Position numbers and translations under genes: made by a program. The notes below the pieces were generated by a model. That model had not been told where the DNA came from. It ran no database searches and saw only the letters and a list, made by a program, of their open reading frames with translations. Below are positions 1 through 64,000 of a stretch of 64,000 nucleotides of DNA, in pieces. Position 1 is the first letter of the stretch; each line of letters opens with the position of its first letter. Source of the stretch: Kutzneria viridogrisea (GTDB taxonomy: Bacteria > Actinomycetota > Actinomycetes > Mycobacteriales > Pseudonocardiaceae); assembly GCA_014138725.1 (NCBI GenBank), contig JACJID010000002.1, positions 62,001 through 126,000 on the forward strand, written 5' to 3'.

Positions 1-3000
1 TGTGGTGCGAGGGCTGGTTGCTGTGCCCGTACTGGCCCATCCGCACGTCCCTGGCCTCGATCATCTCGTGGATGGTCCCGCCGTAGGAGCCGGGGAACTT
101 GGCCGTTTCCGGAGTGCTGAAGAACTTGTCCAGCTTGGCGGCCAGCTTGTCCTTGCCCCCGTACAGGTTGGCCAGACCCTGGCCGTCCTGCGGCACGGAG
201 AAGGCCATGTTCCAGCCGTCGGTCTCGGTGTAGTCCCCGCCCCACTCGCGCGGGTCGTAGTCCTTGGCCGCCGAACGCCAGCTGCCGTCGGGGTTGCGGC
301 CCTGGAAGAAGCCGATCGACGGGTCGAACAGGTTCACGTAGTTCTGCGCGCGGTTGCGGAAGTACTCGTAGTTGTCCTGGTACTCCTTGCGGCGCGGATC
401 GTTCGGCTTGGCCTTGTCCAGCAGCGCCTTGGACATCATGGCGATGCCGTAGTCGTTGACGTAGCCCTCCATCGCCCAGGACATGCCCTCGTCGGTGGAG
501 GTGGGCGTGTAGCCGAGGAAGATCGAGCTGTCCAGCCCCTTGCGGCCGACGTTGGCGTTGGGCGGGGCCACGGTGGCGTTCTTGACCGCGGCGTCATAGG
601 CCGCCTGCACGTCGAACCCGGGAACGCCCTTGACGAACGCGTCGGCGAAGGCCACGTCGGAGCTGGTGCCGGTCATCAGGTTCGCGTAACCGGGCGAGGA
701 CCAGCGGGAGACCCAGCCCCCGTCCTTGTACTGCTGCACGAACCCGTTGATCATCTCACCGGCCTTGCTCGGGGTGAGCAGGTCGTAGGCGGGCCAGGTG
801 GTGCGGTAGGTGTCCCAGAACCCGTTGTTGACGAACACCTTGCCGTCCACGATCTTCGCCCCGGTGCTGGTCGGCGTGTTCTGGCCGACCGCGGGCGAGA
901 CGGGGCTGGCGTAGCGGTACACCGGCTTGTTCCCGGTACCGGTGTTCTCGTAACCCGAGTTGGGGTACAGGAAGAGCCGGTACAGGTTGGAGTACAGCGT
1001 CACCCGCTGGTCCTCGCTGGCACCCTGCACCTCGATCACGTGCAGCGCGTCGTCCCAGGCCTTCTGCGCGCGGGCCCGGACCGTGTCGAAGGTGTCGGCG
1101 TCCGAGACCTCCTGCTCCAGGTTGAGCTTGGCCTGTTCGGTGCTCAGCAGCGAGGTCGCGATGCGCATCGTGACGGTCTTGCTCGCCGAGGTGTCGAACC
1201 CCACGTAGCCGGTGACGTTGTCCCTGCCGGTGCCGGTGAGCTTGGCGCCCGCCTTGACCGGCTTGTCGAACACGGCGTACACGAACAACCGAGTGGCCCC
1301 TGTGGACAGTCCACTCTTGACATCGGAGTAGCCGGTGACCGTGCCGCTGGCCGGGTCCAGGGTCAGCCCGCCGTTGTTGTTCGCGTTGTCGAACACCAGG
1401 TTCGAGCTGTCCCCGGTGAAGGTGAACCGGAACAGGGCGGCGTGGTCGGTGGGCGTGATCTCGGTGCGCATGCCGTTGTCGAAGTTCACGCCGTAGTAGT
1501 CGGGCTGCGCGGTCTCGTTCTCGTGGCGGAACGGCAGCGCCCTGGCCACCCGGTCGGCACTGGGCGTGCCGCCGGTGGGCATCACCTGGAAGGTCTGCCG
1601 GTCCCCCATCCACGGGCTGGGCTCGTGGCTGACGGTGAACGCCTGCACGGTGGGCAGGTTCTGCGCGTTGTTGCCCTTGGCGTATTCGTAGAGCCAACTG
1701 CCCGAGGAGGCGTTGGTCATCGGGGTCCAGAAGTTGAACCCGTGCGGCACGGCCGTGGCCGGGAAGTTGTTGCCGCGGGAGAAACTGCCGCTGGCATTGG
1801 TGCCTCGGGTGGTGCTGACGTACTCGGACAGGTGCGTGCGCGCCTTGTCCACCGGGTTGCCGGTGATCGTGATGTCGTCGACCCAGCCGCTGAAGTCCCC
1901 CGGCCCGGTCGGCTTGTCGTAGCCGATCAGGATGCGCTTGACCCGCTTGCCCGCGGCGACGGCGCCGATCGTGGACTGCAGGTGGTTCCACTGGTTGGTG
2001 TACAGGGACTTCGACTCGCCCTGGCCCTGCGGGGAGAGCACGAAGCCGTGCTGGTCGCGGGCGCCGAGCTGGCTGAGGTACGTGCCGTCGTCGAAGGCCA
2101 GGTCCACCGCGGCGTAGGTGCTGGTGTAGTTGAGGTCGTCACCGATCAGCTCGGGGAAGATCTCGTAGGACAGCCTGCTCTGCGCGGTGACCGGCAGGTC
2201 CACGTCGAAGACCTTGTTGTACGAGTAGGCGTGCCCGTTGACCAGGTGACTGCCCGCGTAGCGGAACGCCTTGAGCCCGGTGAAACCCACCCCGGCCTTG
2301 GCGTTGTAGCCACCGCTTGGGCCCTTGCCCGGGTAGCTGCGCATGTTCGGCGGCACGGGGCTGGTGCCCACGTCCTTGAGCAGCTGCACCTCGGCGAGCT
2401 GGTCGATCGGGCCGCCGTTGTTCAGCGTGATGTCCAGCCGGTAGTACTGGTAGGCCGTGGTGTTGCCCAGCTGGTAGGTCTTGGTCTGCTGGCGACCGGT
2501 GAACTGCTCGCCGGAGCGGGTGTCCAGTGCGGTCCAGTTCTGACCGTCCTGGGAGGCCTTGAGGGTCCAGTCCTTCGGGTCGCGCTCGGGCGCGTCGTTG
2601 GCGGAGATCAGCCCGTAGCGCACCACGGCGACCGGCTCGGAGAGCTTGAACTGCACCCAGGAGGTGCTCGCGAAGTCCAGCCACTTGGTGTTGGGGTTGC
2701 CGTCGACGAGGTTCTCCTTGACCTCGCCGCCCGCGGTGTTCTCCCCGCTGGCCTTGATCTCGACAACCTTGTCGGTGACATTGCCGGGCACGGTGCTGGC
2801 GTCGGCCCCGTTGACCCCGGCGGCCTTCGGCCGGCCCGAGGCGTCGGTCTCCACGGTGTCGGTCCAGGACGGCTGCGTGTCCCCGGCCTCGAAGGAGGAC
2901 GCGAAGTCCGTCTTGCCCGCTGGTGCGGCCAGGGCCGTGGCGGGGGATGCCGCCACGAACCCGGCCAGTAGTGCGGTCACGACGGTCGCGCCGACCGTCC

Positions 3001-3022
3001 GTCTCCTGCTCAGAAGCATCAT
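1..3022 (-). CDS. Secreted GH92 family glycosidase (alpha-mannosidase type), 3' end outside window
   Basis: About 1007 codons are visible, read leftward; the C-terminus lies beyond base 1. The start is a double ATG (3022 and 3019). A signal peptide follows (MMLLSRRRTVGATVV... to about residue 33, ending PATALAAPAG). Next comes an F5/8-type-C (CBM32-like) carbohydrate-binding region, about residues 90-200, with WVQFKLSEPVAVVRYGL and YYRLDITLNNGG. A second beta-rich lectin-like region follows, then the GH92 module with NGFWDTYRTTWPAYDLL, GYTPTSTDEGMSW and YGHSNQPSHH, the last being the conserved motif near the end of the catalytic domain. GH92 enzymes are Ca-dependent exo-alpha-mannosidases, mostly alpha-1,2. 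Linkage specificity cannot be told from sequence. The role inferred is extracellular mannan or N-glycan degradation. Confidence 0.93.
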   Translation of the reverse strand, partial: MMLLSRRRTVGATVVTALLAGFVAASPATALAAPAGKTDFASSFEAGDTQPSWTDTVETDASGRPKAAGVNGADASTVPGNVTDKVVEIKASGENTAGGEVKENLVDGNPNTKWLDFASTSWVQFKLSEPVAVVRYGLISANDAPERDPKDWTLKASQDGQNWTALDTRSGEQFTGRQQTKTYQLGNTTAYQYYRLDITLNNGGPIDQLAEVQLLKDVGTSPVPPNMRSYPGKGPSGGYNAKAGVGFTGLKAFRYAGSHLVNGHAYSYNKVFDVDLPVTAQSRLSYEIFPELIGDDLNYTSTYAAVDLAFDDGTYLSQLGARDQHGFVLSPQGQGESKSLYTNQWNHLQSTIGAVAAGKRVKRILIGYDKPTGPGDFSGWVDDITITGNPVDKARTHLSEYVSTTRGTNASGSFSRGNNFPATAVPHGFNFWTPMTNASSGSWLYEYAKGNNAQNLPTVQAFTVSHEPSPWMGDRQTFQVMPTGGTPSADRVARALPFRHENETAQPDYYGVNFDNGMRTEITPTDHAALFRFTFTGDSSNLVFDNANNNGGLTLDPASGTVTGYSDVKSGLSTGATRLFVYAVFDKPVKAGAKLTGTGRDNVTGYVGFDTSASKTVTMRIATSLLSTEQAKLNLEQEVSDADTFDTVRARAQKAWDDALHVIEVQGASEDQRVTLYSNLYRLFLYPNSGYENTGTGNKPVYRYASPVSPAVGQNTPTSTGAKIVDGKVFVNNGFWDTYRTTWPAYDLLTPSKAGEMINGFVQQYKDGGWVSRWSSPGYANLMTGTSSDVAFADAFVKGVPGFDVQAAYDAAVKNATVAPPNANVGRKGLDSSIFLGYTPTSTDEGMSWAMEGYVNDYGIAMMSKALLDKAKPNDPRRKEYQDNYEYFRNRAQNYVNLFDPSIGFFQGRNPDGSWRSAAKDYDPREWGGDYTETDGWNMAFSVPQDGQGLANLYGGKDKLAAKLDKFFSTPETAKFPGSYGGTIHEMIEARDVRMGQYGHSNQPSHH

Positions 3023-3122
3023 TGCCCCAGGTCCTCCACGTCCGGCTACGACCTGCGCGACAGCACAGCCCGGCTGTGACATCGATGTCAAGAACCTGGT
3101 GCCAACTTGTCCCGAGACCTGT

Positions 3123-3161
3123 CCGTACAGCTCGGGATCAGCCGCAGCGCCAGCTGTACGG
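3123..3161. terminator. Hairpin straddling the stop codon of the upstream secreted-protein gene
   Basis: CCGTACAGCT at 3123-3132 is exactly complementary to AGCTGTACGG at 3152-3161, leaving a 19-nt loop. The right arm lies inside the last codons of the gene ending at 3138, and the left arm lies just past its stop. It could terminate or attenuate transcription between this gene and the GH92 gene downstream. No U-tract is present. Confidence 0.35.
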
Positions 3162-4148
3162 GTGCGCCTTGCGGTTGTCGTCGTAGCGGGCCCCGCCGAC
3201 CACCCCGTCCTCGCCGACCACGCCCGGGTAGTCGTGCGCGAGGTCGCCGAAGGTGGACACGAACGCGCCCTGGTTCCAGACCCCGTAGCCGGTGCCGTCG
3301 TGGTCGTTGCCGCCGTGCGCCTCGTCCACCCGGCCGGTGATCAGCCCGTTGCGGTTGATCGCGAAGGCGGAGTAGCCGGTGTAGGTGCTGTAGCTGGAGT
3401 TGGGCAGCACGTGCACCGCCAACTGCTGGTCCCAGTACAGGCCGACCGGCTTGCCGTTGTAGTCCCCCACGCCGACCACTCGCCCGTTGGAGATGTCCTG
3501 CGGGTAGATCCCGGTCAGCCCCGGCAGGGTGCCCAGCTTCCTGGCCACCCCGCCGCGCACCACCGCCGTGCCGGTCAGCGCCGCCCCGTCGTGGTCGATG
3601 GCCACCGGGTTGGCCACCCCCGGCACCTGCTCCACCGTGCCCGGCTTGTCCGCGGGCCAGCGCAGCCCGATCGTCGGCTCGGCGGTCCTCTTCGAGGCCC
3701 AGCCGTAGATGTCCCCGTTGTCCGCGATCTGGTTGGCCGAGGCGTAGGCGTAGTCCTGGAACTGCGGCAGGAACTCCACCTTCTTGCCTGGCACGGCGCG
3801 GATCGCCTTGCTCAGGTACGCCATGTAGCTGAACCTCGACGTGCCCACCACAGTGCCGGACTTGTCGATCGCCTGCGGGCTCGACGCGTACCCCGCATCC
3901 GGCTTGCCGTAGTCGGTGTACGCGCCGTTGCGCCAGGCGACCAGGTGCGTCACCGAGGTCGGCACGGTGGTCAGCACCCCGTACCCCGCCAGCGTGCCCG
4001 CCCCGTTCGTGGCCGTCACCGACCCGTTCTGGCTGTTCGGCAGGCTCAATGCCGTGCCCTGCCAGGTGCAGGCCGCCGCCGCGTGCGCCTGCACGGGGCA
4101 GGTCATCGCTCCGGCCAACAACGCCGTGATCAGCAAACTACGCCTCAT
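3138..4148 (-). CDS. Secreted protein of unknown function with repeated beta-strand units
   Basis: The start chosen is the ATG at 4148, behind a GAGGGAGGG ribosome site; an ATG 36 bases upstream would only add residues before the signal peptide. The product is 336 residues. It has a clean signal peptide (MRRSLLITALLAGAMTCPVQAHAAAA) and a mature part with recurring units of the type 'aiD.sG.vvG.s' (AIDKSGTVVGTS, QIADNGDIYGWA, AIDHDGAALTGTA, DISNGRVVGVGD, AINRNGLITGRV). This pattern resembles the HAF-type repeats of extracellular beta-propeller-like proteins. Two cysteines (mature N-terminus and the last residues, SWRCG) could form a disulfide. It precedes the GH92 gene on the same strand with a 115-bp gap, so co-expression is possible. 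No enzymatic motif is visible. Confidence 0.8.
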   Translation of the reverse strand: MRRSLLITALLAGAMTCPVQAHAAAACTWQGTALSLPNSQNGSVTATNGAGTLAGYGVLTTVPTSVTHLVAWRNGAYTDYGKPDAGYASSPQAIDKSGTVVGTSRFSYMAYLSKAIRAVPGKKVEFLPQFQDYAYASANQIADNGDIYGWASKRTAEPTIGLRWPADKPGTVEQVPGVANPVAIDHDGAALTGTAVVRGGVARKLGTLPGLTGIYPQDISNGRVVGVGDYNGKPVGLYWDQQLAVHVLPNSSYSTYTGYSAFAINRNGLITGRVDEAHGGNDHDGTGYGVWNQGAFVSTFGDLAHDYPGVVGEDGVVGGARYDDNRKAHPYSWRCG

Positions 4149-4210
4149 CCCGGTCCCTCCCTCGTAGTGCCGTGATTCGGTCATAGCGGATCTGGGGCCG
4201 GGAAATCCCT

Positions 4211-4738
4211 ATGATCGACGGAGTGGACGCGTTGTTGCTGCTCGACGTGGACGGCCCGCTCAACCCGTGGGCTGCCAAGCAGGGCTCGCACCCGCCGGGG
4301 TACGTCGAACACAGGATCCGGCTGTCCTGGTGGAGCAGGCGCAGGCCACTGGTGCTGTGGCTCAACCCGGAGCACGGCGCGCAGTTGGTGGCGTTGAGCG
4401 AGCGCACCGGCCTGCGCCTGGCGTGGGCGAGCACCTGGGAACACAGGGCGAACACGATGATCGGCCCGTTCATCGGTCTGCCGAACCTGCCGGTCATCGA
4501 ATTCGCCGCACACCCCGACCAGTCCGCCTGGAAGTACCCGGCCGTGCAGCACTACGCGGCAGGCCGCCCGCTGGCGTGGCTGGACGACGACTTCGACCTG
4601 TACCCGGCGGCACGGGACCGGTTCCTCGCCGATCGGGCCCGCGACGGGCTGGCCACCGAGCTCGTCCAGGTGGACCGGCACACCGGGATCACCGCCGAGC
4701 ACCTCAGTGCGGTCGAAGCGTGGTGCGGAGGGCTGTGA
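4211..4738 (+). CDS. HAD-like hydrolase domain protein
   Basis: A 175-residue cytosolic protein starting with MIDGVDALLLLDVDGPLNPW. The segment LLLLDVDGPLN is HAD motif I (DxDG), with the nucleophile Asp at about residue 12. A second acidic cluster (AWLDDDFDLYP, about residue 123) fits the position of the HAD Mg-binding aspartates. The size and the 'WASTWEHRAN' and 'DRHTGIT' segments resemble the small actinobacterial HAD proteins grouped with the HAD domain of Swiss-Army-knife RNA repair proteins; that grouping is from memory. Substrate unknown. It is divergent from the secreted-protein gene, and a complex hairpin repeat follows its stop codon. Confidence 0.8.
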   Translation: MIDGVDALLLLDVDGPLNPWAAKQGSHPPGYVEHRIRLSWWSRRRPLVLWLNPEHGAQLVALSERTGLRLAWASTWEHRANTMIGPFIGLPNLPVIEFAAHPDQSAWKYPAVQHYAAGRPLAWLDDDFDLYPAARDRFLADRARDGLATELVQVDRHTGITAEHLSAVEAWCGGL

Positions 4739-4760
4739 CGACGTGTCGCGGGCGTCGCAC

Positions 4761-4915
4761 GCCCTTCACGAGGTCCAACGTCGTGAAGGGCACCTTCATG
4801 GCACCGCCGAGACACGCTGCGAAAGGACCATTCGCTGCGTTCAGCGCAGTGAAAGCCACCTTCGCGGCGGTCGTGGCAGGCGCACAACGTCGTGAAAGGC
4901 ACCTTCAGGACATCA
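4761..4915. repeat. Composite interspersed repeat of the GTGAARGGCACCTTCA family
   Basis: The block lies between the convergent 3' ends of the HAD gene and prpB. GCCCTTCACGA (4761-4771) pairs perfectly with TCGTGAAGGGC (4781-4791), a terminator-like stem with a 9-nt loop. A CACCTTCATGGCA tail follows, then a module CATTCGCTGCGTTCAGCGCA with GTGAAAGCCACCTTCGCGG, then a second GTCGTGAAAGGCACCTTCA copy ending about 4915. The middle module recurs in the opposite orientation near 31663-31700, so this is a mosaic repeat and not a single terminator. Confidence 0.75.
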
Positions 4916-4927
4916 GCAGTGGGCCCC

Positions 4928-5770
4928 TCAACCCCCCAGGTACTCGCTGGTCCGCACGATCTGCTCGCGCTCGGCGAAGGTGGTCAGCTCGGACAGCACC
5001 GCGGAGCTGTCCCCGTCGGCGAGGATCGCCCGCAGGGTGCGCTGGCAGGCGGCGATGGCGGCGCGCTGGAGGTCGGAGGGGATGATCACCAGCCGGTAGC
5101 CCAGCTCGGCGAGGCGCTGCCTGGGCACGACCGGGGTCTTGCCCCCGGCGAACATGTTGATCAGCTTCGGCTGCGGGATGGCCTCGGCGACGGCCTCGAT
5201 CTGCGCCACGCTCTCCGGGGCCTCGACGAAGATCATGTCGGCGCCGGCAGCCAGGTACGCCCTGGCCCGGTCCAGCGCGGAGTCCAGCCCCTCCACGGCG
5301 ATCGCGTCGGTGCGGGCGATCACCACGAAGTCCGGGTCGGTGCGCGCGTCGAGCATGGCGCGGATCTTCAGGGTCATCTCCGCCACGGGCACCAGCGACT
5401 TGTCGTCCAGGTGGCCGCAGCGCTTGGGGAAGGTCTGGTCCTCCACGTGCAGGCCGGCCATGCCGATGCGCTCGTAGGTGCGGATCGTGCGCACGGCGTT
5501 GACCTCGTTGCCGAAGCCGGTGTCCGCGTCGGCGATGATCGGCAGCGTGGTGACCTCGGCCAGCTGCGCCAGCCGGTCGGCCACCTCGGTGAAGCTGAGC
5601 AGCCCGATGTCGGGCACCCCGCAGCTGCGGGCGATGGCCCCGCCGCTGGCGTAGACCAGCTCGAACCCGGCCTGCTCGACCAGGCGGGTGGTCAGACCGT
5701 CGAAGGCCCCGGGGGCCAGGTGCGTGCCCTCCCCCTCGATCATGCGGCGCAGGGCGGTGGTGGGCTTCAT
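4928..5770 (-). CDS. prpB: Methylisocitrate lyase-type isocitrate lyase/PEP mutase family enzyme
   Basis: 280 residues, the usual length for PrpB. Diagnostic segments of the ICL/PEPM family are visible: LAPGAFDGLTTRLVEQ, YASGGAIA, the Mg-binding DADTGFGN (about residue 75), GLHVEDQTFPKRCGH carrying the catalytic-loop KRCGH motif (about residue 112), and VIARTDA. PrpB cleaves 2-methylisocitrate to pyruvate and succinate, the last step of the methylcitrate cycle for propionyl-CoA. Its ATG overlaps the prpC stop by 4 bp, showing translational coupling in prpD-prpC-prpB. The genomic context makes methylisocitrate lyase much more likely than the oxaloacetate or PEP-mutase branches. The PrpR regulator is divergent upstream of the operon. 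Confidence 0.9.
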   Translation of the reverse strand: MKPTTALRRMIEGEGTHLAPGAFDGLTTRLVEQAGFELVYASGGAIARSCGVPDIGLLSFTEVADRLAQLAEVTTLPIIADADTGFGNEVNAVRTIRTYERIGMAGLHVEDQTFPKRCGHLDDKSLVPVAEMTLKIRAMLDARTDPDFVVIARTDAIAVEGLDSALDRARAYLAAGADMIFVEAPESVAQIEAVAEAIPQPKLINMFAGGKTPVVPRQRLAELGYRLVIIPSDLQRAAIAACQRTLRAILADGDSSAVLSELTTFAEREQIVRTSEYLGG

Positions 5771-6882
5771 GCGATGAACTCCCGTTGGGCGGACCCGGTG
5801 TAGAGGCTGGACGGCCGGATCAGGCTATTCGCGGCGAGCTGCTCGGTGATGTGCGCGGTCCAGCCGGTGATCCGCGCCGCGACGAAGATCGGCGTGAAGA
5901 CCGGCGTGTCGAACCCCATCAGGTGGTAGGCCGGACCGGCCGGGTAGTCCAGGTTCGGGTGCAGGCCCTTGGCCGCGAACACGGCCCCGGCCAGGGACTC
6001 GTACAGGTCGAGCAGCCGCTGACCGTCGCGCAGCTCGGCGACGGTCCGCAGGGCCGCGCGCATCGTGGGCACGCGGGAGTCACCGTTCTTGTAGACGCGG
6101 TGGCCGAAACCCATGATCGTCCGCTTGGCGGCCAGTGCCCGCGCCACCCACTCCTGCGCGCGGTCGGCGGTGCCGATCTCCTCGAAGGCCGCCATCACGG
6201 CCTCGTTGGCGCCGCCGTGCAGCGGGCCCTTGAGCGCGCCGATGGCAGCGGTGATCGCGCTGTACAGGTCGGACAGGGTGGAGGTGACCACCCGTGAGGT
6301 GAACGTGGAGGCGTTGAAGCTGTGCTCGGCGTAGAGCACCAGCGAGATCTCGAAGGCGCGCACCACCTCCGGCTCGGGAACCGCACCGAAGGTCATGGCC
6401 AGGAAGTTCTCCGCGAAGCCAAGGTCGGGGCGCGGCGGGAGCGGCAGCAGGCCCCGGCGGCGACGCTGGGTCAGCGCGACGATCGAGGGCAGCGCGCCGA
6501 ACAGCCGCAACGCCTTGGCGTGGTTGGCCTCCGGTGAGTTCTCGTCCTCGTGCGGGTCGTTGGCGCCGAGGATGCTGACGGCGGTGCGCAGGGTGTCCAT
6601 CGGGTGCGCGGTCGCGGGCAGGTGCAGCAGGGTGGACACCAGGTCGGCGGGCAGTTCGCGGTGTGCGCGCTCGACGGCGTTCTGCTCGGCGAGCTGGGCC
6701 GGGGTGGGCAGCTCGCCGTGCCAGAGCAGGTGGGCTACCTCCTCGAACCGGCAGTGCGCGGCGAGGTCCTGCACGGGATAACCCCGGTAGGTCAACGAGT
6801 TCGTCTCGGGATTGACCATGGAGATGCCCGTCGTGTCGACGACGACCCCCGCCAGTCCCTTGTGGACGGTCTTGGTGGACAT
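5767..6882 (-). CDS. prpC: 2-methylcitrate synthase / citrate synthase 2
   Basis: 371 residues. The citrate synthase fold signatures are HGELPTPAQ, LHGGANEAVM (catalytic His), MGFGHRVYKNGDSR (His and the substrate Arg region) and FTPIFVAARITGWTAH (Asp replaced by the usual surrounding motif; active-site Arg near the end). The N-terminus KTVHKGLAGVVVDTTGIS is typical of the methylcitrate synthase branch. It condenses propionyl-CoA with oxaloacetate. It lies 11 bp after prpD and overlaps prpB by 4 bp, so it is the central gene of a three-gene operon. Confidence 0.93.
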   Translation of the reverse strand: MSTKTVHKGLAGVVVDTTGISMVNPETNSLTYRGYPVQDLAAHCRFEEVAHLLWHGELPTPAQLAEQNAVERAHRELPADLVSTLLHLPATAHPMDTLRTAVSILGANDPHEDENSPEANHAKALRLFGALPSIVALTQRRRRGLLPLPPRPDLGFAENFLAMTFGAVPEPEVVRAFEISLVLYAEHSFNASTFTSRVVTSTLSDLYSAITAAIGALKGPLHGGANEAVMAAFEEIGTADRAQEWVARALAAKRTIMGFGHRVYKNGDSRVPTMRAALRTVAELRDGQRLLDLYESLAGAVFAAKGLHPNLDYPAGPAYHLMGFDTPVFTPIFVAARITGWTAHITEQLAANSLIRPSSLYTGSAQREFIA

Positions 6883-6893
6883 GGCCCCGCTCC

Positions 6894-8375
6894 TCAGAAG
6901 ATGCCGCGCGTGGCGGGTTCGGGCAGGTCGGTGGCGGGCAGCGCCAGCCCGGCGAGCTCGGTCGCGGTGAGCTGGTCGAGCCGGGTCACCGCCGCCAGGA
7001 ACCGGTCCTGCACCTCGGCGGCGATCACCCCGTCGGCCAGTGCCCGGAACTTGCCCACGTACTGTTCGCGCCCGAACGGCCTAGCGCCCGCCGGGTGCGC
7101 GTCGGCCACGGCGATCTCCTCGGTGAGCACGGTGCCGTCCACCAGTTCCACCTCGACCCGGCCGCCGAACGCGGGCTCGGCGGCGTGGTAACGGCGGGTC
7201 CACTCCGGGTCCTCCACCGTGCTGACCTTGCGCCACAGCTCGACGGTGTCCGGGCGGGTGGCCCGCGCGCGGTCGTAGGAGCGCTGGTGGTGCCAGCTCC
7301 CGTCCTGCAACGCGACCGCGAAGATGTACGGGATGGAGTGGTCCAGCGTCTCCCGGCTGGCCCGCGGGTCGTACTTCTGCGGATCACCGGCGCCGGACCC
7401 GATCACGGCGTGGGTGTGGTGGCTGGTGTGGATGACGATCCTGGCGACCTTGGCCGTGTCGCCGATCACCGGGCCGAGCCTGCGGGCGAGGTCGATCAGC
7501 GCCTGGCTCTGGTACTCGGCGGAGTGTTCCTTGGTGTAGGTGGCGAGGATGGCGCGCTTGGGCTCGCCGGGCGCGGGCAGCGGCACGCGGTAGCTGGCAT
7601 CGGGGCCGCCGAGCAGCCAGGCGATGACCCCGTCCGCGCCCTCGTAGATCGGGCTCGGCGCGCCCTCGCCGCGCATCGCCCGGTCCACCGCCTCGATCGC
7701 GACCTTGCCCGCGAACGCCGGTGCGTAGGCCTTCCAGGAGGAGATCTCGCCCTTGCGCGACTGCCTGGTGGTGGTCGTGGTGTGCAGTGCCTGGCCGATC
7801 GCCTGGTACACCGTCGCGGTGTCCAGCCCGAGCAGCGCGCCCAGGCCCGCCGCCACCGAGGGCCCGAGGTGCGCGATGTGGTCGATCCTGTGCTCGTGCA
7901 GGCAGATCCCGCGCACGAGGTCGACCTGCACCTCGTAGCCCGTGGCGATCGCGCGCACCAGGTCGGCGCCGGTGCGCCCGGTGTGCTGGGCCACCGCGAG
8001 GATCGGCGGGATGTTGTCGCCGGGGTGTGAGTAGTCCGCGGCGAGGAACGTGTCGTGGTAGTCCAGTTCGCGCACGGCGACACCGTTTGCCCAGGCCGCC
8101 CACTCCGGCGCGAACCGGCCGGTGGCGCCGAACACGGTGGCCCCGGGCGTGCCGGGGTGGCGCAGCGCCTGGTCGCGGGCCGCCAGCACCGGGCCCCTGC
8201 GCAGCGAGGCAGCGGCCACCGCGGCGTTGTCGATCACCCGGTTGACCACCATCTCGGTGACCTCGGCGGGCACCGGCACGGGATCGGTCGCCACCTCGGC
8301 CAGCTTCCAGGCGAGCTGCCGCTCGCGGGGCAGGGATTCGGCCGAGGCGTACGCGCGGACGATGTGCTCGATCAT
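6894..8375 (-). CDS. prpD: 2-methylcitrate dehydratase (MmgE/PrpD family)
   Basis: 493 residues from the ATG at 8375 ([20 protein letters not shown]), which follows AGGGAAGG; the reading frame is open further upstream but the extra residues do not resemble the family. MmgE/PrpD signatures include [51 protein letters not shown] and [12 protein letters not shown]. PrpD dehydrates 2-methylcitrate without an iron-sulfur cluster. It is the first gene of the prpDCB operon. The 137-bp gap to the divergent prpR holds the likely operator repeats. A separate aconitase would be needed for rehydration and is not in this window. Confidence 0.92.
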
Positions 8376-8512
8376 GACCTTCCCTCGGTCTGGTGAACGT
8401 TGTGACGCTGCGATCAACCCTGGCACCGCGCGGGCTTGCTTGCCACAGGCCAGGTCTGTCACGTGTTGTGAAACATCGGGCCAAGGTTGTGAAGGTTGTT
8501 AACATCGGGTTC
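8376..8512. promoter_or_regulatory. Divergent prpD / prpR control region with direct repeats
   Basis: The region contains related elements on the plus strand: GTTGTGACG (about 8400), TTGTGAAACATCGGG (8466-8480), AAGGTTGTGAAGG and TTGTTAACATCGGG (8497-8510), immediately before the prpR GTG at 8513. Repetition of TTGTnAA(A)CATCGGG suggests an operator for the autoregulated PrpR-type activator. The canonical mycobacterial PrpR/RamB site (TTTGCAAA-like) is not seen, so assigning these repeats to PrpR is inference. Confidence 0.5.
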
Positions 8513-9919
8513 GTGGAGAAGACCTACGCGGGCGGTCGGTTGCGCGAGCTCCGGGAGGGTCGGTCGATGAGCCAGGCCGACCTGGCGCGCCTGCTGGAGA
8601 TCTCGCCGAGCTACGTCAGCCAGCTCGAGCACAACACCCGTCCGCTGACCCTGCCGGTGCTGCTGCGGCTGACCGCGGCCTTCGGCGTGGACGCCGAGTT
8701 CTTCGCCGCGCAGGACACCGCGCGCCTGGTGGCCGACGTGCGCGAGGTGTTCGCCGACGACCTCCTCGGGGCGGCGATCTCCCAGGGCGAGCTGGACGAG
8801 CTGACCACGAACCTGCCCGGGGTGGCGCGAACGCTGGTCGGGCTGCACCGCCGGTACCGCGAGGCGACCGAGAACGTGCTCGCGCTGGTGGCCGAGCACG
8901 GCCTGGACCGGACCGCGGCCCAGCTGCCACACGAGGAGATCCGCGACTACTTCTACCAGCGGCGCAACTACGTGGCCGAGCTCGACGAGCCCGCCGAGCG
9001 ACTGGCCGTGCAGCTGCGGTTGCGGCCCGGCGAGGTACGCAGCGGCCTGGCCGCCGGGCTCGCCGCACGCCACGGGGTCACCGTGACGACCGAGGGCATC
9101 GAGCCCGGCTCCGACCTGCACCGCTACGACCCGCAGCGGCGCGTGCTGTCGGTCTCGCCCACGCTGCGGCCGGGGCAGGCGGCCTTCCGGCTGGCCTCGC
9201 AGCTGGCCCTGTTCGAGGCCGGGCCGGTGATCGACCGACTGGCGGCCGAGGGGCCGTTCAGCGGGGACACCGCGCGCGGACTGGCCAGGATCGGGCTGGC
9301 CAACTACTTCGCGGGCGCGCTCGTGTTGCCCTACCGGCGTTTCCTCGGTGTGGCCGAACGCTTCCGCTACGACATCGCCCGGCTGTGCGATCACTTCGGC
9401 GTCGGCTTCGAGACCGTCTGCCACCGGCTGTCCACCCTGCAACGCCGGGGCGCCCGCGGCGTGCCGTTCTCCTTCGTCCGGGTGGACCGCGCGGGCAACA
9501 TCTCCAAGCGCCAGTCGGCCACGGGGTTCCACTTCTCCCGCGTCGGCGGCTCATGTCCACTGTGGACCGTCTACGAGGCGTTCAGCGCACCGGGCCGGAC
9601 CCTGACCCAGATCGCCGAACTGCCCGACGGCAAGAAGTACTTCTGGATCGCGCGCACGGTCTTCCGCGGGGTCGGCGCGCACGGCAGTCCCGGCAAGACC
9701 TTCGCGATCGGCCTGGGCTGCGAGCTGCGGCACGCCCGCAGGCTCGTCTACTCCGACGGGCTCGCGCTCGGCGAGGGCGCCGCCGTCACCCCGATCGGCA
9801 TGGGCTGCAAGGTCTGCGAGCGGCCGGCCTGCCCCCAGCGGGCGTTCCCGGTGATCGGCAAGCCGCTGCGGGTGGACGAGAACAGCAGCACGCTGGTGCC
9901 CTACCCACCCGCGGAGTGA
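8513..9919 (+). CDS. prpR: PrpR/RamB-type regulator (XRE HTH plus short-chain acyl-CoA sensing domain)
   Basis: 468 residues from GTG 8513 (then EKTYAGGRLRELREGRS); the frame is open upstream, but the family begins here. Residues 7-65 form an XRE helix-turn-helix (MSQADLARLLEISPSYVSQLEHNTRPLTLPVL). The middle and C-terminal parts match the DUF2083 short-chain acyl-CoA regulator family (YDPQRRVLSVSPTL..GQAAFRLASQLAL, RVDRAGNISKRQSATGFHFSRVGGSCPLW). Near the end GMGCKVCERPACPQRA supplies three clustered cysteines, matching the Fe-S-binding segment described for mycobacterial PrpR. It is divergent from prpDCB and presumably activates it in response to propionyl-CoA. A 55-bp inverted repeat follows 5 bp after the stop. 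Confidence 0.9.
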   Translation: MEKTYAGGRLRELREGRSMSQADLARLLEISPSYVSQLEHNTRPLTLPVLLRLTAAFGVDAEFFAAQDTARLVADVREVFADDLLGAAISQGELDELTTNLPGVARTLVGLHRRYREATENVLALVAEHGLDRTAAQLPHEEIRDYFYQRRNYVAELDEPAERLAVQLRLRPGEVRSGLAAGLAARHGVTVTTEGIEPGSDLHRYDPQRRVLSVSPTLRPGQAAFRLASQLALFEAGPVIDRLAAEGPFSGDTARGLARIGLANYFAGALVLPYRRFLGVAERFRYDIARLCDHFGVGFETVCHRLSTLQRRGARGVPFSFVRVDRAGNISKRQSATGFHFSRVGGSCPLWTVYEAFSAPGRTLTQIAELPDGKKYFWIARTVFRGVGAHGSPGKTFAIGLGCELRHARRLVYSDGLALGEGAAVTPIGMGCKVCERPACPQRAFPVIGKPLRVDENSSTLVPYPPAE

Positions 9920-9924
9920 GCGGG

Positions 9925-9979
9925 TGTCATGAAAGTGCCGTATGCGACATCTGATGTCGCATACGGCACTTTCATGACA
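9925..9979. repeat. Near-perfect 27+27 bp inverted repeat (ATGAAAGTGCC family)
   Basis: Bases 9925-9951 are the exact reverse complement of 9953-9979, leaving one unpaired base. The outer part is TGTCATGAAAGTGCCGTA and the inner part TGCGACATC. It begins 5 bp after the prpR stop and ends 19 bp before the next start, so it can act as a bidirectional hairpin terminator. It shares its ATGAAAGTGCCG / CGGCACTTTCAT ends with the repeat at 18228-18280. Confidence 0.85.
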
Positions 9980-9998
9980 TGGGGCGGGGCAGGCTAGG

Positions 9999-10775
9999 GT
10001 GTGCGCGGTGATCACCGTGGAGTTGCACCGGGACACCGCGGCCGAGCTGCGGCTGGCCCGTGAGATGTTCGCACTGATCGGCGCCGAGTTCTCCGAGGAC
10101 GACTCGGATCTGGACTCGGAGGCGCTGGGCTACGTCGCCGCCCGTGATGAGGCGGAACTGCTCGGCTTCGCGCGTCTGCTGGCCGCCGACACCGACGAGG
10201 ACCTGACCCTGGTCGACGTGTCCCTGGTCAGTCGCACCAGGCGCATGCTGGAGGGCACCTCGCACGTGACGGACCCGCACGAGGCCGAGGTCGTCACGGC
10301 GTTGCTGCGGGCCGCCGCCGAACTGGGCCCGATCGAGTGGCACGGCACGGACCGCAGCCCGGAGGGTGCCGCCGCGCGGGCACTGGGCGCGAGCGCGCAC
10401 GAGGAGATCGGCCGTCACTGGGGCAGCACGGACCTGGCCGCCTGGCAGCCGCCCGCCGGGCTGGTCGCGGCGCCGACCCAGTTGCTGGTCGAGGACGAGC
10501 TGCTCACGGTGGAGTCCAGGCAGGTGCAGCTCACGGCGCTGGTGCGGGACACGACGGCACTGGTGGAGTACCCGGAGCACGAGGGCGCCGCCCCCGCGGA
10601 GCTGGCGGCCGTGCTCGCCGCGCTGATCGAGCGGCTGCGCGCCGAGCACTCCGAGGTCACCGAGCTGGCCGTGCGCGAGTTCGACGACGCCGAACTGGCC
10701 AAGGCCGCCGAGCTGGCTGGCCTGCACGTGGTGGAGCGCTGGCTGACCTACCGGTCGGCGGCCCAGCCCGCGTAG
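9999..10775 (+). CDS. GNAT-like protein of unknown function
   Basis: 258 residues from GTG 9999; a GTG at 10008 (ITVELHRDTAAELRLAREM) would remove three residues and is equally plausible, as neither has a strong ribosome site. The protein is acidic and Ala-rich. The segment GPIEWHGTDRSPEGAAARALGASAHEEIGRHWGSTDLA resembles the end of a first GNAT acetyltransferase lobe in tandem-GNAT actinobacterial proteins (compare 'RSxEGxAFAxxxGF'). The acetyl-CoA P-loop (Q/RxxGxG/A) is not obvious, so it may be degenerate. Its last 28 bp overlap the convergent pseudouridine synthase gene. Function cannot be assigned. Confidence 0.65.
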   Translation: MCAVITVELHRDTAAELRLAREMFALIGAEFSEDDSDLDSEALGYVAARDEAELLGFARLLAADTDEDLTLVDVSLVSRTRRMLEGTSHVTDPHEAEVVTALLRAAAELGPIEWHGTDRSPEGAAARALGASAHEEIGRHWGSTDLAAWQPPAGLVAAPTQLLVEDELLTVESRQVQLTALVRDTTALVEYPEHEGAAPAELAAVLAALIERLRAEHSEVTELAVREFDDAELAKAAELAGLHVVERWLTYRSAAQPA

Positions 10776-11683
10776 TCGGTCCAGGACCGCAACACGGCAC
10801 GGCTTTCGAACCGGCGCGGCCGACCGCTGACCGGGTCGGTGAAGGCCAGCACCTTGGCCAGCAGTTGCAGGGGCCGGGTGAAGTCGTCCAGGGGCTTCTC
10901 GGTGAGCACCGGGTAGAAGTCGTCACCCAGGATGGGCAGGCCCAGGCCGCTCATGTGCAGGCGCAGCTGGTGGGTTCGGCCGGTGGCGGGCAGCAGCCGG
11001 TACCGGCCCAGCCCGTCCCGGTGCTCCATCAGCTCGACCCGGCTCTCCGCGTTCGGCTCACCGGGCAGTTCCTGGGCGGTGATCACCCCGCGCTCCTTGA
11101 CGATCCTGCTGCGCACCACGCGCGGCAGGTCCAGCTCGGGGTCGTACCGGGCGATCGCCTCGTACTCCTTGTGCACCAGGCGGTCCCGGAACAGGTTCTG
11201 GTACGCCCCGCGCCGCTCCCGCCGGACCACGAACATCACCAGCCCCGCGGTGACCCGGTCCAGCCGGTGCGCCGGGCTCAGGTCGGGCAGGTCCAGTTCC
11301 TGGCGCAGCCGCACCAGCGCGGTCTGCGCGATGTGCTGCCCGCGCGGGATCGTCGCCAGGAAGTGCGGCTTGTCCACCACGAGCAGGTCCTCGTCCCGGT
11401 GCACCACGCCGATCTCGAACGGGACCTCGGTCTCCACCGGCAGGTCCCGGTGGAACCACACGAAGGAGTTCGGCACGAACGGGGCGGTCGGCGCCAGCGG
11501 CCCGTTCTGGTCGACGATCCGCCCCTCGGCCAGCATCTGCCCGATCCGCTCGGGGTCCACCCTGGGCAGCCGCTCCACCAGGTGCTCGTGCACGGTGGCC
11601 CACGGCCCCTGCGCTGGCATGCGCATCCGCACCGGGTCCAGCCCGTACCGCTGCGGCAGCGGGGGCCTGAGCTTGCGTCTCAT
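10748..11683 (-). CDS. RluA-family RNA pseudouridine synthase
   Basis: 311 residues. The catalytic motif AHRLDRVTAGLVMF (catalytic Asp in HRLD) is at about residue 140, preceded by VVHRDEDLLVVDKPHFLATIPRG and followed by VHKEYEAIAR, LPATGRTHQLRLHMSGLGLPILGDDFYP and RFES. These give the full order of the RluA-type catalytic domain. The N-terminal segment (VHEHLVERLPRVDPERIGQMLAEGRIVDQNG) is S4-like. The target is a uridine in rRNA or tRNA; which one cannot be said. It is convergent with the GNAT-like gene (28-bp overlap), and its start lies 10 bp past the end of the multicopper oxidase gene. Confidence 0.9.
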   Translation of the reverse strand: MRRKLRPPLPQRYGLDPVRMRMPAQGPWATVHEHLVERLPRVDPERIGQMLAEGRIVDQNGPLAPTAPFVPNSFVWFHRDLPVETEVPFEIGVVHRDEDLLVVDKPHFLATIPRGQHIAQTALVRLRQELDLPDLSPAHRLDRVTAGLVMFVVRRERRGAYQNLFRDRLVHKEYEAIARYDPELDLPRVVRSRIVKERGVITAQELPGEPNAESRVELMEHRDGLGRYRLLPATGRTHQLRLHMSGLGLPILGDDFYPVLTEKPLDDFTRPLQLLAKVLAFTDPVSGRPRRFESRAVLRSWTDYAGWAADR

Positions 11684-11693
11684 CGCGAGCAGC

Positions 11694-13664
11694 CTAACCC
11701 GGGACGACCTGGACAGGCCGCATCATCTCGTTGTCCTCGTGACCCAGGACGTGGCAGTGCAGGACGTAGCGGCCGGGCAGGTCGAAACGTGCCGCCACCC
11801 TGGTGGACTCCCGCGGGTAGACGATCACGGTGTCCTTGCGGCCGGTCTCCCAGTGCTCCGGCGGCCGGGTCGCGCCGCCGAGGGTGCACCGGCCGAGGAC
11901 CTGGAACTGCACCTGGTGGAGGTGGATCGGGTGGGCGTCGTTGGTGAAATTGGTCAGCTCCCAGACCTGGGTGGCGTTGACCGTGGGGAACTCGGTGACG
12001 GCCGCCTCCCAGCCAAGCGGCTCAGCGGTCCCGTCCGCCCTGACGGTGCCGAGCATCATGCGCACCGGTACCTGCGGGGAGTAGCGGGAAGTCGTCTCGT
12101 TGAGCGAGATCCGCCAGGTTCGTTCGGCCGCGCCCAGCGGTCCCGCGGCGGGCAGGCTCAACTGTGCCGGGTCCACGGTGGTGTCCCGCGAACCCAGTGG
12201 TACCACCACGAACTTCATCACCTGGCCGGAGGTGGCCGGATCGGCCGGCATGGCCCCCACGGGCCCGGCGAACAGCCGGTCGGGGCCCTCATTGATCAGG
12301 TACAGCTCACTGCCGACGGGGACACCGGTGAAGTCGACGATCAGGTCGGCGCGTTCGGCCGGGGCACACAGCACCTGCCCCAGACGCACCGGCTTGGTCA
12401 GGAAGCCGCCGTCCGAACCGATCTGCCACCAGGTCAGCGCCGGTGGCACCGGCCTGGCGGCGAGCGGGTTGGCGACGATCTTGAGCAGCAGGGTGCGCGC
12501 GTTGCAGGCGTTGAGCAACCGGAACCGGTAGCGGCGGGGTTCGACCGTCAGCACCGGCCAGCAGCGGCCGTTGACCACCATCGTGTCGCCGAAGGAGGTC
12601 GGTGTCCACAGTGGAGGAACGTCGCCGAACGGCACGAACCGCACGTCCGCCGGGATGCCGCCGGCGAGTCCGCACGTCGGCGGGAAGCAGATCGAGCCGT
12701 CGGGTGCGAAGGAGCGGTCCTGGACCACCAGCGCGATCTCGTGGCGGCCGGCGGGCAGCACTCCGGCCGGGAGATCGTGCCGGCCGCCGCGAACGACATA
12801 GCAGCCGACCAGCCCGGCATGGATGTTCAACCTGGCCATCCCCAGCGCGTGGTCGTGGTACCACAGCATGCACGCGGGCTGGTCGTTGCCGTACTGGAAG
12901 ACGGCGGTCCCGGGACGCCAACGCGCGCGGAAGCGTTCCGCCGCCAGGAAGCGGTGCTGGTCGTAGTACGTGCCAGCTCTCGCGTACCCGGTCGGGACGT
13001 CCCGCGCGTTCGGCAGGTACCAGGCGGAGGGGTAGCCGTCGCTGTCCTCGGTGCTGTGCCCGCCGTGCAGGTGGGTGACGATCGGCACCGGCCCCTGGTA
13101 GCCCGACGGGGTCGCGGTGAACGTGGGGCGGCTGTCCCGGCCTTCCGGACCGCCGGGCGGGTTGGCCCAGTGCAGGGTCTGGTCGACCGGGAACAGGTGC
13201 GGAAGGTAGCGCCCGTTGTCGTCGAGGAGGTGGTTGACCCAGTTGACGCGCACGGGCCGACCGCAGCGCGCCTCGATGGTGAAACCCGGACTGTGCCACG
13301 TCTTCGGGGTCTCGACGGCTCCGTAACCCCACACGGTGGTACCGGGAAAGCCCTCGGGGAGCACCTGTTGCCTGAACTGCCGCACACTGATCGTGTAGAC
13401 GTCGAGGTCGTGGGTCGTCCAGGACGGGGGCATCACGGGCAGGACTGGCAACAGGCTGACGTACTTGGGGATTGTCGCCGGGTCGAGCACCCCGCTGCCG
13501 GTGCAGGTCGCGGGACGCGGTGGTGGCGTGGCGGTGGAGGGAGCGCCGAAGGACATCGCAGCGGCGACGACGCCGCCCAGTCTCGTGGCCCTGAGCAGGG
13601 ATCTCCTGCCGAGTCGGCCGGCAGCGGCACCGTCGGCGGGCGGTGACCGATCGGGTTCATCCAT
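11694..13664 (-). CDS. Multicopper oxidase with twin-arginine-type signal
   Basis: 656 residues from ATG 13664. The N-terminus RLGRRSLLRATRLGGVVAAAMSFG has the RR-hydrophobic layout of a Tat signal. All four copper-ligand blocks are present: THLHGG (about 205), WYHDHALG (about 275), HPIHLHQVQFQV (about 590) and HCHVLGHEDNEMM (about 640), so type 1, 2 and 3 copper sites appear complete; the M after the last block fits the T1 axial ligand. The closest style is the large phenoxazinone-synthase/bilirubin-oxidase-like branch. The physiological substrate is unknown. It is divergent from the PadR gene; the 20-bp palindrome between them could control both. Confidence 0.9.
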   Translation of the reverse strand: MDEPDRSPPADGAAAGRLGRRSLLRATRLGGVVAAAMSFGAPSTATPPPRPATCTGSGVLDPATIPKYVSLLPVLPVMPPSWTTHDLDVYTISVRQFRQQVLPEGFPGTTVWGYGAVETPKTWHSPGFTIEARCGRPVRVNWVNHLLDDNGRYLPHLFPVDQTLHWANPPGGPEGRDSRPTFTATPSGYQGPVPIVTHLHGGHSTEDSDGYPSAWYLPNARDVPTGYARAGTYYDQHRFLAAERFRARWRPGTAVFQYGNDQPACMLWYHDHALGMARLNIHAGLVGCYVVRGGRHDLPAGVLPAGRHEIALVVQDRSFAPDGSICFPPTCGLAGGIPADVRFVPFGDVPPLWTPTSFGDTMVVNGRCWPVLTVEPRRYRFRLLNACNARTLLLKIVANPLAARPVPPALTWWQIGSDGGFLTKPVRLGQVLCAPAERADLIVDFTGVPVGSELYLINEGPDRLFAGPVGAMPADPATSGQVMKFVVVPLGSRDTTVDPAQLSLPAAGPLGAAERTWRISLNETTSRYSPQVPVRMMLGTVRADGTAEPLGWEAAVTEFPTVNATQVWELTNFTNDAHPIHLHQVQFQVLGRCTLGGATRPPEHWETGRKDTVIVYPRESTRVAARFDLPGRYVLHCHVLGHEDNEMMRPVQVVPG

Positions 13665-13863
13665 GGCGTCCACTCGCTCCCCTGTCTCACGGGCTGATCG
13701 CTGAACCACCAGCTTGTGTCCTCGGGCGGCGTTGACTCAGTACGCACGGCACACGTCTCGCGTTCGACCGGATCCCGTTCTGCCCGTGCGCCTTGGCGAC
13801 CAGCGGAGCGGGTGTCGAACCGGCCGCCGAGGGCATGGCGGAGACCGGATTTCCACCCAGTGA

Positions 13864-13883
13864 TATCGATTCCGGAATCGATA
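13864..13883. promoter_or_regulatory. Perfect 20-bp palindrome between multicopper oxidase and padR
   Basis: TATCGATTCCGGAATCGATA is self-complementary over all 20 bases. It sits in the AT-rich 275-bp divergent region and looks like a dimeric regulator's operator. The PadR protein encoded 57 bp downstream is the obvious candidate binder (inference). Confidence 0.6.
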
Positions 13884-13911
13884 CCATCCACTAATATTCC
13901 ACCCATTCGCC

Positions 13912-13929
13912 CTATCTCTACATAGATAG
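13912..13929 (+). promoter_or_regulatory. Second inverted repeat at the padR promoter
   Basis: CTATCT-CTACAT-AGATAG has 6-bp arms and lies 10 bp upstream of the padR ATG. Its AT-rich core could overlap the -10 region of padR, consistent with autoregulation. Confidence 0.5.
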
Positions 13930-13939
13930 AATTGAGCCC

Positions 13940-14275
13940 ATGGGGACTCGAATTCGGCTGACCAGGGCGACCCGTGCGGTGGTGCGGGCGCTGGTGCACG
14001 AGCAGGAGTGCTACGGACTGGAGATCATCCAGAGCACTCGCCTGGCCAGCGGGACGGTCTACCCGATACTGGCGCGCCTGGAGCGCCAGGGCTGCCTGCA
14101 CAGCCGGTGGGAGACCGACGAGGTGCAGGCCAGGGGTCCCCGGCGACGGTTCTACCGACTCACCCCGCTCGGGCTGGCGCTGGCCAGGTCGGTGGCGGGG
14201 GCGGGCGGGGTCGAACGGGGGGTCGGGACCGGCGGTGCGCCGGTACGACCGGCACTGGGAGGTGCAGGGGGTTGA
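13940..14275 (+). CDS. PadR-family transcriptional regulator
   Basis: 111 residues. The winged-helix core is clear: AVVRALVHEQECYGLEIIQSTRLASGTVYPILARLERQGCLHSRWE, with the GTVYPxLxRLExxG recognition signature, then RGPRRRFYRLTPLGLALA for the wing. The C-terminus is a short Gly/Ala tail without the long dimerisation helix of class I PadR proteins, so it belongs to the small PadR class. It is the first gene of a tightly overlapping three-gene operon; its TGA overlaps the TTG start of the nucleosidase gene. Two palindromes upstream suggest autoregulation. Confidence 0.9.
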   Translation: MGTRIRLTRATRAVVRALVHEQECYGLEIIQSTRLASGTVYPILARLERQGCLHSRWETDEVQARGPRRRFYRLTPLGLALARSVAGAGGVERGVGTGGAPVRPALGGAGG

Positions 14276-15489
14276 GGGGACCACGGGAGGGCGGCCCGCA
14301 ACGGCTGTGCGAGTGGGCGGCCAGGCGGCTGGAGCCGGAACTGGCGCGGCGCTACCGGGAGGAGTGGCTGGCCGATCTGTCCTTCATGGACAGTCCGGTC
14401 GCGCGCTGGCACTACGCGCTGTGCCTGCTGGCCACGGCGCACCGGATGCGCGCGCCGAGGCCGCACAGCGAGCCGCGCACGACGCTGCGCTGGGTGCTGG
14501 ACGGGCTGGGGCTGTTGGGGGTGGGCAGCATGGTGGCGCTGAAGGTGGCACCGAACCAGTCGATCGTGCCGCTGTTCCTGCTGACCATCCCGTTCGTGAT
14601 CCGGCTCGGGGTCAACCTGCCCGGGGCGGCGGGCCGCTTCCTGGTGAACACCGCGCTGGAGATCAACCACTTCCGCCGCCCCGCCCTGCCGCCCGCGGTG
14701 CGGCGCCACCCCGAGCAGGAGATCACGCCGCCCGACCACGTGGCGGTGATCATCACAGCGCTGGAGGTCGAGCAGCGCGCGGTTCGCGCGCACCTGGAGA
14801 CCCCGGCCGAGGACCTGGTGACCGTGCCGGTGCGCGGAACCCTCTACGAGGTGGGCAGGTTCGGCTCGTGGACGGTCGCCGTGGCGCAGGTGGGCGCGGG
14901 CAACACCACCGCGGGCATCCACCTGGAACGTGCCATGTGGACGTTCAACCCGGAGGTCGTGCTGTTCGTGGGCGTCGCGGGCGGTCTGCGCGAGGTGCGC
15001 CTTGGCGACGTCGTGGTGGCCGACCTGGTGCTGGACTACGAGAGCGCCAAGGAGGTCGACGGCGCGTACCTGCCGAGGATCCACAGCCAGCCCGCCCCGC
15101 ACCGACTGGTGCAGCGGGCGCAGGCCGTCGCCCGCAACGAGCACTGGCAGCAGCGGATCGCCCCTGGCTCGCCCGCGGCCGACCCGGTGGCCCTGGTGCG
15201 GCCGATCGCCGCGGGCAGCAAGGTGGTCGCCGACGACCACGCGCGCACCGCGGAGCTGCTGCGCAGGCTGTGCAGCGAGGCGGTGGCCGTGGAGATGGAG
15301 GGCTTCGGCTTCCTCCAGGGCGCGCACCTCAACGGCGGGGTGGACGCGGCCGTGGTGCGCGGGGTGTCGGACCTGTTGTCGGACAAGGACAGCGCGCACG
15401 ACCAGTGCTGGCAACCGGTGGCGGCGGGCAACGCGGCGGCCTTCGCCTTCGAGCTGCTGGACAGCCTCAGCGGAGTCGCGGTCCGGTGA
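14272..15489 (+). CDS. Membrane-anchored nucleoside phosphorylase/nucleosidase-like protein
   Basis: 405 residues if it starts at TTG 14272, which overlaps the padR stop; the first ATG (14387) would cut into a conserved-looking region. Residues 1-60 (EPELARRYREEWLADL) are cytosolic. About 74-116 holds two hydrophobic segments (WVLDGLGLLGVGSMVAL and IVPLFLLTIPFVIRLGV). From about 160 to the end is a PNP_UDP/MTA-SAH nucleosidase-type domain: VAVIITALEVEQRAV, VAQVGAGNTTAGIHLERA, LFVGVAGGLREVRLGDVVVAD, VAVEMEGFGF (substrate-binding Met-Glu) and VVRGVSDLL (catalytic Asp). Such domains cleave N-glycosidic bonds of nucleosides or nucleotides and occur as effectors in nucleotide-dependent conflict systems. 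It is co-encoded with a cyclase-like protein. Confidence 0.82.
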   Translation: MRGPREGGPQRLCEWAARRLEPELARRYREEWLADLSFMDSPVARWHYALCLLATAHRMRAPRPHSEPRTTLRWVLDGLGLLGVGSMVALKVAPNQSIVPLFLLTIPFVIRLGVNLPGAAGRFLVNTALEINHFRRPALPPAVRRHPEQEITPPDHVAVIITALEVEQRAVRAHLETPAEDLVTVPVRGTLYEVGRFGSWTVAVAQVGAGNTTAGIHLERAMWTFNPEVVLFVGVAGGLREVRLGDVVVADLVLDYESAKEVDGAYLPRIHSQPAPHRLVQRAQAVARNEHWQQRIAPGSPAADPVALVRPIAAGSKVVADDHARTAELLRRLCSEAVAVEMEGFGFLQGAHLNGGVDAAVVRGVSDLLSDKDSAHDQCWQPVAAGNAAAFAFELLDSLSGVAVR

Positions 15490-16640
15490 GCGCGGCGGGT
15501 TTCCAGGCCGGGACCACCTACGAGAACGTCTACCTGTTGTTCGTGGACGCCGCGGGCTCCTCCACGATCCTGGCGTCCAACCCGCGCGACCAGGCGGTGC
15601 GGGCCTTCGACCTGGTGCAGCGGCGCGCACTGTCCCGTGTGGAGGGTCGCTGCGCGCGGGCCGGGGTGTGGAGCTGGCGCGGGGACGGCGGTTTCCTGGT
15701 GGTGCACGACGAGGAGGAGAGCACGGCGCTGCACGTGGCGCTGACCGCGGGCATCGGGCTGCTCACCGAGGACCTGCCCGAGCTGCGCGAGGAGTTCGCG
15801 CGCATCGGCGTGCGCGGGGAACTGCACCTGCGCATCGCCCTGCACAAGGCGACGATCTCCTACCCCGGCGGGGACACCGGCTCGGTGCACTCCCCCGAGA
15901 TCGACTTCGCGGCGCACCTGGAGGAGGCCAGCCCGCCGGACTGCCTGGCCATCTCCGATGCCGTGTACCGGGTCGCCGGCGCGCTGGCCGAGGGCTTCGA
16001 GGCGGTGGGCGGCTTCGAGGGCAGGCCCGTGCACCTGCTCAGCACCGGCCCGGCGGGCGAGGCGCGACGCGCGTGGCTGACCACCTCGGGGCTGGCCCAG
16101 GGCACGCTGGTGCACGCCTACCCGGAACGCCCGAGCCAGCAGCAGAAGGCTCGGCTGGTCGACACCGCCAGCGAGGTGATCGACCTGGGCACCGCGCTGA
16201 ACACCTGCGCCAGCTTCCTGACCACCACCGAGCGGCCCGCCCTCTACCGGGAGGCGGTGCTGCGGCTGCTGGCCAGGGGCGGCACGTACCGCTGCGTGCT
16301 GCTGGACCCGGACTGCCCGGCCACCAAGGCGATCGGCGAGCTGCGCGGGGAGGACCTGGCCGCCAAGATCCACGGGTCGCTGGCGCGCTTCGCCCGGTTC
16401 CGGCGCCGCCACGGGGCCGAGGGCCTGCACGTCTACCACACGACGGTGTTCCCCGGCTTCGCCGCGCTGGCCGCCGACCTGGAGCTGATCCTGTACTCGC
16501 CGTACCTGCTGGGCACCGGCACCCCGGTGGAGCGCGCGGACATGCCGCACTACCTGCTCACGCCCACGGCGGGACGGCTGTTCACCGACGTGCGCTCCAC
16601 CGTGGCCGAGATCGTCGGGGACCTGCGGCGGGTGCTGTGA
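15486..16640 (+). CDS. Class III nucleotide cyclase-like protein with C-terminal PLD/DUF5919-like domain
   Basis: 384 residues from GTG 15486, overlapping the preceding stop by 4 bp. Residues 14-200 have the class III cyclase layout: YLLFVDAAGSSTIL with a metal-binding Asp at 21, WRGDGGFLVVHDEE with the second Asp at 67, LHLRIALHKATISY, then EIDFAAHLEEASPPDCLAISDAVYR. In the usual 'vNxAARL' segment the Asn and Arg are replaced (IDFAAHL), so catalysis or base specificity may differ. Residues 225-384 (LLARGGTYRCVLLDPDCPATKA ... LELILYSPYLLGTG) look like the C-terminal domain seen in DUF5919-type proteins, without HKD motifs. A soluble signal-producing partner of the membrane nucleosidase is inferred. 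Confidence 0.72.
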   Translation: MSAAGFQAGTTYENVYLLFVDAAGSSTILASNPRDQAVRAFDLVQRRALSRVEGRCARAGVWSWRGDGGFLVVHDEEESTALHVALTAGIGLLTEDLPELREEFARIGVRGELHLRIALHKATISYPGGDTGSVHSPEIDFAAHLEEASPPDCLAISDAVYRVAGALAEGFEAVGGFEGRPVHLLSTGPAGEARRAWLTTSGLAQGTLVHAYPERPSQQQKARLVDTASEVIDLGTALNTCASFLTTTERPALYREAVLRLLARGGTYRCVLLDPDCPATKAIGELRGEDLAAKIHGSLARFARFRRRHGAEGLHVYHTTVFPGFAALAADLELILYSPYLLGTGTPVERADMPHYLLTPTAGRLFTDVRSTVAEIVGDLRRVL

Positions 16641-16646
16641 GGGCGG

Positions 16647-17474
16647 TCAGGCGGGCGCGCCGTCGGCGTCCAGCTTGGGCCAGCCGATCTCGCTGAAGTC
16701 GGCGGTCCGCTTGTCCACGAAGGCGGTGACGCCCTCGGTGTACTCGGCGCTGCGGTAGGAGGCGGCGTACCAGCGCTCGGCCCACTGGTCGGCCTCCGCC
16801 GTGCCCTCGACCACGCGGTTGACCAGGGCCTTGGCCCCGGCCAAGGTGATCGGCGCACGCTGGGCGATCAGCCGGGCCAGCGCCAGCGCCGCCTCGGCGG
16901 CCTGCTCGCGTGGGTGCACCTGCTGCACCAGGCCGATGCGCAGCGCGGTCTGGGCGTCCAACAGCTCGCCGGTGAACAGGATGTACTTGGCCCACGCGGC
17001 GCCCACGGCGGTGACCACCTGCGCGGTGGACACCTGGTTGTAGACCAGGCCGAGCTTGGCCGGGGTGATGCCGAACCGGGCCGACTCGTCGGCCACCCGC
17101 AGGTCACAGGCCAGCGCCAGCTCGCAGCCCCCGCCGACGCACCAGCCCTGGACCAGCGCGATGGTGGGCTTGCTCAGCTCCGCGATGGCCCGCTCCGCGG
17201 CGTGCACGGTGGCCGAGTACGCCGAGGCCGCCTCCTCACCGCGACGGACCGTGCCGAACTCACCGATGTCGGCCCCCGCGGAGAACGGCCCGTCGCCGGC
17301 ACCGCGCACGAGCAGCACGCGGACCTCCGGCGCGGACTCCACGGCCCGCGCCACGGCGGGCAGTGCGGCCCACATGCGCAGGGCGAACGCATTGCGCTTG
17401 TCCGGCCGGTCAATTGTCAGCGTGGCCACCGGGCCGTCGACTGACAGGGACAGCTCAGCGGGCAGCTCGATCAT
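16647..17474 (-). CDS. Enoyl-CoA hydratase/isomerase (crotonase) family protein
   Basis: 275 residues. Crotonase features: ATLTIDRPDKRNAF, the CoA/oxyanion block SAGADIGEF, IALVQGWCVGGGCELALACDLRVADESARFG, and ITPAKLGLVYN. In classical hydratases the last block carries the catalytic Glu (PExxLG); here it is Ala (TPAKLGL). The enzyme may therefore be an isomerase, decarboxylase or hydrolase of the crotonase fold rather than a hydratase. It is convergent with the cyclase-like gene, with only 6 bp between stop codons. Pathway unknown. Confidence 0.87.
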   Translation of the reverse strand: MIELPAELSLSVDGPVATLTIDRPDKRNAFALRMWAALPAVARAVESAPEVRVLLVRGAGDGPFSAGADIGEFGTVRRGEEAASAYSATVHAAERAIAELSKPTIALVQGWCVGGGCELALACDLRVADESARFGITPAKLGLVYNQVSTAQVVTAVGAAWAKYILFTGELLDAQTALRIGLVQQVHPREQAAEAALALARLIAQRAPITLAGAKALVNRVVEGTAEADQWAERWYAASYRSAEYTEGVTAFVDKRTADFSEIGWPKLDADGAPA

Positions 17475-17660
17475 TCCCGCAAGTTACCGCGCGGTCACCA
17501 CCCCGGCCCGCCAAGATGTGACGACGCTCCCACCGCGAAGTAGTCAACCGTCAAGACGCTCCTCCTTTCGTATGTGGCCGAACGAATAAGCCGCTGCGAA
17601 TCTGTCCTCCTTCCACGCGAGACGACAGCCCTGTCGAGTTCGCTTCCGCAGAGGGAGAAG

Positions 17661-18206
17661 ATGATGTCCGCACGACCGATTGGTCGCGTTGTGCTGGGGC
17701 TTGCCGCGGTGCTGCTGCCGCTGGCCGGTGCCCAGGTGTTCACCGCGACCGCCGCCGAGGCGGCCACCACGCAGGCCGTGACCCTGTACTACGACTCCAG
17801 CGATGCCCCCGACTACCAGTCGCAGGCCGACCAGGCCGCCGCCAACTGGAACGGGGTCGTGCACAACGTGCAGCTCTCCTCGGGCGGCAGTGCCACGATC
17901 CTCATCCACGAGGTGACCGGCGGCGGCTCGTACACGCAGACCGACGGCCACGGGCACGGCGACATCTACATCGACGTGCAGCAGGTCAACGAGGGCAACG
18001 ACCCCACCCGGATCCTGGCCCACGAGATGGGCCACAACCTCGGGCTGCCCGACCACTACGAGGGCCCCTGCTCGGAGATCATGTCCGGGCACGGACCGGG
18101 CACCTCCTGCAAGAACGCCATGCCCAACGCGCAGGAAGCGGCCCAGGTGGACCAGAACTTCGCCAACGGCTTCACCCCGGCGCTGGCGAGCCACCTGTAC
18201 CGCTGA
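17661..18206 (+). CDS. Snapalysin-type secreted zinc metalloprotease
   Basis: 181 residues from ATG 17661 with GAGGGAGAAG directly upstream. The signal peptide (MMSARPIGRVVLGLAAVLLPLAGAQVFTATAAEAA) leads to a mature domain of about 145 residues beginning TTQAVTLYYDSSDAPDY. The zinc motif LAHEMGHNLGLPDHYEGPCSEIMSG contains HExxHxxxxxD, the M7 (snapalysin) arrangement with Asp as third ligand and a downstream Met turn. Two cysteines (GPC, TSC) frame the last helix. Snapalysins are small secreted neutral proteases of actinomycetes. No LysR-type regulator, often adjacent in Streptomyces, is present. Confidence 0.92.
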   Translation: MMSARPIGRVVLGLAAVLLPLAGAQVFTATAAEAATTQAVTLYYDSSDAPDYQSQADQAAANWNGVVHNVQLSSGGSATILIHEVTGGGSYTQTDGHGHGDIYIDVQQVNEGNDPTRILAHEMGHNLGLPDHYEGPCSEIMSGHGPGTSCKNAMPNAQEAAQVDQNFANGFTPALASHLYR

Positions 18207-18227
18207 GGCCCTGGTTCGCACCGGCTT

Positions 18228-18280
18228 GCCATGAAAGTGCCGTTGCTGGCGTTGGGTGCCACGAACGGCACTTTCATGGC
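18228..18280. repeat. Inverted repeat of the ATGAAAGTGCC family between convergent genes
   Basis: GCCATGAAAGTGCCGTT (18228-18244) pairs perfectly with AACGGCACTTTCATGGC (18264-18280). An inner TGGC/GCCA stem is also possible. It lies between the stops of the snapalysin and carboxylesterase genes, so it can serve as a bidirectional terminator. Confidence 0.8.
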
Positions 18281-18287
18281 ATCGGCC

Positions 18288-19724
18288 TCAGCGGTACCAG
18301 GTCCCCGACGGCCAGGTGAGCCCGTCCCAGGCCGCGCGACGTGGCGCGCCCGGGTCCTCGGCGACGTGCGGTTTGGCGTCGAGGACCCGGGTCGCCCGCC
18401 GGGACGGCTCGTAGCGGGCCCAGTCGCAGCGGCCGGTCCGCACGAACCGGCCGAACTGCTCGCTGGCGGCACGCAGCAGCCCGGCGGTGTCCGGGTCCGG
18501 GTGGTGCAGGCCGCCGACCGCCCAGTGGAACGGCACGTCGGTGCCGTGCCCGGCGGCCATGCCCGCGGGCAGCCAGGGCGCGGCCCCGTCGAAGCGGTAC
18601 CGCCAGGCCGGGGCGTGCGCGCTCTGGCCGTCCAGCAGGCGGACCGTGGGAACGCCGTACCGCTCGTCGGTCATCACCCCGAGCAGATCCCCCTCGTAGA
18701 CGGCCAACAGCCGCTGGGCGCGGTCGGCGCCGAACGCCTCGGTGAGCACGGCCGGGGCGCGGTCGGCGCAGCGCGGGTCCAGCACCTGGAACGTGTTCGC
18801 CTCGTGCGAGGTGGTCCCGGCCAGCAGTGCGACCCCCGGCGCGGATCCGGCGGCGATCCGCCGGGCGGGCAGGTCGGGCAGGACCACGCCGTCCACGGTC
18901 GGCCGCCACCGCCACAGCCCGGTGGGCAGGCTCGACAGCTGCTGCTGGGCGGCGACCAGCTCCGCCGCGGGCACCTCGCCCACCCGCTCGGGGCCGATCC
19001 CGAGCAGGGCGCAGAACCGGTCCGCCCACTCGGCGCTGACCTGCTGGGTCGCCACGTGATCACCGCCGCCGCTGATCGACACCGCGCGGGTGAACAGCCC
19101 GCTGGCCAGCGGGGCCGCCAACAGGGTCGCGACGGCCTTGGCGCCCGCGGAGACCCCGGCCACGGTGACCTGCGCCGGGTCCCCGCCGAAGGCGCCGATC
19201 GAGTCGCGGACCCAGCCCAGGGCGGCGATCTGGTCCAGCACCCCGCAGTTGGCGGATTCGCCGCCCAGGTTGAGGAATCCGAACGCGCCGAGCCGGTAGT
19301 TGACCGTCACCGCGACCAGGTCGTGTTCGCGGACCAGGGTCTCGCCGTCACCGATCCCCTCCGGGCCGGAGCCGGTGCTGTAGCCGCCGCCGTGCAGCCA
19401 CACCAGCACCGGGCGCGGGGCGCTCGCCGGGCGGGCCGGGGCGCACACGTTGAGGTACAGGCAGTCCTCGCTGGTCAGGTCCGGGTCGTCGCTGTGCGCG
19501 GGTCGACGGGGCGGCACCACACGGAACAGCGGCGGCGGTTGCGGGGCACGGGCCGCGAACTCGGTCGCCTCGCGCACACCGCTCCAGGGCGTCACCGGCC
19601 GCGGGGCGCGGTGGCGCAGTGGGCCGGTCGGCGGCTGGGCGTACGGGATGCCGCGCCAGGCACGTACCCCGTCGAACTCCACGCCGCGGACCTGGCCGTG
19701 CGGCGTGCTGATCAGGTGGGGCAA
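18288..19724 (-). CDS. Type-B carboxylesterase
   Basis: 478 residues. Family landmarks are FDGVRAWRGIPYAQPPTGPLR, SEDCLYLNVCAP, VLVWLHGGGYSTGSG (oxyanion hole), AVTVNYRLGAFGFL, FGGDPAQVTVAGVSAGAKAV (nucleophile Ser in GxSxG), GTTSHEAN (acid region) and GHGTDVPFHW (catalytic His region). There is no signal peptide, so it is probably cytosolic. It starts 1 bp after the catalase-like gene stop, so the two are probably co-transcribed. Natural substrate unknown. Confidence 0.92.
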   Translation of the reverse strand: MPHLISTPHGQVRGVEFDGVRAWRGIPYAQPPTGPLRHRAPRPVTPWSGVREATEFAARAPQPPPLFRVVPPRRPAHSDDPDLTSEDCLYLNVCAPARPASAPRPVLVWLHGGGYSTGSGPEGIGDGETLVREHDLVAVTVNYRLGAFGFLNLGGESANCGVLDQIAALGWVRDSIGAFGGDPAQVTVAGVSAGAKAVATLLAAPLASGLFTRAVSISGGGDHVATQQVSAEWADRFCALLGIGPERVGEVPAAELVAAQQQLSSLPTGLWRWRPTVDGVVLPDLPARRIAAGSAPGVALLAGTTSHEANTFQVLDPRCADRAPAVLTEAFGADRAQRLLAVYEGDLLGVMTDERYGVPTVRLLDGQSAHAPAWRYRFDGAAPWLPAGMAAGHGTDVPFHWAVGGLHHPDPDTAGLLRAASEQFGRFVRTGRCDWARYEPSRRATRVLDAKPHVAEDPGAPRRAAWDGLTWPSGTWYR

Positions 19725-19725
19725 C

Positions 19726-20673
19726 TCAGCTTCCTCGGGTGCGGCGGCTGTGGGACACGGCGTACACCTGCGCGCGGAACGCCAACATGGGGTCGTCGGA
19801 CAGCTCCAGGCCGGGCACCAGCCGGGTCGGGTCGAACATGCGCTGCTCGGCCTTGGCCTGGTCCTCCACCTCGCCGGTGACCAGCAGCCTGCCCGCGGTC
19901 AGCTCGGTGCGGTCGGCGGGCCACAGCGCGGTGCAGTCGTCGGTGGCGTCCCCCGGCCCGGCGAGCTGCACGCGCAGGGTGAAGGCCACCGAGCCGTTCG
20001 CGAGCCGTTCGGCCAACTCCTCGTGCAGGTAGTTGGGCGACTTGGCGGCGGCCCGCTCGTCGGTCAGCTGCTGCACGCCCGCCTCGGGCTCCCAGCGGTA
20101 GCGCACGGCGGTGCGCTGCAACCGCCGGTTGACCCAGACGAAGGCGTGCACCGCCCAGTAGCGCAGCGTGGCGTAGCTGACCGGGATCGGCGTCTTCTTC
20201 ACCGCGCGCAGCCCGCGGAAGGACTCGGCGTGCTCGGTGGCGTAGCGGCGCAGCACCTCGGGGTCGGGCGAGCCGGTGAACACGTCGGGCTCCGCGGCCT
20301 GCAGGAACTCCCACATGTCCTGCGGGGTGGCCGCCACGAACACCGGCTGGCTGACCATGACCAGGTCGGTGGACACCCCGCCGGGCAGGTGGAAGGAGAC
20401 CGACAGTCCCCGGGCGGAGCGGGAGCGGTCCCAGATGTAGGGGTTGCCGCTGAAGTTGGAGAACCGCACCGTCGCGGGCACCGGGTCGACCTGCAGGTGC
20501 GCGGCCGTGGTCAGCGTGGAAACCTTTCCACTGGGCAGGAAAACACCCCGGTAACAGGCGCCCTTGGCGTGCGCCCGCCGATATCCGGGGTATAGCCCGG
20601 ACACCCACTCCAGCCGGTCGACCACGTCGACGGCCAGTTGCGGGTGCACGCCGGTGGGCGGCTGCGGCGACAT
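19726..20673 (-). CDS. Catalase-family small heme protein
   Basis: 315 residues from ATG 20673; an in-frame TTG nine bases upstream is possible. The short catalase fold is recognisable: RRAHAKGACYRGVFLPSG (distal His), VRFSNFSGNPYIWDRSRSARGLSVSFHLPGG, and near the C-terminus FDPTRLVPGLELSDDPMLAFRAQVYAVSHSRR, in which RAQVY supplies the RxxxY proximal heme Tyr. Full catalases are about 480-700 residues, so this belongs to the catalase-related peroxidase group (SrpA-like). It may use organic peroxides. It is co-transcribed with the downstream carboxylesterase (1-bp gap). Confidence 0.87.
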   Translation of the reverse strand: MSPQPPTGVHPQLAVDVVDRLEWVSGLYPGYRRAHAKGACYRGVFLPSGKVSTLTTAAHLQVDPVPATVRFSNFSGNPYIWDRSRSARGLSVSFHLPGGVSTDLVMVSQPVFVAATPQDMWEFLQAAEPDVFTGSPDPEVLRRYATEHAESFRGLRAVKKTPIPVSYATLRYWAVHAFVWVNRRLQRTAVRYRWEPEAGVQQLTDERAAAKSPNYLHEELAERLANGSVAFTLRVQLAGPGDATDDCTALWPADRTELTAGRLLVTGEVEDQAKAEQRMFDPTRLVPGLELSDDPMLAFRAQVYAVSHSRRTRGS

Positions 20674-20794
20674 TCGGCCCAATCCGTTCGCTGATTCTCG
20701 CGCGGCGGCACCCCAGCGCGGGACGCCCGAACGCCCAGCCTAAGGCGCACTCACCCCGCTGCCAACTCCCCGCTCCGCGATCGGTGTATTCGAA

Positions 20795-21658
20795 TTAGCC
20801 CGACCGGCCCGACCGCGCCACCAGATAGCTGATCGGGAAACCGAACCGGATCGGCCCCGGCCCGCCATTACGCTCGGTGATGGAGGCGGCCAGCGCGGCC
20901 TCCACCCCGGCGCGGCGGGCCGGCGGGATGGCCTCCCACACGATGCGCATGCCGTGCGACTGGGTCCAGGCGACCAGCTCACCGGCGTCGGCCGCGCATA
21001 TCGGCAGGTCCTCCTCGTGCACCTCGACCTCGGCGAACCCGGCCTCGCGCAGTACCGGCACGAGGCTGCGGGCCCCGCCGAACGCGGTGTCGCGCACGAA
21101 CCCGGACAGGCCGGGGTCGGCGTCCAGCACCGCGGGGTCGATGGCGGCGGCGAGCAGATCGGCGTCCAGTGGGCCGAGCCGCCAGGTGCCCAGTCCACCG
21201 GGCGGGGTCGGCGCGGTCAGACCGAGTCGGCCGCCCGGCCCCAACAGGGTCAGGTAGTTGGCGAAGGCCCTGGGCAGGTCCGGGATCATGACGATGCTCA
21301 TGCTGCCCGCGACCAGGTCGAAGCTGCCCGGCGGGAACTCCGGGGCGGTGCCGTCCATCAGCCGCACGCCGACGGTGTCCAGCCCGCGCTGGGCCACCTC
21401 GGCCCCGGTGGCGGTCACCATGGCGGCGGCCAGGTCGATGCCCACCACCGACCCGGTCGGGCCGAGCTGTTCGGCCAGCGGGAACAGCACGGCGCCGCGC
21501 CCGCAGCCCACGTCCAGCGCCCGCTCGCCGGGACGCGGCGCGAGGTGTTCCAGCAACCTGCGCGCCATCGGCTTGAAGAACTCCACGCCAGTGGTGTCGT
21601 AGACCTGCGCGACGCGGTCGAAGACCCCGCCGAATACGCCCTTTCCCCCAGTGTCCAC
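20795..21658 (-). CDS. Class I SAM-dependent methyltransferase
   Basis: 287 residues. Motif I ALDVGCGRGAVLFPLAEQLG (about 47-66) and the acidic SAM ribose contact VVGIDLAAAMV are clear, followed by a UbiE/Coq5-style GSMSIVMIPDLPRAFANYLTLLGPGGRLGLT. There is no signal peptide or membrane segment. The C-terminal third (VLREAGFAEVEVHEEDLP ... WTQSHGMRIVWEAIPP) is typical of small-molecule C- or O-methyltransferases. Substrate unknown. It is divergent from the PucR-like regulator, with a 307-bp gap that holds no other gene; upstream ATG 21816 could extend the regulator into it. Confidence 0.88.
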   Translation of the reverse strand: MDTGGKGVFGGVFDRVAQVYDTTGVEFFKPMARRLLEHLAPRPGERALDVGCGRGAVLFPLAEQLGPTGSVVGIDLAAAMVTATGAEVAQRGLDTVGVRLMDGTAPEFPPGSFDLVAGSMSIVMIPDLPRAFANYLTLLGPGGRLGLTAPTPPGGLGTWRLGPLDADLLAAAIDPAVLDADPGLSGFVRDTAFGGARSLVPVLREAGFAEVEVHEEDLPICAADAGELVAWTQSHGMRIVWEAIPPARRAGVEAALAASITERNGGPGPIRFGFPISYLVARSGRSG

Positions 21659-21965
21659 CTTCGCCTCCAGAAATGCGTACTCCCCGATGCGGACATCGCC
21701 ACGCTAGCACCGCTGGTTGTCAAGGCGAACTAAGTCGAATTGGACTATCCCCGGAATGTGGTTAACCCGAACAGGTGATAAGCGGATCCCTACTCTTGCG
21801 TAACGTGATAGTTGTGTGCGCCGTGACAATGAGCAGGTGGCCGCACTGAATACCGGACCCGGACACGAGGTGGACCCCACGAGCCCCGGCACACCCGTTG
21901 AGGTCACGGCGAATCGACCGGCCCCCGGAGTCGTTGAACAGGTGGACCCTGGGGAAGGAGCGCCC

Positions 21966-23189
21966 GTGACCGGCATGATCGAAGCTCAGGACACCGCCGC
22001 CGAGCTGTTCGAAGCCCTGCCCCGGGGCCTCGGCGCGCTGCTGCGCCCCGAGCTGGGCAGCCTGGCCGACGAGATCCTGCGCTGCCTGCAACGGCGCATC
22101 CCGGAGTACTCCACCCCGTTGGACGGTCCGTACGGGCAGAAGATCAGGGCCGGGGTCGAATACGCCCTGCGCCAGTTCGCCGACCAGGTGAGCACCCCCG
22201 GCGCGGTGTGCGAGGACCAGGCCGAGCTGTACAAGCAGTTGGGCAGGCTGGAGGCGAAGGCGGGCCGCAGCCTGGACGCGCTGCAGGCCGCCTACCGGGT
22301 CGGCGGCCAGCTGGCCTGGCGCCGCATCACCGAGTTCGGCCAGCGCTCCCGCCTGCCCGCGCACACGATCTGGCAGCTGGGCGAGGCGGCGCTGGCCTAC
22401 ATCGACGGCCTGGCCGCGCTGTCCGCCGAGGGCTTCGCCGAGGTCCGCGCGAACGCCGCGGGCACCAAGCGCCGCCAGCACCGCAGACTCGTGCGCCTGC
22501 TGCTGGCCGAGCAGCCCCCGCCCGCCGCCACGCTGGCCGAGGTCTGCGAACAGGTCGGCTGGACCGTGCCGAAGCGGGTCAGTGTTGTTGTGCTGCAACG
22601 ACTCGACCAGGGTCGGCCCGCCGAGCCGCCAGAACCGCTGGTGGCCGACCTGGACGGCATCGAGCCGCTGGTGATCATGCCGGAGCCCGAGGAGCAACCG
22701 CTTCCCGTGGCCGGTCTGACCGGCTGGCGCGCGCTGGTCGGTCCCTCGGTTCCGCTGGCCGAGGCCGCCAAGTCCCTGCGCCAGGCCATGGCGCTGCGCG
22801 AACTGGTCCGCACCGGGATCGTGCCCGCCGAGGACGTGGTGCGCAGCGAGGACCACCTGTCCGCGCTGTGGCTGCTCAGCGACGAGGTGCTGGCCAAGCA
22901 GCTGGTCGCCAAGCGGCTGGCCCCGCTGTCCGGGCTGACCGACAAGCAGTCGCACCGACTGGGCCGAACCCTGTTGGCCTGGCTGGAAACCCGGGGCGGC
23001 GCACCGGAGATCGCGACCCGGCTGGGCATCCACCCGCAGACGGTGCGCTACCGCATGCGCCAGGTGGAGCAGCTGTTCGGTGAGCAGCTGCGCGACCCAA
23101 CGGCCAGGTTCGAGCTGGAGGTCGCCCTGCGCGCCGCCGCACTGGCCGCCGGGGAGCCGACCTGCCCCGAGGACGACGAACTCGACTGA
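21966..23189 (+). CDS. PucR/CdaR-type transcriptional regulator
   Basis: 407 residues from GTG 21966, chosen because GGGGAAGGAG lies at good distance upstream; an in-frame ATG at 21816 would add 50 low-complexity residues. The C-terminus has the PucR-type helix-turn-helix LAWLETRGGAPEIATRLGIHPQTVRYRMRQVEQLFGEQLRDPTARFELEVALRA. The middle (SLDALQAAYRVGGQLAWRRITEFG) matches the N-terminal domain of actinobacterial PucR-like regulators. The ligand is unknown. The gene is convergent with the acyl-AMP-ligase-like gene, and its stop codon is followed 5 bp later by the first of the 21-bp repeat units. Confidence 0.87.
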   Translation: MTGMIEAQDTAAELFEALPRGLGALLRPELGSLADEILRCLQRRIPEYSTPLDGPYGQKIRAGVEYALRQFADQVSTPGAVCEDQAELYKQLGRLEAKAGRSLDALQAAYRVGGQLAWRRITEFGQRSRLPAHTIWQLGEAALAYIDGLAALSAEGFAEVRANAAGTKRRQHRRLVRLLLAEQPPPAATLAEVCEQVGWTVPKRVSVVVLQRLDQGRPAEPPEPLVADLDGIEPLVIMPEPEEQPLPVAGLTGWRALVGPSVPLAEAAKSLRQAMALRELVRTGIVPAEDVVRSEDHLSALWLLSDEVLAKQLVAKRLAPLSGLTDKQSHRLGRTLLAWLETRGGAPEIATRLGIHPQTVRYRMRQVEQLFGEQLRDPTARFELEVALRAAALAAGEPTCPEDDELD

Positions 23190-23194
23190 CCCGC

Positions 23195-23341
23195 GAGTCC
23201 CGCTCTGGAGCAGCCGAGTCCCGGTCACCAGCGGCCGAGTCCCGCTCTCCCGCACGCGAGTCCCGGTCACCGGCAGTCGAGTCCCGCGCAGCCGCACGCG
23301 AGTCCCGGTCACCGGCAGTCGAGTCCCGCGCAGCCGGACAC
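23195..23341 (-). repeat. 21-bp tandem array 1 (7 units, GAGTCCC on plus strand)
   Basis: GAGTCCC occurs at 23195, 23216, 23237, 23258, 23279, 23300 and 23321, with exactly 21 bp between units. The spacer alternates between GGTCACCGGCAGT-like and GCGCAGCCGCACG-like sequence. The array starts 5 bp past the regulator's stop codon. Confidence 0.95.
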
Positions 23342-23369
23342 CGGACGGATCGGCCGCCGCGAGCCTGGC

Positions 23370-23610
23370 GGGACTCGCGGTCCAGTGAGCGGGCCTCGCG
23401 GCGCTACGGGCGGGACTCGCGACCCTATGGACGGGACTCACGGTCCCGTGGACGGGACTCGCGGTCGCCAGGGCGGGACACGCGGACCCCAGAACGGGAC
23501 TCGCGGACCCCAGAGCCGGACACGCGGCCCCCAAAGCGGGACTCGCGGCCCTGTGGGCGGGACTCACGGCCCTGTGGCCGGGACTCGCGGTCGCCTGAGC
23601 GGGACTCGCC
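23370..23610 (+). repeat. 21-bp tandem array 2 (12 units, GGGACTC on plus strand), inverted relative to array 1
   Basis: GGGACTC or a one- or two-base variant occurs at 23370, 23391, 23412, 23433, 23454, 23475, 23496, 23517, 23538, 23559, 23580 and 23601, again exactly every 21 bp. The consensus is CGGGACTCGCGG plus nine variable bases. It ends about 10 bp before the stop codon of the convergent ligase-like gene. Together with array 1 it fills the 430-bp gap between the two stops; no gene is visible there. Confidence 0.95.
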
Positions 23611-23619
23611 GGGCGGGGG

Positions 23620-25347
23620 TCAGAGTGTGCCGTCGAGGTAGCGTTGGCGGCAGACCGAGCGTGCCACGCGGCCCGCCGAGGTGAACGGGATCCGGCCCGG
23701 TTCCAGCACCAGCACCTGGTCCACGGCGACACCGAACCGGGCCGTCACCGCGCAGCGCACGGCCTCGGTGATCGCCCCGAGGTCCAGGTCCTTCGGCGAG
23801 ACGTGCTGGGACCGCTCCGCGAACACCGTGACGGCGTCCCCGCGCGGGGTCGGCACGGACACGGCGACCAGGCCGTCCGGGCGCAGCGCGGAGTGCGCGG
23901 CCCGCGCGGTCAGCTCCACCTCACGCGGGTCCAGGTGCCGACCGTTCACCGTGAGCAGGTCCTCCTGCCTGCCGATGACGTACAGCTCGCCCTCGTGGCG
24001 GAAGCCCAGGTCCCCGGTGCGCAGCCAGGACTCGGTGCCCAGCACGGGGTCGTCCAGCTTGGCGCCGAACACGTCCTGCTCGGCGGCGTCCCGGCCCCAG
24101 TGCCCCCGTGCCACGGTCGCGCCGGACACCCAGATCTCGCCGACCAGGTCGTCGGACAGCGGCCAGCGCAGATCGGGGTCGACCACCAGCAGCTCACCTC
24201 GCACGGGAACCCCGCTGGAGACCAGCGTGGTGGACCGGTGGTCGGCCCCCGTCCTGGGCACGGCCTTGCCCGCGGCGAGCAGTTCGCGGTCCACGGTGAG
24301 CTGACGGGGCGGGGCGCCCGCCGCGGTGATCGACACCGGCCCCGCGGACTCGGCGCTGCCGTAGCAGGCCCGCAGCGCCTGGGGCAGCAGCCCGCACTCC
24401 CCGAACACGTCCAGCGCCGCGCGCACGGTGTCCGGGCGGATCGGCTCCCCGCCGTTGACCAGCGCGGCGACCTGGCCCAGCCGCATCCACACCCGGTCCT
24501 GCTCGCTGACCCGCGAGGCGCAGTAGGCCAGCGCGAAGTCCGGGGCCGCGGTGATCGCGCCCTGGGTCGCCGAGAGCACCTGGAGCCAGCGGCGCGGCTG
24601 CTCCAGCACGGCCCCGGGGTCCAGCAGCACCACGCGCAGCCGCGCGGTCAGCGGGGCGACCACCGCCATGATCAGGCCGAGGTCGCGGGACAGCGGCTGC
24701 CAGGTGACCGACACCGTCCTGCCCGGCACCGCACCGCAGGCCTCCACCGCACGCAGCCCGCCCGCGACCAGGTTGCCGTGGCTGATCACCACCCCGGCCG
24801 GGGCGCCGAGCGCGTCCACGGTGTAGCGCAGGTAGGCGATGTCCTCGGGGTGCACGTGCACCGGACGGCAATCCGCGGCCAGCGCCTCGGGCACGGCGTC
24901 CACCGCGATGGTCTGCACGGTGTCGGTGAGCCGCTGCTCGTCGAGGAAGTCCCGCATCTCGGTCAGCAGCGGACCGGTGGTCAGCACCCAGTTCGGCGTG
25001 CAGTCGGCGAACACCTCGGCCAGGTACTCGCGGTTGTCCAGCACGTCCTCGACGGCCAGCGGCACCGCGACCACCCTGGCCCGCAGCGTGGCGAGGAAGG
25101 CGACCACGTAGTCCAGTCCCTGCGGGGCGAGCAGCGCGGCGCGCTGCCCGGCGCGGGCCACCCGCTGCAACCAGGCGGCGGTGGCGCTGACCCTGCGGTG
25201 CAGCGCGGACCAGCTCAGCGTGACCGCGAGACCGTCCGGGCTGCCGCGGTGGTCCACGAAGGTCAGCGCGGCGTCTTCGGCGTGCGAGAGCGACCACTCG
25301 GCGAGGCAGTCGGCCAGGCTGTGGCGGGCGCCGGGGGTGGTGTCCAC
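23620..25347 (-). CDS. Fatty-acyl-AMP ligase-like (adenylate-forming) protein, probably catalytically altered
   Basis: 575 residues from GTG 25347, preceded by GTGAGGAGG. The FAAL-type fold is evident: VAFLATLRARVVAVPL, YLRYTVDALGAPAGVVISHGNL, WQPLSRDLGLI, RACYGSAESAG, GEIWVSGATVARGHWG, WLRTGDLGFRHEGELYVIGRQEDLLTVNGRHLDPREVE. Two hallmark sites deviate: the P-loop (normally YTSGST.xP) reads YTVDALGAP, and the C-terminal catalytic Lys (TSxGK) is Arg in FTSAGRVARS. Adenylation may be weak or lost, or the protein may serve another role. No polyketide synthase or carrier protein is nearby, so the gene is an orphan. It is convergent with the PucR-type regulator. Confidence 0.82.
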   Translation of the reverse strand: MDTTPGARHSLADCLAEWSLSHAEDAALTFVDHRGSPDGLAVTLSWSALHRRVSATAAWLQRVARAGQRAALLAPQGLDYVVAFLATLRARVVAVPLAVEDVLDNREYLAEVFADCTPNWVLTTGPLLTEMRDFLDEQRLTDTVQTIAVDAVPEALAADCRPVHVHPEDIAYLRYTVDALGAPAGVVISHGNLVAGGLRAVEACGAVPGRTVSVTWQPLSRDLGLIMAVVAPLTARLRVVLLDPGAVLEQPRRWLQVLSATQGAITAAPDFALAYCASRVSEQDRVWMRLGQVAALVNGGEPIRPDTVRAALDVFGECGLLPQALRACYGSAESAGPVSITAAGAPPRQLTVDRELLAAGKAVPRTGADHRSTTLVSSGVPVRGELLVVDPDLRWPLSDDLVGEIWVSGATVARGHWGRDAAEQDVFGAKLDDPVLGTESWLRTGDLGFRHEGELYVIGRQEDLLTVNGRHLDPREVELTARAAHSALRPDGLVAVSVPTPRGDAVTVFAERSQHVSPKDLDLGAITEAVRCAVTARFGVAVDQVLVLEPGRIPFTSAGRVARSVCRQRYLDGTL

Positions 25348-25682
25348 GGGGTCCTCCTCACCTGCGACCGGTGCTGGACGGGGCCGATCAGCCCATGCGG
25401 CCAAAGGTATTTTTGCCCGCTTCGCCACGTCAACGCGAACCGGTGCGGGGGTGGTCCACTTTTCCTTGTTGTGGCTGCTCTGACAACTCACCGTGTGGCC
25501 GATTGGACTTCTGTACGTGTGCGAGATTCGGCGGTTGTCGGTCCGTTTTAATTCGACTGTCACTGAAGCGACAGTTTAGGAGGAACGTACGGTAAACCAG
25601 CCGGACGATGGTGTCCGGCATGCGCACGCCGGAGGACCATGAGGTCACAGGCCCCGCGATGTGATCACGACGAGGTGATTCG
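25348..25682. other. Divergent intergenic region (ligase-like gene / pntAA)
   Basis: This 335-bp stretch has no convincing gene and is unusually AT-rich around 25540-25580. It contains ACTGTC-ACTGAAGC-GACAGT, a 6-bp-arm inverted repeat at about 25556-25575, followed by TTTAGGAGGAACG, and probably holds promoters for both flanking genes. Confidence 0.5.
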
Positions 25683-26786
25683 ATGCGTGCCGAACTGACT
25701 GTGGCGGTCTTGCGGGAGACCGCGCCGGGCGAACGCCGGGTGGCCCTCGTACCCGAAGGGGTGCGCGCCCTGACCGATGCCGGGGCACGGGTGCTGGTGG
25801 AGAACGCCGCGGGCGAACTCGCCCACCATCCGGACAGCTCCTACACCGAGGCGGGCGCCGAGGTGGTGCCGCGGGAGACCGCGCTGGCCCAGGCCGGGAT
25901 CCTGCTCGTGCTGCACTGCCCGCTGCCGACCGGACTGCGCAAGGGCCAGGTCCTGATCGGCCTGCTCGCGGGCGCCGACCTGCCCGCGCTGGCGGAACGG
26001 GGCGTCACCGCCATCGGGCTGGAGGGCTTGCCGCGCAAGCTCAGCCGCGCGCAGTCCATGGACGCGCTGAGCAGCCAGGACAACGTGGCCGGCTACAAGG
26101 CGGTGCTGGTGGCCGCGCAGGTCTACCCGCGCTACCTGCCGATGCTGATCACCGCGGCGGGCACGGCGCCCCCGGCCAGGGTGCTGGTCCTCGGGGTGGG
26201 GGTGGCGGGCCTGCAGGCCATCGGAACGGCCCGCCGCCTGGGCGCCGTGGTCACCGCGTACGACATACGCCCGGAGACGGCCGAGGAGGTGCGCTCGCTG
26301 GGGGCGAGCTTCCTGGAACTGGCCACGGCGATCGCGGGCAGCGGGCAGGGCGGCTACGCGCGGGCGCTGACCGCCGAGGAGGAGCAGGCGCAGCGGCACG
26401 AGCTGGACGCGCACATCGCCCGGCACGACATCGTGATCACCACGGCCCGGGTGCCCGGCCGCAAGCCGCCGCTGCTGGTGACCGAGCAGGCCGTCAAGGC
26501 GATGGTGTCCGGCTCGGTGGTGGTCGACCTGGCGGCGGGTCCGCTGGGCGGCAACGTGGAGCTGTCCGAGCCCGGGGTCACCCGGGTCACCGAGAACGGG
26601 GTCACCGTGATCGGCGCGGAGGGGCTGGCGGCCACCGTGCCCTCGGCGGCATCGGCGGCCTACTCGCGCAACCTGCTCGCCCTGCTGCGGCACCTGCTGC
26701 ACGAGGGCGAGCTACGCATCGACCTGACCGACGAGATCCAGGCCGGGGTCGTGCGCACGCACGACGGCCGCGAGACGGGAGCGTGA
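25683..26786 (+). CDS. pntAA: NAD(P) transhydrogenase subunit alpha part 1 (soluble NAD-binding domain I)
   Basis: 367 residues. Start RAELTVAVLRETAPGERRVALVPEGVRALTDAGA is the domain I opening shared with alanine dehydrogenase. SQDNVAGYKAVLVAA is the RQD-loop equivalent (here SSQDNVAGYKA). VLVLGVGVAGLQAIGTARRLGAVVTAYDIRPETAEEVRSLGASF is the Rossmann NAD site. TTARVPGRKPPLLVTEQAVKAM and VVDLAAGPLGGNVELS follow. It transfers hydride between NADH and NADP+ with PntB, driven by proton flow. It overlaps pntAB by 4 bp. The separate alpha-1/alpha-2/beta organisation is typical of many bacteria other than E. coli. Confidence 0.95.
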   Translation: MRAELTVAVLRETAPGERRVALVPEGVRALTDAGARVLVENAAGELAHHPDSSYTEAGAEVVPRETALAQAGILLVLHCPLPTGLRKGQVLIGLLAGADLPALAERGVTAIGLEGLPRKLSRAQSMDALSSQDNVAGYKAVLVAAQVYPRYLPMLITAAGTAPPARVLVLGVGVAGLQAIGTARRLGAVVTAYDIRPETAEEVRSLGASFLELATAIAGSGQGGYARALTAEEEQAQRHELDAHIARHDIVITTARVPGRKPPLLVTEQAVKAMVSGSVVVDLAAGPLGGNVELSEPGVTRVTENGVTVIGAEGLAATVPSAASAAYSRNLLALLRHLLHEGELRIDLTDEIQAGVVRTHDGRETGA

Positions 26787-27061
26787 GGGCGGTGGCCGGA
26801 CTCAGCGTGTTCGTGCTCAGCCTGCTGGTGGGCTTCGAGGTGATCAGCAAGGTGCCCGCGACCCTGCACACCCCGCTGATGTCGGCGGCGAACTCCATCC
26901 ACGGCATCATCGTGGTGGGCGCCATGCTGATCGCCGCCTCCGCCGACACCGTGCTCGGCTACGTGCTGGCCTTCCTGGCCGCGGCCTTCGCCGCGATGAA
27001 CGTGGTGGGCGGCTACGTGGTCACCGACCGGATGCTGCGCATGTTCCGGGGGCGGCGATGA
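26783..27061 (+). CDS. pntAB: NAD(P) transhydrogenase subunit alpha part 2 (membrane domain)
   Basis: 92 residues from GTG 26783. Three hydrophobic segments (GLSVFVLSLLVGFEVI, HGIIVVGAMLIAA, VLGYVLAFLAAAFAAMNVVGGYVVTDRML) and the motif HTPLMSAANSIHGI, the characteristic PntA membrane signature, are present. The C-terminus TDRMLRMFRGRR is a conserved cytosolic end. It forms the proton channel with PntB. Both its ends overlap neighbours by 4 bp, so the three genes are translationally coupled. Confidence 0.96.
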   Translation: MRAVAGLSVFVLSLLVGFEVISKVPATLHTPLMSAANSIHGIIVVGAMLIAASADTVLGYVLAFLAAAFAAMNVVGGYVVTDRMLRMFRGRR

Positions 27062-28434
27062 TCATCCAGCTGGTGTACCTGGCCGCGGCCACCTGCTTCG
27101 TGCTGGGGCTGCACCTGATGAACTCCCCCGCCACGGCGCGGCGCGGCAACCTGGTGTCCGCGGCGGGCATGGTCGCCGGGGTGCTGGCCACGGCGGTGCT
27201 GATCGCCGAGCAGAACCTGATCAAGCCGACCGGCTGGGCCGTGCTGCTGGCGGGCTCGGCGGTGGGCGCGGTGCTCGGCCTGGTCTCGGCGCGGACCGTG
27301 CGCATGACCGCCATGCCGCAACTGGTCAGTCTGTTCAACGCGGTCGGCGGTGGCGCGGCCGCGCTGGTCGCCGTGGACGAGGTGCTGCGCGGCAGCGGCG
27401 GGGCCGTCACCGTGGTCCTGGACGTGCTGATCGGCGCCGTCACCTTCACCGGGTCCCTGCTCGCCGCGGGCAAGTTGCAGGGCCTGGTCCCCGGGCGGCC
27501 CGTGGTGTTCGCCGGTGCGCGCGGCCTGAACCTGGTGCTGGCACTGGTGATGCTGCTCGGCAGCGGCTACTTCGCCCTCGTGCGGCCGGATCCGCTCGTG
27601 ATCACGGCGGTCGGCCTTGCCGCACTGGTGTTCGGCGTGACCATGGTGCTGCCCATCGGCGGGGCGGACATGCCGGTGGTCATCTCCCTGCTCAACGCCT
27701 TCACCGGCACGGCGGTGGCCATGGCCGGGTTCGTGATCGCCAACGACATGCTGGTCATCGCCGGGGCGCTGGTCGGTGCCTCCGGTGCGATCCTGACCAA
27801 GCTCATGGCCGATGCGATGAACCGCTCGCTGGCCAGCATCCTCGTCGGCGGTTTCGGTACCGGCGACGGGGACCCGTCGGTGGCGGTCGGCGCGTCCGCG
27901 CAGGTGCGCGAGGTGGCCGTGGACGATGCCGCGATCCAGCTCGCCTACGCGCACCGAGTGGTCGTCGTGCCCGGTTACGGGCTGGCCGCCGCCCAGGCCC
28001 AGCACGAGGTGCGCGAGCTCGCCGAGGTGCTCGGCGCGCAGGGCGTGGACGTCAGCTACGCGATCCACCCCGTGGCCGGTCGCATGCCCGGGCACATGAA
28101 CGTGCTGCTGGCCGAGGCGAACGTGCCCTACGAGCGGCTGCGCGAGATGGAGCAGGCCAACCCCGAGTTCGCCCGCACCGACGTGGCACTGGTGATCGGC
28201 GCCAACGACGTCACCAACCCGGCGGCGCGGCGGCCCGGCAACCCGGTGTCCGGCATGCCGATCCTGGACGTGGACCAGGCCAGGTCGGTGATCGTCATCA
28301 AGCGGTCCATGGGGCACGGCTACGCCGGGATCGACAACGAGCTGTACGGGGACCCGAAGACCGGCATGCTCTTCGCCGACGCCAAGGCGGGCCTGGCCGC
28401 ACTGACCGCGGCGGTCAAGACGCTGGTGGGATGA
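27058..28434 (+). CDS. pntB: NAD(P) transhydrogenase subunit beta
   Basis: 458 residues. Membrane helices occupy about residues 1-250 (LVYLAAATCFVLGLHLMNSP start; MPQLVSLFNAVGGGAAALVA; ALVGASGAILTKLMADAMNRS). The NADP-binding domain III follows: VVVPGYGLAAAQAQHEVRELAEVL (GxGxxA/V nucleotide site), VSYAIHPVAGRMPGHMNVLLAEANVPYE, LVIGANDVTNPAARRPGNPVSGMPILDV, VIKRSMGHGYAGIDNELYG. It is the complete usual length. Its last 20 bp overlap the 3' end of the convergent permease gene. Confidence 0.96.
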   Translation: MIIQLVYLAAATCFVLGLHLMNSPATARRGNLVSAAGMVAGVLATAVLIAEQNLIKPTGWAVLLAGSAVGAVLGLVSARTVRMTAMPQLVSLFNAVGGGAAALVAVDEVLRGSGGAVTVVLDVLIGAVTFTGSLLAAGKLQGLVPGRPVVFAGARGLNLVLALVMLLGSGYFALVRPDPLVITAVGLAALVFGVTMVLPIGGADMPVVISLLNAFTGTAVAMAGFVIANDMLVIAGALVGASGAILTKLMADAMNRSLASILVGGFGTGDGDPSVAVGASAQVREVAVDDAAIQLAYAHRVVVVPGYGLAAAQAQHEVRELAEVLGAQGVDVSYAIHPVAGRMPGHMNVLLAEANVPYERLREMEQANPEFARTDVALVIGANDVTNPAARRPGNPVSGMPILDVDQARSVIVIKRSMGHGYAGIDNELYGDPKTGMLFADAKAGLAALTAAVKTLVG

Positions 28435-29518
28435 GCCGGGAGGCCGTCCTCCTCCGGTGGCCCTTGCGCCGTTGCGGGGCACGCAGCAGCGCGAGGGCCC
28501 ACCCGGCCCTCGGGTCGATGTCCACCAGCACGGTCATGACCAGCAGCGTGGCCGGGACCGCCAGCAGGGCGCCGAGCGGGCCGAGCACCCAGGCCCAGAA
28601 CACCACCGCCAGGAAGGTCAGCGCGGTGGACAGGCCCACGGCGTCGCCGACGAATCGCGGCTGGACCAGGGACTGGACCACGAAGTTGAGCACCGCGTAG
28701 ACCCCGAGGACGGCCAGCGCGCACCGCCACCCGGCGCCGAGCAGGCCGAGCAGCGCGGGCGGCACCACGCCCAGCAGGAATCCGATGTTCGGGATGTAGT
28801 TGGTCACGAACGACAGCAGGCCCCACAGCACCGCCAGCGGGATGCCCAGCCACGCCAGCGCGAGCGTGTCCAGTATGGCGACGACCAGCCCGAAGACCGT
28901 GGTCACGACCAGGTAGCGACGAGTCCTGCGGGCGAAGTCCCCGAGCGCGTCCTGGATCTGCGGGCGGTCCTTGGCGATCTCCGCCAGCCGCACGTCGACG
29001 CCGCTGGCCTCCAGGCTGAGGAACAGCAGCAGCGCCAACAGGAACACCAGGCTCGTCGTCACCCCGGCCAGGTCCCCCAGCAGCGCGCTCAGTGCGGACA
29101 TCAGCCTGCCGGGGTCCAGCGAGTTCACGACCTGGCGGAGCTGGTCGTGACCGACTCCCCACCGGCCCGCCAGGTCGACGGCGTCGGCGAGCAGGGCCCG
29201 CGCCAGGTCCTCGTACCGGGGCAGCAGGGCGGCGAGCCTCGCCAGCGAGACGACCAGCACCGCGCCGAAGGTGACGAGCACCCCGTAGACGAGCACCACC
29301 AGGGCGAGCGTGGCTGCCCAGGAGGGGACACCGCGCCGCCGCAGCCGACGGTGCACCGGGTTGAGCACGATCACGATGACCAGCGCCAGCAGCGTGGGCG
29401 CGATCAGCCACGCCGCGGCCTTCATCCCGGCCACCGTGACGACCGCCGCGGCGGTACCGAGGAGGATCACCAGGCCGCGTGGGATCGTCGGGTCGTCAGC
29501 CGGAGCGGAAGCCTTCAC
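28415..29518 (-). CDS. AI-2E family (PerM-like) membrane transporter
   Basis: 367 residues from GTG 29518. About eight hydrophobic segments are seen, with the AI-2E family core LSFVTNYIPNIGFLLGVVPPALLGLL and the C-terminal LTFLAVVFWAWVLGPLGALLAVPATLLVMTVL. An amphipathic middle region (DLAGRWGVGHDQLRQVVNSLDPGRLMSAL) is typical. The family includes TqsA (autoinducer-2 export) and Na+/H+ antiporters, so the substrate cannot be inferred. The Arg/Lys-rich tail (RAPQRRKGHRRRTASRL) is cytosolic. The gene's 3' end overlaps pntB by 20 bp on the opposite strand. Confidence 0.9.
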   Translation of the reverse strand: MKASAPADDPTIPRGLVILLGTAAAVVTVAGMKAAAWLIAPTLLALVIVIVLNPVHRRLRRRGVPSWAATLALVVLVYGVLVTFGAVLVVSLARLAALLPRYEDLARALLADAVDLAGRWGVGHDQLRQVVNSLDPGRLMSALSALLGDLAGVTTSLVFLLALLLFLSLEASGVDVRLAEIAKDRPQIQDALGDFARRTRRYLVVTTVFGLVVAILDTLALAWLGIPLAVLWGLLSFVTNYIPNIGFLLGVVPPALLGLLGAGWRCALAVLGVYAVLNFVVQSLVQPRFVGDAVGLSTALTFLAVVFWAWVLGPLGALLAVPATLLVMTVLVDIDPRAGWALALLRAPQRRKGHRRRTASRLIPPAS

Positions 29519-29768
29519 TGGTCAACGCGGGCGCCCGCGTCACCGGGTGTCACGTCAGCCCCCTGTACCCGTTCATCACTGCCTCCCGTTCGCCCTCGAC
29601 GGACCAGCACGCACACCGTCACACGATCCGGCGCCGGGCTCTTCACCCGAACCGGGCGACCCGACCCCACTTGCCGGGAGGTCATCCGCTCCGGGTGAGG
29701 AACCCGGTCGCTCGGAGGTGTCGGCTGGTTCGGGTAGGTCGCGGACGAGGCGGAAGGACAGGGAGTTC
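29519..29768. other. Divergent intergenic region (AI-2E permease / GH15)
   Basis: 250 bp without a convincing gene. It carries the promoters of both flanking genes and, at its right end, the ribosome site AGGACAGGGAG of the GH15 gene. No palindromic operator stands out. Confidence 0.4.
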
Positions 29769-31616
29769 ATGGTGGACGAGTACCCGTTGATCGCCGACCA
29801 CGGGCTGATCGGGGATCTGCAGACGGCCGCGCTGGTGAGCACCGACGGCACCGTCGACTGGTTCTGCTGCCCGCGCTTCGACTCGCCGAGCGTGTTCGCG
29901 GCGCTGCTGGACCGTCGTCGCGGCGGCCACTGCCGGATCCGCCCCGCGGCAGGCCCCTGCACGACCAGGCAGCTGTACTTCCCGGACACGGCAATCCTGA
30001 TCACCAGGTTCCTGGGGCAGTCCGGGATCGGTGAGGTGGTGGACTTCATGCCGCCCGCACCGCGGCGGCAGGCCACCGCCGAGCACCGCTTGGTCCGGAT
30101 GCTGCGCTGCGTGCGCGGCCGGATCGACTTCGAGGTGGACGTGGCGCCGAGCTTCGACTACGGCCGTCGGCCGCACACCACCCACCTGACCGACAACGGC
30201 GCGGTGTTCGACGGCGGAGACCTCCGGCTGACCCTGCACGCCGTCCGGGAACCGGAGGACGCCCGGTTGGCCGACATCCGCGTCGCGCAGGACAACGCCG
30301 TGCGCGGCACCGTCACCCTGAATGCCGGGCAGGTCCGCGGCTTCGTCCTGGAGTCGGGCGGCCAGGGCGCGCCGCGGGCCGTCCGGGTCGAGGAGGTGGC
30401 GCGGGCCTTCGACAGCACGGTGCGGTTCTGGCACACCTGGCTGGCCAGGTCGACCTACGGCGGGCGGTGGCGCGAGGTCCTCACCCGGTCGGCGATAACG
30501 CTCAAGCTCCTGACCTACGCGCCGACCGGCGCCATCATCGCGGCGCCCACCGCGGGGCTGCCCGAGCAGGTCGGCGGCGAGCGGAACTGGGACTACCGCT
30601 ACACCTGGATCCGGGACGCCTCCTTCGCGGTGCAGTCCTTGCTCGGCATGGGTTTCACCGAGGAGGCCGCCGACTTCGCCCGGTGGCTGGGCGAGCGCTA
30701 CCAGGAGCGCGGCGAGAGCGCCACCGGCCCGATGAAGATCATGTACCGGGTGGACGGTTCGGCGGACGTACGCGAGGAGGTCCTCGACCACTGGGAGGGC
30801 TACCGGGGTTCGAGCCCGGTGCGGATCGGCAACGGTGCCAGCGACCAGCTCCAGCTCGACATCTACGGGGAGCTGCTGGACGGCATCCACCACGCCGACC
30901 GGCACGGGCTGCGGGTCGGTCACCAGGGCTGGCAGGCGTTGACCGGCCTGCTCGACTGGCTGGCCGACAACTGGGACCAGCCGGAGGAGGGCATCTGGGA
31001 GGTCCGCGGCGGCCGGGAGAACTTCACCTACGGCAGGCTGATGAGCTGGGTTGCCTTCGACCGCGGGGTCCGGCTCATGGACAAGCTCGGCCGTCCGGGC
31101 CCGGTCGCGCGGTGGCTGACTGAGCGGGACCGGATCTACGCCCAGGTCTGGGAACGGGGCTGGGACCCCGGCAGGCGAGCCTTCGTCCAGCGGTACGGCT
31201 CGAACGTGCTCGACTCCTCCCTGCTGCGCATGCCGCAGGTCGGCTTCCTCGCACCCCGCGACCCGATGTGGTTGAGCACTCTCGCCGCGATGGAGGAGGA
31301 GCTGGTCACCGACAGCCTCGTCCTCCGGTACGACCCGAGCGCCTCCCCGGACGGGCTGCGCGGGTTCGAGGGCACCTTCTCCTTGTGCACCTTCAACTAC
31401 GTGCACGCCCTGGTCGGCGCCGGACAGCTGGACAAGGCGCGACTGGTGTTCGAGAAGATGCTCACCTACGGCAACCGCCTCGGCCTGTACGCCGAGGAGA
31501 TCGGCCCCACCGGGGAGCAGCTCGGCAACTTCCCGCAGGCGTTCACCCACCTCGCCCTGATCGACGCCGCGATCACGCTCGACCACGCCCTGGACCGGGC
31601 CGCGACTGCGACATGA
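29769..31616 (+). CDS. GH15 family glycosidase (glucoamylase / trehalase type)
   Basis: 615 residues from ATG 29769. The N-terminal beta-domain opens YPLIADHGLIGDLQTAALVSTDGTVDWFCCPRFDSPSVFAALLD, the hallmark of bacterial GH15. The (alpha/alpha)6 domain shows GLPEQVGGERNWDYRYTWIRDASF, EEGIWEVRGGRENFTYGRLMSWVAFDRGVRL (general acid Glu region) and LYAEEIGPTGEQLGNFPQAFTHLALIDAA (general base Glu). There is no signal peptide, so it acts on intracellular glucans or, as for some actinobacterial homologues, on trehalose. The TGA stop lies inside the first ATGAAGGTGCC element of the repeat that follows, suggesting the repeat reset the C-terminus. Confidence 0.93.
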   Translation: MVDEYPLIADHGLIGDLQTAALVSTDGTVDWFCCPRFDSPSVFAALLDRRRGGHCRIRPAAGPCTTRQLYFPDTAILITRFLGQSGIGEVVDFMPPAPRRQATAEHRLVRMLRCVRGRIDFEVDVAPSFDYGRRPHTTHLTDNGAVFDGGDLRLTLHAVREPEDARLADIRVAQDNAVRGTVTLNAGQVRGFVLESGGQGAPRAVRVEEVARAFDSTVRFWHTWLARSTYGGRWREVLTRSAITLKLLTYAPTGAIIAAPTAGLPEQVGGERNWDYRYTWIRDASFAVQSLLGMGFTEEAADFARWLGERYQERGESATGPMKIMYRVDGSADVREEVLDHWEGYRGSSPVRIGNGASDQLQLDIYGELLDGIHHADRHGLRVGHQGWQALTGLLDWLADNWDQPEEGIWEVRGGRENFTYGRLMSWVAFDRGVRLMDKLGRPGPVARWLTERDRIYAQVWERGWDPGRRAFVQRYGSNVLDSSLLRMPQVGFLAPRDPMWLSTLAAMEEELVTDSLVLRYDPSASPDGLRGFEGTFSLCTFNYVHALVGAGQLDKARLVFEKMLTYGNRLGLYAEEIGPTGEQLGNFPQAFTHLALIDAAITLDHALDRAATAT

Positions 31617-31859
31617 AGGTGCCCTTTGCGACGCTGGGCACCTACCCCCACCGCCGCGAAAGTGGCTTTCACTGCGTTGGGCGCAGCGAATGGTCCTATG
31701 GCAGCACGCCCCGGCACTGCCACGAAGGTGCCGTTTGGGACGTTCAACGTCGCGAACGGCACCTTCATGGCATGGCGCCGGGTGAGGTCCCGCGCCCCGG
31801 CACTGCCAGGAAGGTGCCGTTTGCGACGCCCAACGTCCTGAACGGCACCTTCATGACAT
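31613..31859. repeat. Large composite ATGAAGGTGCC-family repeat
   Basis: The block contains several modules. ATGAAGGTGCCCTTTGCGACG at 31613 overlaps the GH15 stop. The CCGCCGCGAAAGTGGC...GCAGCGAATGG module (about 31652-31692) is the inverse of the one near 4828-4880. GAAGGTGCCGTT (31724-31735) pairs with AACGGCACCTTC (31755-31766), and GAAGGTGCCGTT (31810-31821) pairs with AACGGCACCTTC (31841-31852). It fills most of the 341-bp gap before the protease gene; the rest (31860-31957) holds that gene's promoter. Confidence 0.85.
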
Positions 31860-31957
31860 GACGCCGCCCACCCCACCAGGTGACGGCGGGGTCCACCTTC
31901 AGGTGCACTGGGCCGAACGCGGACCTGGCGCTGCTCCGTGTGCAGCAGACTCGCGGC

Positions 31958-32695
31958 ATGCGCAGGACACTGATCGGCATCGTGACGACCGTGCTGCTGC
32001 TCGGCGGAGCGGCACCCGCCCTGGCCCAGCCGGAGATCATCGGTGGCCAGGTGGCCACCGGCAGCTGGACCTGGATAACGGCCCTGCTGACCCCGGACGG
32101 CAAGCAGTACTGCGGTGGCTCGCTGATCGCGCCGAAGTGGGTGCTCACGGCGGCGCACTGCGTGGACGACAGCACGAGCAGGGACGCCGCGCGCATCGGG
32201 TCGAACGACCGCACCAGCGGCGGCACCGTGGTCGGCATCAAGCGGGCGGTGCCGCACCCGCAGTTCGGCCCGGACTTCGACAACGACATCGCGCTGGTGG
32301 AACTGGCCAAGGCGGTGACGAACAAACCGGCGGTGCTGGGGACCGGCACGAACTGGGACGGCTACACCCTGCGGCTGTTCGGCTGGGGGCAGACCTGCCC
32401 GGTGAAGGGCTGCAACGGCGGCTCGGACAGGCTGCTGCGGGTGGACAACACCGTGCTGCCACAGGAGAAGTGCCGGGCGCAGGGCACCGGCTTCCACCCG
32501 GAGCACGAGCTGTGCATGGACAGCCGCAACCAGAGGACCGCCTGCTACGGGGATTCCGGCGGGCCCGCGGTGTACATGGCCAACGAGCGGGTGATCGGCG
32601 TGACCAGCCGGGGCAGCAGGAGCTGCGGGGATCAGGACACGCTCTACACGCGGGTCCAGCCCTACCTGAGCTGGATCAAGTCCTACACGGGCTGA
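31958..32695 (+). CDS. Secreted trypsin-like serine protease (S1 family)
   Basis: 245 residues from ATG 31958. The signal peptide MRRTLIGIVTTVLLLGGAAPALA is followed by QPEIIGGQVATGSW; the IIGG neo-N-terminus means a tiny propeptide must be removed for activation. The triad is complete: LTAAHCVDD (His), DNDIALVEL (Asp), CYGDSGGPAVY (Ser). The S1-pocket residue six before the Ser sits in RTACYGDSGG and is not the Asp of trypsin (R-T-A-C-Y-G), so cleavage specificity may not be tryptic. Six cysteines fit the usual disulfides. Convergent with the subtilase-like gene. Confidence 0.92.
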   Translation: MRRTLIGIVTTVLLLGGAAPALAQPEIIGGQVATGSWTWITALLTPDGKQYCGGSLIAPKWVLTAAHCVDDSTSRDAARIGSNDRTSGGTVVGIKRAVPHPQFGPDFDNDIALVELAKAVTNKPAVLGTGTNWDGYTLRLFGWGQTCPVKGCNGGSDRLLRVDNTVLPQEKCRAQGTGFHPEHELCMDSRNQRTACYGDSGGPAVYMANERVIGVTSRGSRSCGDQDTLYTRVQPYLSWIKSYTG

Positions 32696-32739
32696 GCGCG
32701 GCGGCGCCGCGGGCACCAGGAGCCCGCGGCGCCGCGCTC
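32694..32739. terminator. Strong bidirectional GC hairpin between convergent protease genes
   Basis: The left arm 32694-32714 and right arm 32722-32739 are complementary over 18 bp apart from a 3-nt GGC bulge, with a 7-nt loop. It overlaps the TGA of the trypsin-like gene and ends 2 bp before the stop codon of the convergent subtilase-like gene. No U-tract is present. Confidence 0.7.
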
Positions 32740-32741
32740 CC

Positions 32742-35700
32742 TCACCCGACGGTGTAGGAGTACGGGATCGCGGTGAGTTCGTCACCGCTGCCCAGGACAC
32801 TGGAATAGCTGTCCACGTAGAGCACTCCGCTGACCTTGCTGCCCGGCGCACCGCTCGGCGTGAGCGTCACGGTGATCTCCCCGGTCTGCCCGGGGGCCAG
32901 TGACAGCGGGCTGAACGCGGGAGGGTTCGCGGAGGTCGAGGACCGCCACAGGTCACCGGTGGTGCTGGTGGCCGCGGTGTCGAAGCCCTGCGCGTGCACC
33001 ACGGCCGCGAGTGTGGCCGAACCGCTGACCGGGCCGTCGGTCGGGCCGATCGCGGTGGGCAGACCGGCCCACTGGCCCTGCGTGACCTCGGCGGCGGTGC
33101 TCGTCGCGGAGGCGGACAGCCCCCTGGGCACGCCGTGCAGTTCCGGCACCCCGCTGTACGCCGAGATGTCGAAGTCGGCCGGGATGGTCGAGGACTGCTG
33201 GAAGGTCAGCGACCGGGTTTCCGTGGGCACCAACCAGTTCGGGCCGATCGCGGTGGCCGGTGCGGGCAGCGCGATGGTGGCCGAGGACGGCGGCAGCACC
33301 ACGAGTTGCTGGTCGCTCTCCTGGGTCAGCCGGGGGTCGGCGAAGAACCCGCTGGGCGCCACGCCGGTGTTGCGCACCTTGACCTTGACGGTGATCGGTT
33401 TGCCCGCCGCCACCTTGCCCCCGGTGGGCAGCCCGGTGGCGTGCGCGTCCACGGTGTCGAAACGCAGGTGCCCGGTGAACGGCTGGGACAGCGCCGTGCC
33501 GCTGACGCCCTGGTTGACGTTGACCACCAGCTCCCAGCGGCCCTTCTCCGGGGCGCGGACCGTGCTCTGCAGGGACTTGCCGCCGCCGTTGGTGGCCAGC
33601 GAGAGCACCTGTCCGCTCGGCGCCTTCAGCGCGCCGAACACGGTCTGGTTCGGGTCCCCGCCCAGGCTCAGGTCTACCGCGAGGTCCCGCTTGCCCGCGG
33701 GCACGTCGAACCAGTACGTCTGGGTCTGCGCCGGGGAGTAGTCCCGGCCGTTGCCGCCGACGATCGTGCCGGTGAACGCCTTGTCCGGGGTGACCAGGCT
33801 GCGCAGGGTCAGCGGCACGGAGGTGCGCTCGCCCAGCGCGGTGTCCAGTTCCACGGCCGCCGAGGTGTCCCCGGGCTGGTCGCCCGCCTTGGCCGTGACG
33901 TGGAAGGTGCCGCTCTGGCCCGGCTTGAGCGTCAGCGTGGACGGGCTCAGCTTGCCGAAGTCGGCGTACTTGGTGGCGGTGAACTCGTAGGCCACGTTGC
34001 CCTTGTAGCCGGGATTGCCCGCGGTGGCGTAGAAGACGGCCGTCCAGGTGCCCGCGGCCGGGTAGTGCACGTCCACCCGCCCGTGGTTGGCCTGGCTGGC
34101 GCTGTTCTGCGGGCGCGAGTCGGACTGGTACACGCCGTTGGGGTCGATCAGCGCCATGCGCACGGTCTGCGTCTGCGCCGGAGTACCGGGCCACGCAAGG
34201 GATCCCTGGAGGTGGTCGGCGCCCAGCGGCACGGTGAACGTGGTGCTCGCGTAACGGCGCAGCGCGCTCGTGCCGTCCACGAAGCTCGGGGTGGTGTCAC
34301 TGGTGACGTCCAGCGCGATGCTGCCGACCTTGTCCGACAGCTGCTGGCTCAGGATGCGGCCGTGCGCCGAGACGACCTGCGTGTTCGGGCTGGTGTTGGT
34401 GACCGTCAGCGGCAGGTTCTGCGTGGCGCCCGGCTTGCCCACGGCGGTCAGCTGCGTGTCCCCACCCGTCGTGCTGGTGAGCAGGCCCGCGCCCTGGCGG
34501 CTGGGCGTGCCGTTGCCGTCCTGGACGGACATGGCCATGCGCACGGCGGCGTAGGTGTTCATCTCACCGGCGCCCTGCTCGTACGCGGGGTGGCCCAGGT
34601 CGGTCGCCGTGCTGGTGAGGATCTGCTTGACCAGCAAGGGATCCGGCCGCTGACCCCCGTGGGTCTGCTTGTACGCCTGGATGACCAGGGCGGCGCCGCC
34701 CGCGATGAACGGGGCCGCCTCGCTGGTGCCGCCGAAGGTGCGGATCGCCGAGGGGCGGCCCTGCTCGTCGGTGCACTGGGAGAAGCGCGGATCGGCGGTG
34801 CACAGGGACCAGCCCGACTCGCCGGGCGCGACCAGGTCGGGCACCCGGCCCAGGTCGTCCACCCCGCCGGAGGACAGCGCGGACATGTTGTCGTTGGCCC
34901 AGGAGGTGGCGAAGGTGCGGGCGCCGCGCTCACCGGTCTGCGCGTAGAGCCGGTAGTTGGTGACCGAGCCCGCGGAGATCACGTGCGGGTCCACGGCCGG
35001 GGTGCCGATCGTGCCGCTGGGGCCCGCGTCCCCGGTGGAGGCCACCACGGTCACGCCCGCGGCCACGGCCGCGTCGTTGGCCAGGGCCACCGGGTCGACC
35101 CCGTCGGCCGGGAACGGGTTGCCGCCAAGGGACTCGTTGATCACGTCCACGTTGGCCACGTTGACGGCGTAGTCCACGGCCTGCAACACGATGGAGTTGG
35201 TGACCAGTGCCGCGCTGCCGAAGACGTTCAAGCCGACCAGCGAGGCGCCCGGGGCGATGCCGCGCACGGTCACGTTGCAGCCCTTGGGCAGCGGATGCGC
35301 CGCGGCGACCACAGTGGACAGGTCGTAGACCTGACGGCCCTGCGCCGCGATGGAGCTCGCGTCGCCGAAGGCCTCTTCCCCGCCCTGCGGCCCGTTCGGG
35401 TCGGTGCCGGAGAAGTCCTGGTAGTCGGTGAACACCGGGGTGCCGTCGGCACGGATGAAGTCGGGGTTGTGCGGGTCGAGCCCGTCGGCGATCCACGCCA
35501 CGCTGACCCCCTTGCCGTCCACCAGGTTCTGCGCCTGGGGCAGGCTCGGGTTGGTGAAGGCGGTGTGCGTGGTCTGCAGGGCTTCCGGCTCCAGCAACGG
35601 CTTGCCCGGGTCGGCCGGGCACACGCCGTTGGCCAGCGGCTTGTCGGCGGCGGCCTTGAGATCGCTGCGCTGCTCGGTGCTCAGCGGGCGGACCGCGCGG

Positions 35701-36062
35701 GTCCGGTCCGGCACGACGGCGGCGACGGAGGGATCGGCCGCCAGGTGGCTGGCCTCGGCCGCGGTCACCTTGGCGGAGAAGCCGTTGACCACGTCGTAGG
35801 TCTTGAGGTTCTGCGCGCCCGCGCCCCTGGCCTGGTTGAGCAGCGGGGTCTGGTCCTGGCGGACCTTGGCCTGGTGCTGGGACTTCTGGGTCCTCACCGG
35901 CAGTTCCGGGTGCTGGTCGCGCAGCACCACGATCACCGACTGCTGGGCGCCCTGGCTCAGCGCGGGGTCGGCGGCGGCTGTCGTCGGTGCGGCGGCGGCG
36001 ATGAGCCCGCCCACCGTGACCGCGATCAGCATCAGTCTTCGTCTTTGTTGGCGGTGCGTCAT
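32742..36062 (-). CDS. Large secreted subtilase-fold (S8) protein lacking the canonical catalytic His motif
   Basis: 1106 residues. The signal peptide (RRRLMLIAVTVGGLIAAAAPTTAAA) is followed by an inhibitor-I9-like prodomain (VIVVLRDQ ... VVNGFSAKVTAAEASHLAADPSVAAVVPDR). The S8 domain has the Asp block VAWIADGLDPHNPDF, the oxyanion Asn block VDVINESLGGNPF and the Ser block RTFGGTSEAAPFIAGGAAL. Where GHGTHVAG is expected the sequence is GEEAFGDASSIAAQG, so the His is absent. About 550 C-terminal residues are beta-sandwich-like (YTVDS, LTPSGAPGSKVSGVLYVDSYSS). It may be a non-peptidase or use altered chemistry. The gene is flanked by the trypsin-like gene (convergent) and a 221-bp gap. Confidence 0.85.
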   Translation of the reverse strand: MTHRQQRRRLMLIAVTVGGLIAAAAPTTAAADPALSQGAQQSVIVVLRDQHPELPVRTQKSQHQAKVRQDQTPLLNQARGAGAQNLKTYDVVNGFSAKVTAAEASHLAADPSVAAVVPDRTRAVRPLSTEQRSDLKAAADKPLANGVCPADPGKPLLEPEALQTTHTAFTNPSLPQAQNLVDGKGVSVAWIADGLDPHNPDFIRADGTPVFTDYQDFSGTDPNGPQGGEEAFGDASSIAAQGRQVYDLSTVVAAAHPLPKGCNVTVRGIAPGASLVGLNVFGSAALVTNSIVLQAVDYAVNVANVDVINESLGGNPFPADGVDPVALANDAAVAAGVTVVASTGDAGPSGTIGTPAVDPHVISAGSVTNYRLYAQTGERGARTFATSWANDNMSALSSGGVDDLGRVPDLVAPGESGWSLCTADPRFSQCTDEQGRPSAIRTFGGTSEAAPFIAGGAALVIQAYKQTHGGQRPDPLLVKQILTSTATDLGHPAYEQGAGEMNTYAAVRMAMSVQDGNGTPSRQGAGLLTSTTGGDTQLTAVGKPGATQNLPLTVTNTSPNTQVVSAHGRILSQQLSDKVGSIALDVTSDTTPSFVDGTSALRRYASTTFTVPLGADHLQGSLAWPGTPAQTQTVRMALIDPNGVYQSDSRPQNSASQANHGRVDVHYPAAGTWTAVFYATAGNPGYKGNVAYEFTATKYADFGKLSPSTLTLKPGQSGTFHVTAKAGDQPGDTSAAVELDTALGERTSVPLTLRSLVTPDKAFTGTIVGGNGRDYSPAQTQTYWFDVPAGKRDLAVDLSLGGDPNQTVFGALKAPSGQVLSLATNGGGKSLQSTVRAPEKGRWELVVNVNQGVSGTALSQPFTGHLRFDTVDAHATGLPTGGKVAAGKPITVKVKVRNTGVAPSGFFADPRLTQESDQQLVVLPPSSATIALPAPATAIGPNWLVPTETRSLTFQQSSTIPADFDISAYSGVPELHGVPRGLSASATSTAAEVTQGQWAGLPTAIGPTDGPVSGSATLAAVVHAQGFDTAATSTTGDLWRSSTSANPPAFSPLSLAPGQTGEITVTLTPSGAPGSKVSGVLYVDSYSSVLGSGDELTAIPYSYTVG

Positions 36063-36246
36063 GGGCCGCAGCGTACGTGCCGAAATGCCATTTCGAGCAG
36101 AAGAATTTAGCCGACCTTGCCGTCAAAGAAGAATTATCGGACAGAATTTCCGAACCGATTGTCGCTCATAACTGTTAACACTGCCGATAATGCCGCTGAA
36201 CGGTCGATGGCGCAGGTCAGCGGCCGGACGTACTCTCCGCCGCCGC
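36063..36246. other. Intergenic region upstream of the subtilase-like gene
   Basis: The AT-rich stretch 36090-36200 (for example AGAAGAATTTAG, GAAGAATTATCGGACAGAATTTCCG, CATAACTGTTAACACTG) contrasts with the local high GC and probably contains the promoter of the leftward subtilase-like gene. No gene seen. Confidence 0.4.
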
Positions 36247-36275
36247 GGCTGGCGGGGAGCCACCCCCCGCCAGCC
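36247..36275 (-). terminator. 11-bp GC stem-loop after the sulfur-type operon
   Basis: GGCTGGCGGGG (36247-36257) pairs perfectly with CCCCGCCAGCC (36265-36275) around a 7-nt loop, 9 bp past the last stop codon (36284) of the leftward five-gene operon. Flanking CCGC/GCGG can extend it. There is no U-tract. Confidence 0.65.
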
Positions 36276-36283
36276 AGCGGATA

Positions 36284-36505
36284 TCAGCCGAGCAGCCGGG
36301 CGGGCGCCTGGAGCACCGCCTGGATGGCCCCGAAAACGGGCACACCCAGGGGTGCGAACGTCCAGATGTTGTTCAGGTTGCTCGTGTCGGGCTGGTCCAC
36401 GACGACGACGCCACCACCGGAGGGGGCGGTGTCGGCCATCGCGGGAGCGGCGAACCCGAGCATGGTGGCGGCCAGCAGGGCCGGAACGACGATCTTGCGG
36501 GTCAC
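36284..36505 (-). CDS. Small secreted peptide, last gene of the sulfur-type operon
   Basis: 73 residues from GTG 36505. The signal peptide TRKIVVPALLAATMLGFAAPAMA is followed by a mature peptide of about 48 residues (DTAPSGGGVVVVDQPDTSNL then NNIWTFAPLGVPVFGAIQAV) without cysteines. The C-terminal half is hydrophobic and could associate with a membrane or a partner. No known family is recognised. It starts 17 bp after the stop of the other small secreted gene, so both belong to the same transcript as yedE-like, the membrane protein and the SBP56-like gene. Confidence 0.72.
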   Translation of the reverse strand: MTRKIVVPALLAATMLGFAAPAMADTAPSGGGVVVVDQPDTSNLNNIWTFAPLGVPVFGAIQAVLQAPARLLG

Positions 36506-36522
36506 AGGGAGTACTTCCTCTC

Positions 36523-36726
36523 TCAGCCGTGCAGGAACGTGAGCAGGTGGGCGATCGGGCCGAGCGCCTCGGTCGGCACCGGCACCGTCGGGTCGAGCAC
36601 CGAGCCCAGGTCCACCCCGGGCAGCACGTAGACGGGCGTGCCCGCGTGCGCGATGCCGCCGGTCAACCCGGTGAGCGCAAGCGCGGCGACGGTGCCCGCC
36701 ACCACGCGTGAGACCACTGTGGACAT
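36523..36726 (-). CDS. Small secreted peptide, fourth gene of the sulfur-type operon
   Basis: 67 residues from ATG 36726, preceded by GAAGGAGAGATGA. The signal peptide is STVVSRVVAGTVAALALTGLTGGIAHA; the mature part is about 39 residues (GTPVYVLPGVDLGSVLDPTV ending HLLTFLHG), rich in Pro, Val and Leu, without cysteine or methionine. It shares the general design of the next gene (Ala-signal, then a hydrophobic VPV-containing peptide), suggesting ancient duplication or partner subunits. Function unknown. It lies 26 bp after the transporter gene. Confidence 0.75.
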   Translation of the reverse strand: MSTVVSRVVAGTVAALALTGLTGGIAHAGTPVYVLPGVDLGSVLDPTVPVPTEALGPIAHLLTFLHG

Positions 36727-36752
36727 TCATCTCTCCTTCTCTGGTACGGCAG

Positions 36753-37982
36753 TCAGCACACCGAGTCGGTGGGCTTGGGGTTGCCGAGTCCGAACAGCGG
36801 GCGCAGCCGCACGCCCACGAGGGTCCCGCCGATGGCCATCACGCCCCACAGCCAGCCGTGCAGGCTGAAGGAGGCCACGCCGGAGAAGTAGGCGCCGATG
36901 TTGCAGCCACCGGCCAGCCGGGCACCGAATCCCATGGCGATGCCGCCGAGCACCGCGCCCAGGGCCATCCGCCAGGGCACGGCCCGGTGCAGCACGAAGG
37001 CACCGGCCAGCGCGGAGGCGATCAGCGCGCCGATCATGATGCCGAAGTCCATCACCGACACGCGGTCGGTGAGCACCGAGGCGTGCAGCGCGGCGGCATT
37101 GCGGGGCACGGACCAGTACGGGGCGTGCGAGATGTCGATGCCCACCCAGCCCAGGATTTTGGCCCCCCACAGGGCGAAGGCCGAGGTGATGCCCCAGGGC
37201 CCGCCCGCGACGAACAGGGTCAGCGCGTTCAGGCCCGCCAGCAGCAGGGCGCCGACCCACAGCGGCCAGGCCCCGCGCAGCACCCGCAGCACCCCGTGGG
37301 CGGTGGGCGGCTGCTCGACCGGCGGCGGCTTGCGAAGCCGTTGCACGACAAGTGAGATGCCGACGATCGCGCCGATGATCGCGAACGAGATGAGCAGTCC
37401 ACCGGGGTAGCCCCACGGGGTGGCGGCCAGGTTCACCGTCGGCCCCAGGCTCTGCATGTAGACGATCCAGTCCGCGGCGAAGGCACTGGCGATGGAGCCG
37501 AGCACGAACCCGCCGAGGGTGTAGAGGATCGCGGTCTGCCCGCTGCCCACGGCGAACAGGGTGCCGGAGGCACAGGACCCGCCGACCTGCATGCCGATGC
37601 CGAAGAGGAACGCGCCCAGCGCGACCCCGATGCTGGTCGGCAGCACGGTCCCCTTCGGCACCCCGGACAGGCCCAGCCCGCTGCCCAGGATCACCGCGAA
37701 CAGCAGGCAGGCCACCGCGAGCATGAGCATGTGCGCGCGGATCGCCGCGCCCTGGCCGACCACCACCACCTGCCGCCAGGCCGAGGTGAAGCCGAACCGG
37801 GAGTGGAACAGCACCAGTCCCAGTGCGATCCCGATACCGAACAGGAGGGTCATGATCGGACCCGCCGCGTGATAGACCGCCGAGCCCAGCACGATCGCGA
37901 GCACTACTCCAACCGAGGTCACGCCGACCTTGGCCGAAGGTGCCGGTAAGTGCCGCGGCACCTCGCTGCTGACTGCTGTCAT
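36753..37982 (-). CDS. YeeE/YedE family sulfur-compound transporter
   Basis: 409 residues with about ten hydrophobic segments. The duplicated family signatures with the functional cysteines are present: GIGMQVGGSCASGTLFAVGSG (about 130) and GFGARLAGGCNIGAYFSGVAS (about 360). In TsuA/YeeE of E. coli and Spirochaeta such cysteines pass thiosulfate across the membrane; the YedE branch is linked to selenium metabolism. A central cytosolic linker (LRKPPPVEQPPTAHGVLRV) separates the halves. It starts 12 bp after the upstream Met-rich membrane protein gene. With the sulfur-type leader peptide upstream, uptake of an inorganic or one-carbon sulfur (or selenium) compound is likely. Confidence 0.9.
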   Translation of the reverse strand: MTAVSSEVPRHLPAPSAKVGVTSVGVVLAIVLGSAVYHAAGPIMTLLFGIGIALGLVLFHSRFGFTSAWRQVVVVGQGAAIRAHMLMLAVACLLFAVILGSGLGLSGVPKGTVLPTSIGVALGAFLFGIGMQVGGSCASGTLFAVGSGQTAILYTLGGFVLGSIASAFAADWIVYMQSLGPTVNLAATPWGYPGGLLISFAIIGAIVGISLVVQRLRKPPPVEQPPTAHGVLRVLRGAWPLWVGALLLAGLNALTLFVAGGPWGITSAFALWGAKILGWVGIDISHAPYWSVPRNAAALHASVLTDRVSVMDFGIMIGALIASALAGAFVLHRAVPWRMALGAVLGGIAMGFGARLAGGCNIGAYFSGVASFSLHGWLWGVMAIGGTLVGVRLRPLFGLGNPKPTDSVC

Positions 37983-37994
37983 CGTTCCTCTTTC

Positions 37995-39680
37995 CTAGTC
38001 GGGCAGTGGTCCGGAGATCGGGACGACCGTAGCGCTGGGCACCCACTGACCGGGATAGTTCATGTCCATGCCGTTCATGTGCTCACTCATTTGCATCACG
38101 TCCACCTGCGCGCAGGCGTAGATCCGCACCGGCTCGTCCAGCCGCTGCCCGCGCGCGGCCAGCCAGCGCTGGAACCCGGCCACCGAGGCGCTCTGGCCCT
38201 CGAAGGCGCTGGCCAGGTCCAGGGTGTAGTTCAGAGACCGCTGCTCGCGCGGGTCGAACCGCAGCGGGACCGCCGAGCTGACAACGGATTTGACCAGTGG
38301 GCCGGTCAGCAGCCACGGGGCGAGGTAGACGCCGCGGGTGAAGGTGGGCCGTTCGGTCTGCTCGGTCGCGACCAGGCTCAGTTCGGTCGCTGCCCTGGTC
38401 CAGCCCGACACCAGCAGCAGCGCGTTGTTCGGCGCCTCCTCGGTGACGACCGGGATGTGCACCTGTTCGGCGTTGGCGCGGACCAGCGCGGCGGCGGCCC
38501 GCGCCCGTGGCGACTCGTCCCCGACCAGTGTGATCGCCGGTACGGACTTGCTCGCCAGGAAGCCGATCATCGATCGCAGCGAGTCTGCGTCCTCAGTGGA
38601 CAGTTCATCGGCCGGACAGCTCGCCAGCGCGGCACGCGAACCGCCCAGCAGGCCACCCAGCGCGGCCCCCGCGCACTCCGGGCCGTCCGCGCCGACCGCG
38701 TTGACCTGCAACGGATCCGTTCCAGTATCGACGTCCACAGTGGAGGAAACCCCGTCGCGCTCGACCGTGAGCGTGCTGCGCCCGGCCGGGAGCGTGACCT
38801 CGGCCCAGGCCCCGTCGGCGCCCGGCCTGGACACGGCGGTGACCGGCGGCTCGTCCCCAGCGCGGACCGTCACCGACCCCGCGGGCACGTGCACCAGGTT
38901 GCGGCCGGGGCGCTGCGGGGTGAGCAGCAGCGGCGTGGGCTGTGACACCAGCAGCGGCACGCCGGGGGTGGGCAGGTCCAGTGGCTTGGGCACGGCGATC
39001 AGGGCGCTCCAGGCGACGTAGGCCGCGACGACGACCGTGACGCCGAGCGGGAAGAAGCGGGGCCTGGTCAGCACCAGTGCCGTCACGACCAGGGGCAGCA
39101 CCGCGACGACGATCAGCAGCAGGCCGAACCCGGTGGTGTAGAGCCGACGGTCCAACGCCACCCCGGAGGCGGCGATCTGCACGACCCCGGCCAGCACCAG
39201 CACCGCGGCCAGGGTCAGCGCCACCGGCTTGGGCCGCAGCCGCTCGGGCTGCCAGCCGCCGGTACCCAGCACCGTGATGCCGATCCACAGCACGGCCGCG
39301 ACCGTGTAGGCGGTGTCGGCGAAGAACTCGATGCCCATGTGGTCCAAGGAGATCTCGGACACGAGCACCACGAACAGACCGAACCCGGCGTAGGCGGGCG
39401 CCGAGCGCCAGCGCAGCAGCGGTGGCACCGCCAGGGCCAGCACCAGTTGCACGACCGCGAACACCGGGTTCACCTCGTACACCACAATGGACACAACATC
39501 TGCCACAACCGTTGCGGCGGCGGCAGTCCACGCCAGCACCAGCGCCGGGCGGCGCACCTCGGCCACCGCCGGGCGCACCAGCCCGATGCCCGCGATCGTG
39601 GCACCCGCCAGCAGGAGCAGGATCCTCACCAGCACGGCACCGGCGCTGACGGCCTGGGTGCCCATGTCACTCATGTGCAT
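37995..39680 (-). CDS. Membrane protein with extracytoplasmic domain and Met/His-rich termini
   Basis: 561 residues from ATG 39680 (ribosome site GGAGGACGAG). The N-terminus MHMSDMG and C-terminus VMQMSEHMNGMDMNYPG resemble methionine-rich copper(I)-binding segments. About eight hydrophobic helices fill residues 10-235 (ILLLLAGATIAGIGLV ... VTVVVAAYVAWSALIAV), then an extracytoplasmic region of about 320 residues containing a cysteine pair (GPECAGAALGG, ALASCPADEL) and a late Cys (YACAQVD). From memory it resembles actinobacterial proteins named DUF6239; that must be checked. The SBP56-like gene 55 bp upstream belongs to a copper-enzyme family, so copper delivery or anchoring of that protein is a reasonable guess. 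Confidence 0.72.
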   Translation of the reverse strand: MHMSDMGTQAVSAGAVLVRILLLLAGATIAGIGLVRPAVAEVRRPALVLAWTAAAATVVADVVSIVVYEVNPVFAVVQLVLALAVPPLLRWRSAPAYAGFGLFVVLVSEISLDHMGIEFFADTAYTVAAVLWIGITVLGTGGWQPERLRPKPVALTLAAVLVLAGVVQIAASGVALDRRLYTTGFGLLLIVVAVLPLVVTALVLTRPRFFPLGVTVVVAAYVAWSALIAVPKPLDLPTPGVPLLVSQPTPLLLTPQRPGRNLVHVPAGSVTVRAGDEPPVTAVSRPGADGAWAEVTLPAGRSTLTVERDGVSSTVDVDTGTDPLQVNAVGADGPECAGAALGGLLGGSRAALASCPADELSTEDADSLRSMIGFLASKSVPAITLVGDESPRARAAAALVRANAEQVHIPVVTEEAPNNALLLVSGWTRAATELSLVATEQTERPTFTRGVYLAPWLLTGPLVKSVVSSAVPLRFDPREQRSLNYTLDLASAFEGQSASVAGFQRWLAARGQRLDEPVRIYACAQVDVMQMSEHMNGMDMNYPGQWVPSATVVPISGPLPD

Positions 39681-39735
39681 TCTCGTCCTCCACGGGGGAA
39701 GGCGGGCGGCGCCGCCGGGACGCCGCCCGCCCGCC

Positions 39736-41559
39736 TCACTTCACATCCGCGTCCGCGACCACGAACAGCTCGGAGTGCGGCTTGGCGTTGCCGAAGTCCC
39801 CGTGCGGCCAGGACTTGCGGTTGAAGTTGATGCCGACCTGACCGGAGTTCTCGTCACGGAAAGCCGTGTCCACCGTCAGCTTCCCGTCCTTGCCCAGGTC
39901 GACCATGGTGACCTTGTGGTCACCGTCCAGACCGCTGCGGGCCACGAAGTAGTCCGACACCGCGACCCTGCCGGGCTGGTCGGTCTCGTGGTAGAAACCA
40001 TCGCCCCCCAGCTGGAAGTTGTCGTAGGTGCCCCAGTGCGGACCCTGCCCCGGCTTGCCGGGGTTGATCGCCGCGGCGCCCGCCAGCGTCGGGCAGTCCC
40101 CGCCACCGCCGTTCTCCGCCTTGGCCTTCGTGTCGATGGTGCAGGTGTAGTTGTCACCGGCGGCCAGCAGCTTGGAGATGTCCAGCGTGTAGACCCCGCC
40201 CACCGTGCCGGGGTCGTCCGAGCCGAGCGTGCCCTTCTGCCGTCCGATCACCGCGTGGTACAGGTAGTGGTCGTCCGGGCTGGTCTGCACCCAGCCGCCG
40301 TTGCTGCTGGAGCCGACGCTGTCGGCCTTGGCGTCGAAGGACTTGTTCGCCGCGCCGTCGTCGAACACCTCACGCCAGTGCGGCTGGGCCGCGGTGATGT
40401 CGGGGGTGTAGAAGATCGCACCGCCCTGCATCGTCTGTGCGAAGGCACCCTTGTGACCGGGCAGGTTGGTCACCGTGGTCTCCATGACCGCCCGGCTCTC
40501 CGCGTGCAGCGGGTCCGCCGGGTTGGCCCTGGGCCCGTCCTGCAGGTAGGACACCGCCTTGAGCTTCGGGTGGTTGCGGTCGGAGATGTCCCAGGTGCGG
40601 ATGGTCGGCCGCCGCAGGTACGGGGAGGGCTGCTTGACCGGGTCCAGGATGATGTTGCGCGGCTCCGCGTAGTCACTGGTGACCATCGTGTTCAGGTCCT
40701 CGCGGGCCTGGATGCCGTGCGGGTTGGCGCAGGTGGGCGCGCCCAGCCTGGGCAGGTCGTCGCAGAGTTTCTCGTTGTCTCCCTGCGGGGTCGCCGCCGG
40801 GGACTGGGAGAGCACCTTGCCGTCCTTGTCGAAGTGCACGACCTCACCGGGACTGCCCGCGAAGCCGTTGCCGATCTGCACCGAGCCGTTGTCGTAGATG
40901 TAGGGCCCTGGCACGACCGGGCCACCCATGTAGGTGCCGTAGGCCGTGCCGTCCTTGAGCGTCCAGTACGCGTCGGGCACCGACCCGCCCAGCGTCTGGC
41001 TGGGCAGGCTGATCCCCTTGAGCTTCAGGTTCGGCAGCGCGCTGACGTCGAAGGCGTAGGTCGCCGCCGCGAACAGCGCGCCCGCGTAGATGGTGTCGCC
41101 CTTGTGCCACACGTACTGCATGTGGTGCGGCTCGTTCTCCACCAGCGGGCCGACGGTGGCCGTGTTGACCACCTTGCCGTAGGTCGGCGAGCCCTTGGTG
41201 GCGTCGATGACGGCGAGGAAGTCCGGTCCGGGCAGGGCGCCGGGCAGCTTGTTCACCACGCCGCCGACGGTCCCGGGCAGGTTCTTGATGTCGGACACCG
41301 CCGTGTCGGCGATGTTCTCGTCACCGGCCCAGACCAGCAGCCACTCCTTGCGCTGTTCCTGCCGGGCCGCGTACTTGCCCACCAGGTGGTTGGTGACCGT
41401 GTAGTCCTTGCCGTCGGCGCCCGCCACGTGCTGGGTGGACACCTGCACGTCGGCGTAGGCGCTGGTGCCGGCGATGGGGAAGGTGACGGCCGCGGCGGCG
41501 ACCAGGACGGCCGCCGCACCGGTGCGCACCCTCCTCCCGCCGAGCGATTTCAGGGGCAT
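39736..41559 (-). CDS. Secreted SBP56 / methanethiol-oxidase-like protein
   Basis: 607 residues. Signal peptide: RRVRTGAAAVLVAAAAVTFPIAGTSAYA. The body matches the selenium-binding-protein-56 beta-propeller: PDFLAVIDATKGSPTYGKVV, ENEPHHMQYVWHKGDTIYAGAL, CANPHGIQAREDLNTMVTSDYAEPRN, RTWDISDRNHPKLKAV, and the terminal KPHSELFVVAD. Several conserved His (NEPHHMQ, NPHG, KPHSEL) correspond to metal-site positions in bacterial methanethiol oxidase (MtoX), a periplasmic copper enzyme that turns methanethiol into formaldehyde, hydrogen peroxide and sulfide. It is longer than MtoX (about 430-460), with insertions. It is the first structural gene of the operon, 194 bp after the leader peptide. The substrate is inference. 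Confidence 0.8.
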   Translation of the reverse strand: MPLKSLGGRRVRTGAAAVLVAAAAVTFPIAGTSAYADVQVSTQHVAGADGKDYTVTNHLVGKYAARQEQRKEWLLVWAGDENIADTAVSDIKNLPGTVGGVVNKLPGALPGPDFLAVIDATKGSPTYGKVVNTATVGPLVENEPHHMQYVWHKGDTIYAGALFAAATYAFDVSALPNLKLKGISLPSQTLGGSVPDAYWTLKDGTAYGTYMGGPVVPGPYIYDNGSVQIGNGFAGSPGEVVHFDKDGKVLSQSPAATPQGDNEKLCDDLPRLGAPTCANPHGIQAREDLNTMVTSDYAEPRNIILDPVKQPSPYLRRPTIRTWDISDRNHPKLKAVSYLQDGPRANPADPLHAESRAVMETTVTNLPGHKGAFAQTMQGGAIFYTPDITAAQPHWREVFDDGAANKSFDAKADSVGSSSNGGWVQTSPDDHYLYHAVIGRQKGTLGSDDPGTVGGVYTLDISKLLAAGDNYTCTIDTKAKAENGGGGDCPTLAGAAAINPGKPGQGPHWGTYDNFQLGGDGFYHETDQPGRVAVSDYFVARSGLDGDHKVTMVDLGKDGKLTVDTAFRDENSGQVGINFNRKSWPHGDFGNAKPHSELFVVADADVK

Positions 41560-41753
41560 CGGATCTCCGTGTTCTGAATGGGTCGTCGAACTGAACCGGC
41601 CGCACCGGAAATGGGCACGGCTCTCCCCCGGGCGAACGGCGACGATCGACCGGGAAAGGCGGAGTTCACCACCGTGAACAGCAGGTCCAGGCGCGCGTCA
41701 GCGCAGGCCGAATGGACCCGGAATAGGGGTGGCGTGAGGGGTGAAAGGGGTCC
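41560..41753 (-). promoter_or_regulatory. Leader RNA between sulfur-type leader peptide and SBP56-like gene
   Basis: This 194-nt untranslated stretch begins with a hairpin: on the minus strand GGTCC-GCTGA-GGACC overlaps the last codons and stop of the leader peptide. Ribosome position at the leader's Cys/stop codons could therefore alter downstream structure or expression. The SBP56-like ORF starts at its end with a weak CGGAGAT site. Confidence 0.55.
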
Positions 41754-41834
41754 TCAGCGGACCGGACAGAGAGCGCTCGCCTGGAGCTGCAAATCAACGT
41801 GTCGGCGAGTCGCCAGAGAGACACCGCGCATCAT
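41754..41834 (-). CDS. Sulfur-type leader peptide (26 residues)
   Basis: The peptide starts with a double ATG and contains TRRHVDLQLQASALCPVR, ending in a Cys-Pro-Val-Arg stop. Short ORFs with an R-R-H-V-D-L core and a late Cys are known as putative leader peptides in front of sulfur-assimilation and cysteine genes in Streptomyces and relatives. There is no ribosome site. The start codon lies 7 bp after a plausible -10 element, as expected for leaderless translation. It is read toward the SBP56-like operon. The peptide probably acts as a cysteine- or sulfur-responsive attenuator and is unlikely to have a structural role. Confidence 0.78.
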   Translation of the reverse strand: MMRGVSLATRRHVDLQLQASALCPVR

Positions 41835-41841
41835 GGCTAAG

Positions 41842-41870
41842 AGAGTGGAGCAATCGGAGCAACTTGTCAA
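41842..41870 (-). promoter_or_regulatory. Predicted leaderless promoter of the sulfur-type operon
   Basis: On the minus strand TTGACA (41870-41865) is followed by a 17-bp spacer and CACTCT (41847-41842), then 7 bp to the leader-peptide ATG at 41834. The -35 is consensus and the -10 is weak. The spacing puts transcription start on or next to the A of the ATG. Confidence 0.65.
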
Positions 41871-41941
41871 AGTCAGTTCCCACATCGCACAAAGGGCACA
41901 CGAAGGAGTGAACAGGTATTGACAGTGTCGAACACCGACAT

Positions 41942-41980
41942 AAAAAGCGGCGCCGTTCCCGGTGATGGGAACGGCGCCGC
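41942..41980 (-). terminator. Rho-independent terminator of the GH27 gene
   Basis: GCGGCGCCGTTCCC (41947-41960) pairs perfectly over 14 bp with 41967-41980 around a 6-nt loop. On the minus strand it is followed by a run of five T (41946-41942). It lies 18 bp past the GH27 stop and separates it from the sulfur-type operon. Confidence 0.93.
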
Positions 41981-41997
41981 GAGAGCGGTTCTTGTGC

Positions 41998-43896
41998 TCA
42001 TCTGATGAACGGGGCCGACCAGGTTTGGTTGTTCTGCAACGATCCGGCCGCGGCACAGGTGTAGACGTCCACCGGGGTACTGGCCGTCGAGGTGCTGCCG
42101 CCGTACACGTCCAGGCACAGCGCGGTCCCGGACAGCTTGAGCTGACCGTCCCTGGTGTAGTCCCACTTCTGCGAGGAGGGCGCGGATCCGCACCCGGCCA
42201 CGCCGACGAACCGGCCGCTGGCCCCGTTGACGGGACTGGTCGAGGTGCCGCTCCGCGCGGTCAGGCACAGGCCGTTGGCCAGCTTGACCGTGCCGTCGGC
42301 GTTGCGGGTCCAGCGCTGGTTCGCGCCGCTGGTGCACTGGTACACCACGACCGGGTTGTTGGCCGCGGTGCCGGAGGCGTAGTTGTCCAGGCAGAGTGCG
42401 GCCTTGCCCCAGTCGCCGCGGGCCACGGTGATCTGCCCGGTGGGCGCGAACGAACAGCCCTTCACCTTCAGCATGGCGTTGTCGTGCGAGCCGATCGTCA
42501 GCGGCACGGTCCCGGTGGAGGTGCTGTCGGTGTGCGCCCACAGGTCGCGCACGGAGTAGGTGCAGCCGGTGCCACTGAAACCCAAGTCCGACAAGGACAA
42601 GCTGTATTTGGTCGCGGCGGATCCCTTGTTCAGCACGACAACCGCGCGACTGCCGTCGGCAAGCTGCTTGACCACCACGTCGATCCCGCTGGCACTGGAC
42701 GGGGTGCCGTCGGACCTGGCGGCACCGCCGGACACCCGGTAGCCGCCCGCGCCGAGCGGGTCCTGGTCCACGGCGAGGACCTCGGCGTTGCCCAGGGTCC
42801 TGATCGACTCGCGCAGGTGCGCGGCCTGGTCCGGGTGTGCGTCCAAATAGGACGGTGTGAACTTGCGCGCGTCGGTGCTGATGAACAGCGGGGCCGCCAT
42901 CGCCGACCACAGGGCGAGCTGGCTGCGTTCCTCGGCGCTGGACATGCCGTTGTCCCCGATGAGCAGCATGTCCGCGTCGTTCCAGTTGCCCGGCGACTGG
43001 TAGCGGGCCAGGTCCACGGTCGTGTCGAAGCTCTGGTACGCACCGAAGTTGTAGCCGGACAACGCCTTGTCCCACGGATCGGTGCTGGCGGCGTAATTCC
43101 AGATGTCCGGGCCGACCCGCCACTGCTGACCGTGGTCGCGCACCCAGTTCATCACGTCGAACTTGGTGGCCCCGTTGTTGTACGCGGCGGGCGCGGACTC
43201 GTTGAACAGCACGTTGGGCGTCTTCCTGCCGCCCGCCGCGGCGTTGCCGACCGCGGTGGCCAGCGCGGCGCTCATCCGCCCGTCCAGGGTCTTCAGCGGC
43301 TCCTTGGTCTGGCAGTTGTCGTACTTGAGCGCGTCAACTCCCCAGTACACAAAGGAGTTCGCGTCGTCCTGCTCGTGGTACTCGCTGCCGGTGGCGGTGT
43401 TCGGCGTGGTGCTGCACGTGTTCGTGCCCGAGCTCTCGTAGATGCCGAACTTCAGCCCGAGGCCGTGCAGGTAGTCCCCGTAGTCGGTGAGCTCGTAGTC
43501 GAACCCCGGCTGACTGGAGCCGCCCCAGGTGGTGGCCCCGTGCAGGTAGCCCGCGGCGGTGCGCCGCATCCAGCAGTCGTCCACGGTGATCGTCTGGTAC
43601 CCGGCGGCGGCCAGTCCGCTGTCCACGAGCCCCTTGGCGTTGTCCTTCATGTACTGCTGGAACGAGTAGCTCGCGGTGGGCGAGCCGTCCAGCGGGGCCT
43701 GGGCGGCGCAGGTGGACCGGGCCCAGTTGTTGAAGCCCATCGGCGGCACGGGGGCGATCGCGCTGGCGGGCGTGGCCGCGGAGCTGTAGTTGGTGGCGGG
43801 TTGGCTCACGCCATCGTTGGCGTGCGCGGGGACGGCACCGAGCAGGGCGAGTCCCAGCACGGCGGGGGTGAGCACGCGTAGGCGACCACGGGCCAT
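41998..43896 (-). CDS. Secreted GH27 alpha-galactosidase with C-terminal ricin-type (CBM13) lectin domain
   Basis: 632 residues from ATG 43896 with AAGGAG eight bases upstream; an ATG further up (43950) lacks such a site. The signal peptide is ARGRLRVLTPAVLGLALLGAVPAHA. The GH27 barrel shows PPMGFNNWARSTC, YQTITVDDCWM, LKFGIYESSGTNTC, GVDALKYDNC (nucleophile Asp) and WRVGPDIWN (acid/base Asp), then a beta-sandwich. From about residue 500 come beta-trefoil repeats (LCLDNYASGTAANNPVVVYQC, QRWTRNADGTVKLANGLCL, KWDYTRDGQLKLSGTALCLDV). It releases terminal alpha-galactose (or N-acetylgalactosamine) from plant polysaccharides. It is divergent from a LacI-type regulator that probably controls it. 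Confidence 0.95.
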   Translation of the reverse strand: MARGRLRVLTPAVLGLALLGAVPAHANDGVSQPATNYSSAATPASAIAPVPPMGFNNWARSTCAAQAPLDGSPTASYSFQQYMKDNAKGLVDSGLAAAGYQTITVDDCWMRRTAAGYLHGATTWGGSSQPGFDYELTDYGDYLHGLGLKFGIYESSGTNTCSTTPNTATGSEYHEQDDANSFVYWGVDALKYDNCQTKEPLKTLDGRMSAALATAVGNAAAGGRKTPNVLFNESAPAAYNNGATKFDVMNWVRDHGQQWRVGPDIWNYAASTDPWDKALSGYNFGAYQSFDTTVDLARYQSPGNWNDADMLLIGDNGMSSAEERSQLALWSAMAAPLFISTDARKFTPSYLDAHPDQAAHLRESIRTLGNAEVLAVDQDPLGAGGYRVSGGAARSDGTPSSASGIDVVVKQLADGSRAVVVLNKGSAATKYSLSLSDLGFSGTGCTYSVRDLWAHTDSTSTGTVPLTIGSHDNAMLKVKGCSFAPTGQITVARGDWGKAALCLDNYASGTAANNPVVVYQCTSGANQRWTRNADGTVKLANGLCLTARSGTSTSPVNGASGRFVGVAGCGSAPSSQKWDYTRDGQLKLSGTALCLDVYGGSTSTASTPVDVYTCAAAGSLQNNQTWSAPFIR

Positions 43897-44044
43897 CCAG
43901 ACCACTCCTTGTTTGCACAAAGTTGCGCGCATCAACGCATTGGCGAGCATGTTTGCTCACGGACTGAGCGCCCGCAAGAGTCAGGGGGTCGGGAAGAAGC
44001 CCTGGATCGGTCGAGGCGACGGCCCACGCGTGCACTTCCAGCGA

Positions 44045-44058
44045 TGTAAATCGTTTCA
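44045..44058. promoter_or_regulatory. LacI-type operator in the GH27 / lacI-type intergenic region
   Basis: TGTAAATCGTTTCA matches the general LacI-family operator form TGnAAnCGnTTnCA with one mismatch. It lies 149 bp upstream of the GH27 start. Confidence 0.5.
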
Positions 44059-44134
44059 ACCGATGGCACGCAGCGGCCTGCGACGCTTACCCGGACGTGT
44101 CAAGAGAAACCGGGCTGACCTGCGGTATCCTGAT

Positions 44135-44146
44135 TGAGACGTTTCA
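44135..44146. promoter_or_regulatory. LacI-type operator adjacent to the regulator start
   Basis: TGAGACGTTTCA is a near-perfect 12-bp palindrome (one mismatched pair) with the central CG of LacI-family sites, 15 bp before the TTG start of the regulator. Autoregulation is likely. Confidence 0.6.
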
Positions 44147-44161
44147 CGACCGGAGGCTTGC

Positions 44162-45199
44162 TTGGCGACGATCAGCATCCGCGAGGTGGCCGCACGGGCG
44201 GGCGTCTCGGTGGGCACGGTGTCCAACGTGCTCAACCGCCCGGACCTGGTCGCCGAGAGCACCAGGGAGCGCGTCCGCGAGGCCATCTCCGCACTGGGTT
44301 TCGTGCGCAACGAGTCGGCGAGGCAACTGCGCTCGGGCACGGCCCGCGCGATCGGGCTGATCGTGCCAGACGTGGGCAACCCGTTCTTCACCGACGTGGC
44401 CAAGGGCGTGGAGGACACCGCCAGCGAGGCGGGTCACGCGGTGATCCTGTGCAACAGCGACGAGTCGGCGCAGCGCCAGGAGCGGCACCTGGACCTGCTC
44501 ACCGAGCAGCGCGTGCACGGGGTGCTGATCACCCCGGTGGACGACTCACCCGAGCCGGTGCTGCGACTGCGCGAGCGCGGGGTGTCCGTGGTGCTGCTCG
44601 ACCACGCCACCGCGCTGAGCGACACCTGCTCGGTGACCGTGGACCACCGCATCGGCGGCGAACTGGCGGTGCGGCACCTGCTGGAGCAGGGGCACCGCGA
44701 GCTGGCGATGATCAACGGCCCGGAGTCGGTGACCCAGTGCCTGCACCGGGCGCAGGGCGCAAGGGACGCGCTGCGCGAGGCGGCCCGCGACCCCGGGGAC
44801 CTGCACGTGGTGGAGGTGCCCGCGATGAACGTGGCCTCCGGGCTGGCCGCCGGTGAGCGACTGCTGACCGGGAACCGGCCCGACGCGGTGTTCTGCGCCA
44901 ACGACCTGCTGGCCCTTGGCCTGTTGCAGGCGGCGGTGCGGCACGGCGTGCGGGTCCCGCACGAGCTGGCCATCGTCGGTTACGACGACATCGACTTCGC
45001 GGCGGCTGCCGCGGTCCCCCTGACTTCCGTCCGTCAGCCCAGCAGGCTGATCGGTCGCACGGCGGCCGAACTCGTCATCGCCGAGACTCGTGATCCCGGC
45101 GGACACGCGCACCAACGCGTGGTGTTCACCCCAGAACTGGTGGTGCGCGAGTCCAGCCGCCGCCCTGCGGACCAGCTCAGTCCATGCCCCGAACGATGA
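44162..45199 (+). CDS. LacI-family transcriptional regulator
   Basis: 345 residues from TTG 44162 (CGGAGG five bases upstream). The N-terminal helix-turn-helix ISIREVAARAGVSVGTVSNVLNRPDLVAESTRERVREAISALGFVRNESARQLRSG includes the hinge helix. The periplasmic-binding-protein-like sensor follows: AIGLIVPDVGNPFFTDVAKGVEDTA, ILCNSDESAQRQERHLDLL, CANDLLALGLLQAA and ELAIVGYDDIDFAAAAAVPLTSVRQP. It is divergent from the GH27 gene and probably represses it until galactosides appear. Its 3' end overlaps a small convergent ORF by 23 bp. Confidence 0.93.
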   Translation: MATISIREVAARAGVSVGTVSNVLNRPDLVAESTRERVREAISALGFVRNESARQLRSGTARAIGLIVPDVGNPFFTDVAKGVEDTASEAGHAVILCNSDESAQRQERHLDLLTEQRVHGVLITPVDDSPEPVLRLRERGVSVVLLDHATALSDTCSVTVDHRIGGELAVRHLLEQGHRELAMINGPESVTQCLHRAQGARDALREAARDPGDLHVVEVPAMNVASGLAAGERLLTGNRPDAVFCANDLLALGLLQAAVRHGVRVPHELAIVGYDDIDFAAAAAVPLTSVRQPSRLIGRTAAELVIAETRDPGGHAHQRVVFTPELVVRESSRRPADQLSPCPER

Positions 45200-45320
45200 T
45201 CGGCTCGAAGCCGTCCTCGTGGTCAGCCTGCCACGGGATCCACTCCTGACCCGCGTGCAGCGCGTCCCGCTCGGGCTCCCAGCCCAGCTCGACCGGTTCG
45301 ATGTCCATCAGACGTCCCAT
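45177..45320 (-). CDS. Small acidic protein of unknown function (tentative)
   Basis: 47 residues from ATG 45320 (GRLMDIEPVELGWEPERDAL ... GFEPIIVRGMD); a GTG at 45362 in the same frame would give 61. Composition (acidic, four Trp/Phe, few Gly/Ala/Arg) is unlike random reverse-strand translation in this genome, and a GGGGAA element precedes the ATG, which supports a real small gene. It overlaps the last 23 bp of the LacI-type gene on the opposite strand. The iron box at 45456-45474 lies upstream of it as well as of the rightward short ORF, so it could be iron-regulated. No family recognised. Confidence 0.45.
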   Translation of the reverse strand: MGRLMDIEPVELGWEPERDALHAGQEWIPWQADHEDGFEPIIVRGMD

Positions 45321-45455
45321 GGCGAATTCCCCAGCTTCCTTCCGCGACCTGACGACCCCCACGCCGTTGTGGCCAACATCACTGTGCCGGATGTCGATCC
45401 GGAGTTCAACGAGGTTTAGGGATCTCCGAGTCCGATTTGACCCGTTCTTCAGTGG

Positions 45456-45474
45456 TAAGGGTAGGCTTACCTGA
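45456..45474. promoter_or_regulatory. IdeR/DmdR-type iron box
   Basis: TAAGGGTAGGCTTACCTGA agrees with the actinobacterial iron box TTAGGTTAGGCTAACCTAA at 15 of 19 positions and keeps the dyad. On the plus strand TTGACC at 45437-45442 and TAGGCT within the box make a possible promoter with a long (19-bp) spacer, so bound repressor would block it. No siderophore or iron-transport gene adjoins it. Confidence 0.7.
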
Positions 45475-45489
45475 TCAAGGAAGGAAGAG

Positions 45490-45588
45490 GTGGGGCGCGG
45501 TGAGGCGACCCCCGCGACCGGCCGGAACGCCGCTCGCAGGGCCGCCCGGCGAGCCCGCGAGCGGCCACAAGACCACCCGAACAGGTAA
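45490..45588 (+). CDS. Possible iron-regulated microprotein ORF (32 codons), or marker of a small RNA
   Basis: GTG 45490 follows GGAAGGAAGAG and opens a 32-codon frame rich in Arg and Ala (MGRGEATPATGRNAARRAAR ... ending HPNR, TAA at 45586). It starts 16 bp after the iron box and ends 59 bp before the DinB gene's stop. The composition is close to what this genome's GC-rich DNA yields by chance, so the transcript may be a non-coding RNA instead. Nothing else is seen in 45421-45647. Confidence 0.3.
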   Translation: MGRGEATPATGRNAARRAARRARERPQDHPNR

Positions 45589-45647
45589 CAATTCGAACAC
45601 GGTCAACGCTGCCCGCCCGCGCCGCCCGGTACTGCCCTCGTGGACGC

Positions 45648-46151
45648 TCAGGCCCACTGCGCGGTGGTGTTCGCCCCGTCCAGGGACTCGCGGATGATGT
45701 CGGCGTGCCCGCAGTGGTGGGCGGTCTCGCGGAGCAGGTGCAGCAGGATCCGGCGCACCGACCAGTACTGGGTCTCCTGCGGCCCCCATGGGAACACTGG
45801 CAGCGGCACCTCGCGACCCAGGTCGGCCTGCCCGGCCACGGCGCGCTCGGTGGCCTCGAACGCCGCGGCGTAGTCGGCGACCAGTCCGGCCAGGGTCTCC
45901 TCCTCGGTCATCCGGTACTGGTCGGAGTTGATCATTCCCTCGGGCAGCACCCCGTCGGCCTCGACGAACACGCGGGTCCAGAACGCCTGGCAGGCCGTCA
46001 CGTGCTTGACCAGGCCACCGAGGGTCAGCTCGCTGACGGTGGTGCGCTTGCGGGCGTCCTCGTCGGACAGGCCGCGGACCGTGATCAGCAGGCTGTCCCG
46101 CTGGTTGGCCAGCATCGCCAGGATCTCGTCGTGCTCGGTGCTCATGTCCAT
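45648..46151 (-). CDS. DinB-like (DUF664) four-helix protein
   Basis: 167 residues. Actinobacterial DUF664/DinB features: LLITVRGLSDEDARKRTTVSELTLGGLVKHVTACQAFW, with a metal-type His in LVKHV, and VRRILLHLLRETAHHCGHADIIRESLDG with the HxxxHxxH-like end (HLLRETAHHCGHADIIRE). These proteins bind a divalent metal and include mycothiol- or bacillithiol-dependent transferases; the exact activity is unknown. It is followed upstream, on the same strand, by the TetR gene 40 bp away. Confidence 0.88.
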   Translation of the reverse strand: MDMSTEHDEILAMLANQRDSLLITVRGLSDEDARKRTTVSELTLGGLVKHVTACQAFWTRVFVEADGVLPEGMINSDQYRMTEEETLAGLVADYAAAFEATERAVAGQADLGREVPLPVFPWGPQETQYWSVRRILLHLLRETAHHCGHADIIRESLDGANTTAQWA

Positions 46152-46191
46152 CTCCTCCGTGTCGGTGAGACGACTCTAGAAGCAATCGCGG

Positions 46192-46887
46192 TCAGGTTCG
46201 GTCCTGGTTCGCGAGACCGCCGATGATCAGGTCCAGTGCCGCGTCGAAGCGCTGTTCCCCGTCGCCCTCGCCGAGCAGGTGGCCCATCGCCAACAGGGCC
46301 GGAAACCGGTTGGGCGGCAGCGCGGCCACATAGCGGCCCATCTGCTCCCCCCGCTCGCGCAACTGCTCGGGGCTCACCTCCCCGCTGCGGACGGCGTTGA
46401 CCTCAACCGCGAAGGCCGTGCAGTACAGGCTGAGCACGTCGAACCCGATCGCCACCAGCCGGTCGGGCACGCCGCCCGCGCGCATCAGGCCGAGCATGGC
46501 CTCCGCCAGGACGAAGCTGTGCTCGGTGGCCGGGATCAGGGTGTCCAGCGCGATGCGCGCGATACCGGGGTGCTCCACCAGCGCCCCGACCTGCCGCTTG
46601 CAGAGCTCCTTGAGCTGCTCCCGCCAGCGCGCCGGATCCGGGGTCGGCACCCGCACCTGGGACAGCACGCGTTCCAGCAGCAGTTCGCACAGCTCCTCCT
46701 TGCTGCTGACGTGGGCGTACAGCGAGGCCGGTCCGGTGTTCAGCGCCTGGGCCACGCGCCGCATGCTCACCGCGTCCAGGCCCTCCGCGTCCAGGATGGC
46801 CAGCGCCGCGTCCACGATCGCCTGCCGGCTGAGCTGCTGGCGGGGCTTGCGGCGGGGGGTGCGCCAGGGCGGTTCGGGGAGCTCCAC
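46192..46887 (-). CDS. TetR-family regulator
   Basis: 231 residues from GTG 46887 (ELPEPPWRTPRRKPRQQLSRQAIVDAALAILDAEGLDAVSMRRVAQALNTGPASLYAHVSSKEEL), giving a complete TetR helix-turn-helix. The C-terminal domain (SFVLAEAMLGLMRAGGVPDRLVAIGFDVLSLYCTAFAVEV) is of the TetR_C type with ligand pocket. A longer frame upstream runs through two 13-bp palindromes and is therefore unlikely to be translated. It is divergent from an FAD monooxygenase gene that it presumably represses. Confidence 0.9.
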   Translation of the reverse strand: MELPEPPWRTPRRKPRQQLSRQAIVDAALAILDAEGLDAVSMRRVAQALNTGPASLYAHVSSKEELCELLLERVLSQVRVPTPDPARWREQLKELCKRQVGALVEHPGIARIALDTLIPATEHSFVLAEAMLGLMRAGGVPDRLVAIGFDVLSLYCTAFAVEVNAVRSGEVSPEQLRERGEQMGRYVAALPPNRFPALLAMGHLLGEGDGEQRFDAALDLIIGGLANQDRT

Positions 46888-46906
46888 CCGAACACTGTAC
46901 TTGACA

Positions 46907-46919
46907 CGAACGCCGTTCG
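46907..46919. promoter_or_regulatory. TetR operator copy 1
   Basis: CGAACGCCGTTCG, a perfect 6-1-6 palindrome, 20 bp upstream of the TetR start. The flanking TTT is shared with copy 2. Confidence 0.75.
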
Positions 46920-46944
46920 TTTGTAGAACATCGTTCGTCACGTT

Positions 46945-46957
46945 CGAACGCCGTTCG
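46945..46957. promoter_or_regulatory. TetR operator copy 2
   Basis: An identical CGAACGCCGTTCG exactly 38 bp from copy 1 and 23 bp upstream of the monooxygenase ATG. A half-site TCGTTCGT lies between the copies. The two operators cover both divergent promoters. Confidence 0.75.
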
Positions 46958-46979
46958 TTTCAGGGTGGGAGATTCTTCG

Positions 46980-48479
46980 ATGATCGAGACGAGTGTGCTG
47001 GTGGTCGGCGCCGGGCTGTCCGGGCTGTCCACCGCCGTGTACCTGGGCCTGCACGGGGTGCCGCCGCTGCTGGTCGAGCGGCACGCCACCACCTCGCAGC
47101 AACCCAAGGCGCGTGGGCAGTTCCCGCACGTGCTGGAGGCGCTGAAGGTCGCCGGGCTGGACCGGGCCGTGGTGGCGGCGGGCGGCACCGAGCAGTTCCG
47201 GATCGTGATCGCCGCGAGCATGCACGGACCCGTGTACCGCGAGATCACCCCGGAGATCCCCGACTTCAGCGCGCTCTCCCCCGCCGGGTGGGCCAACGCC
47301 AGCCAGGAGCAGGTCGAGCCGATCCTGGCCGCCCGCGCCCGCGAACTCGGCGCCGACCTGCGCTTCGGCACCGAGTTGGTGTCCTTCGAGCAGGACGCCG
47401 ACGGGGTGCTGGCCGTGCTGCGCTCACCGGGCGGGACGGTCGAGGTCCGCGCCCAGTACCTCGTCGCGGCCGACGGGCACCGCAGCCCGATCCGCACCGC
47501 CCTGGGCATCGGCTGCACTGGGCGCGGTGTGCTCGGCGAGAGCCTCGGCGTGCTGTTCACCGCCGACCTGCCTGGGCTCGATGGCCTGTACTACCTGCAG
47601 AACCCCGCGCTGCCTGGCGGTTCCGGGGTCCTCGTCAGCACCGACGTGCCCGGCAGGTTCGCGCTCGGCGTCGCCGCGGGCGACTCGGAACCGGACTGGC
47701 CGGAGCTGATTCGCGCGGCCACCGGCTTGCCCGATCTGGTGCCCGGCTCGATCGAGGCCGGCGGCACCAAGTCCACGACCGAGCACCGCGTCGCCGACCG
47801 GTTCAGCCTCGGGCGGGTGCACCTCGTCGGCGACGCCGCACGGGTCATGCCGCCGACCGGGGCGTTCGGCGGCAACACCGCGATCATGGACGGCTACTCG
47901 CTGGCCTGGAAGCTCGCCCTGGTCGTGCGCGGGCAGGCTGGGCCCGGGCTGTTGGACAGCCACGACGTGGAACGCAGGCCGTACTCGATGATCCTCGCCG
48001 ACCAGCAGTACGCGGCCTTCCTGCAACGGCTCCGTCCCGGCGCGCCCGCCGAGGTCGATCCGATCGAACCCGTGTCCACCCTGTTCTTCGGCTACCGGCA
48101 ACTCGGCGCCGCCGTGCTGGAGGACGGGGACGACCGGTCGGTGTTGGAGAACCCCGAGCGGCCCACGGCGCGGCCCGGCTCGCGGGCACCCCACGTCGTG
48201 CTGCCCGATGGACGGTCCACTGTGGACCTTTTCGGCCGGGGGTTCGTCGTGCTGACGTGCGGCGCGGAGTGGGTCGCCTCGGCCGGGGTGGCGGCGGATC
48301 GGCTCGGGATTCCGCTTGTCGCCCACCAGGTCGACGGGTCCTGGCCCGAGGTGTACGGCGTCAGCGAGGACGGGGCGGTGCTGGTGCGGCCGGACGGCTA
48401 CGTGGCCTGGCGCTCGGTCGGAGCCGGGTCGGCCGCCGACCTGGAGGAGGCGCTGCGGGTGGTGCTCAGCCGCCCGTGA
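46980..48479 (+). CDS. FAD-dependent aromatic-ring monooxygenase
   Basis: 499 residues from ATG 46980 (an in-frame GTG at 46965 would add five residues). FAD-binding motifs: VLVVGAGLSGLSTAVYLG (GxGxxG), QYLVAADGHRSPIRTALGI (DG motif) and VHLVGDAARVMPPTGAFGGNTAIMDGYSLAWKLAL (GD motif). The C-terminal thioredoxin-like domain (RAPHVVLPDGRSTVDLFGRGFVVL ... GAVLVRPDGYVAWRS) marks the phenol-hydroxylase/polyketide-hydroxylase group. It hydroxylates an aromatic compound, possibly an antibiotic (inactivation) or a catabolite. It is controlled by the divergent TetR via twin operators. Confidence 0.92.
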   Translation: MIETSVLVVGAGLSGLSTAVYLGLHGVPPLLVERHATTSQQPKARGQFPHVLEALKVAGLDRAVVAAGGTEQFRIVIAASMHGPVYREITPEIPDFSALSPAGWANASQEQVEPILAARARELGADLRFGTELVSFEQDADGVLAVLRSPGGTVEVRAQYLVAADGHRSPIRTALGIGCTGRGVLGESLGVLFTADLPGLDGLYYLQNPALPGGSGVLVSTDVPGRFALGVAAGDSEPDWPELIRAATGLPDLVPGSIEAGGTKSTTEHRVADRFSLGRVHLVGDAARVMPPTGAFGGNTAIMDGYSLAWKLALVVRGQAGPGLLDSHDVERRPYSMILADQQYAAFLQRLRPGAPAEVDPIEPVSTLFFGYRQLGAAVLEDGDDRSVLENPERPTARPGSRAPHVVLPDGRSTVDLFGRGFVVLTCGAEWVASAGVAADRLGIPLVAHQVDGSWPEVYGVSEDGAVLVRPDGYVAWRSVGAGSAADLEEALRVVLSRP

Positions 48480-48550
48480 CGTGCCGGTCACCGGGGGCTA
48501 GCCCGTTGCTCCACTGTGCAGTTGTTCTCGCGCCCGCCCCGCCCTCCTTG

Positions 48551-49633
48551 TCAGGGCGGGTCGGGTTCCGCGATGGGCTTGGGCCGGGTGGTGTAGACGA
48601 ACCCCAGCGGGGTGGTCCAGTGCCGGGTCCCATCCAACTCTCGGGTGAACCGGTACAACCCAATCGTCTTCACATAATGGTGCACCTCGCAAAACGGCCC
48701 AAGATTGCACGCCTCGGTCACCCCACCCGAGGCAAATCCCCGCGCGTGGTCGATCTCGCACCGCGCCGCGGGCCGCATACACCCCGGCGCCTGGCACACT
48801 CGATCCCGCACCCGCACGAATTCCTTCAACGCCTCAGGTGGTCGATACCGTTTCCGCCCCACCCCCACCGGCATCCCGACCTCATCCACGAGAACTTTCC
48901 GCCAGTCCCCCTGCGCGGCGATCTCCCGCGCGGTAGCCGCCTCCACCGGCCCGACCCCGGAAATGTACCCCGGCTCAGCCGTCAACCCGATGAGCGTCTT
49001 CGCGGAAATCGTGAGATCGGTGTGCACAGTCACCGGTCGGCCACTGCCCAGCATCCGGTCGATGAACACATCGGCCTGCTTCTCACCCCAGGACCGGTCA
49101 TCATCGAGACTCTCCGCGTCGGCGGTGATCTGATCGAAGATCGCCCGCGCGGGCACCGCATCCAGGTACGCGGTCAGCAACGCCATCCCATCCGGCATCG
49201 ACCGATAACTCACCTGCGAGGACCGCTTCACCGCCCGCACGTGCCGCCGCTGCGCACCCTCCGGATCCACCAGGCAGACCAGCCGATCGGTCTCGGCCTT
49301 GAGTTCCTGGGTGGTCCACTCGGCGGCCCCGGTCAGCCCGGCATCCACCGCCCGAGCCTGCTCCGCGTCCAGGTTCTCGGTGCGCTTGCGCACCACCTCG
49401 AACCGGTCCAGATCCACCCGTCCGTCCCGCAGCAACCCCGCCACAACGGGAAGCCGATCCAGCGCGGCGGCCTGGTCCAGTTTCCGCCGCGCGGCACCCA
49501 ACGGAATGCGCAGCAGCAATGCCAACTCGTGGGGATCATCCAACTCCGCGATCAGGCGAAGCTGCACGTGATCGAGCGTCCGCTTGGCGGCCTCAGCCGC
49601 CAAGACTGCCCGCGCGATCGCCACCTTCCCCAC
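48551..49633 (-). CDS. DUF222 / HNH endonuclease-domain protein
   Basis: 360 residues if it starts at GTG 49633; GTG 49624 is also possible and the frame is open far upstream without family similarity. The N-terminal DUF222 region (LDHVQLRLIAELDDPHELALLLRIPLGAARRKLDQAAALDRLPVVAGLLRDGRVDLDRFEVV) is followed by a C-terminal HNH domain: VRVRDRVCQAPGCMRPAARCEIDHARGFASGGVTEACNLGPFCEVHHYVKT, with the zinc-type CxxC and the D-H ... N ... H catalytic set. This is the protein type of the mycobacterial 13E12 repeat family, commonly multicopy. Its biological role is unclear. Tandem 82-bp repeats lie directly upstream. Confidence 0.88.
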   Translation of the reverse strand: MGKVAIARAVLAAEAAKRTLDHVQLRLIAELDDPHELALLLRIPLGAARRKLDQAAALDRLPVVAGLLRDGRVDLDRFEVVRKRTENLDAEQARAVDAGLTGAAEWTTQELKAETDRLVCLVDPEGAQRRHVRAVKRSSQVSYRSMPDGMALLTAYLDAVPARAIFDQITADAESLDDDRSWGEKQADVFIDRMLGSGRPVTVHTDLTISAKTLIGLTAEPGYISGVGPVEAATAREIAAQGDWRKVLVDEVGMPVGVGRKRYRPPEALKEFVRVRDRVCQAPGCMRPAARCEIDHARGFASGGVTEACNLGPFCEVHHYVKTIGLYRFTRELDGTRHWTTPLGFVYTTRPKPIAEPDPP

Positions 49634-49648
49634 GCCACCGATTCTACT

Positions 49649-49830
49649 CCGAATAGCCGACGCGAAAGAGTGAAAGGGTAGCCAATTGCCGCCCGCAAAG
49701 AGTGACGATGGGCGCACGGTCCTCGCGGCACCGAATTCCGGACACGAAAGGGTGAAAAATGGGAGGCCGATTGCCGGGCACATAGAGTGGCGATGGACGT
49801 GCGCCTCGCGGCACCGAACAGTCGACACCA
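49649..49830. repeat. 82-83 bp tandem repeat upstream of the DUF222-HNH gene
   Basis: CCGAATAGCCGACGCGAAAG (49649), CCGAATTCCGGACACGAAAG (49731) and CCGAACAGTCGACACC (49814) begin successive degenerate copies, spaced 82 and 83 bp. Shared internal blocks are GTGAAA, CCnATTGCCG, AGAGTGnCGATGG and CCTCGCGGCACCGAA. No gene is convincing here. Confidence 0.85.
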
Positions 49831-49860
49831 ACGGGCGGAAAGGAGCATCAGTAATCCCCA

Positions 49861-49979
49861 GGGGTGGTTTTTTCTGGGGGAGGCGATGGGCTACGCTGCC
49901 CGGCGAAATCGGGGCGGCATTCCACGCCCCGGCTTCCCGATTACCGCCCATCGCCAGGGTCCCCAGACAAAACCACCCC
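49861..49979. repeat. Long imperfect inverted repeat with internal hairpin
   Basis: The left arm 49861-49891 (GGGGTGGTTTTTTCTGGGG then GAGGCGATGGGC) matches the reverse complement of 49946-49979 except for a 3-nt insertion and one or two mismatches. Between them CGGGGCG-GCATTCCA-CGCCCCG forms another 7-bp hairpin. It lies between the DUF222-HNH and hrpA genes. It could be a structured RNA, a terminator or a miniature mobile element. Confidence 0.75.
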
Positions 49980-50078
49980 GACACCTCAAAGCAGCAACAC
50001 ACCACCCCGGAACCCCCAACACACCACCCCAAAAACGCCGACACACCGCCCCGGCACGTCCGACACGCGCCGAACTGC
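49980..50078. other. C-rich ACACACCACCCC-type short repeats after hrpA
   Basis: ACACACCACCCCGG, ACACACCACCCC and ACACACCGCCCCGG recur at about 25-bp steps between the inverted repeat and the hrpA stop. On the hrpA sense strand this is a G-rich 3' untranslated region. No gene seen. Confidence 0.5.
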
Positions 50079-53000
50079 TCAGACCTCGTCCATCGCCTTG
50101 TGGATGCGCTTCTCCGACACCGGGTAGGCCGTGCCGAGGGTCTGGGCGAAGTAGCTGACGCGCAACTCCTCGATCATCCACCGGATGGCGACCAGTTTCT
50201 CCCCGACCGGCTCGCCGGGCGGCAGGGCGCCGACCAACTCCCGGTACTCGGCGGTGATCTCGGCGACCTGCTGGGTGCGCTCCACGTCCCGCGCGGGGTT
50301 CTCCGGCAGCTTCTCCAGCCGGCGCTCCACCGCCCGCAGGTAACGCTCCACATCGGACAGTCGGGCCCACCCGGTTTCGGTGGCGAAACCGGCGCACACC
50401 AGGCCTTTCAGCTGGCGTCGGATGTCCGTCACCGACTCGGTGGGCGCGAACCTGGCGGCGGCGAGCCGGGCCTGCACGGCCTGCTCGGCGGCAAGGATGC
50501 GCCGGACCCGGTCGACGACCTCGAGCACGGTGGGTCCCAGGGCGGTGCGGGCACGGGTGAGCAGCTTGCCGAATCCCTCGGCGTCCCAGGCGGGTCCACC
50601 GCCCTCGGCGACGATCCGGTCGACGGCGGCGGCGATGCAGTCCTCCAGCAGGGCGGGCACACCGCCGTGCGGGTTGCGGCTCAGTGTCAGCTTGGCCTCG
50701 TTGCTGAGGCTGCGCACGACGAGCTTGACCGGGGAGGGCAGGTTGAGCAGCAGCAGGCGCCGGGTGCCCCGGAGCATGGACTGACGTTGCTGGGCCTGGG
50801 TGTCGAGCAGCCGCACGGCCACGGTGTCGCCCTGGTCCACGAGCGCGGGATAGGCGGTGACCTCGTACCCGGACACGGCCTGCCGGTGGCTGCGCGGCAG
50901 CGGGCCGAAGTCCCACTCGCGCAGGCCCTCGCGCTCGATGTTGTTGGGGGAGGCCGACAGCGCGGCACGCATGGTGTCGCGCAACTCCTGCTTGATGGAC
51001 TCGAGGTCCTTGCCCTTGGCCAGGGTGCGGTCGCTCTCGTCCACCACGTGGAAGGTGGTCTTCAGGTGCTCGGGCACCTGGTCGAGCTGCCACGCCTCCC
51101 GGGGCACCACGACCCCGGACAGGGTGCGCAGCTCGCGCTCCACGGCCTCCAGCAGGTTGACGTCCTGGTCGGTGATCCGATCCACGACGGCCTTGGCGAA
51201 GGTCGGGGCGGGCACGAAGTTGCGGCGCACCGACTTGGGCAGCGACTTGATCAGCGAGGTGACCAGTTCCAGCCGCAGGCCGGGGATCTGCCAGGCGAAG
51301 CCGTCCCCGTCGAGCTGGCCGAGCACCGGCAGCGGCACCCGCACGGTGACCCCGTCGGTGCTGGTGCCCGGCTCGAACCGGTAGGTCAGCGGCAGAGGCA
51401 CCCCGCCCTGGTCCCAGTGGTCGGGGTAGTCGCGGGCGCTGACCTCACCCGCGCTGTCGTTGACGAGCATGTCCAGGTCGAAGGTGAGTAGGTCGGGCTG
51501 GTCCCGCCGGGTCTTCTTCCACCAGGTGTCGAAGTGCCGCACGGACACGACCTCGGCGCCGATCCGCTTGTCGTAGAAGTCGAACAGGGCCTGGTCGTCG
51601 ACCCGGATGTCGCGGCGCCGGGCCCGGTCCTCGAGCTTGTCCACCTCCCGCAACAGCGTGCGGTTGGCGTGCCAGAACTGGTGGTGGGTGGTCCACTCCC
51701 CGTCCACCAGCGCGTGCCGGATGAACAGGTCACGGCACAGCCCGGGGTCGATCCGGCCGTAGTTGACCCGGCGCGAGGCCACGATGGGCAGCCCGTACAG
51801 TGTGACCTTCTCCATGGCGGTCACCGAGCCGCGCTCGGCATCCCAGTGCGGCTCGCTGTAGGTGCTCCGCACCAGGTGCGGGGCCAGCTTCTCGGCCCAC
51901 TCCGGCTCGATCCTGGCCACGATCCTGGCCCACAGCCGGGAGGTCTCCACCAGTTCGGCGGCCATCACCCAGCGCGGCTGGCTGCGCGACAGCGCCGAGC
52001 CGGGGAAGATCGCGAACCGGGCGTTGCGGGCGCCCAGGTACTCGGTGGGGCCCTTCTTCTTGGCGTCCTTGGCGCTGACGTCCTTGAACCCGAGGTGGGA
52101 CAGCAGGCCCGCGAGCAGGGACAGGTGGATGGCCTGCGGGTCGACCTCGTTGCCCTCCAGGGACACCCCCTGGGACTTGATCACCTGGCGGAGCTGGGCG
52201 TAGATGTCCTGCCACTCGCGCACACGCAGGTAGTTCAGGAACTCCGCGCGGCACATCTTGCGGAACTGGTTGGAGGACAACGCCTTCTGCTGCTCGCGCA
52301 GGTAGTTCCACAGGTTCAGGTAGCTCAGGAAGTCCGAGGTGGGGTCGGTGAACCTGGCGTGCTGCTGCTGGGCGGCCTGCTGCTGCTCGGTGGGCCGCTC
52401 ACGGGGGTCCTGGATGGACAGGGCGGCGGCGATGACCATGACCTCGCGGGTGCAGCCGTTGCGCTCGGCCTCCACGACCATCCTGGCCAGCCGGGGGTCC
52501 ACCGGCAGCTGGGCCAGCCGCCTGCCGACCTGGGTGAGCTTGCGCTGGCCGGAGCTGTCGGGGGCGCCCACCGCGCCGAGCTCCTGGAGCAGGCCGATGC
52601 CGTCGGCGATGTTGCGGCGGTCGGGCGGGTCGATGAACGGGAACGCGGCGATGTCGCCCAGCCCGGCCGCGGTCATCTGCAGGATCACCGAGGCCAGGTT
52701 CGTGCGCAGGATCTCCGCGTCGGTGAACTCCGGGCGGGACAGGAAGTCCTCCTCGGAGTACAGCCGGATACAGATGCCCTCGGACACGCGTCCGCAGCGG
52801 CCCTTGCGCTGGTTGGCGCTGGCCTGGGAGATCGGTTCGATGGGCAGCCGCTGCACCTTGAGCCGGTGGCTGTAGCGGGAGATGCGCGCATTGCCCGGGT
52901 CCACCACGTACTTGATGCCGGGCACGGTCAGCGAGGTCTCGGCCACGTTGGTGGACAGCACCACGCGGCGCCCGGTGTGCGGCTTGAACACCTTGTGCTG

Positions 53001-54005
53001 CTCGCCAACGGACAGCCTGGCGTACAGGGGAAGGATCTCCGTGTTGCGAAGGTCCTGTTTGGACAGTGCGTCGGCGGTGTCGCGGATCTCCCGCTCCCCG
53101 CTGAGGAACACCAGGATGTCGCCGGGGCCCTCCGCGCACAGCTCGTCCACCGCGTCGCAGATGGCCTGCACCTGGTCGCGGTCCGGGTCGGACTCGGGGT
53201 CCTCCGGGTCGATCACCGGCCGGTAGCGCACCTCCACCGGGTAGGTGCGGCCGGAGACCTCCACCACGGGGGCGTCCCGGAAGTGCCGGGAGAAGCGCTG
53301 CGGGTCGATGGTCGCCGAGGTGATGATCACCTTGAGGTCGGGCCTGCGCGGCAGCAGCTGGTGCAGGTAGCCGAGCAGGAAGTCGATGTTCAGGCTGCGC
53401 TCGTGCGCCTCGTCGATGATCAGCGTGTCGTACTGGGACAGCATCCGGTCGTTCTGGATCTCGGCGAGCAGGATGCCGTCGGTCATCAGCTTGACCAGGC
53501 TGCGCCCGCCGACCTGGTCGGTGAACCGGACCTTGTACCCCACCGCCTGCCCCAGCTCGGTGTGCAGTTCCTCGGCGATGCGCTCGGCCACCGTGCGCGC
53601 GGCGATCCGGCGCGGCTGGGTGTGCCCGATCATGCCGCGCAGACCCCTGCCCAGTTCCAGGCAGATCTTGGGCAGCTGGGTGGTCTTGCCCGAGCCCGTC
53701 TCCCCCGCGACGATCACCACCTGGTGCTCGCGGATCAGCTCGGCGATGCGGTCCCGGTGCTCGCTGACCGGCAGCTGCGGCGGGTAGTCGATCGCGGGCA
53801 CGGTCAGCGCCCGGTCGGCCACCCGCAGCACGGCGGCGTCGACCTCGGCACTCAGCGCGGCCAGTTCGAGCGCGCGCTCCGGCCCCTCCGGCTTCTTCGC
53901 CAGCCCGTCCAGCCGACGCCGCAGCCGCCGCTCGTCGCGCAACATCAGTTGCGGGAGGCGGTCGCGCAGTTCGGCCAGCGTGGAGCTCACAGGTGACGGT
54001 CCCAT
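50079..54005 (-). CDS. hrpA: HrpA-type ATP-dependent DEAH-box RNA helicase
   Basis: 1308 residues, the usual full length. Helicase motifs in order: VVIVAGETGSGKTTQLPKICLE (I), TQPRRIAARTVAERIAEEL (Ia), DTLIIDEAHERSLNIDFLLG (II, DEAH), VIITSATIDPQRFSRHF (III, SAT), ILVFLSGEREIRDTAD (IV), VVLSTNVAETSLTVPGIKYVVD (V) and SQASANQRKGRCGRVSEGICIRLYSEED (VI). HA2/OB-fold and HrpA C-terminal DUF3418 regions follow. In E. coli HrpA resolves collided or stalled ribosomes. It is divergent from glgX; the gap 54006-54227 holds no other gene. Confidence 0.95.
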   Translation of the reverse strand: MGPSPVSSTLAELRDRLPQLMLRDERRLRRRLDGLAKKPEGPERALELAALSAEVDAAVLRVADRALTVPAIDYPPQLPVSEHRDRIAELIREHQVVIVAGETGSGKTTQLPKICLELGRGLRGMIGHTQPRRIAARTVAERIAEELHTELGQAVGYKVRFTDQVGGRSLVKLMTDGILLAEIQNDRMLSQYDTLIIDEAHERSLNIDFLLGYLHQLLPRRPDLKVIITSATIDPQRFSRHFRDAPVVEVSGRTYPVEVRYRPVIDPEDPESDPDRDQVQAICDAVDELCAEGPGDILVFLSGEREIRDTADALSKQDLRNTEILPLYARLSVGEQHKVFKPHTGRRVVLSTNVAETSLTVPGIKYVVDPGNARISRYSHRLKVQRLPIEPISQASANQRKGRCGRVSEGICIRLYSEEDFLSRPEFTDAEILRTNLASVILQMTAAGLGDIAAFPFIDPPDRRNIADGIGLLQELGAVGAPDSSGQRKLTQVGRRLAQLPVDPRLARMVVEAERNGCTREVMVIAAALSIQDPRERPTEQQQAAQQQHARFTDPTSDFLSYLNLWNYLREQQKALSSNQFRKMCRAEFLNYLRVREWQDIYAQLRQVIKSQGVSLEGNEVDPQAIHLSLLAGLLSHLGFKDVSAKDAKKKGPTEYLGARNARFAIFPGSALSRSQPRWVMAAELVETSRLWARIVARIEPEWAEKLAPHLVRSTYSEPHWDAERGSVTAMEKVTLYGLPIVASRRVNYGRIDPGLCRDLFIRHALVDGEWTTHHQFWHANRTLLREVDKLEDRARRRDIRVDDQALFDFYDKRIGAEVVSVRHFDTWWKKTRRDQPDLLTFDLDMLVNDSAGEVSARDYPDHWDQGGVPLPLTYRFEPGTSTDGVTVRVPLPVLGQLDGDGFAWQIPGLRLELVTSLIKSLPKSVRRNFVPAPTFAKAVVDRITDQDVNLLEAVERELRTLSGVVVPREAWQLDQVPEHLKTTFHVVDESDRTLAKGKDLESIKQELRDTMRAALSASPNNIEREGLREWDFGPLPRSHRQAVSGYEVTAYPALVDQGDTVAVRLLDTQAQQRQSMLRGTRRLLLLNLPSPVKLVVRSLSNEAKLTLSRNPHGGVPALLEDCIAAAVDRIVAEGGGPAWDAEGFGKLLTRARTALGPTVLEVVDRVRRILAAEQAVQARLAAARFAPTESVTDIRRQLKGLVCAGFATETGWARLSDVERYLRAVERRLEKLPENPARDVERTQQVAEITAEYRELVGALPPGEPVGEKLVAIRWMIEELRVSYFAQTLGTAYPVSEKRIHKAMDEV

Positions 54006-54227
54006 TGGTGCGGAGAATAAGCCCGCGACCCCGGTCGGCTCGCGTGGTTTTCCGCTGCGGGGTCGCCCCTGGCGAGTTTACTCGGCGATCATCTCCCGTG
54101 CCCGGCAGGGAGAGCGGGGTGACCGGGGCCACAGCGCCCTGACCTGCCTCAGTAGCCCCTGCGGCGCACTCCTGGTTTGATCGTCTGGCAGTCCCCTGCA
54201 CGCGGAACGAGAGCACCAGGAGCGTCC

Positions 54228-56336
54228 ATGCGCGCGTGGCCAGGCACGTCCTACCCGCTGGGCGCCACCTACGACGGCGCGGGCACCAACTTCGCGCTGT
54301 TCTCCGAGGCGGCCAGCAAGGTGGAGCTGTGCCTGTTCGACCCGGACGGCACGGAGACCAGGGTCGCCCTGCCGGAGGTCGACGCCTTCGTCTGGCACGG
54401 CTACCTGCCCGAGGTCGGCCCGGGCCAGCACTACGGCTACCGGGTGCACGGCACGCACGACCCGGCCACCGGCCAGCTGTGCAACCCGAACAAGCTGCTG
54501 ATCGACCCGTACGCCAAGGCGGTGTCCGGGGACGTGGACTGGGACGAGTCGCTGTTCGGCTACCGGTTCGCCGACCCAGGGCAGCGCAACGACGGCGACT
54601 CCGCGGCGCACCTGCCCAAGTCGGTGGTGATCAGCCCGTTCTTCGACTGGGGCAACGACCGCCACCCGCACACCCCGTACCACGAGACGGTGATCTACGA
54701 GGCGCACGTCCGGGGGACCACGGTCGCGCACCCGGAGATCCCCGAGGAGCTGCGCGGCACCTACGCCGGGCTGGCGCACCCGGTGATGATCGAGCACTTC
54801 ACCCGGCTCGGGGTGACCGCGGTCGAGCTGATGCCGGTGCACCAGTTCGTCAACGACCACCACCTGGGTGAGCAGGGCCTGAGCAACTACTGGGGCTACA
54901 ACACCATCGCCTTCCTGGCCCCGCACCACCGCTACGCCTCCAGCAGCCGCGCCGGGTACCAGGTGCAGGAGTTCAAGTCCATGGTGCGCGCGCTGCACGA
55001 GGCGGGCATCGAGGTGATCCTCGACGTGGTCTACAACCACACCGGCGAGGGCAACCACCTGGGCCCGACCCTGTCCATGCGCGGCATCGACAACGGGGCC
55101 TACTACCGGCTGGTCGAGGACGACCCGCGCTACTACACCGACTACACCGGCACCGGCAACTCGCTGAACGTGCGGCATCCGCACACCCTCCAGCTGATCA
55201 TGGACTCGCTGCGCTACTGGGTGACCGAGATGCACGTGGACGGCTTCCGCTTCGACCTGGCGGCCACGCTGGCCCGCGAGTTCTACGACGTAGACCGGCT
55301 GAGCGCGTTCTTCGACATCGTGCAGCAGGACCCGGTGATCAGCCAGGTCAAGCTGATCGCCGAGCCATGGGACGTCGGGCCTGGGGGCTACCAGGTGGGC
55401 AACTTCCCTCCACTGTGGACGGAGTGGAACGGCAAGTTCCGCGACACCGTGCGGGACTTCTGGCGCGGGGAGCCGGGCACGCTGGGCGAGTTCGCGGCGC
55501 GGCTGACCGGGTCCTCGGACCTGTACCAGGACGACGGGCGGCGGCCGCACGCCAGCATCAACTTCGTCACCGCGCACGACGGGTTCACCCTGCGCGACCT
55601 GGTGTCGTACAACGACAAGCACAACGAGGCCAACGGCGAGGGCAACCAGGACGGGGCCAACGACAACCGGTCCTGGAACTGCGGCGAGGAGGGGGAGACC
55701 GACAACGCCGAGGTGCTGGCGCTGCGGTCCCGCCAGCAGCGCAACTTCATCGCCACGCTGTTCCTGTCCCAGGGCGTGCCGATGCTGGCGCACGGCGACG
55801 AGCTGGGCCGCACCCAGCGGGGCAACAACAACGTGTACTGCCAGGACAACGAGCTGTCCTGGGTGGACTGGTCCGAGCAGGCCCAGGACAGCGAGCTGAC
55901 CGAGTTCACCGCCGCGATGGCCAGGCTGCGCCGCGAGCACCCGGTGTTCCGCCGCCGGCGGTTCTTCCAGGGCCGCCCGCTGCGCAGCGGGGAGGACCTG
56001 CGCGACATCGCCTGGTTCGCCCCCTCCGGCTCGGAGATGACCGCCGAGGACTGGGAGCTGGACTTCGGCCGCTGCGTGCTGGTCTTCCTCAACGGGCAGG
56101 CCATGGGTGAGATGGACGCGCGCGGCCAGTGGGTCACCGACGACTCCTTCCTGCTCTGCTTCAACGCCCACTACGAGGACGTGGAGGCGAAGATCCCCAA
56201 CGGCGGCTACGGCGGCGAGTGGGCCGTGGTCGTGGACACCGCCACCGGCGAGGCCGCCGAGGAGCCGGTCGCCGGTGGCAGCGCGATCACCATCCCGGCG
56301 AGGTCCCTGATCGTCCTGCAGCGCACCGAGGAGTAA
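54228..56336 (+). CDS. glgX: Glycogen debranching enzyme GlgX
   Basis: 702 residues from ATG 54228 with AGGAG five bases upstream. The N-terminal CBM48 (YPLGATYDGAGTNFALFSEAASKVELCLFDPDGTE) is followed by the GH13 barrel: VYEAHVRGTT, ILDVVYNHTGEGN, MHVDGFRFDLAATLAREF (nucleophile Asp), VKLIAEPWDVGPGGYQVG (acid Glu) and ASINFVTAHDGFTLRDLVSYNDKHNEANGEGN (transition-state Asp), then PMLAHGDELGRTQRGNNNVYCQDNE. GlgX removes alpha-1,6 branches from glycogen-phosphorylase limit dextrins, giving linear maltodextrins for TreY. It is the first gene of glgX-treY-treZ, 4 bp before treY. Confidence 0.95.
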   Translation: MRAWPGTSYPLGATYDGAGTNFALFSEAASKVELCLFDPDGTETRVALPEVDAFVWHGYLPEVGPGQHYGYRVHGTHDPATGQLCNPNKLLIDPYAKAVSGDVDWDESLFGYRFADPGQRNDGDSAAHLPKSVVISPFFDWGNDRHPHTPYHETVIYEAHVRGTTVAHPEIPEELRGTYAGLAHPVMIEHFTRLGVTAVELMPVHQFVNDHHLGEQGLSNYWGYNTIAFLAPHHRYASSSRAGYQVQEFKSMVRALHEAGIEVILDVVYNHTGEGNHLGPTLSMRGIDNGAYYRLVEDDPRYYTDYTGTGNSLNVRHPHTLQLIMDSLRYWVTEMHVDGFRFDLAATLAREFYDVDRLSAFFDIVQQDPVISQVKLIAEPWDVGPGGYQVGNFPPLWTEWNGKFRDTVRDFWRGEPGTLGEFAARLTGSSDLYQDDGRRPHASINFVTAHDGFTLRDLVSYNDKHNEANGEGNQDGANDNRSWNCGEEGETDNAEVLALRSRQQRNFIATLFLSQGVPMLAHGDELGRTQRGNNNVYCQDNELSWVDWSEQAQDSELTEFTAAMARLRREHPVFRRRRFFQGRPLRSGEDLRDIAWFAPSGSEMTAEDWELDFGRCVLVFLNGQAMGEMDARGQWVTDDSFLLCFNAHYEDVEAKIPNGGYGGEWAVVVDTATGEAAEEPVAGGSAITIPARSLIVLQRTEE

Positions 56337-56340
56337 TGGC

Positions 56341-58548
56341 TTGACTAGGCCCACCTCGACCTATCGGATCCAGTTCGGCCCGGCCATGGGCTTCGCCAGG
56401 GCCGCGGGGGTGGCCGACTACCTGGCCAGGCTGGGGGTCGGCGCCCTGTACGCCTCCCCGCTGTTGCAGGCGGCGCCGGGGTCCACGCACGGCTACGACG
56501 TCACCGACCCGACCCGTGCCAGCACCGGGCTGGGCGGCGAGGTGGGCAGGCAGAGCCTGGCGCGCAAGCTGCGCGGGCTGGGCATGGGCCTGGTGGTCGA
56601 CGTGGTGCCCAACCACGTGGGCGTCGAGGTGCCCTGCGCCAACCCGTGGTGGTGCGACGTGCTGCGGTACGGCAGGCAGTCCGCGCACGCCGACAAGTTC
56701 GACATCGACTGGTCGCGCGGACCGCTGCTGATCCCGGTGCTTGGCGAGGACGGGGTGGACGCGCTGGCCGTGGACAACGGCAGCCTGACCTACCACGAGC
56801 ACCGCTACCCGCTGGCGCCCGGCACGGAGTCCGGGACCCCGCGGGAGGTGCACGACCGCCAGCACTACCGGCTCGTGCACTGGCGGCTGGGCAACACCGA
56901 GCTGAACTACCGGCGGTTCTTCGACGTCAACACGCTGGCGGCGGTCCGCGTGGAGGACCCTGCGGTGTTCGCGGCCACGCACGGCGAGGTGCTGCGCTGG
57001 GTGGCGCAGGGCGAGGTCACCGGCCTGCGCATCGACCACCCGGACGGCCTGTCCGCCCCGGGCGGCTACCTGCGCAGGCTGCACGAGGCGGCGCCCGGGG
57101 CCTGGCTGGTGGTCGAGAAGATCCTCGGGGTGGGCGAGTCCCTGCCCGCGTCCTGGCCGGTGGCGGGCACCACCGGGTACGAGGCCGCGCGCGAGGTGTG
57201 CGGGCTGTTCGTGGACCCGGCCGGGGAGCCCGCCGAGGACCAGCCGCTGCACGAGATGGAGCGGACCGCCCGGCTGGCGGCGGCATCCACCCTGCTGCGG
57301 GCCGAGGTGCGGCGGATCGCGGCGCTGGCCCCGGGCGCCGACGAGGACGCCGTGATCGAGTTGCTGGCCTCCTTCCCGGTGTACCGCAGCTACCTGCCGG
57401 AGGGCCGCCACCACCTGGAGGCGGCCCTGGAGCTGGCGCCCTCCGCGCGGCCGATCGTCGAGGCGATGCTGGCCGATCCCGAGGGTGAGCTGGCCACCCG
57501 CGTGCAGCAGACCTCCGGCATGGTGATGGCCAAGGGCGTGGAGGACACCACGTTCTACCGCTACAACCGGTTCGTGGCGCTCAACGAGGTGGGCGGGGAC
57601 CCGGGCCGTTTCGGCGTGTCCCCGCAGGAGTGGCACACCGCGGCGATGGGGCGCGAGGCCGCCTACCCCGCGACGATGACCACGCTGTCCACGCACGACA
57701 CCAAGCGGTCCGAGGACGTGCGGGCGAGGCTGGCCGTACTGTCCGAAGTGGACTTCGAGGCGCGCTACCAGCGGTGGGCGGCAAGGCTTCCGCTGCCGGA
57801 ACCGAGCCTGACCCGGCTCGCGTGGCAGACGCTGGTCGGCGCCTTCCCCATCAGCGAGCAGCGGTTGGCCGACTACCTGGCGAAGGCAGCCAAGGAGGCC
57901 AAGCTGGCGACCTCCTGGACCGACCCGGTGCCCGAGGTGGACCAGGCCATCGCGCAGTGGCCGGGCAGGGTGTTCGGTGAGGCCGAACTGCTCGCCGAGG
58001 TGACCGGGTTCGTCGCGGAGATCACCCGTGCCGGGTGGTCGAACTCCTTGGGGCAGAAGCTGATCCAGCTCGCCGGGCCGGGTGTGCCCGACGTGTACCA
58101 GGGCACGGAGCTGTGGGACTACTCGCTGGTGGACCCGGACAACCGGCGGCCGGTGGACTTCCAGCTGCGGGCCGACCTGCTGGCGCGGCTGGACTCCGGC
58201 TGGCTGCCCGAGGTCGACGAGTCGGGCGCGGTCAAGCTGCTGCTCACGGCGAAGGTGCTGCGGCTGCGCAGGGACCGGCCCGAGCTGTTCACCGGGTACC
58301 GGCCACTGCGGGCGGAGGGGCCCGCCGCCGAGCACGCGCTGGCCTTCGCCCGCGGTGACGGCCTGGTGGCGGTGGCCACCCGCCTGCCGGTGGGCCTGGA
58401 ACGCTCCGGCGGGTGGCGCGACACGGTGCTGCGGCTGCCGCACGGCAGGTGGACCGACGCACTGACCGGGATCCCGATCCACGAGGAGGCGCCCGCGGTG
58501 GGCGAGCTGCTGAGCAGGTACCCGGTTGCGCTGGCGGTGCGGTCATGA
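56341..58548 (+). CDS. treY: Maltooligosyl trehalose synthase
   Basis: 735 residues, starting at TTG 56341 (TRPTSTYRIQFGPAMGFARAAGVADYLARLGVGALYASPLLQAAPGSTHGYDVTDP); the nearby ATG at 56336 runs into a stop after two codons. GH13 motifs: LVVDVVPNHVGVE, VTGLRIDHPDGLSAPGGYL (nucleophile Asp), WLVVEKILGVGE (acid/base Glu), TMTTLSTHDTKRSEDVRARL, and the late AGPGVPDVYQGTELWDYSLVDPDNRRPVDF. TreY isomerises the reducing-end maltose unit of a maltodextrin to a trehalose unit. It overlaps treZ by 4 bp. Confidence 0.96.
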   Translation: MTRPTSTYRIQFGPAMGFARAAGVADYLARLGVGALYASPLLQAAPGSTHGYDVTDPTRASTGLGGEVGRQSLARKLRGLGMGLVVDVVPNHVGVEVPCANPWWCDVLRYGRQSAHADKFDIDWSRGPLLIPVLGEDGVDALAVDNGSLTYHEHRYPLAPGTESGTPREVHDRQHYRLVHWRLGNTELNYRRFFDVNTLAAVRVEDPAVFAATHGEVLRWVAQGEVTGLRIDHPDGLSAPGGYLRRLHEAAPGAWLVVEKILGVGESLPASWPVAGTTGYEAAREVCGLFVDPAGEPAEDQPLHEMERTARLAAASTLLRAEVRRIAALAPGADEDAVIELLASFPVYRSYLPEGRHHLEAALELAPSARPIVEAMLADPEGELATRVQQTSGMVMAKGVEDTTFYRYNRFVALNEVGGDPGRFGVSPQEWHTAAMGREAAYPATMTTLSTHDTKRSEDVRARLAVLSEVDFEARYQRWAARLPLPEPSLTRLAWQTLVGAFPISEQRLADYLAKAAKEAKLATSWTDPVPEVDQAIAQWPGRVFGEAELLAEVTGFVAEITRAGWSNSLGQKLIQLAGPGVPDVYQGTELWDYSLVDPDNRRPVDFQLRADLLARLDSGWLPEVDESGAVKLLLTAKVLRLRRDRPELFTGYRPLRAEGPAAEHALAFARGDGLVAVATRLPVGLERSGGWRDTVLRLPHGRWTDALTGIPIHEEAPAVGELLSRYPVALAVRS

Positions 58549-60305
58549 CCGAGTTCTCCGTGTGGGCGCCCGAACGCGACCGGGTCCGCGTCCAGATCGG
58601 ACGGACCAGCCACGAGCTGAGGTCCACTGAGGACGGTTGGTGGCGGGTGGACGTGCCGGGCACCGGTCCGGGCACCGACTACGCCTTCCTGCTCGACGAC
58701 TCCGACGAGGCGCTGCCCGACCCGCGCTCGCTGTGGCAGCCGGACGGGGTGCACGGGCCGTCGCGGGTGTACGAGCACGGCGCCTTCGAGTGGACGGACT
58801 CGGCGTGGACCGGGCGGGCGCTGCCCGGCGGGGTGGTCTACGAGCTGCACATCGGCACGTTCACCGAGGGCGGCACGTTCGACTCGGCGATCGAGCGGCT
58901 GGACCACCTGGTGGAGCTCGGCGTGGACTTCGTGGAAGTGCTGCCGGTCAACGCCTTCGACGGGGTGCACGGCTGGGGCTACGACGGGGTGCTGTGGTAC
59001 GCCGCGCACGACCCGTACGGCGGTCCGGACGGGTTCAAGCGGTTCGTGGACGCCTGCCACGCGCGCGGGCTGGCCGTGCTGCTGGACGTGGTCTACAACC
59101 ACCTCGGCCCCTCCGGGGCGTACCTGGACCGGTTCGGGCCGTACTTCGCCGGGCAGACGATCTGGGGCCCCACGCTGAACCTGGACGGCCCGCGCTCGGA
59201 CGAGGTGCGCCGGTACGCGATCGACAACGCCGTCAGCTGGCTGCGCGACTTCCACGTGGACGGGCTGCGGCTGGACGCGGTGCACGCGCTGTCCGATCGG
59301 CGTGCGATCCACCTGTTGGAGGAGCTCGCGTCCGAAGTGGACTCGCTGGCCGCACACCTCAGGCGGCCGTTGAGCCTGATCGCGGAGTCGGACCTGAACG
59401 ACCCCAGGCTGATCACCCCGCGCGAGGCGGGCGGCTACGGCCTGCACGCGCAGTGGAGCGACGACCTGCACCACTGCCTGCACGCCACGCTCACCGGCGA
59501 GCGGCAGGGCTACTACGGGGACTTCGGCTCACTGCCCGCGCTGGCCGCCACCCTGCGCAGTGCATTCTTCCACGCGGGCACGTGGTCTTCCTTCCGTGGA
59601 CGCACACATGGGCGACAAGTGGACACGTTGACCACTTCTGGCCACCGGTTCCTGGCGTACCTCCAGAACCACGACCAGATCGGCAACCGGGCCACCGGGG
59701 ACCGGCTCTCGGCCACGCTCTCCCCCGGCCTGCTCGCCTGCGGGGCGGCACTGGTGCTCTGCTCGCCGTACACGCCGATGATCTTCATGGGCGAGGAGTG
59801 GGCCGCGCGCACGCCCTGGCAGTTCTTCGCCTCGTTCCCGGATCCCGAGCTGGCGGAGGCGGTGCGCACCGGGCGACGCGCGGAGTTCGCCGAGCACGGC
59901 TGGGACGCACAGGACGTGCCGGACCCGATGGACCCCGACACCGTACTGCGCTCGCGACTGGACTGGTCGGAGCAGCGGGAGCCGAGCAACGCTCGCACCC
60001 TGGCGGTCTACCGCGAGCTGATCGCGCTACGCCGTGCCCACCCGGAGCTGACCGATCCCCGACTGGACCGGCTGCGCGTGGAGTTCGACGAGTCCGCGCG
60101 CTGGATCGTGCTGCACCGGGGCGAACTGCGGCTGGCCTGCAACCTCGGTGCCCAGCCGGCGGTGCTGCCGCTGACCGGCGAGGTGCTGTTCAGTTCGGGG
60201 CCCGGTGTGCTTGCTGAGGAGGACTCACTGCACGTGCCCGCCGAGACGGCGGTCCTGCTCAGGCTCCGATCCGGGTCCGGGTCCGGCGACGCTGGTCGGA
60301 GATGA
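58545..60305 (+). CDS. treZ: Maltooligosyl trehalose trehalohydrolase
   Basis: 586 residues from ATG 58545 (TEFSVWAPERDRVRVQIG). An N-terminal CBM48-like domain is followed by the GH13 barrel: VVYELHIGTFTEGGTFDSAIERLDHLVELGVDFVEVLPVNAFDGVHGWGYDGV, DVVYNHLGPSGAYL, FHVDGLRLDAVHALSD (nucleophile Asp), SLIAESDLNDPR (acid Glu), RFLAYLQNHDQIGNRATGDRL, PMIFMGEEWAARTPWQFF. TreZ hydrolyses maltooligosyl-trehalose to free trehalose. Together with GlgX and TreY it forms the full glycogen-to-trehalose route. Its last 47 bp overlap the 3' end of the convergent whiB gene. Confidence 0.96.
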   Translation: MTEFSVWAPERDRVRVQIGRTSHELRSTEDGWWRVDVPGTGPGTDYAFLLDDSDEALPDPRSLWQPDGVHGPSRVYEHGAFEWTDSAWTGRALPGGVVYELHIGTFTEGGTFDSAIERLDHLVELGVDFVEVLPVNAFDGVHGWGYDGVLWYAAHDPYGGPDGFKRFVDACHARGLAVLLDVVYNHLGPSGAYLDRFGPYFAGQTIWGPTLNLDGPRSDEVRRYAIDNAVSWLRDFHVDGLRLDAVHALSDRRAIHLLEELASEVDSLAAHLRRPLSLIAESDLNDPRLITPREAGGYGLHAQWSDDLHHCLHATLTGERQGYYGDFGSLPALAATLRSAFFHAGTWSSFRGRTHGRQVDTLTTSGHRFLAYLQNHDQIGNRATGDRLSATLSPGLLACGAALVLCSPYTPMIFMGEEWAARTPWQFFASFPDPELAEAVRTGRRAEFAEHGWDAQDVPDPMDPDTVLRSRLDWSEQREPSNARTLAVYRELIALRRAHPELTDPRLDRLRVEFDESARWIVLHRGELRLACNLGAQPAVLPLTGEVLFSSGPGVLAEEDSLHVPAETAVLLRLRSGSGSGDAGRR

Positions 60306-60564
60306 GCGCGCGGCGCTCGTTCTCGCCCATGCCGCCCCAGATCCCGTAGGGCTCCTGCACGCTCAGCGCGTGCTCGCGGCACTGGCGCAGCACGGGGCAC
60401 TCGTGGCAGATCCGCTTGGCGTGCGCCTCCCTGGCCAGTCGCGCGGAGCCGCGTTCGCTGTCAGGGTGGAAGAACACGGCACTGTTCGCACCGCGGCAGG
60501 ACCCTTGCCGCTGCCAGTCCCAGTTCTCGACCACCGGCGTGGGCAAGCGGTGAACGTCAGCCAT
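60259..60564 (-). CDS. WhiB-family iron-sulfur regulator (WhiB3/WhiD-like)
   Basis: 101 residues. The four cluster cysteines are present in order: GSCRG (Cys 23), RICHECPVLRQC (Cys-x2-Cys-x5-Cys), then the GIWGGMGENERRAL turn (G[I/V]WGG) and an Arg-rich tail RRRTRTRIG. The N-terminus ENWDWQRQGSCRGANSAVFFHPDSERGSAR is characteristic of the WhiB3 / Streptomyces WhiD branch, linked to redox sensing and late development. The 47-bp 3' overlap with treZ is antisense. The start region contains one of the CCACTGTGG palindromes (60587-60595). Confidence 0.93.
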   Translation of the reverse strand: MADVHRLPTPVVENWDWQRQGSCRGANSAVFFHPDSERGSARLAREAHAKRICHECPVLRQCREHALSVQEPYGIWGGMGENERRALISDQRRRTRTRIGA

Positions 60565-60624
60565 GTCGAGCCTCCTCCGTACGCGTCCACTGTGGGCTTA
60601 CCCTGCCGCCATTCCGCCAAACCT

Positions 60625-60651
60625 GGTTTCACCCTCCCCGGTGAGGGGTAA
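60625..60651 (+). promoter_or_regulatory. SigF-type promoter of the GAF-ANTAR / sigF operon
   Basis: GGTTT (60625-60629), a 16-bp spacer and GGGTAA (60646-60651) match the SigF consensus GGTTT-N16-GGGTA. It lies 36 bp upstream of the GAF-ANTAR start, so the operon that encodes the SigF-like factor is probably autoregulated. Confidence 0.8.
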
Positions 60652-60686
60652 CCCAAGGCACCGCTGACGTGACAGGAGGTCAAGCT

Positions 60687-61412
60687 GTGCCCGACGTGCG
60701 ATTTGGCCCTGAGCTGATCGAACGACTGCTCGGTTACCTGGTGAGCGAGATCACCGGGTGTCTGGGCGCAGGCCTGCACACCGAGCGGCGGTTGGTGCGC
60801 GCGGTGGGCGGTACGGAGCGACTGGACCAGGCGCAGTGGGAGCTGGGCGTCGGACCGGTGATCGACGCGGCGGGTGATGAGGACGTGGTGCGCACCGCGG
60901 ACCTCGCGGGTGACAGGCGCTGGCCGGAACTGGCCGGGCTGACCGGTGCGGACGGGGTCGGCGTGGTGGCGGTGCCCGGCAGCTGGGACGAGAACGGGCC
61001 GGTGCTGCTGACGGTCTACCTCGACCACGAGCCCAAGGAGGACGACCTGCGCGTGATCGAGCGGGTCGAGCCGGTGCTGGCCACCGCGGCGGCCGTGGTG
61101 GAGTTCTGCGCCGACGAGGTGGTGCGCGCCGACCAGATGGTGACCATGGTGCAGCACCGCAGGGTCATCGAGCAGGCCAAGGGCCTGGTCATGGCCGCGT
61201 CCGGCGTGCACTCGGGCACCGCGTTCCAGACGCTGGTGCGGGCCAGCCAGCACTTCAACGTCAAGCTGAACGAGCTGGCCACCGCGCTGGTGGAGCAGGT
61301 GGGCGGCGCACCGGTCACCGAGCAGGAACCGGAGGCCGGACCGGGCACGGCCGCGCCGGGCAGACGGGCACGTGAGGCGGCCGAACGGACCTGGCTGGCG
61401 CTCCGCCGGTGA
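60687..61412 (+). CDS. GAF- and ANTAR-domain RNA-binding regulator
   Basis: 241 residues from GTG 60687, preceded by AGGAGG. Residues 1-135 form a GAF-type sensor (LGYLVSEITGCLGAGLHTERR ... VGVVAVPGSWDENGPVLLTVYLDHEPKEDDLRVIERVEPVLA). Residues 150-200 form the ANTAR domain (MVQHRRVIEQAKGLVMAASGVHSGTAFQTLVRASQHFNVKLNELATALV). ANTAR proteins bind paired hexaloop RNA hairpins and antiterminate transcription. A flexible tail ends REAAERTWLALRR. It is the first gene behind the SigF-type promoter, ahead of the anti-sigma genes, so it may respond to the same stress input; the ligand is unknown. Confidence 0.9.
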   Translation: MPDVRFGPELIERLLGYLVSEITGCLGAGLHTERRLVRAVGGTERLDQAQWELGVGPVIDAAGDEDVVRTADLAGDRRWPELAGLTGADGVGVVAVPGSWDENGPVLLTVYLDHEPKEDDLRVIERVEPVLATAAAVVEFCADEVVRADQMVTMVQHRRVIEQAKGLVMAASGVHSGTAFQTLVRASQHFNVKLNELATALVEQVGGAPVTEQEPEAGPGTAAPGRRAREAAERTWLALRR

Positions 61413-61603
61413 TCTTCAGCGTGGCTGCCTTGTGCACCGGAGACGCCCTCCGTACGGTGTGGGGCGCAACGGTTGAGCAACCAGCCTTGCCGGGGCGGCG
61501 ACGCCGGTCGGCACCCAAGCCTGCCGGGAACCCACCCGGCCCGCGCTCCAGCTCCCGGCGCGACCCCCGGGAGAACTCCAGTCGTGAGGACAGTGGCCCG
61601 AAG

Positions 61604-61963
61604 GTGACCGACAACAACAACACCAGCATCACGCTCGCGGTGCGCGAGGTGAGCCCCGAGGTAGCGGTGATCAGCATCGGTGGTGAGGTGGACATGCTCA
61701 CCGCCCCCGAGCTGCGCGAGGCGGTGGACCGGGCGATCGACTCCTGCCGCGCGCTCGTGCTCGACCTCAACGCGGTGACCTTCCTCGGCTCGGCCGGACT
61801 GGCCGTGCTGGTGGAGACCTCGCACGAGGCCAACCGCCGCGGCGTGCCGCTGCGCCTGGTGGCGAGCTCCCGCACCGTGTGCCGCCCGCTGGAGGTGACC
61901 GGGCTCACCGAGGTGCTCAGCACGTACGGCTCCTTGGACGAGGCGGTCGCCGCCGCGGTATGA
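61604..61963 (+). CDS. STAS-domain anti-sigma factor antagonist (RsbV-like)
   Basis: 119 residues from GTG 61604 (TDNNNTSITLAVREVSPEVAVISIGGEVDMLTAPELREAVDRAI); the open frame further upstream is low-complexity. The phosphorylation loop is VTFLGSAGLAVLVE, with Ser in the position of the phosphorylated Ser of SpoIIAA/RsbV; the preceding Asp is Gly here. The protein would release the sigma factor by binding the RsbW-like kinase encoded next, whose ATG overlaps this stop. The 191-bp gap after the GAF-ANTAR gene holds no visible gene. Confidence 0.9.
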   Translation: MTDNNNTSITLAVREVSPEVAVISIGGEVDMLTAPELREAVDRAIDSCRALVLDLNAVTFLGSAGLAVLVETSHEANRRGVPLRLVASSRTVCRPLEVTGLTEVLSTYGSLDEAVAAAV

Positions 61964-62427
61964 GCGGCACCGGCCCCGACGTGACCACCAGCCACCCACG
62001 CATCGAGGTAACCGTGAGCGAGAACCAGTCCAGCCCCGAGATCGAGGTGCGCATCGCCGCGCGGCCCGATCACCTGTCGGTGCTCCGCGCCGTGGCCGCG
62101 GACCTGGCCATGCGGGCCGACTTCGACCTGGACGCGATCTCCGACCTGAAGATGGCCGTGGACGAGGCCTGCGCCACCCTGATCTCGCGGGCGAACTCCC
62201 CCGAGGACCAGCTGGTGTGCGGGTTCGCCGTGGAGGCCGACCAGATCCACTTCACCGCGCACGCCCCCACCAGCAGCCCGGCCGCGCCCAGCAGGGAGAG
62301 CTTCGGCTGGCGGGTGCTCAGCTCGCTGACCGACTCGGCGAACACCTGGGTCGCGCCGGGCGATGACGGCGTGCCGGTGCTGCGCGTGGACCTGGTCAAG
62401 AAGCGGCTCGGTTCGGTGGGTCAGTGA
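61960..62427 (+). CDS. RsbW-like anti-sigma factor (HATPase fold)
   Basis: 155 residues from ATG 61960; a GTG at 62014 (SENQSSPEIEVRIAARPDHLSVLRAVAADLAMRADFDLDAISDLKMAVDEACATLI) would give the minimal domain. LKMAVDEACATLI is the N-box of GHKL-type anti-sigma kinases (Glu and a Cys/Ala where Asn is common: DEACATLI). FTAHAPTSSPAAP replaces the usual DxGxG box, so ATP binding looks degenerate; SFGWRVLSSLTDSANTW matches the usual LGLxLIxxLxD helix. It should sequester the SigF-like factor encoded next (4-bp overlap). Confidence 0.85.
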   Translation: MSGTGPDVTTSHPRIEVTVSENQSSPEIEVRIAARPDHLSVLRAVAADLAMRADFDLDAISDLKMAVDEACATLISRANSPEDQLVCGFAVEADQIHFTAHAPTSSPAAPSRESFGWRVLSSLTDSANTWVAPGDDGVPVLRVDLVKKRLGSVGQ

Positions 62428-63191
62428 CAGACTCCGCCGACGACTACGAGCACCTGACACCGCTGCTGAGCGAGCTGGCGGGCCTGGCAGAGGACGACCC
62501 GAGGCGTCCGGAGCTGCGCGAGGAGCTGGTCACCGGCTTCCTGCCGGTGGCCAAGCACATCGCCCGCCGGTTCGCCCAGCGCGGTGAGCCGCAGGACGAC
62601 CTGGTCCAGGTGGCCACGGTGGGCCTGATCAGCGCGATCGACCGGTTCGACCCGGAGCGCGGCAGCGACTTCCTGTCCTTCGCGGTGCCCACGATCATGG
62701 GCGAGGTGCGCAGGCACTTCCGGGACACCAGCTGGTCGGTGCGGGTGCCTCGGCGGCTCAAGGAGCTGCACCTGGCGATCACGGCGGCCACCAACGAGCT
62801 GTCCCAGCGCGCCGGCCGCGCGCCGACGCCCAGCGAGCTGGCCGCACACCTGGGCATCAGCCGGGACGAGGTGTTCGAGGGACTGGAGGCCAGCAACGCC
62901 TACCGCAGTTCCTCCCTGGACGACATGCTGGTCAACACCGACAGCACGCTCTCGCTGGGCGACACGCTCGGTGAGGAGGACGCGGAGCTGGCCGGGGTGG
63001 AGAACCGCGAGGCGTTGCAGCCGCTGCTGCGCCAGCTGCCCGAGCGGGAGCGCGCGATCATCGTGCTGCGCTTCTTCGGCAACCTCACCCAGACCCAGAT
63101 CGCCGAGCGGGTGGGCATCTCGCAGATGCACGTGTCTCGGCTGCTGTCGCGGACCCTGGCCGAGCTGCGCGCCGGGCTGCTCAGCCCGTAG
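62424..63191 (+). CDS. sigF: SigF/SigB-family RNA polymerase sigma factor
   Basis: 255 residues from GTG 62424. Region 2: LVTGFLPVAKHIARRFAQRGEPQDDLVQVATVGLISAIDRFDPERGSDFLSFAVPTIMGEVRRHFRDTSWSVRVPRRLKEL. Region 3: LSQRAGRAPTPSELAAHLGISRDEVFEGLEASNAYRSSSLDD. Region 4: LPERERAIIVLRFFGNLTQTQIAERVGISQMHVSRLLSRTLAELR with a clear helix-turn-helix. This is the stress/sporulation group 3 type, released by the RsbV-like protein from the RsbW-like protein. The SigF-type promoter at the operon head implies positive feedback. 16 bp separate it from the convergent nucleoside hydrolase gene. Confidence 0.94.
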   Translation: MTDSADDYEHLTPLLSELAGLAEDDPRRPELREELVTGFLPVAKHIARRFAQRGEPQDDLVQVATVGLISAIDRFDPERGSDFLSFAVPTIMGEVRRHFRDTSWSVRVPRRLKELHLAITAATNELSQRAGRAPTPSELAAHLGISRDEVFEGLEASNAYRSSSLDDMLVNTDSTLSLGDTLGEEDAELAGVENREALQPLLRQLPERERAIIVLRFFGNLTQTQIAERVGISQMHVSRLLSRTLAELRAGLLSP

Positions 63192-63207
63192 TGCGGTGTC
63201 CGGTGGA

Positions 63208-64000
63208 TCACGGCGTTCCCCGACGAGAACCACCGGGCACCGCACTCGCCGCGATGGCGGCGACCACCAGGTCCCAGAACCGGTCGACGTCCAGGCCGAT
63301 GGCCACCTCGGCGTTGGGCGGGGCCCCGGTCCGCCCGTCCAGGTCGACCACGGTGGCCCCTCGGGTGTGGGTGCCGGTCAGCTCGACGGCCACCGGAGCG
63401 CGGACCGTCGCGATCACCGAGGGGTCGATCACCGCGGCCACGGCCACCGGGTCGTGCAGCGGCGGCGCGCTGAAACCCCACAGCTCGCGGTAGGTGCCCG
63501 CGAAGAAGGTCAGCAGCTGCACGCACAGCCGCGCCAGCGGGGTGCCCAGCGCGGCGATCCTGCCGCAGACCTGCTCGGTGGCCAGCGCCTGGTGGGTGAC
63601 GTCCAGCCCGCACATGGTGATCGGCAGGCCGCTGCGGAACACCACGTCGGCGGCCTCCGGGTCGACCAGCACGTTGAACTCGGCCAGCGGGGCCATGTTG
63701 CCCCGGCCGGTCGAGCCGCCCATCAGCACAATTCGTCCTATGTGGACGGACAACTCGGGGTAGGCCAGCAGCAGGGTGGCCAGGTTGGTCAGCGGCCCGG
63801 TCGCGATGATCGTCACCGGCTTGCCGTTGGCCCGCAACAGGTCCCTGGTCAGCTCCAGCGCGCCGCGCGGGTCGAGCGGCACGGTGGGCTCGCCGAAGCT
63901 TGGACCGTCCAAACCGGACTCGCCGTGCACCTCGGCGGCCACCAGCAGCTCGCCGCGCAGCGGCCGGTCCCGGCCGGCGGCGATCGGCACCCCGGTGATG
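63208..64000 (-). CDS. Nucleoside hydrolase (IU-type), 5' end outside window
   Basis: 264 complete codons are visible; the N-terminus with the DTDxGxDD metal motif lies beyond base 64000. Visible family segments: GVPIAAGRDRPLRGELL, VTIIATGPLTNLATLLLAYPEL, IGRIVLMGGSTGRGNMAPLAEFNVLVDPEAADVVFRSGLPITMCGLDVTHQALAT (family motif N-x-x-x-D-P-E-A-A) and PPLHDPVAVAAVIDPS, with the catalytic-site His and Ca-binding Asp. It hydrolyses ribonucleosides to base and ribose; base preference cannot be told. Convergent with sigF. Confidence 0.93.
   Translation of the reverse strand, partial: ITGVPIAAGRDRPLRGELLVAAEVHGESGLDGPSFGEPTVPLDPRGALELTRDLLRANGKPVTIIATGPLTNLATLLLAYPELSVHIGRIVLMGGSTGRGNMAPLAEFNVLVDPEAADVVFRSGLPITMCGLDVTHQALATEQVCGRIAALGTPLARLCVQLLTFFAGTYRELWGFSAPPLHDPVAVAAVIDPSVIATVRAPVAVELTGTHTRGATVVDLDGRTGAPPNAEVAIGLDVDRFWDLVVAAIAASAVPGGSRRGTP

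Follow-up and report, generated by a model that had tools for sequence, protein, structure and literature searches.

What does a five-gene operon of Kutzneria viridogrisea contribute to its host, given that it combines a protein recalling the SBP56 family with a large membrane protein, a YeeE/YedE-type carrier, and two tiny peptides? The analyzed window is a stretch of 64,000 nt (assembly GCA_014138725.1, contig JACJID010000002.1, forward-strand positions 62,001 to 126,000). An earlier account of this region, made from its letters and hereafter called the sequence-only reading, had described five genes on one strand, and all were recovered on the minus strand with intergenic gaps of 55, 12, 26, and 17 bp. 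From 5' to 3', they encode a 607-aa SBP-like protein with a signal-like N terminus (39736..41559), a 561-aa membrane protein termed MEM (37995..39680), a 409-aa YeeE/YedE (Sulf_transp) membrane transporter (36753..37982), and the peptides S1 (67 aa, 36523..36726) and S2 (73 aa, GTG start, 36284..36505), whose N termini are signal-like as judged by eye.

The preceding gene (41998-43950) is separated from the operon by an intrinsic-terminator-like site on the minus strand (41947..41980), detected in a terminator scan as a 14-bp GC-rich stem followed by a T run. Four such sites were seen between 36000 and 42100 against 1.8 expected, and the stem at 41947..41980 is by far the longest. The terminal hairpin of the sequence-only reading was recovered 3' of the last gene (36247..36275, minus strand) as an 11-bp perfect inverted repeat without a T run (36247-36257/36265-36275, fold z -3.1). 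The promoter that had been placed at the operon head did not reappear in a scan confined to the sigma-70 type (0 sites, 0.3 expected by chance), other promoter types lying outside its scope. A leader peptide frame, MRGVSLATRRHVDLQLQASALCPVR, was found at the head as claimed (41754..41831, minus strand).

Conservation was counted over 80 loci bearing the SBP-like gene, and a separate genus-level test covered 60 relatives. Loss of the association in other genomes had been set in advance as a refutation of the sequence-only reading; the association holds. The membrane-protein gene lies 3' of the SBP-like gene in 77 of the 80 loci, in several different neighborhoods, S1 was found in 55 loci, and S2 in 62. 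YedE is an optional member, present near the SBP-like gene in 32 loci and not found there in 48. At the genus level, MEM occurs in all 10 SBP genera and in 3 more (hypergeometric p 2e-8), and the SBP-like gene is present in all 6 S2 genera (p 1e-5). The same order of genes is seen again in other genera, so the arrangement is no product of chance, and the operon appears to be a conserved module of soil actinobacteria.

The leader points to the physiological context. The frame of the operon scores 20 bits (E 0.00039) against NF042934 in an NCBIfam profile search, below the 27-bit cut-off. An RRHVDL-type leader precedes the SBP-like gene in 52 of the 80 loci, with a terminal Cys in 48 and without it in 4. 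It was not found in the remaining 28, namely, all Streptomyces, Actinomadura, Prauserella, and Saccharothrix loci and 9 of the 33 Amycolatopsis loci. The pattern occurred in none of 8000 base-shuffled upstream regions, and in 1.65 Mb of locus DNA its only occurrences are those 5' of SBP-like genes. In the K. viridogrisea genome, 14 matches to the pattern were found, 8 of which are short frames resembling leaders, with a Cys following the motif, that is, the operon's own leader and seven others. The first genes downstream of these seven encode an O-acetylhomoserine/serine sulfhydrylase (709 bits, cut-off 703), a nitrite/sulfite-reductase family protein, a regulator that scores against many OmpR-type models including copper-type ones, an SsuC-like permease, the dimethylsulfone monooxygenase SfnG (624.6 bits, cut-off 383), a permease for amino acids that most resembles cystine permease, and an OsmC-like protein; the sulfhydrylase and SfnG are the only ones that exceed equivalog cut-offs.

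The neighborhoods of SBP-like genes add genes of the sulfate-assimilation type, the Pfam check of which was made for one locus, L083. A sulfite-reductase-type gene lies 3' of SBP/MEM in 6 of the 80 loci (five Streptomyces, one Saccharothrix), and a CysH-type gene lies within 5. A cysteine dioxygenase is encoded about 4 kb away from the SBP-like gene in locus L159. The assignment of the operon to sulfur metabolism, behind a leader of sulfur genes, is borne out by the 52 leader-bearing loci and the mostly sulfur-related genes of the leader set. At the level of sequence, sulfur control of the operon via a leader common to sulfur genes is well supported, and the leader is probably cysteine-responsive.

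The first gene encodes the presumed catalyst. Its identification as SBP56 had been tied to a simple HMM search, which it fails: the match to PF05694 reaches 16.9 bits against a gathering score of 34 and spans residues 111-148 only, and the score against the MtoX model NF052453 is 24.3 bits (equivalog cut-off 650). Remote homology to SBP56 nevertheless stands on profile-profile comparison and predicted fold. All but one of the 34 aligned family members have an SBP56 match at E<=0.1, the best at 1.3e-5, and the predicted fold is a seven-bladed propeller with an SBP56 structure (2ece) as its first Foldseek match (E 1.3e-15). Comparison with a profile of 21 canonical SBP56 sequences gave 92.8% in local mode and 96.8% over 412 columns in global mode, with the HH pair placed onto HH and H595 onto the C-terminal His, the latter placement coming from realignment. 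Without realignment, hhalign aligns 35 columns only (112-147, around HH); since the longer alignments arise in the realignment step, blade-by-blade matching of ligands has low confidence. The fold matches also include lactonases and a metallochaperone, beta-propellers being a versatile fold.

The HH pair (H145-H146) is present in all 34 aligned members and in all 11 sequences of a set that includes three distant ones. H281, H508, H548, and H586 are likewise found in 34 of 34, and H508 also in the three distant sequences. H595 occurs in 11 of 11 and E360 in at least 90% of the 11; they fall onto the C-terminal His and the SELENBP1 E252-type Glu only after hhalign realignment. The K. viridogrisea protein has no His in the region aligned with the HxxH(C) motif, and the CSSC motif that follows HH is absent, its place being taken by HHMQYVWHKG. 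PMC10277263 describes HxxH in all SBPs of that study except the bacterial MTO outgroup. Because HH is kept, HxxH is gone, and other His residues are invariant, the metal site is probably rearranged. Judging by sequence and predicted fold, the SBP-like protein is best described as a remote SBP56 homologue. A Streptomyces homologue matches six plasmid records, all annotated "hypothetical protein." We propose that the SBP-like protein is a copper-dependent thiol/organosulfur oxidase.

Copper enters this proposal through MEM, which the sequence-only reading had called a Met-rich membrane protein with a copper role. Methionine content is only part of its character: eight long N-terminal helices (13-229) are followed by a beta domain (about 240-320) and a type-1 binding-protein-like domain (about 330-561) with a His/Met-rich loop (524-546) that is present in 29 aligned MEM proteins. 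Streptomyces-type loci encode a version with a much shorter membrane part. Pfam searches gave no CopD (PF05425) match for the K. viridogrisea MEM or for the 29 aligned members, nor a CopC match for the K. viridogrisea protein, and Foldseek returned no PDB match below 0.001. However, a CopC-CopD-Peripla_BP_6 fusion adjoins the SBP-like gene in two distant genomes (L158 and L159), with 51.3 and 52.7 bits for CopC (cut-off 23.3) and 29.0 and 31.3 bits for the CopD part, just short of its cut-off of 32.1. MEM aligns with these fusions in a profile comparison (92%, E 6.7e-7, 217 columns), whereas direct BLASTP between MEM and one of the fusions gives no significant match (E 1.2). A PpoB2 copper chaperone is encoded upstream of the SBP-like gene in L160 (173.4 vs 28.7), which brings the loci with explicit copper neighbors to three, all distant. 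MEM looks like a CopD-type membrane block joined to a type-1 periplasmic-binding-protein-like domain. The adjacent fusions in two distant genomes provide an independent copper link. No SCO1/SenC gene lies beside the SBP-like gene, the sole SCO1 match of the genome being on contig C3 and the operon on C2.

These copper neighbors could also be explained by copper acquisition, the propeller serving as a non-enzymatic extracytoplasmic copper chaperone that feeds the CopD-like MEM, with cysteine control reflecting a link between thiol supply and copper handling. The fusions, PpoB2, and the His/Met-rich loop agree with such a role, as does the presence of the propeller AztD, a zinc metallochaperone, among the Foldseek matches (6n01, E 1.6e-7, rank 48). 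We regard copper acquisition as unlikely, in view of SBP56 being both the first fold match and the profile relative, the sulfate-assimilation-type neighbors in Streptomyces and Saccharothrix loci, and a YedE carrier of a sulfur family. In addition, within the approximately 1.5 kb covered, the first gene downstream of the seven other leaders is never one for copper transport or a copper enzyme, although the regulator also matches copper-type models.

The YedE assignment held, with a PF04143 score of 212.5 bits (cut-off 27) over residues 60-388, and this is the sole PF04143 match of the genome. Its best NCBIfam match, the selenium-linked YedE/FdhT model, would suit a selenium metabolism operon built of a selenium-binding protein and a selenium-linked carrier, an alternative raised by the sequence-only reading. 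However, the score of 143 bits is far under the cut-off of 350, the leader and neighbors are of the sulfur-assimilation type, and the alternative is weak because the genome has no SelD match above the cut-off (best 62.5 vs 125); we consider it extremely improbable.

For an organosulfur oxidase, YedE is a proposed importer of the sulfur product. The carrier keeps the Cys91- and Cys293-type positions of TsuA (aligned GGSCASG and AGGCNIG) that are named in PMC11582611, where YeeE/YedE proteins are described as carrying thiosulfate or sulfur. These features also suit an inorganic or other substrate, the SBP-like protein oxidizing or transferring sulfide, sulfite, thiosulfate, or sulfane sulfur and YedE importing thiosulfate or sulfur. 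A rhodanese-domain protein encoded directly upstream of the SBP-like gene in locus L078 is compatible with this, the different His set suggests that the chemistry differs too, and a Rhodobacteraceae MTO is reported as a sulfane sulfur producer in PMC10936201. On the other hand, no YedE was found beside the SBP-like gene in the 48 loci noted above, alkyl thiols are the substrates given for SELENBP1, an SBP56-family enzyme, in PMC10362175, and the presence in this genome of SfnG after a leader of this kind points to organosulfur use. An inorganic or other substrate is unlikely in our estimation.

The operon is completed by S1 and S2, two conserved accessory peptides that searches of Pfam and NCBIfam assigned to no known family. 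Conserved segments are PGVDLG and LP..LAP in S1, which in its 55 loci always lies 3' of the SBP-like gene on the same strand, and VDEPDT and TFAPLGVPV in S2, which among the 60 relatives occurs in SBP-bearing genomes only. Together with the type-1 binding-protein-like domain of MEM, two such peptides would suit a structural or signaling complex, in which a ligand from outside the cell is sensed by the propeller and the MEM domain and the peptides come together on the surface, without catalysis. That explanation is very unlikely, because the strictly conserved multi-His set and the copper-gene neighbors of distant relatives favor a metal protein.

We attach roughly even confidence to the operon being a sulfur-scavenging system induced at cysteine shortage, with extracytoplasmic copper-dependent thiol/organosulfur oxidation as its candidate activity. 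In the first step, translation of the leader would report cysteine supply and control the operon, which would thereby join a same-genome set of mostly sulfur genes with the same kind of leader. The exported propeller would then act as a copper enzyme that works outside the membrane to oxidize a small thiol or another organosulfur compound (methanethiol being the leading candidate), using the invariant H145, H146, H508, and H595 and the nearly invariant H281 and releasing sulfide or sulfane sulfur. MEM, for which the copper link is an independent one, may load copper into the enzyme or hand over the substrate by means of its CopD-like anchor, binding-protein-like domain, and His/Met-rich loop. 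Finally, the sulfur product could be imported by YedE, where present, and fixed into cysteine or homocysteine by the sulfhydrylases of the leader set.

More tentatively, and with rather less confidence, the operon may define an unrecognized family of secreted actinobacterial copper enzymes distant from SBP56, with a re-positioned multi-His site (HxxH lost, new His elsewhere), metallation by a membrane protein that is CopC/CopD-derived and binding-protein-like, two previously unseen small secreted subunits, and a role in mining organosulfur under cysteine starvation. Much soil sulfur is organic, and actinobacteria are abundant soil inhabitants. If this holds, an extracytoplasmic copper oxidase under cysteine control would offer a new way of freeing that sulfur, methanethiol-oxidase-like chemistry would extend to a clade missed by the MtoX and SBP56 models, and copper supply would be tied to sulfur nutrition. 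Which histidines of SBP56 are important is being investigated for human SELENBP1, and the divergent His set amounts to a natural experiment on the same question.

Among known systems, the SBP-like protein shares with MtoX/SBP56 (Hyphomicrobium; PMC5739008) and SELENBP1 the seven-bladed propeller, the HH motif, and the copper/sulfur link, and aligns with them, at low confidence, at the C-terminal His and one Glu position. Its signal-like N terminus parallels the periplasmic location of MtoX. It differs in lying far below both curated cut-offs, in the missing HxxH, in extra invariant His residues, in its partner genes, and in leader control. Relative to the essential residues of human SELENBP1, as given in PMC10362175, it lacks a counterpart of the HxxH pair, and the essential Asp aligns beside H281, not on it. 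MEM may resemble the CopCD/YcnJ copper importers in its CopD-like transmembrane block and juxtamembrane beta domain, as suggested by profile comparison with the fusions, but adds a type-1 binding-protein-like domain and has no CopC or CopD Pfam match. The carrier has in common with the YeeE/YedE transporters TsuA and SoxT a nearly full-length PF04143 domain and the Cys91/Cys293-type positions; unlike them, it is a 409-aa protein that shares an operon with an SBP56-like protein and scores under the TsuA and YedE/FdhT cut-offs. The RRHVDL core and a Cys in the terminal region are common to the operon's leader and the actinobacterial Cys leader peptides (NF042934, NF042936), whereas the SBP-type leaders have their own variant, R[RL]HVDLxxQASALC.

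The operon comprises five adjacent minus-strand genes, whose spacing agrees with the gaps given in the sequence-only reading: the SBP-like protein (39736-41559), which by its sequence carries a remote SBP56 fold; the membrane protein MEM (37995-39680), with a putative CopD-type block; the YedE-type carrier (36753-37982); and the small proteins S1 (36523-36726) and S2 (36284-36505, GTG start). The signal-like N termini of S1 and S2 were recognized by eye; no Pfam or NCBIfam family matched either protein above cut-off, and their mature parts are conserved. A short frame, MRGVSLATRRHVDLQLQASALCPVR, lies upstream of the five genes. A 14-bp terminator-like site (41947-41980) closes the preceding gene, and the last gene is followed by an 11-bp hairpin that lacks a T run. 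A sigma-70-type scan of the operon region found no sigma-70-like promoter.

One scan of named genomes retained 80 loci with SBP-like relatives, from Amycolatopsis (33), Saccharopolyspora (17), other Pseudonocardiales, Nocardioides, an Actinoplanes-type genome, Actinomadura, and Streptomyces. In 77 loci, MEM is encoded 3' of SBP on the same strand (tblastn, E<=0.01), S2 is present at 62 (55 on the same strand, 7 on the opposite; 61 downstream), and S1 at 55. The co-conservation expected of the operon genes holds, with the YedE carrier (32/80) an optional part of the module. The genes at the level of sequence form a conserved module, and their association exceeds general synteny, since the flanking genes vary: many Amycolatopsis loci have rpsL/rpsG/fusA there, most Saccharopolyspora loci dapB, and Kutzneria others. 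The opposite-strand S2 lies beside the operon in L019, L024, L028, L052, L059, L063, and L064, and would therefore be transcribed separately there. A small protein follows S1/S2 at L054:14232-14720 and 18 further Amycolatopsis loci, the L054 copy weakly matching Mycobact_memb (PF05423, 22.1 vs 21 bits); Umezawaea has a tandem pair of SBP-like genes (L087:9911-13421).

Among 60 related genomes, SBP occurs in 15, MEM in 18 (including all 15), S2 in 11 (all among the 15), and YedE in 23 (14 of the 15 plus 9 without SBP). The three relatives with MEM but not SBP are G012, where MEM sits at the end of a contig and is followed by YedE, and G026 and G028, with weak matches. By-genus hypergeometric p-values for co-occurrence with SBP (MEM 2e-8, S2 1e-5, YedE 1e-4) are guides only, as genera are not independent. 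The SBP-like family looks patchily distributed over the phylum, since a profile search that scored no more than three candidates per genome matched at least 4 of 396 genomes, the window's own included.

Of the 80 loci, 52 have the leader R[RL]HVDLxxQASAL(C), a pattern refined after an initial inspection, no more than 650 bp 5' of SBP; the terminal Cys is present in 48 of these. None of 8000 upstream regions shuffled by base contained the pattern, and the 1.65 Mb of locus DNA had no other match to it. Within the 80-locus set, the pattern was not found upstream of SBP in Streptomyces, Actinomadura, Prauserella, and Saccharothrix, in 9/33 Amycolatopsis loci, and in individual loci from several further genera. 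Leaders of L043, L060, L071, and L075 lack the Cys after the QASAL-type segment, so the signal they sense may differ; an earlier Cys is present in L043 and L071, and none in the part of L060 and L075 that was covered.

A DNA pattern for the leader core matches the window's own genome at 14 sites and its reversed form at 10, so the raw number of sites is hardly informative. At eight of the 14, however, the frame is short, stopping no more than 18 codons past the motif start, and a Cys follows the motif. The window's leader is among the eight. For the remaining seven, the first downstream genes were scanned as frames of <=400 residues. Two score above cut-off: an O-acetylhomoserine/O-acetylserine sulfhydrylase (709 vs 703 bits) and dimethylsulfone monooxygenase SfnG (625 vs 383). 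Four stay under it: a nitrite/sulfite reductase family protein (best name ferredoxin-nitrite reductase), an SsuC-like permease (242 vs 347), an amino-acid permease nearest the model for cystine permease (146 vs 300), and an OsmC-like protein (80 vs 95), behind which a sulfhydrylase-like frame was seen by eye. The seventh gene encodes a winged-helix regulator. By sequence, the operon shares its leader type with sulfur genes, in agreement with the earlier statement that RRHVDL leaders precede sulfur genes. The position of SfnG suggests that this genome also uses dimethylsulfone. A candidate sulfur regulator, a 190-residue frame whose DNA-binding domain is of OmpR type, lies behind a Cys-bearing leader of the same kind at L146 (own genome, contig C4, about 1257687). 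In six loci, five of Streptomyces and one of Saccharothrix, SBP/MEM is followed by a sulfite-reductase-type gene; CysH-type genes occur at 5 loci, and CysN-like and SsuA/SsuC-like genes are also found there (L083 checked by Pfam).

The favored reading, to which we give an even chance, is sulfur scavenging by an extracytoplasmic oxidase: the SBP-like protein would use copper to oxidize a thiol or other organosulfur compound outside the cell membrane, methanethiol being the leading candidate substrate. The two main rivals are a copper chaperone role and a different sulfur substrate.

Copper genes neighbor SBP in three distant genomes; CopC-CopD-Peripla_BP_6 fusions, open frames of ~1000 residues, adjoin SBP-like genes at L158:1924-5127 and L159:4757-7759 (both minus strand), an architecture of which we know no description. 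A small Cys-rich protein (L160:5685-6128, minus strand), near an SBP-like gene and the PpoB2 copper chaperone, looks by eye like a copper storage protein and had no Pfam match.

In a library with few subscription papers, no title or abstract start described this gene combination. For the oxidase reading, product import would be a further step. The window's YedE belongs clearly to PF04143 (212.5 bits) and is the sole match to this family in the genome; when its Cys residues were aligned on the thiosulfate transporter TsuA, counterparts of both Cys91 and Cys293 were present.
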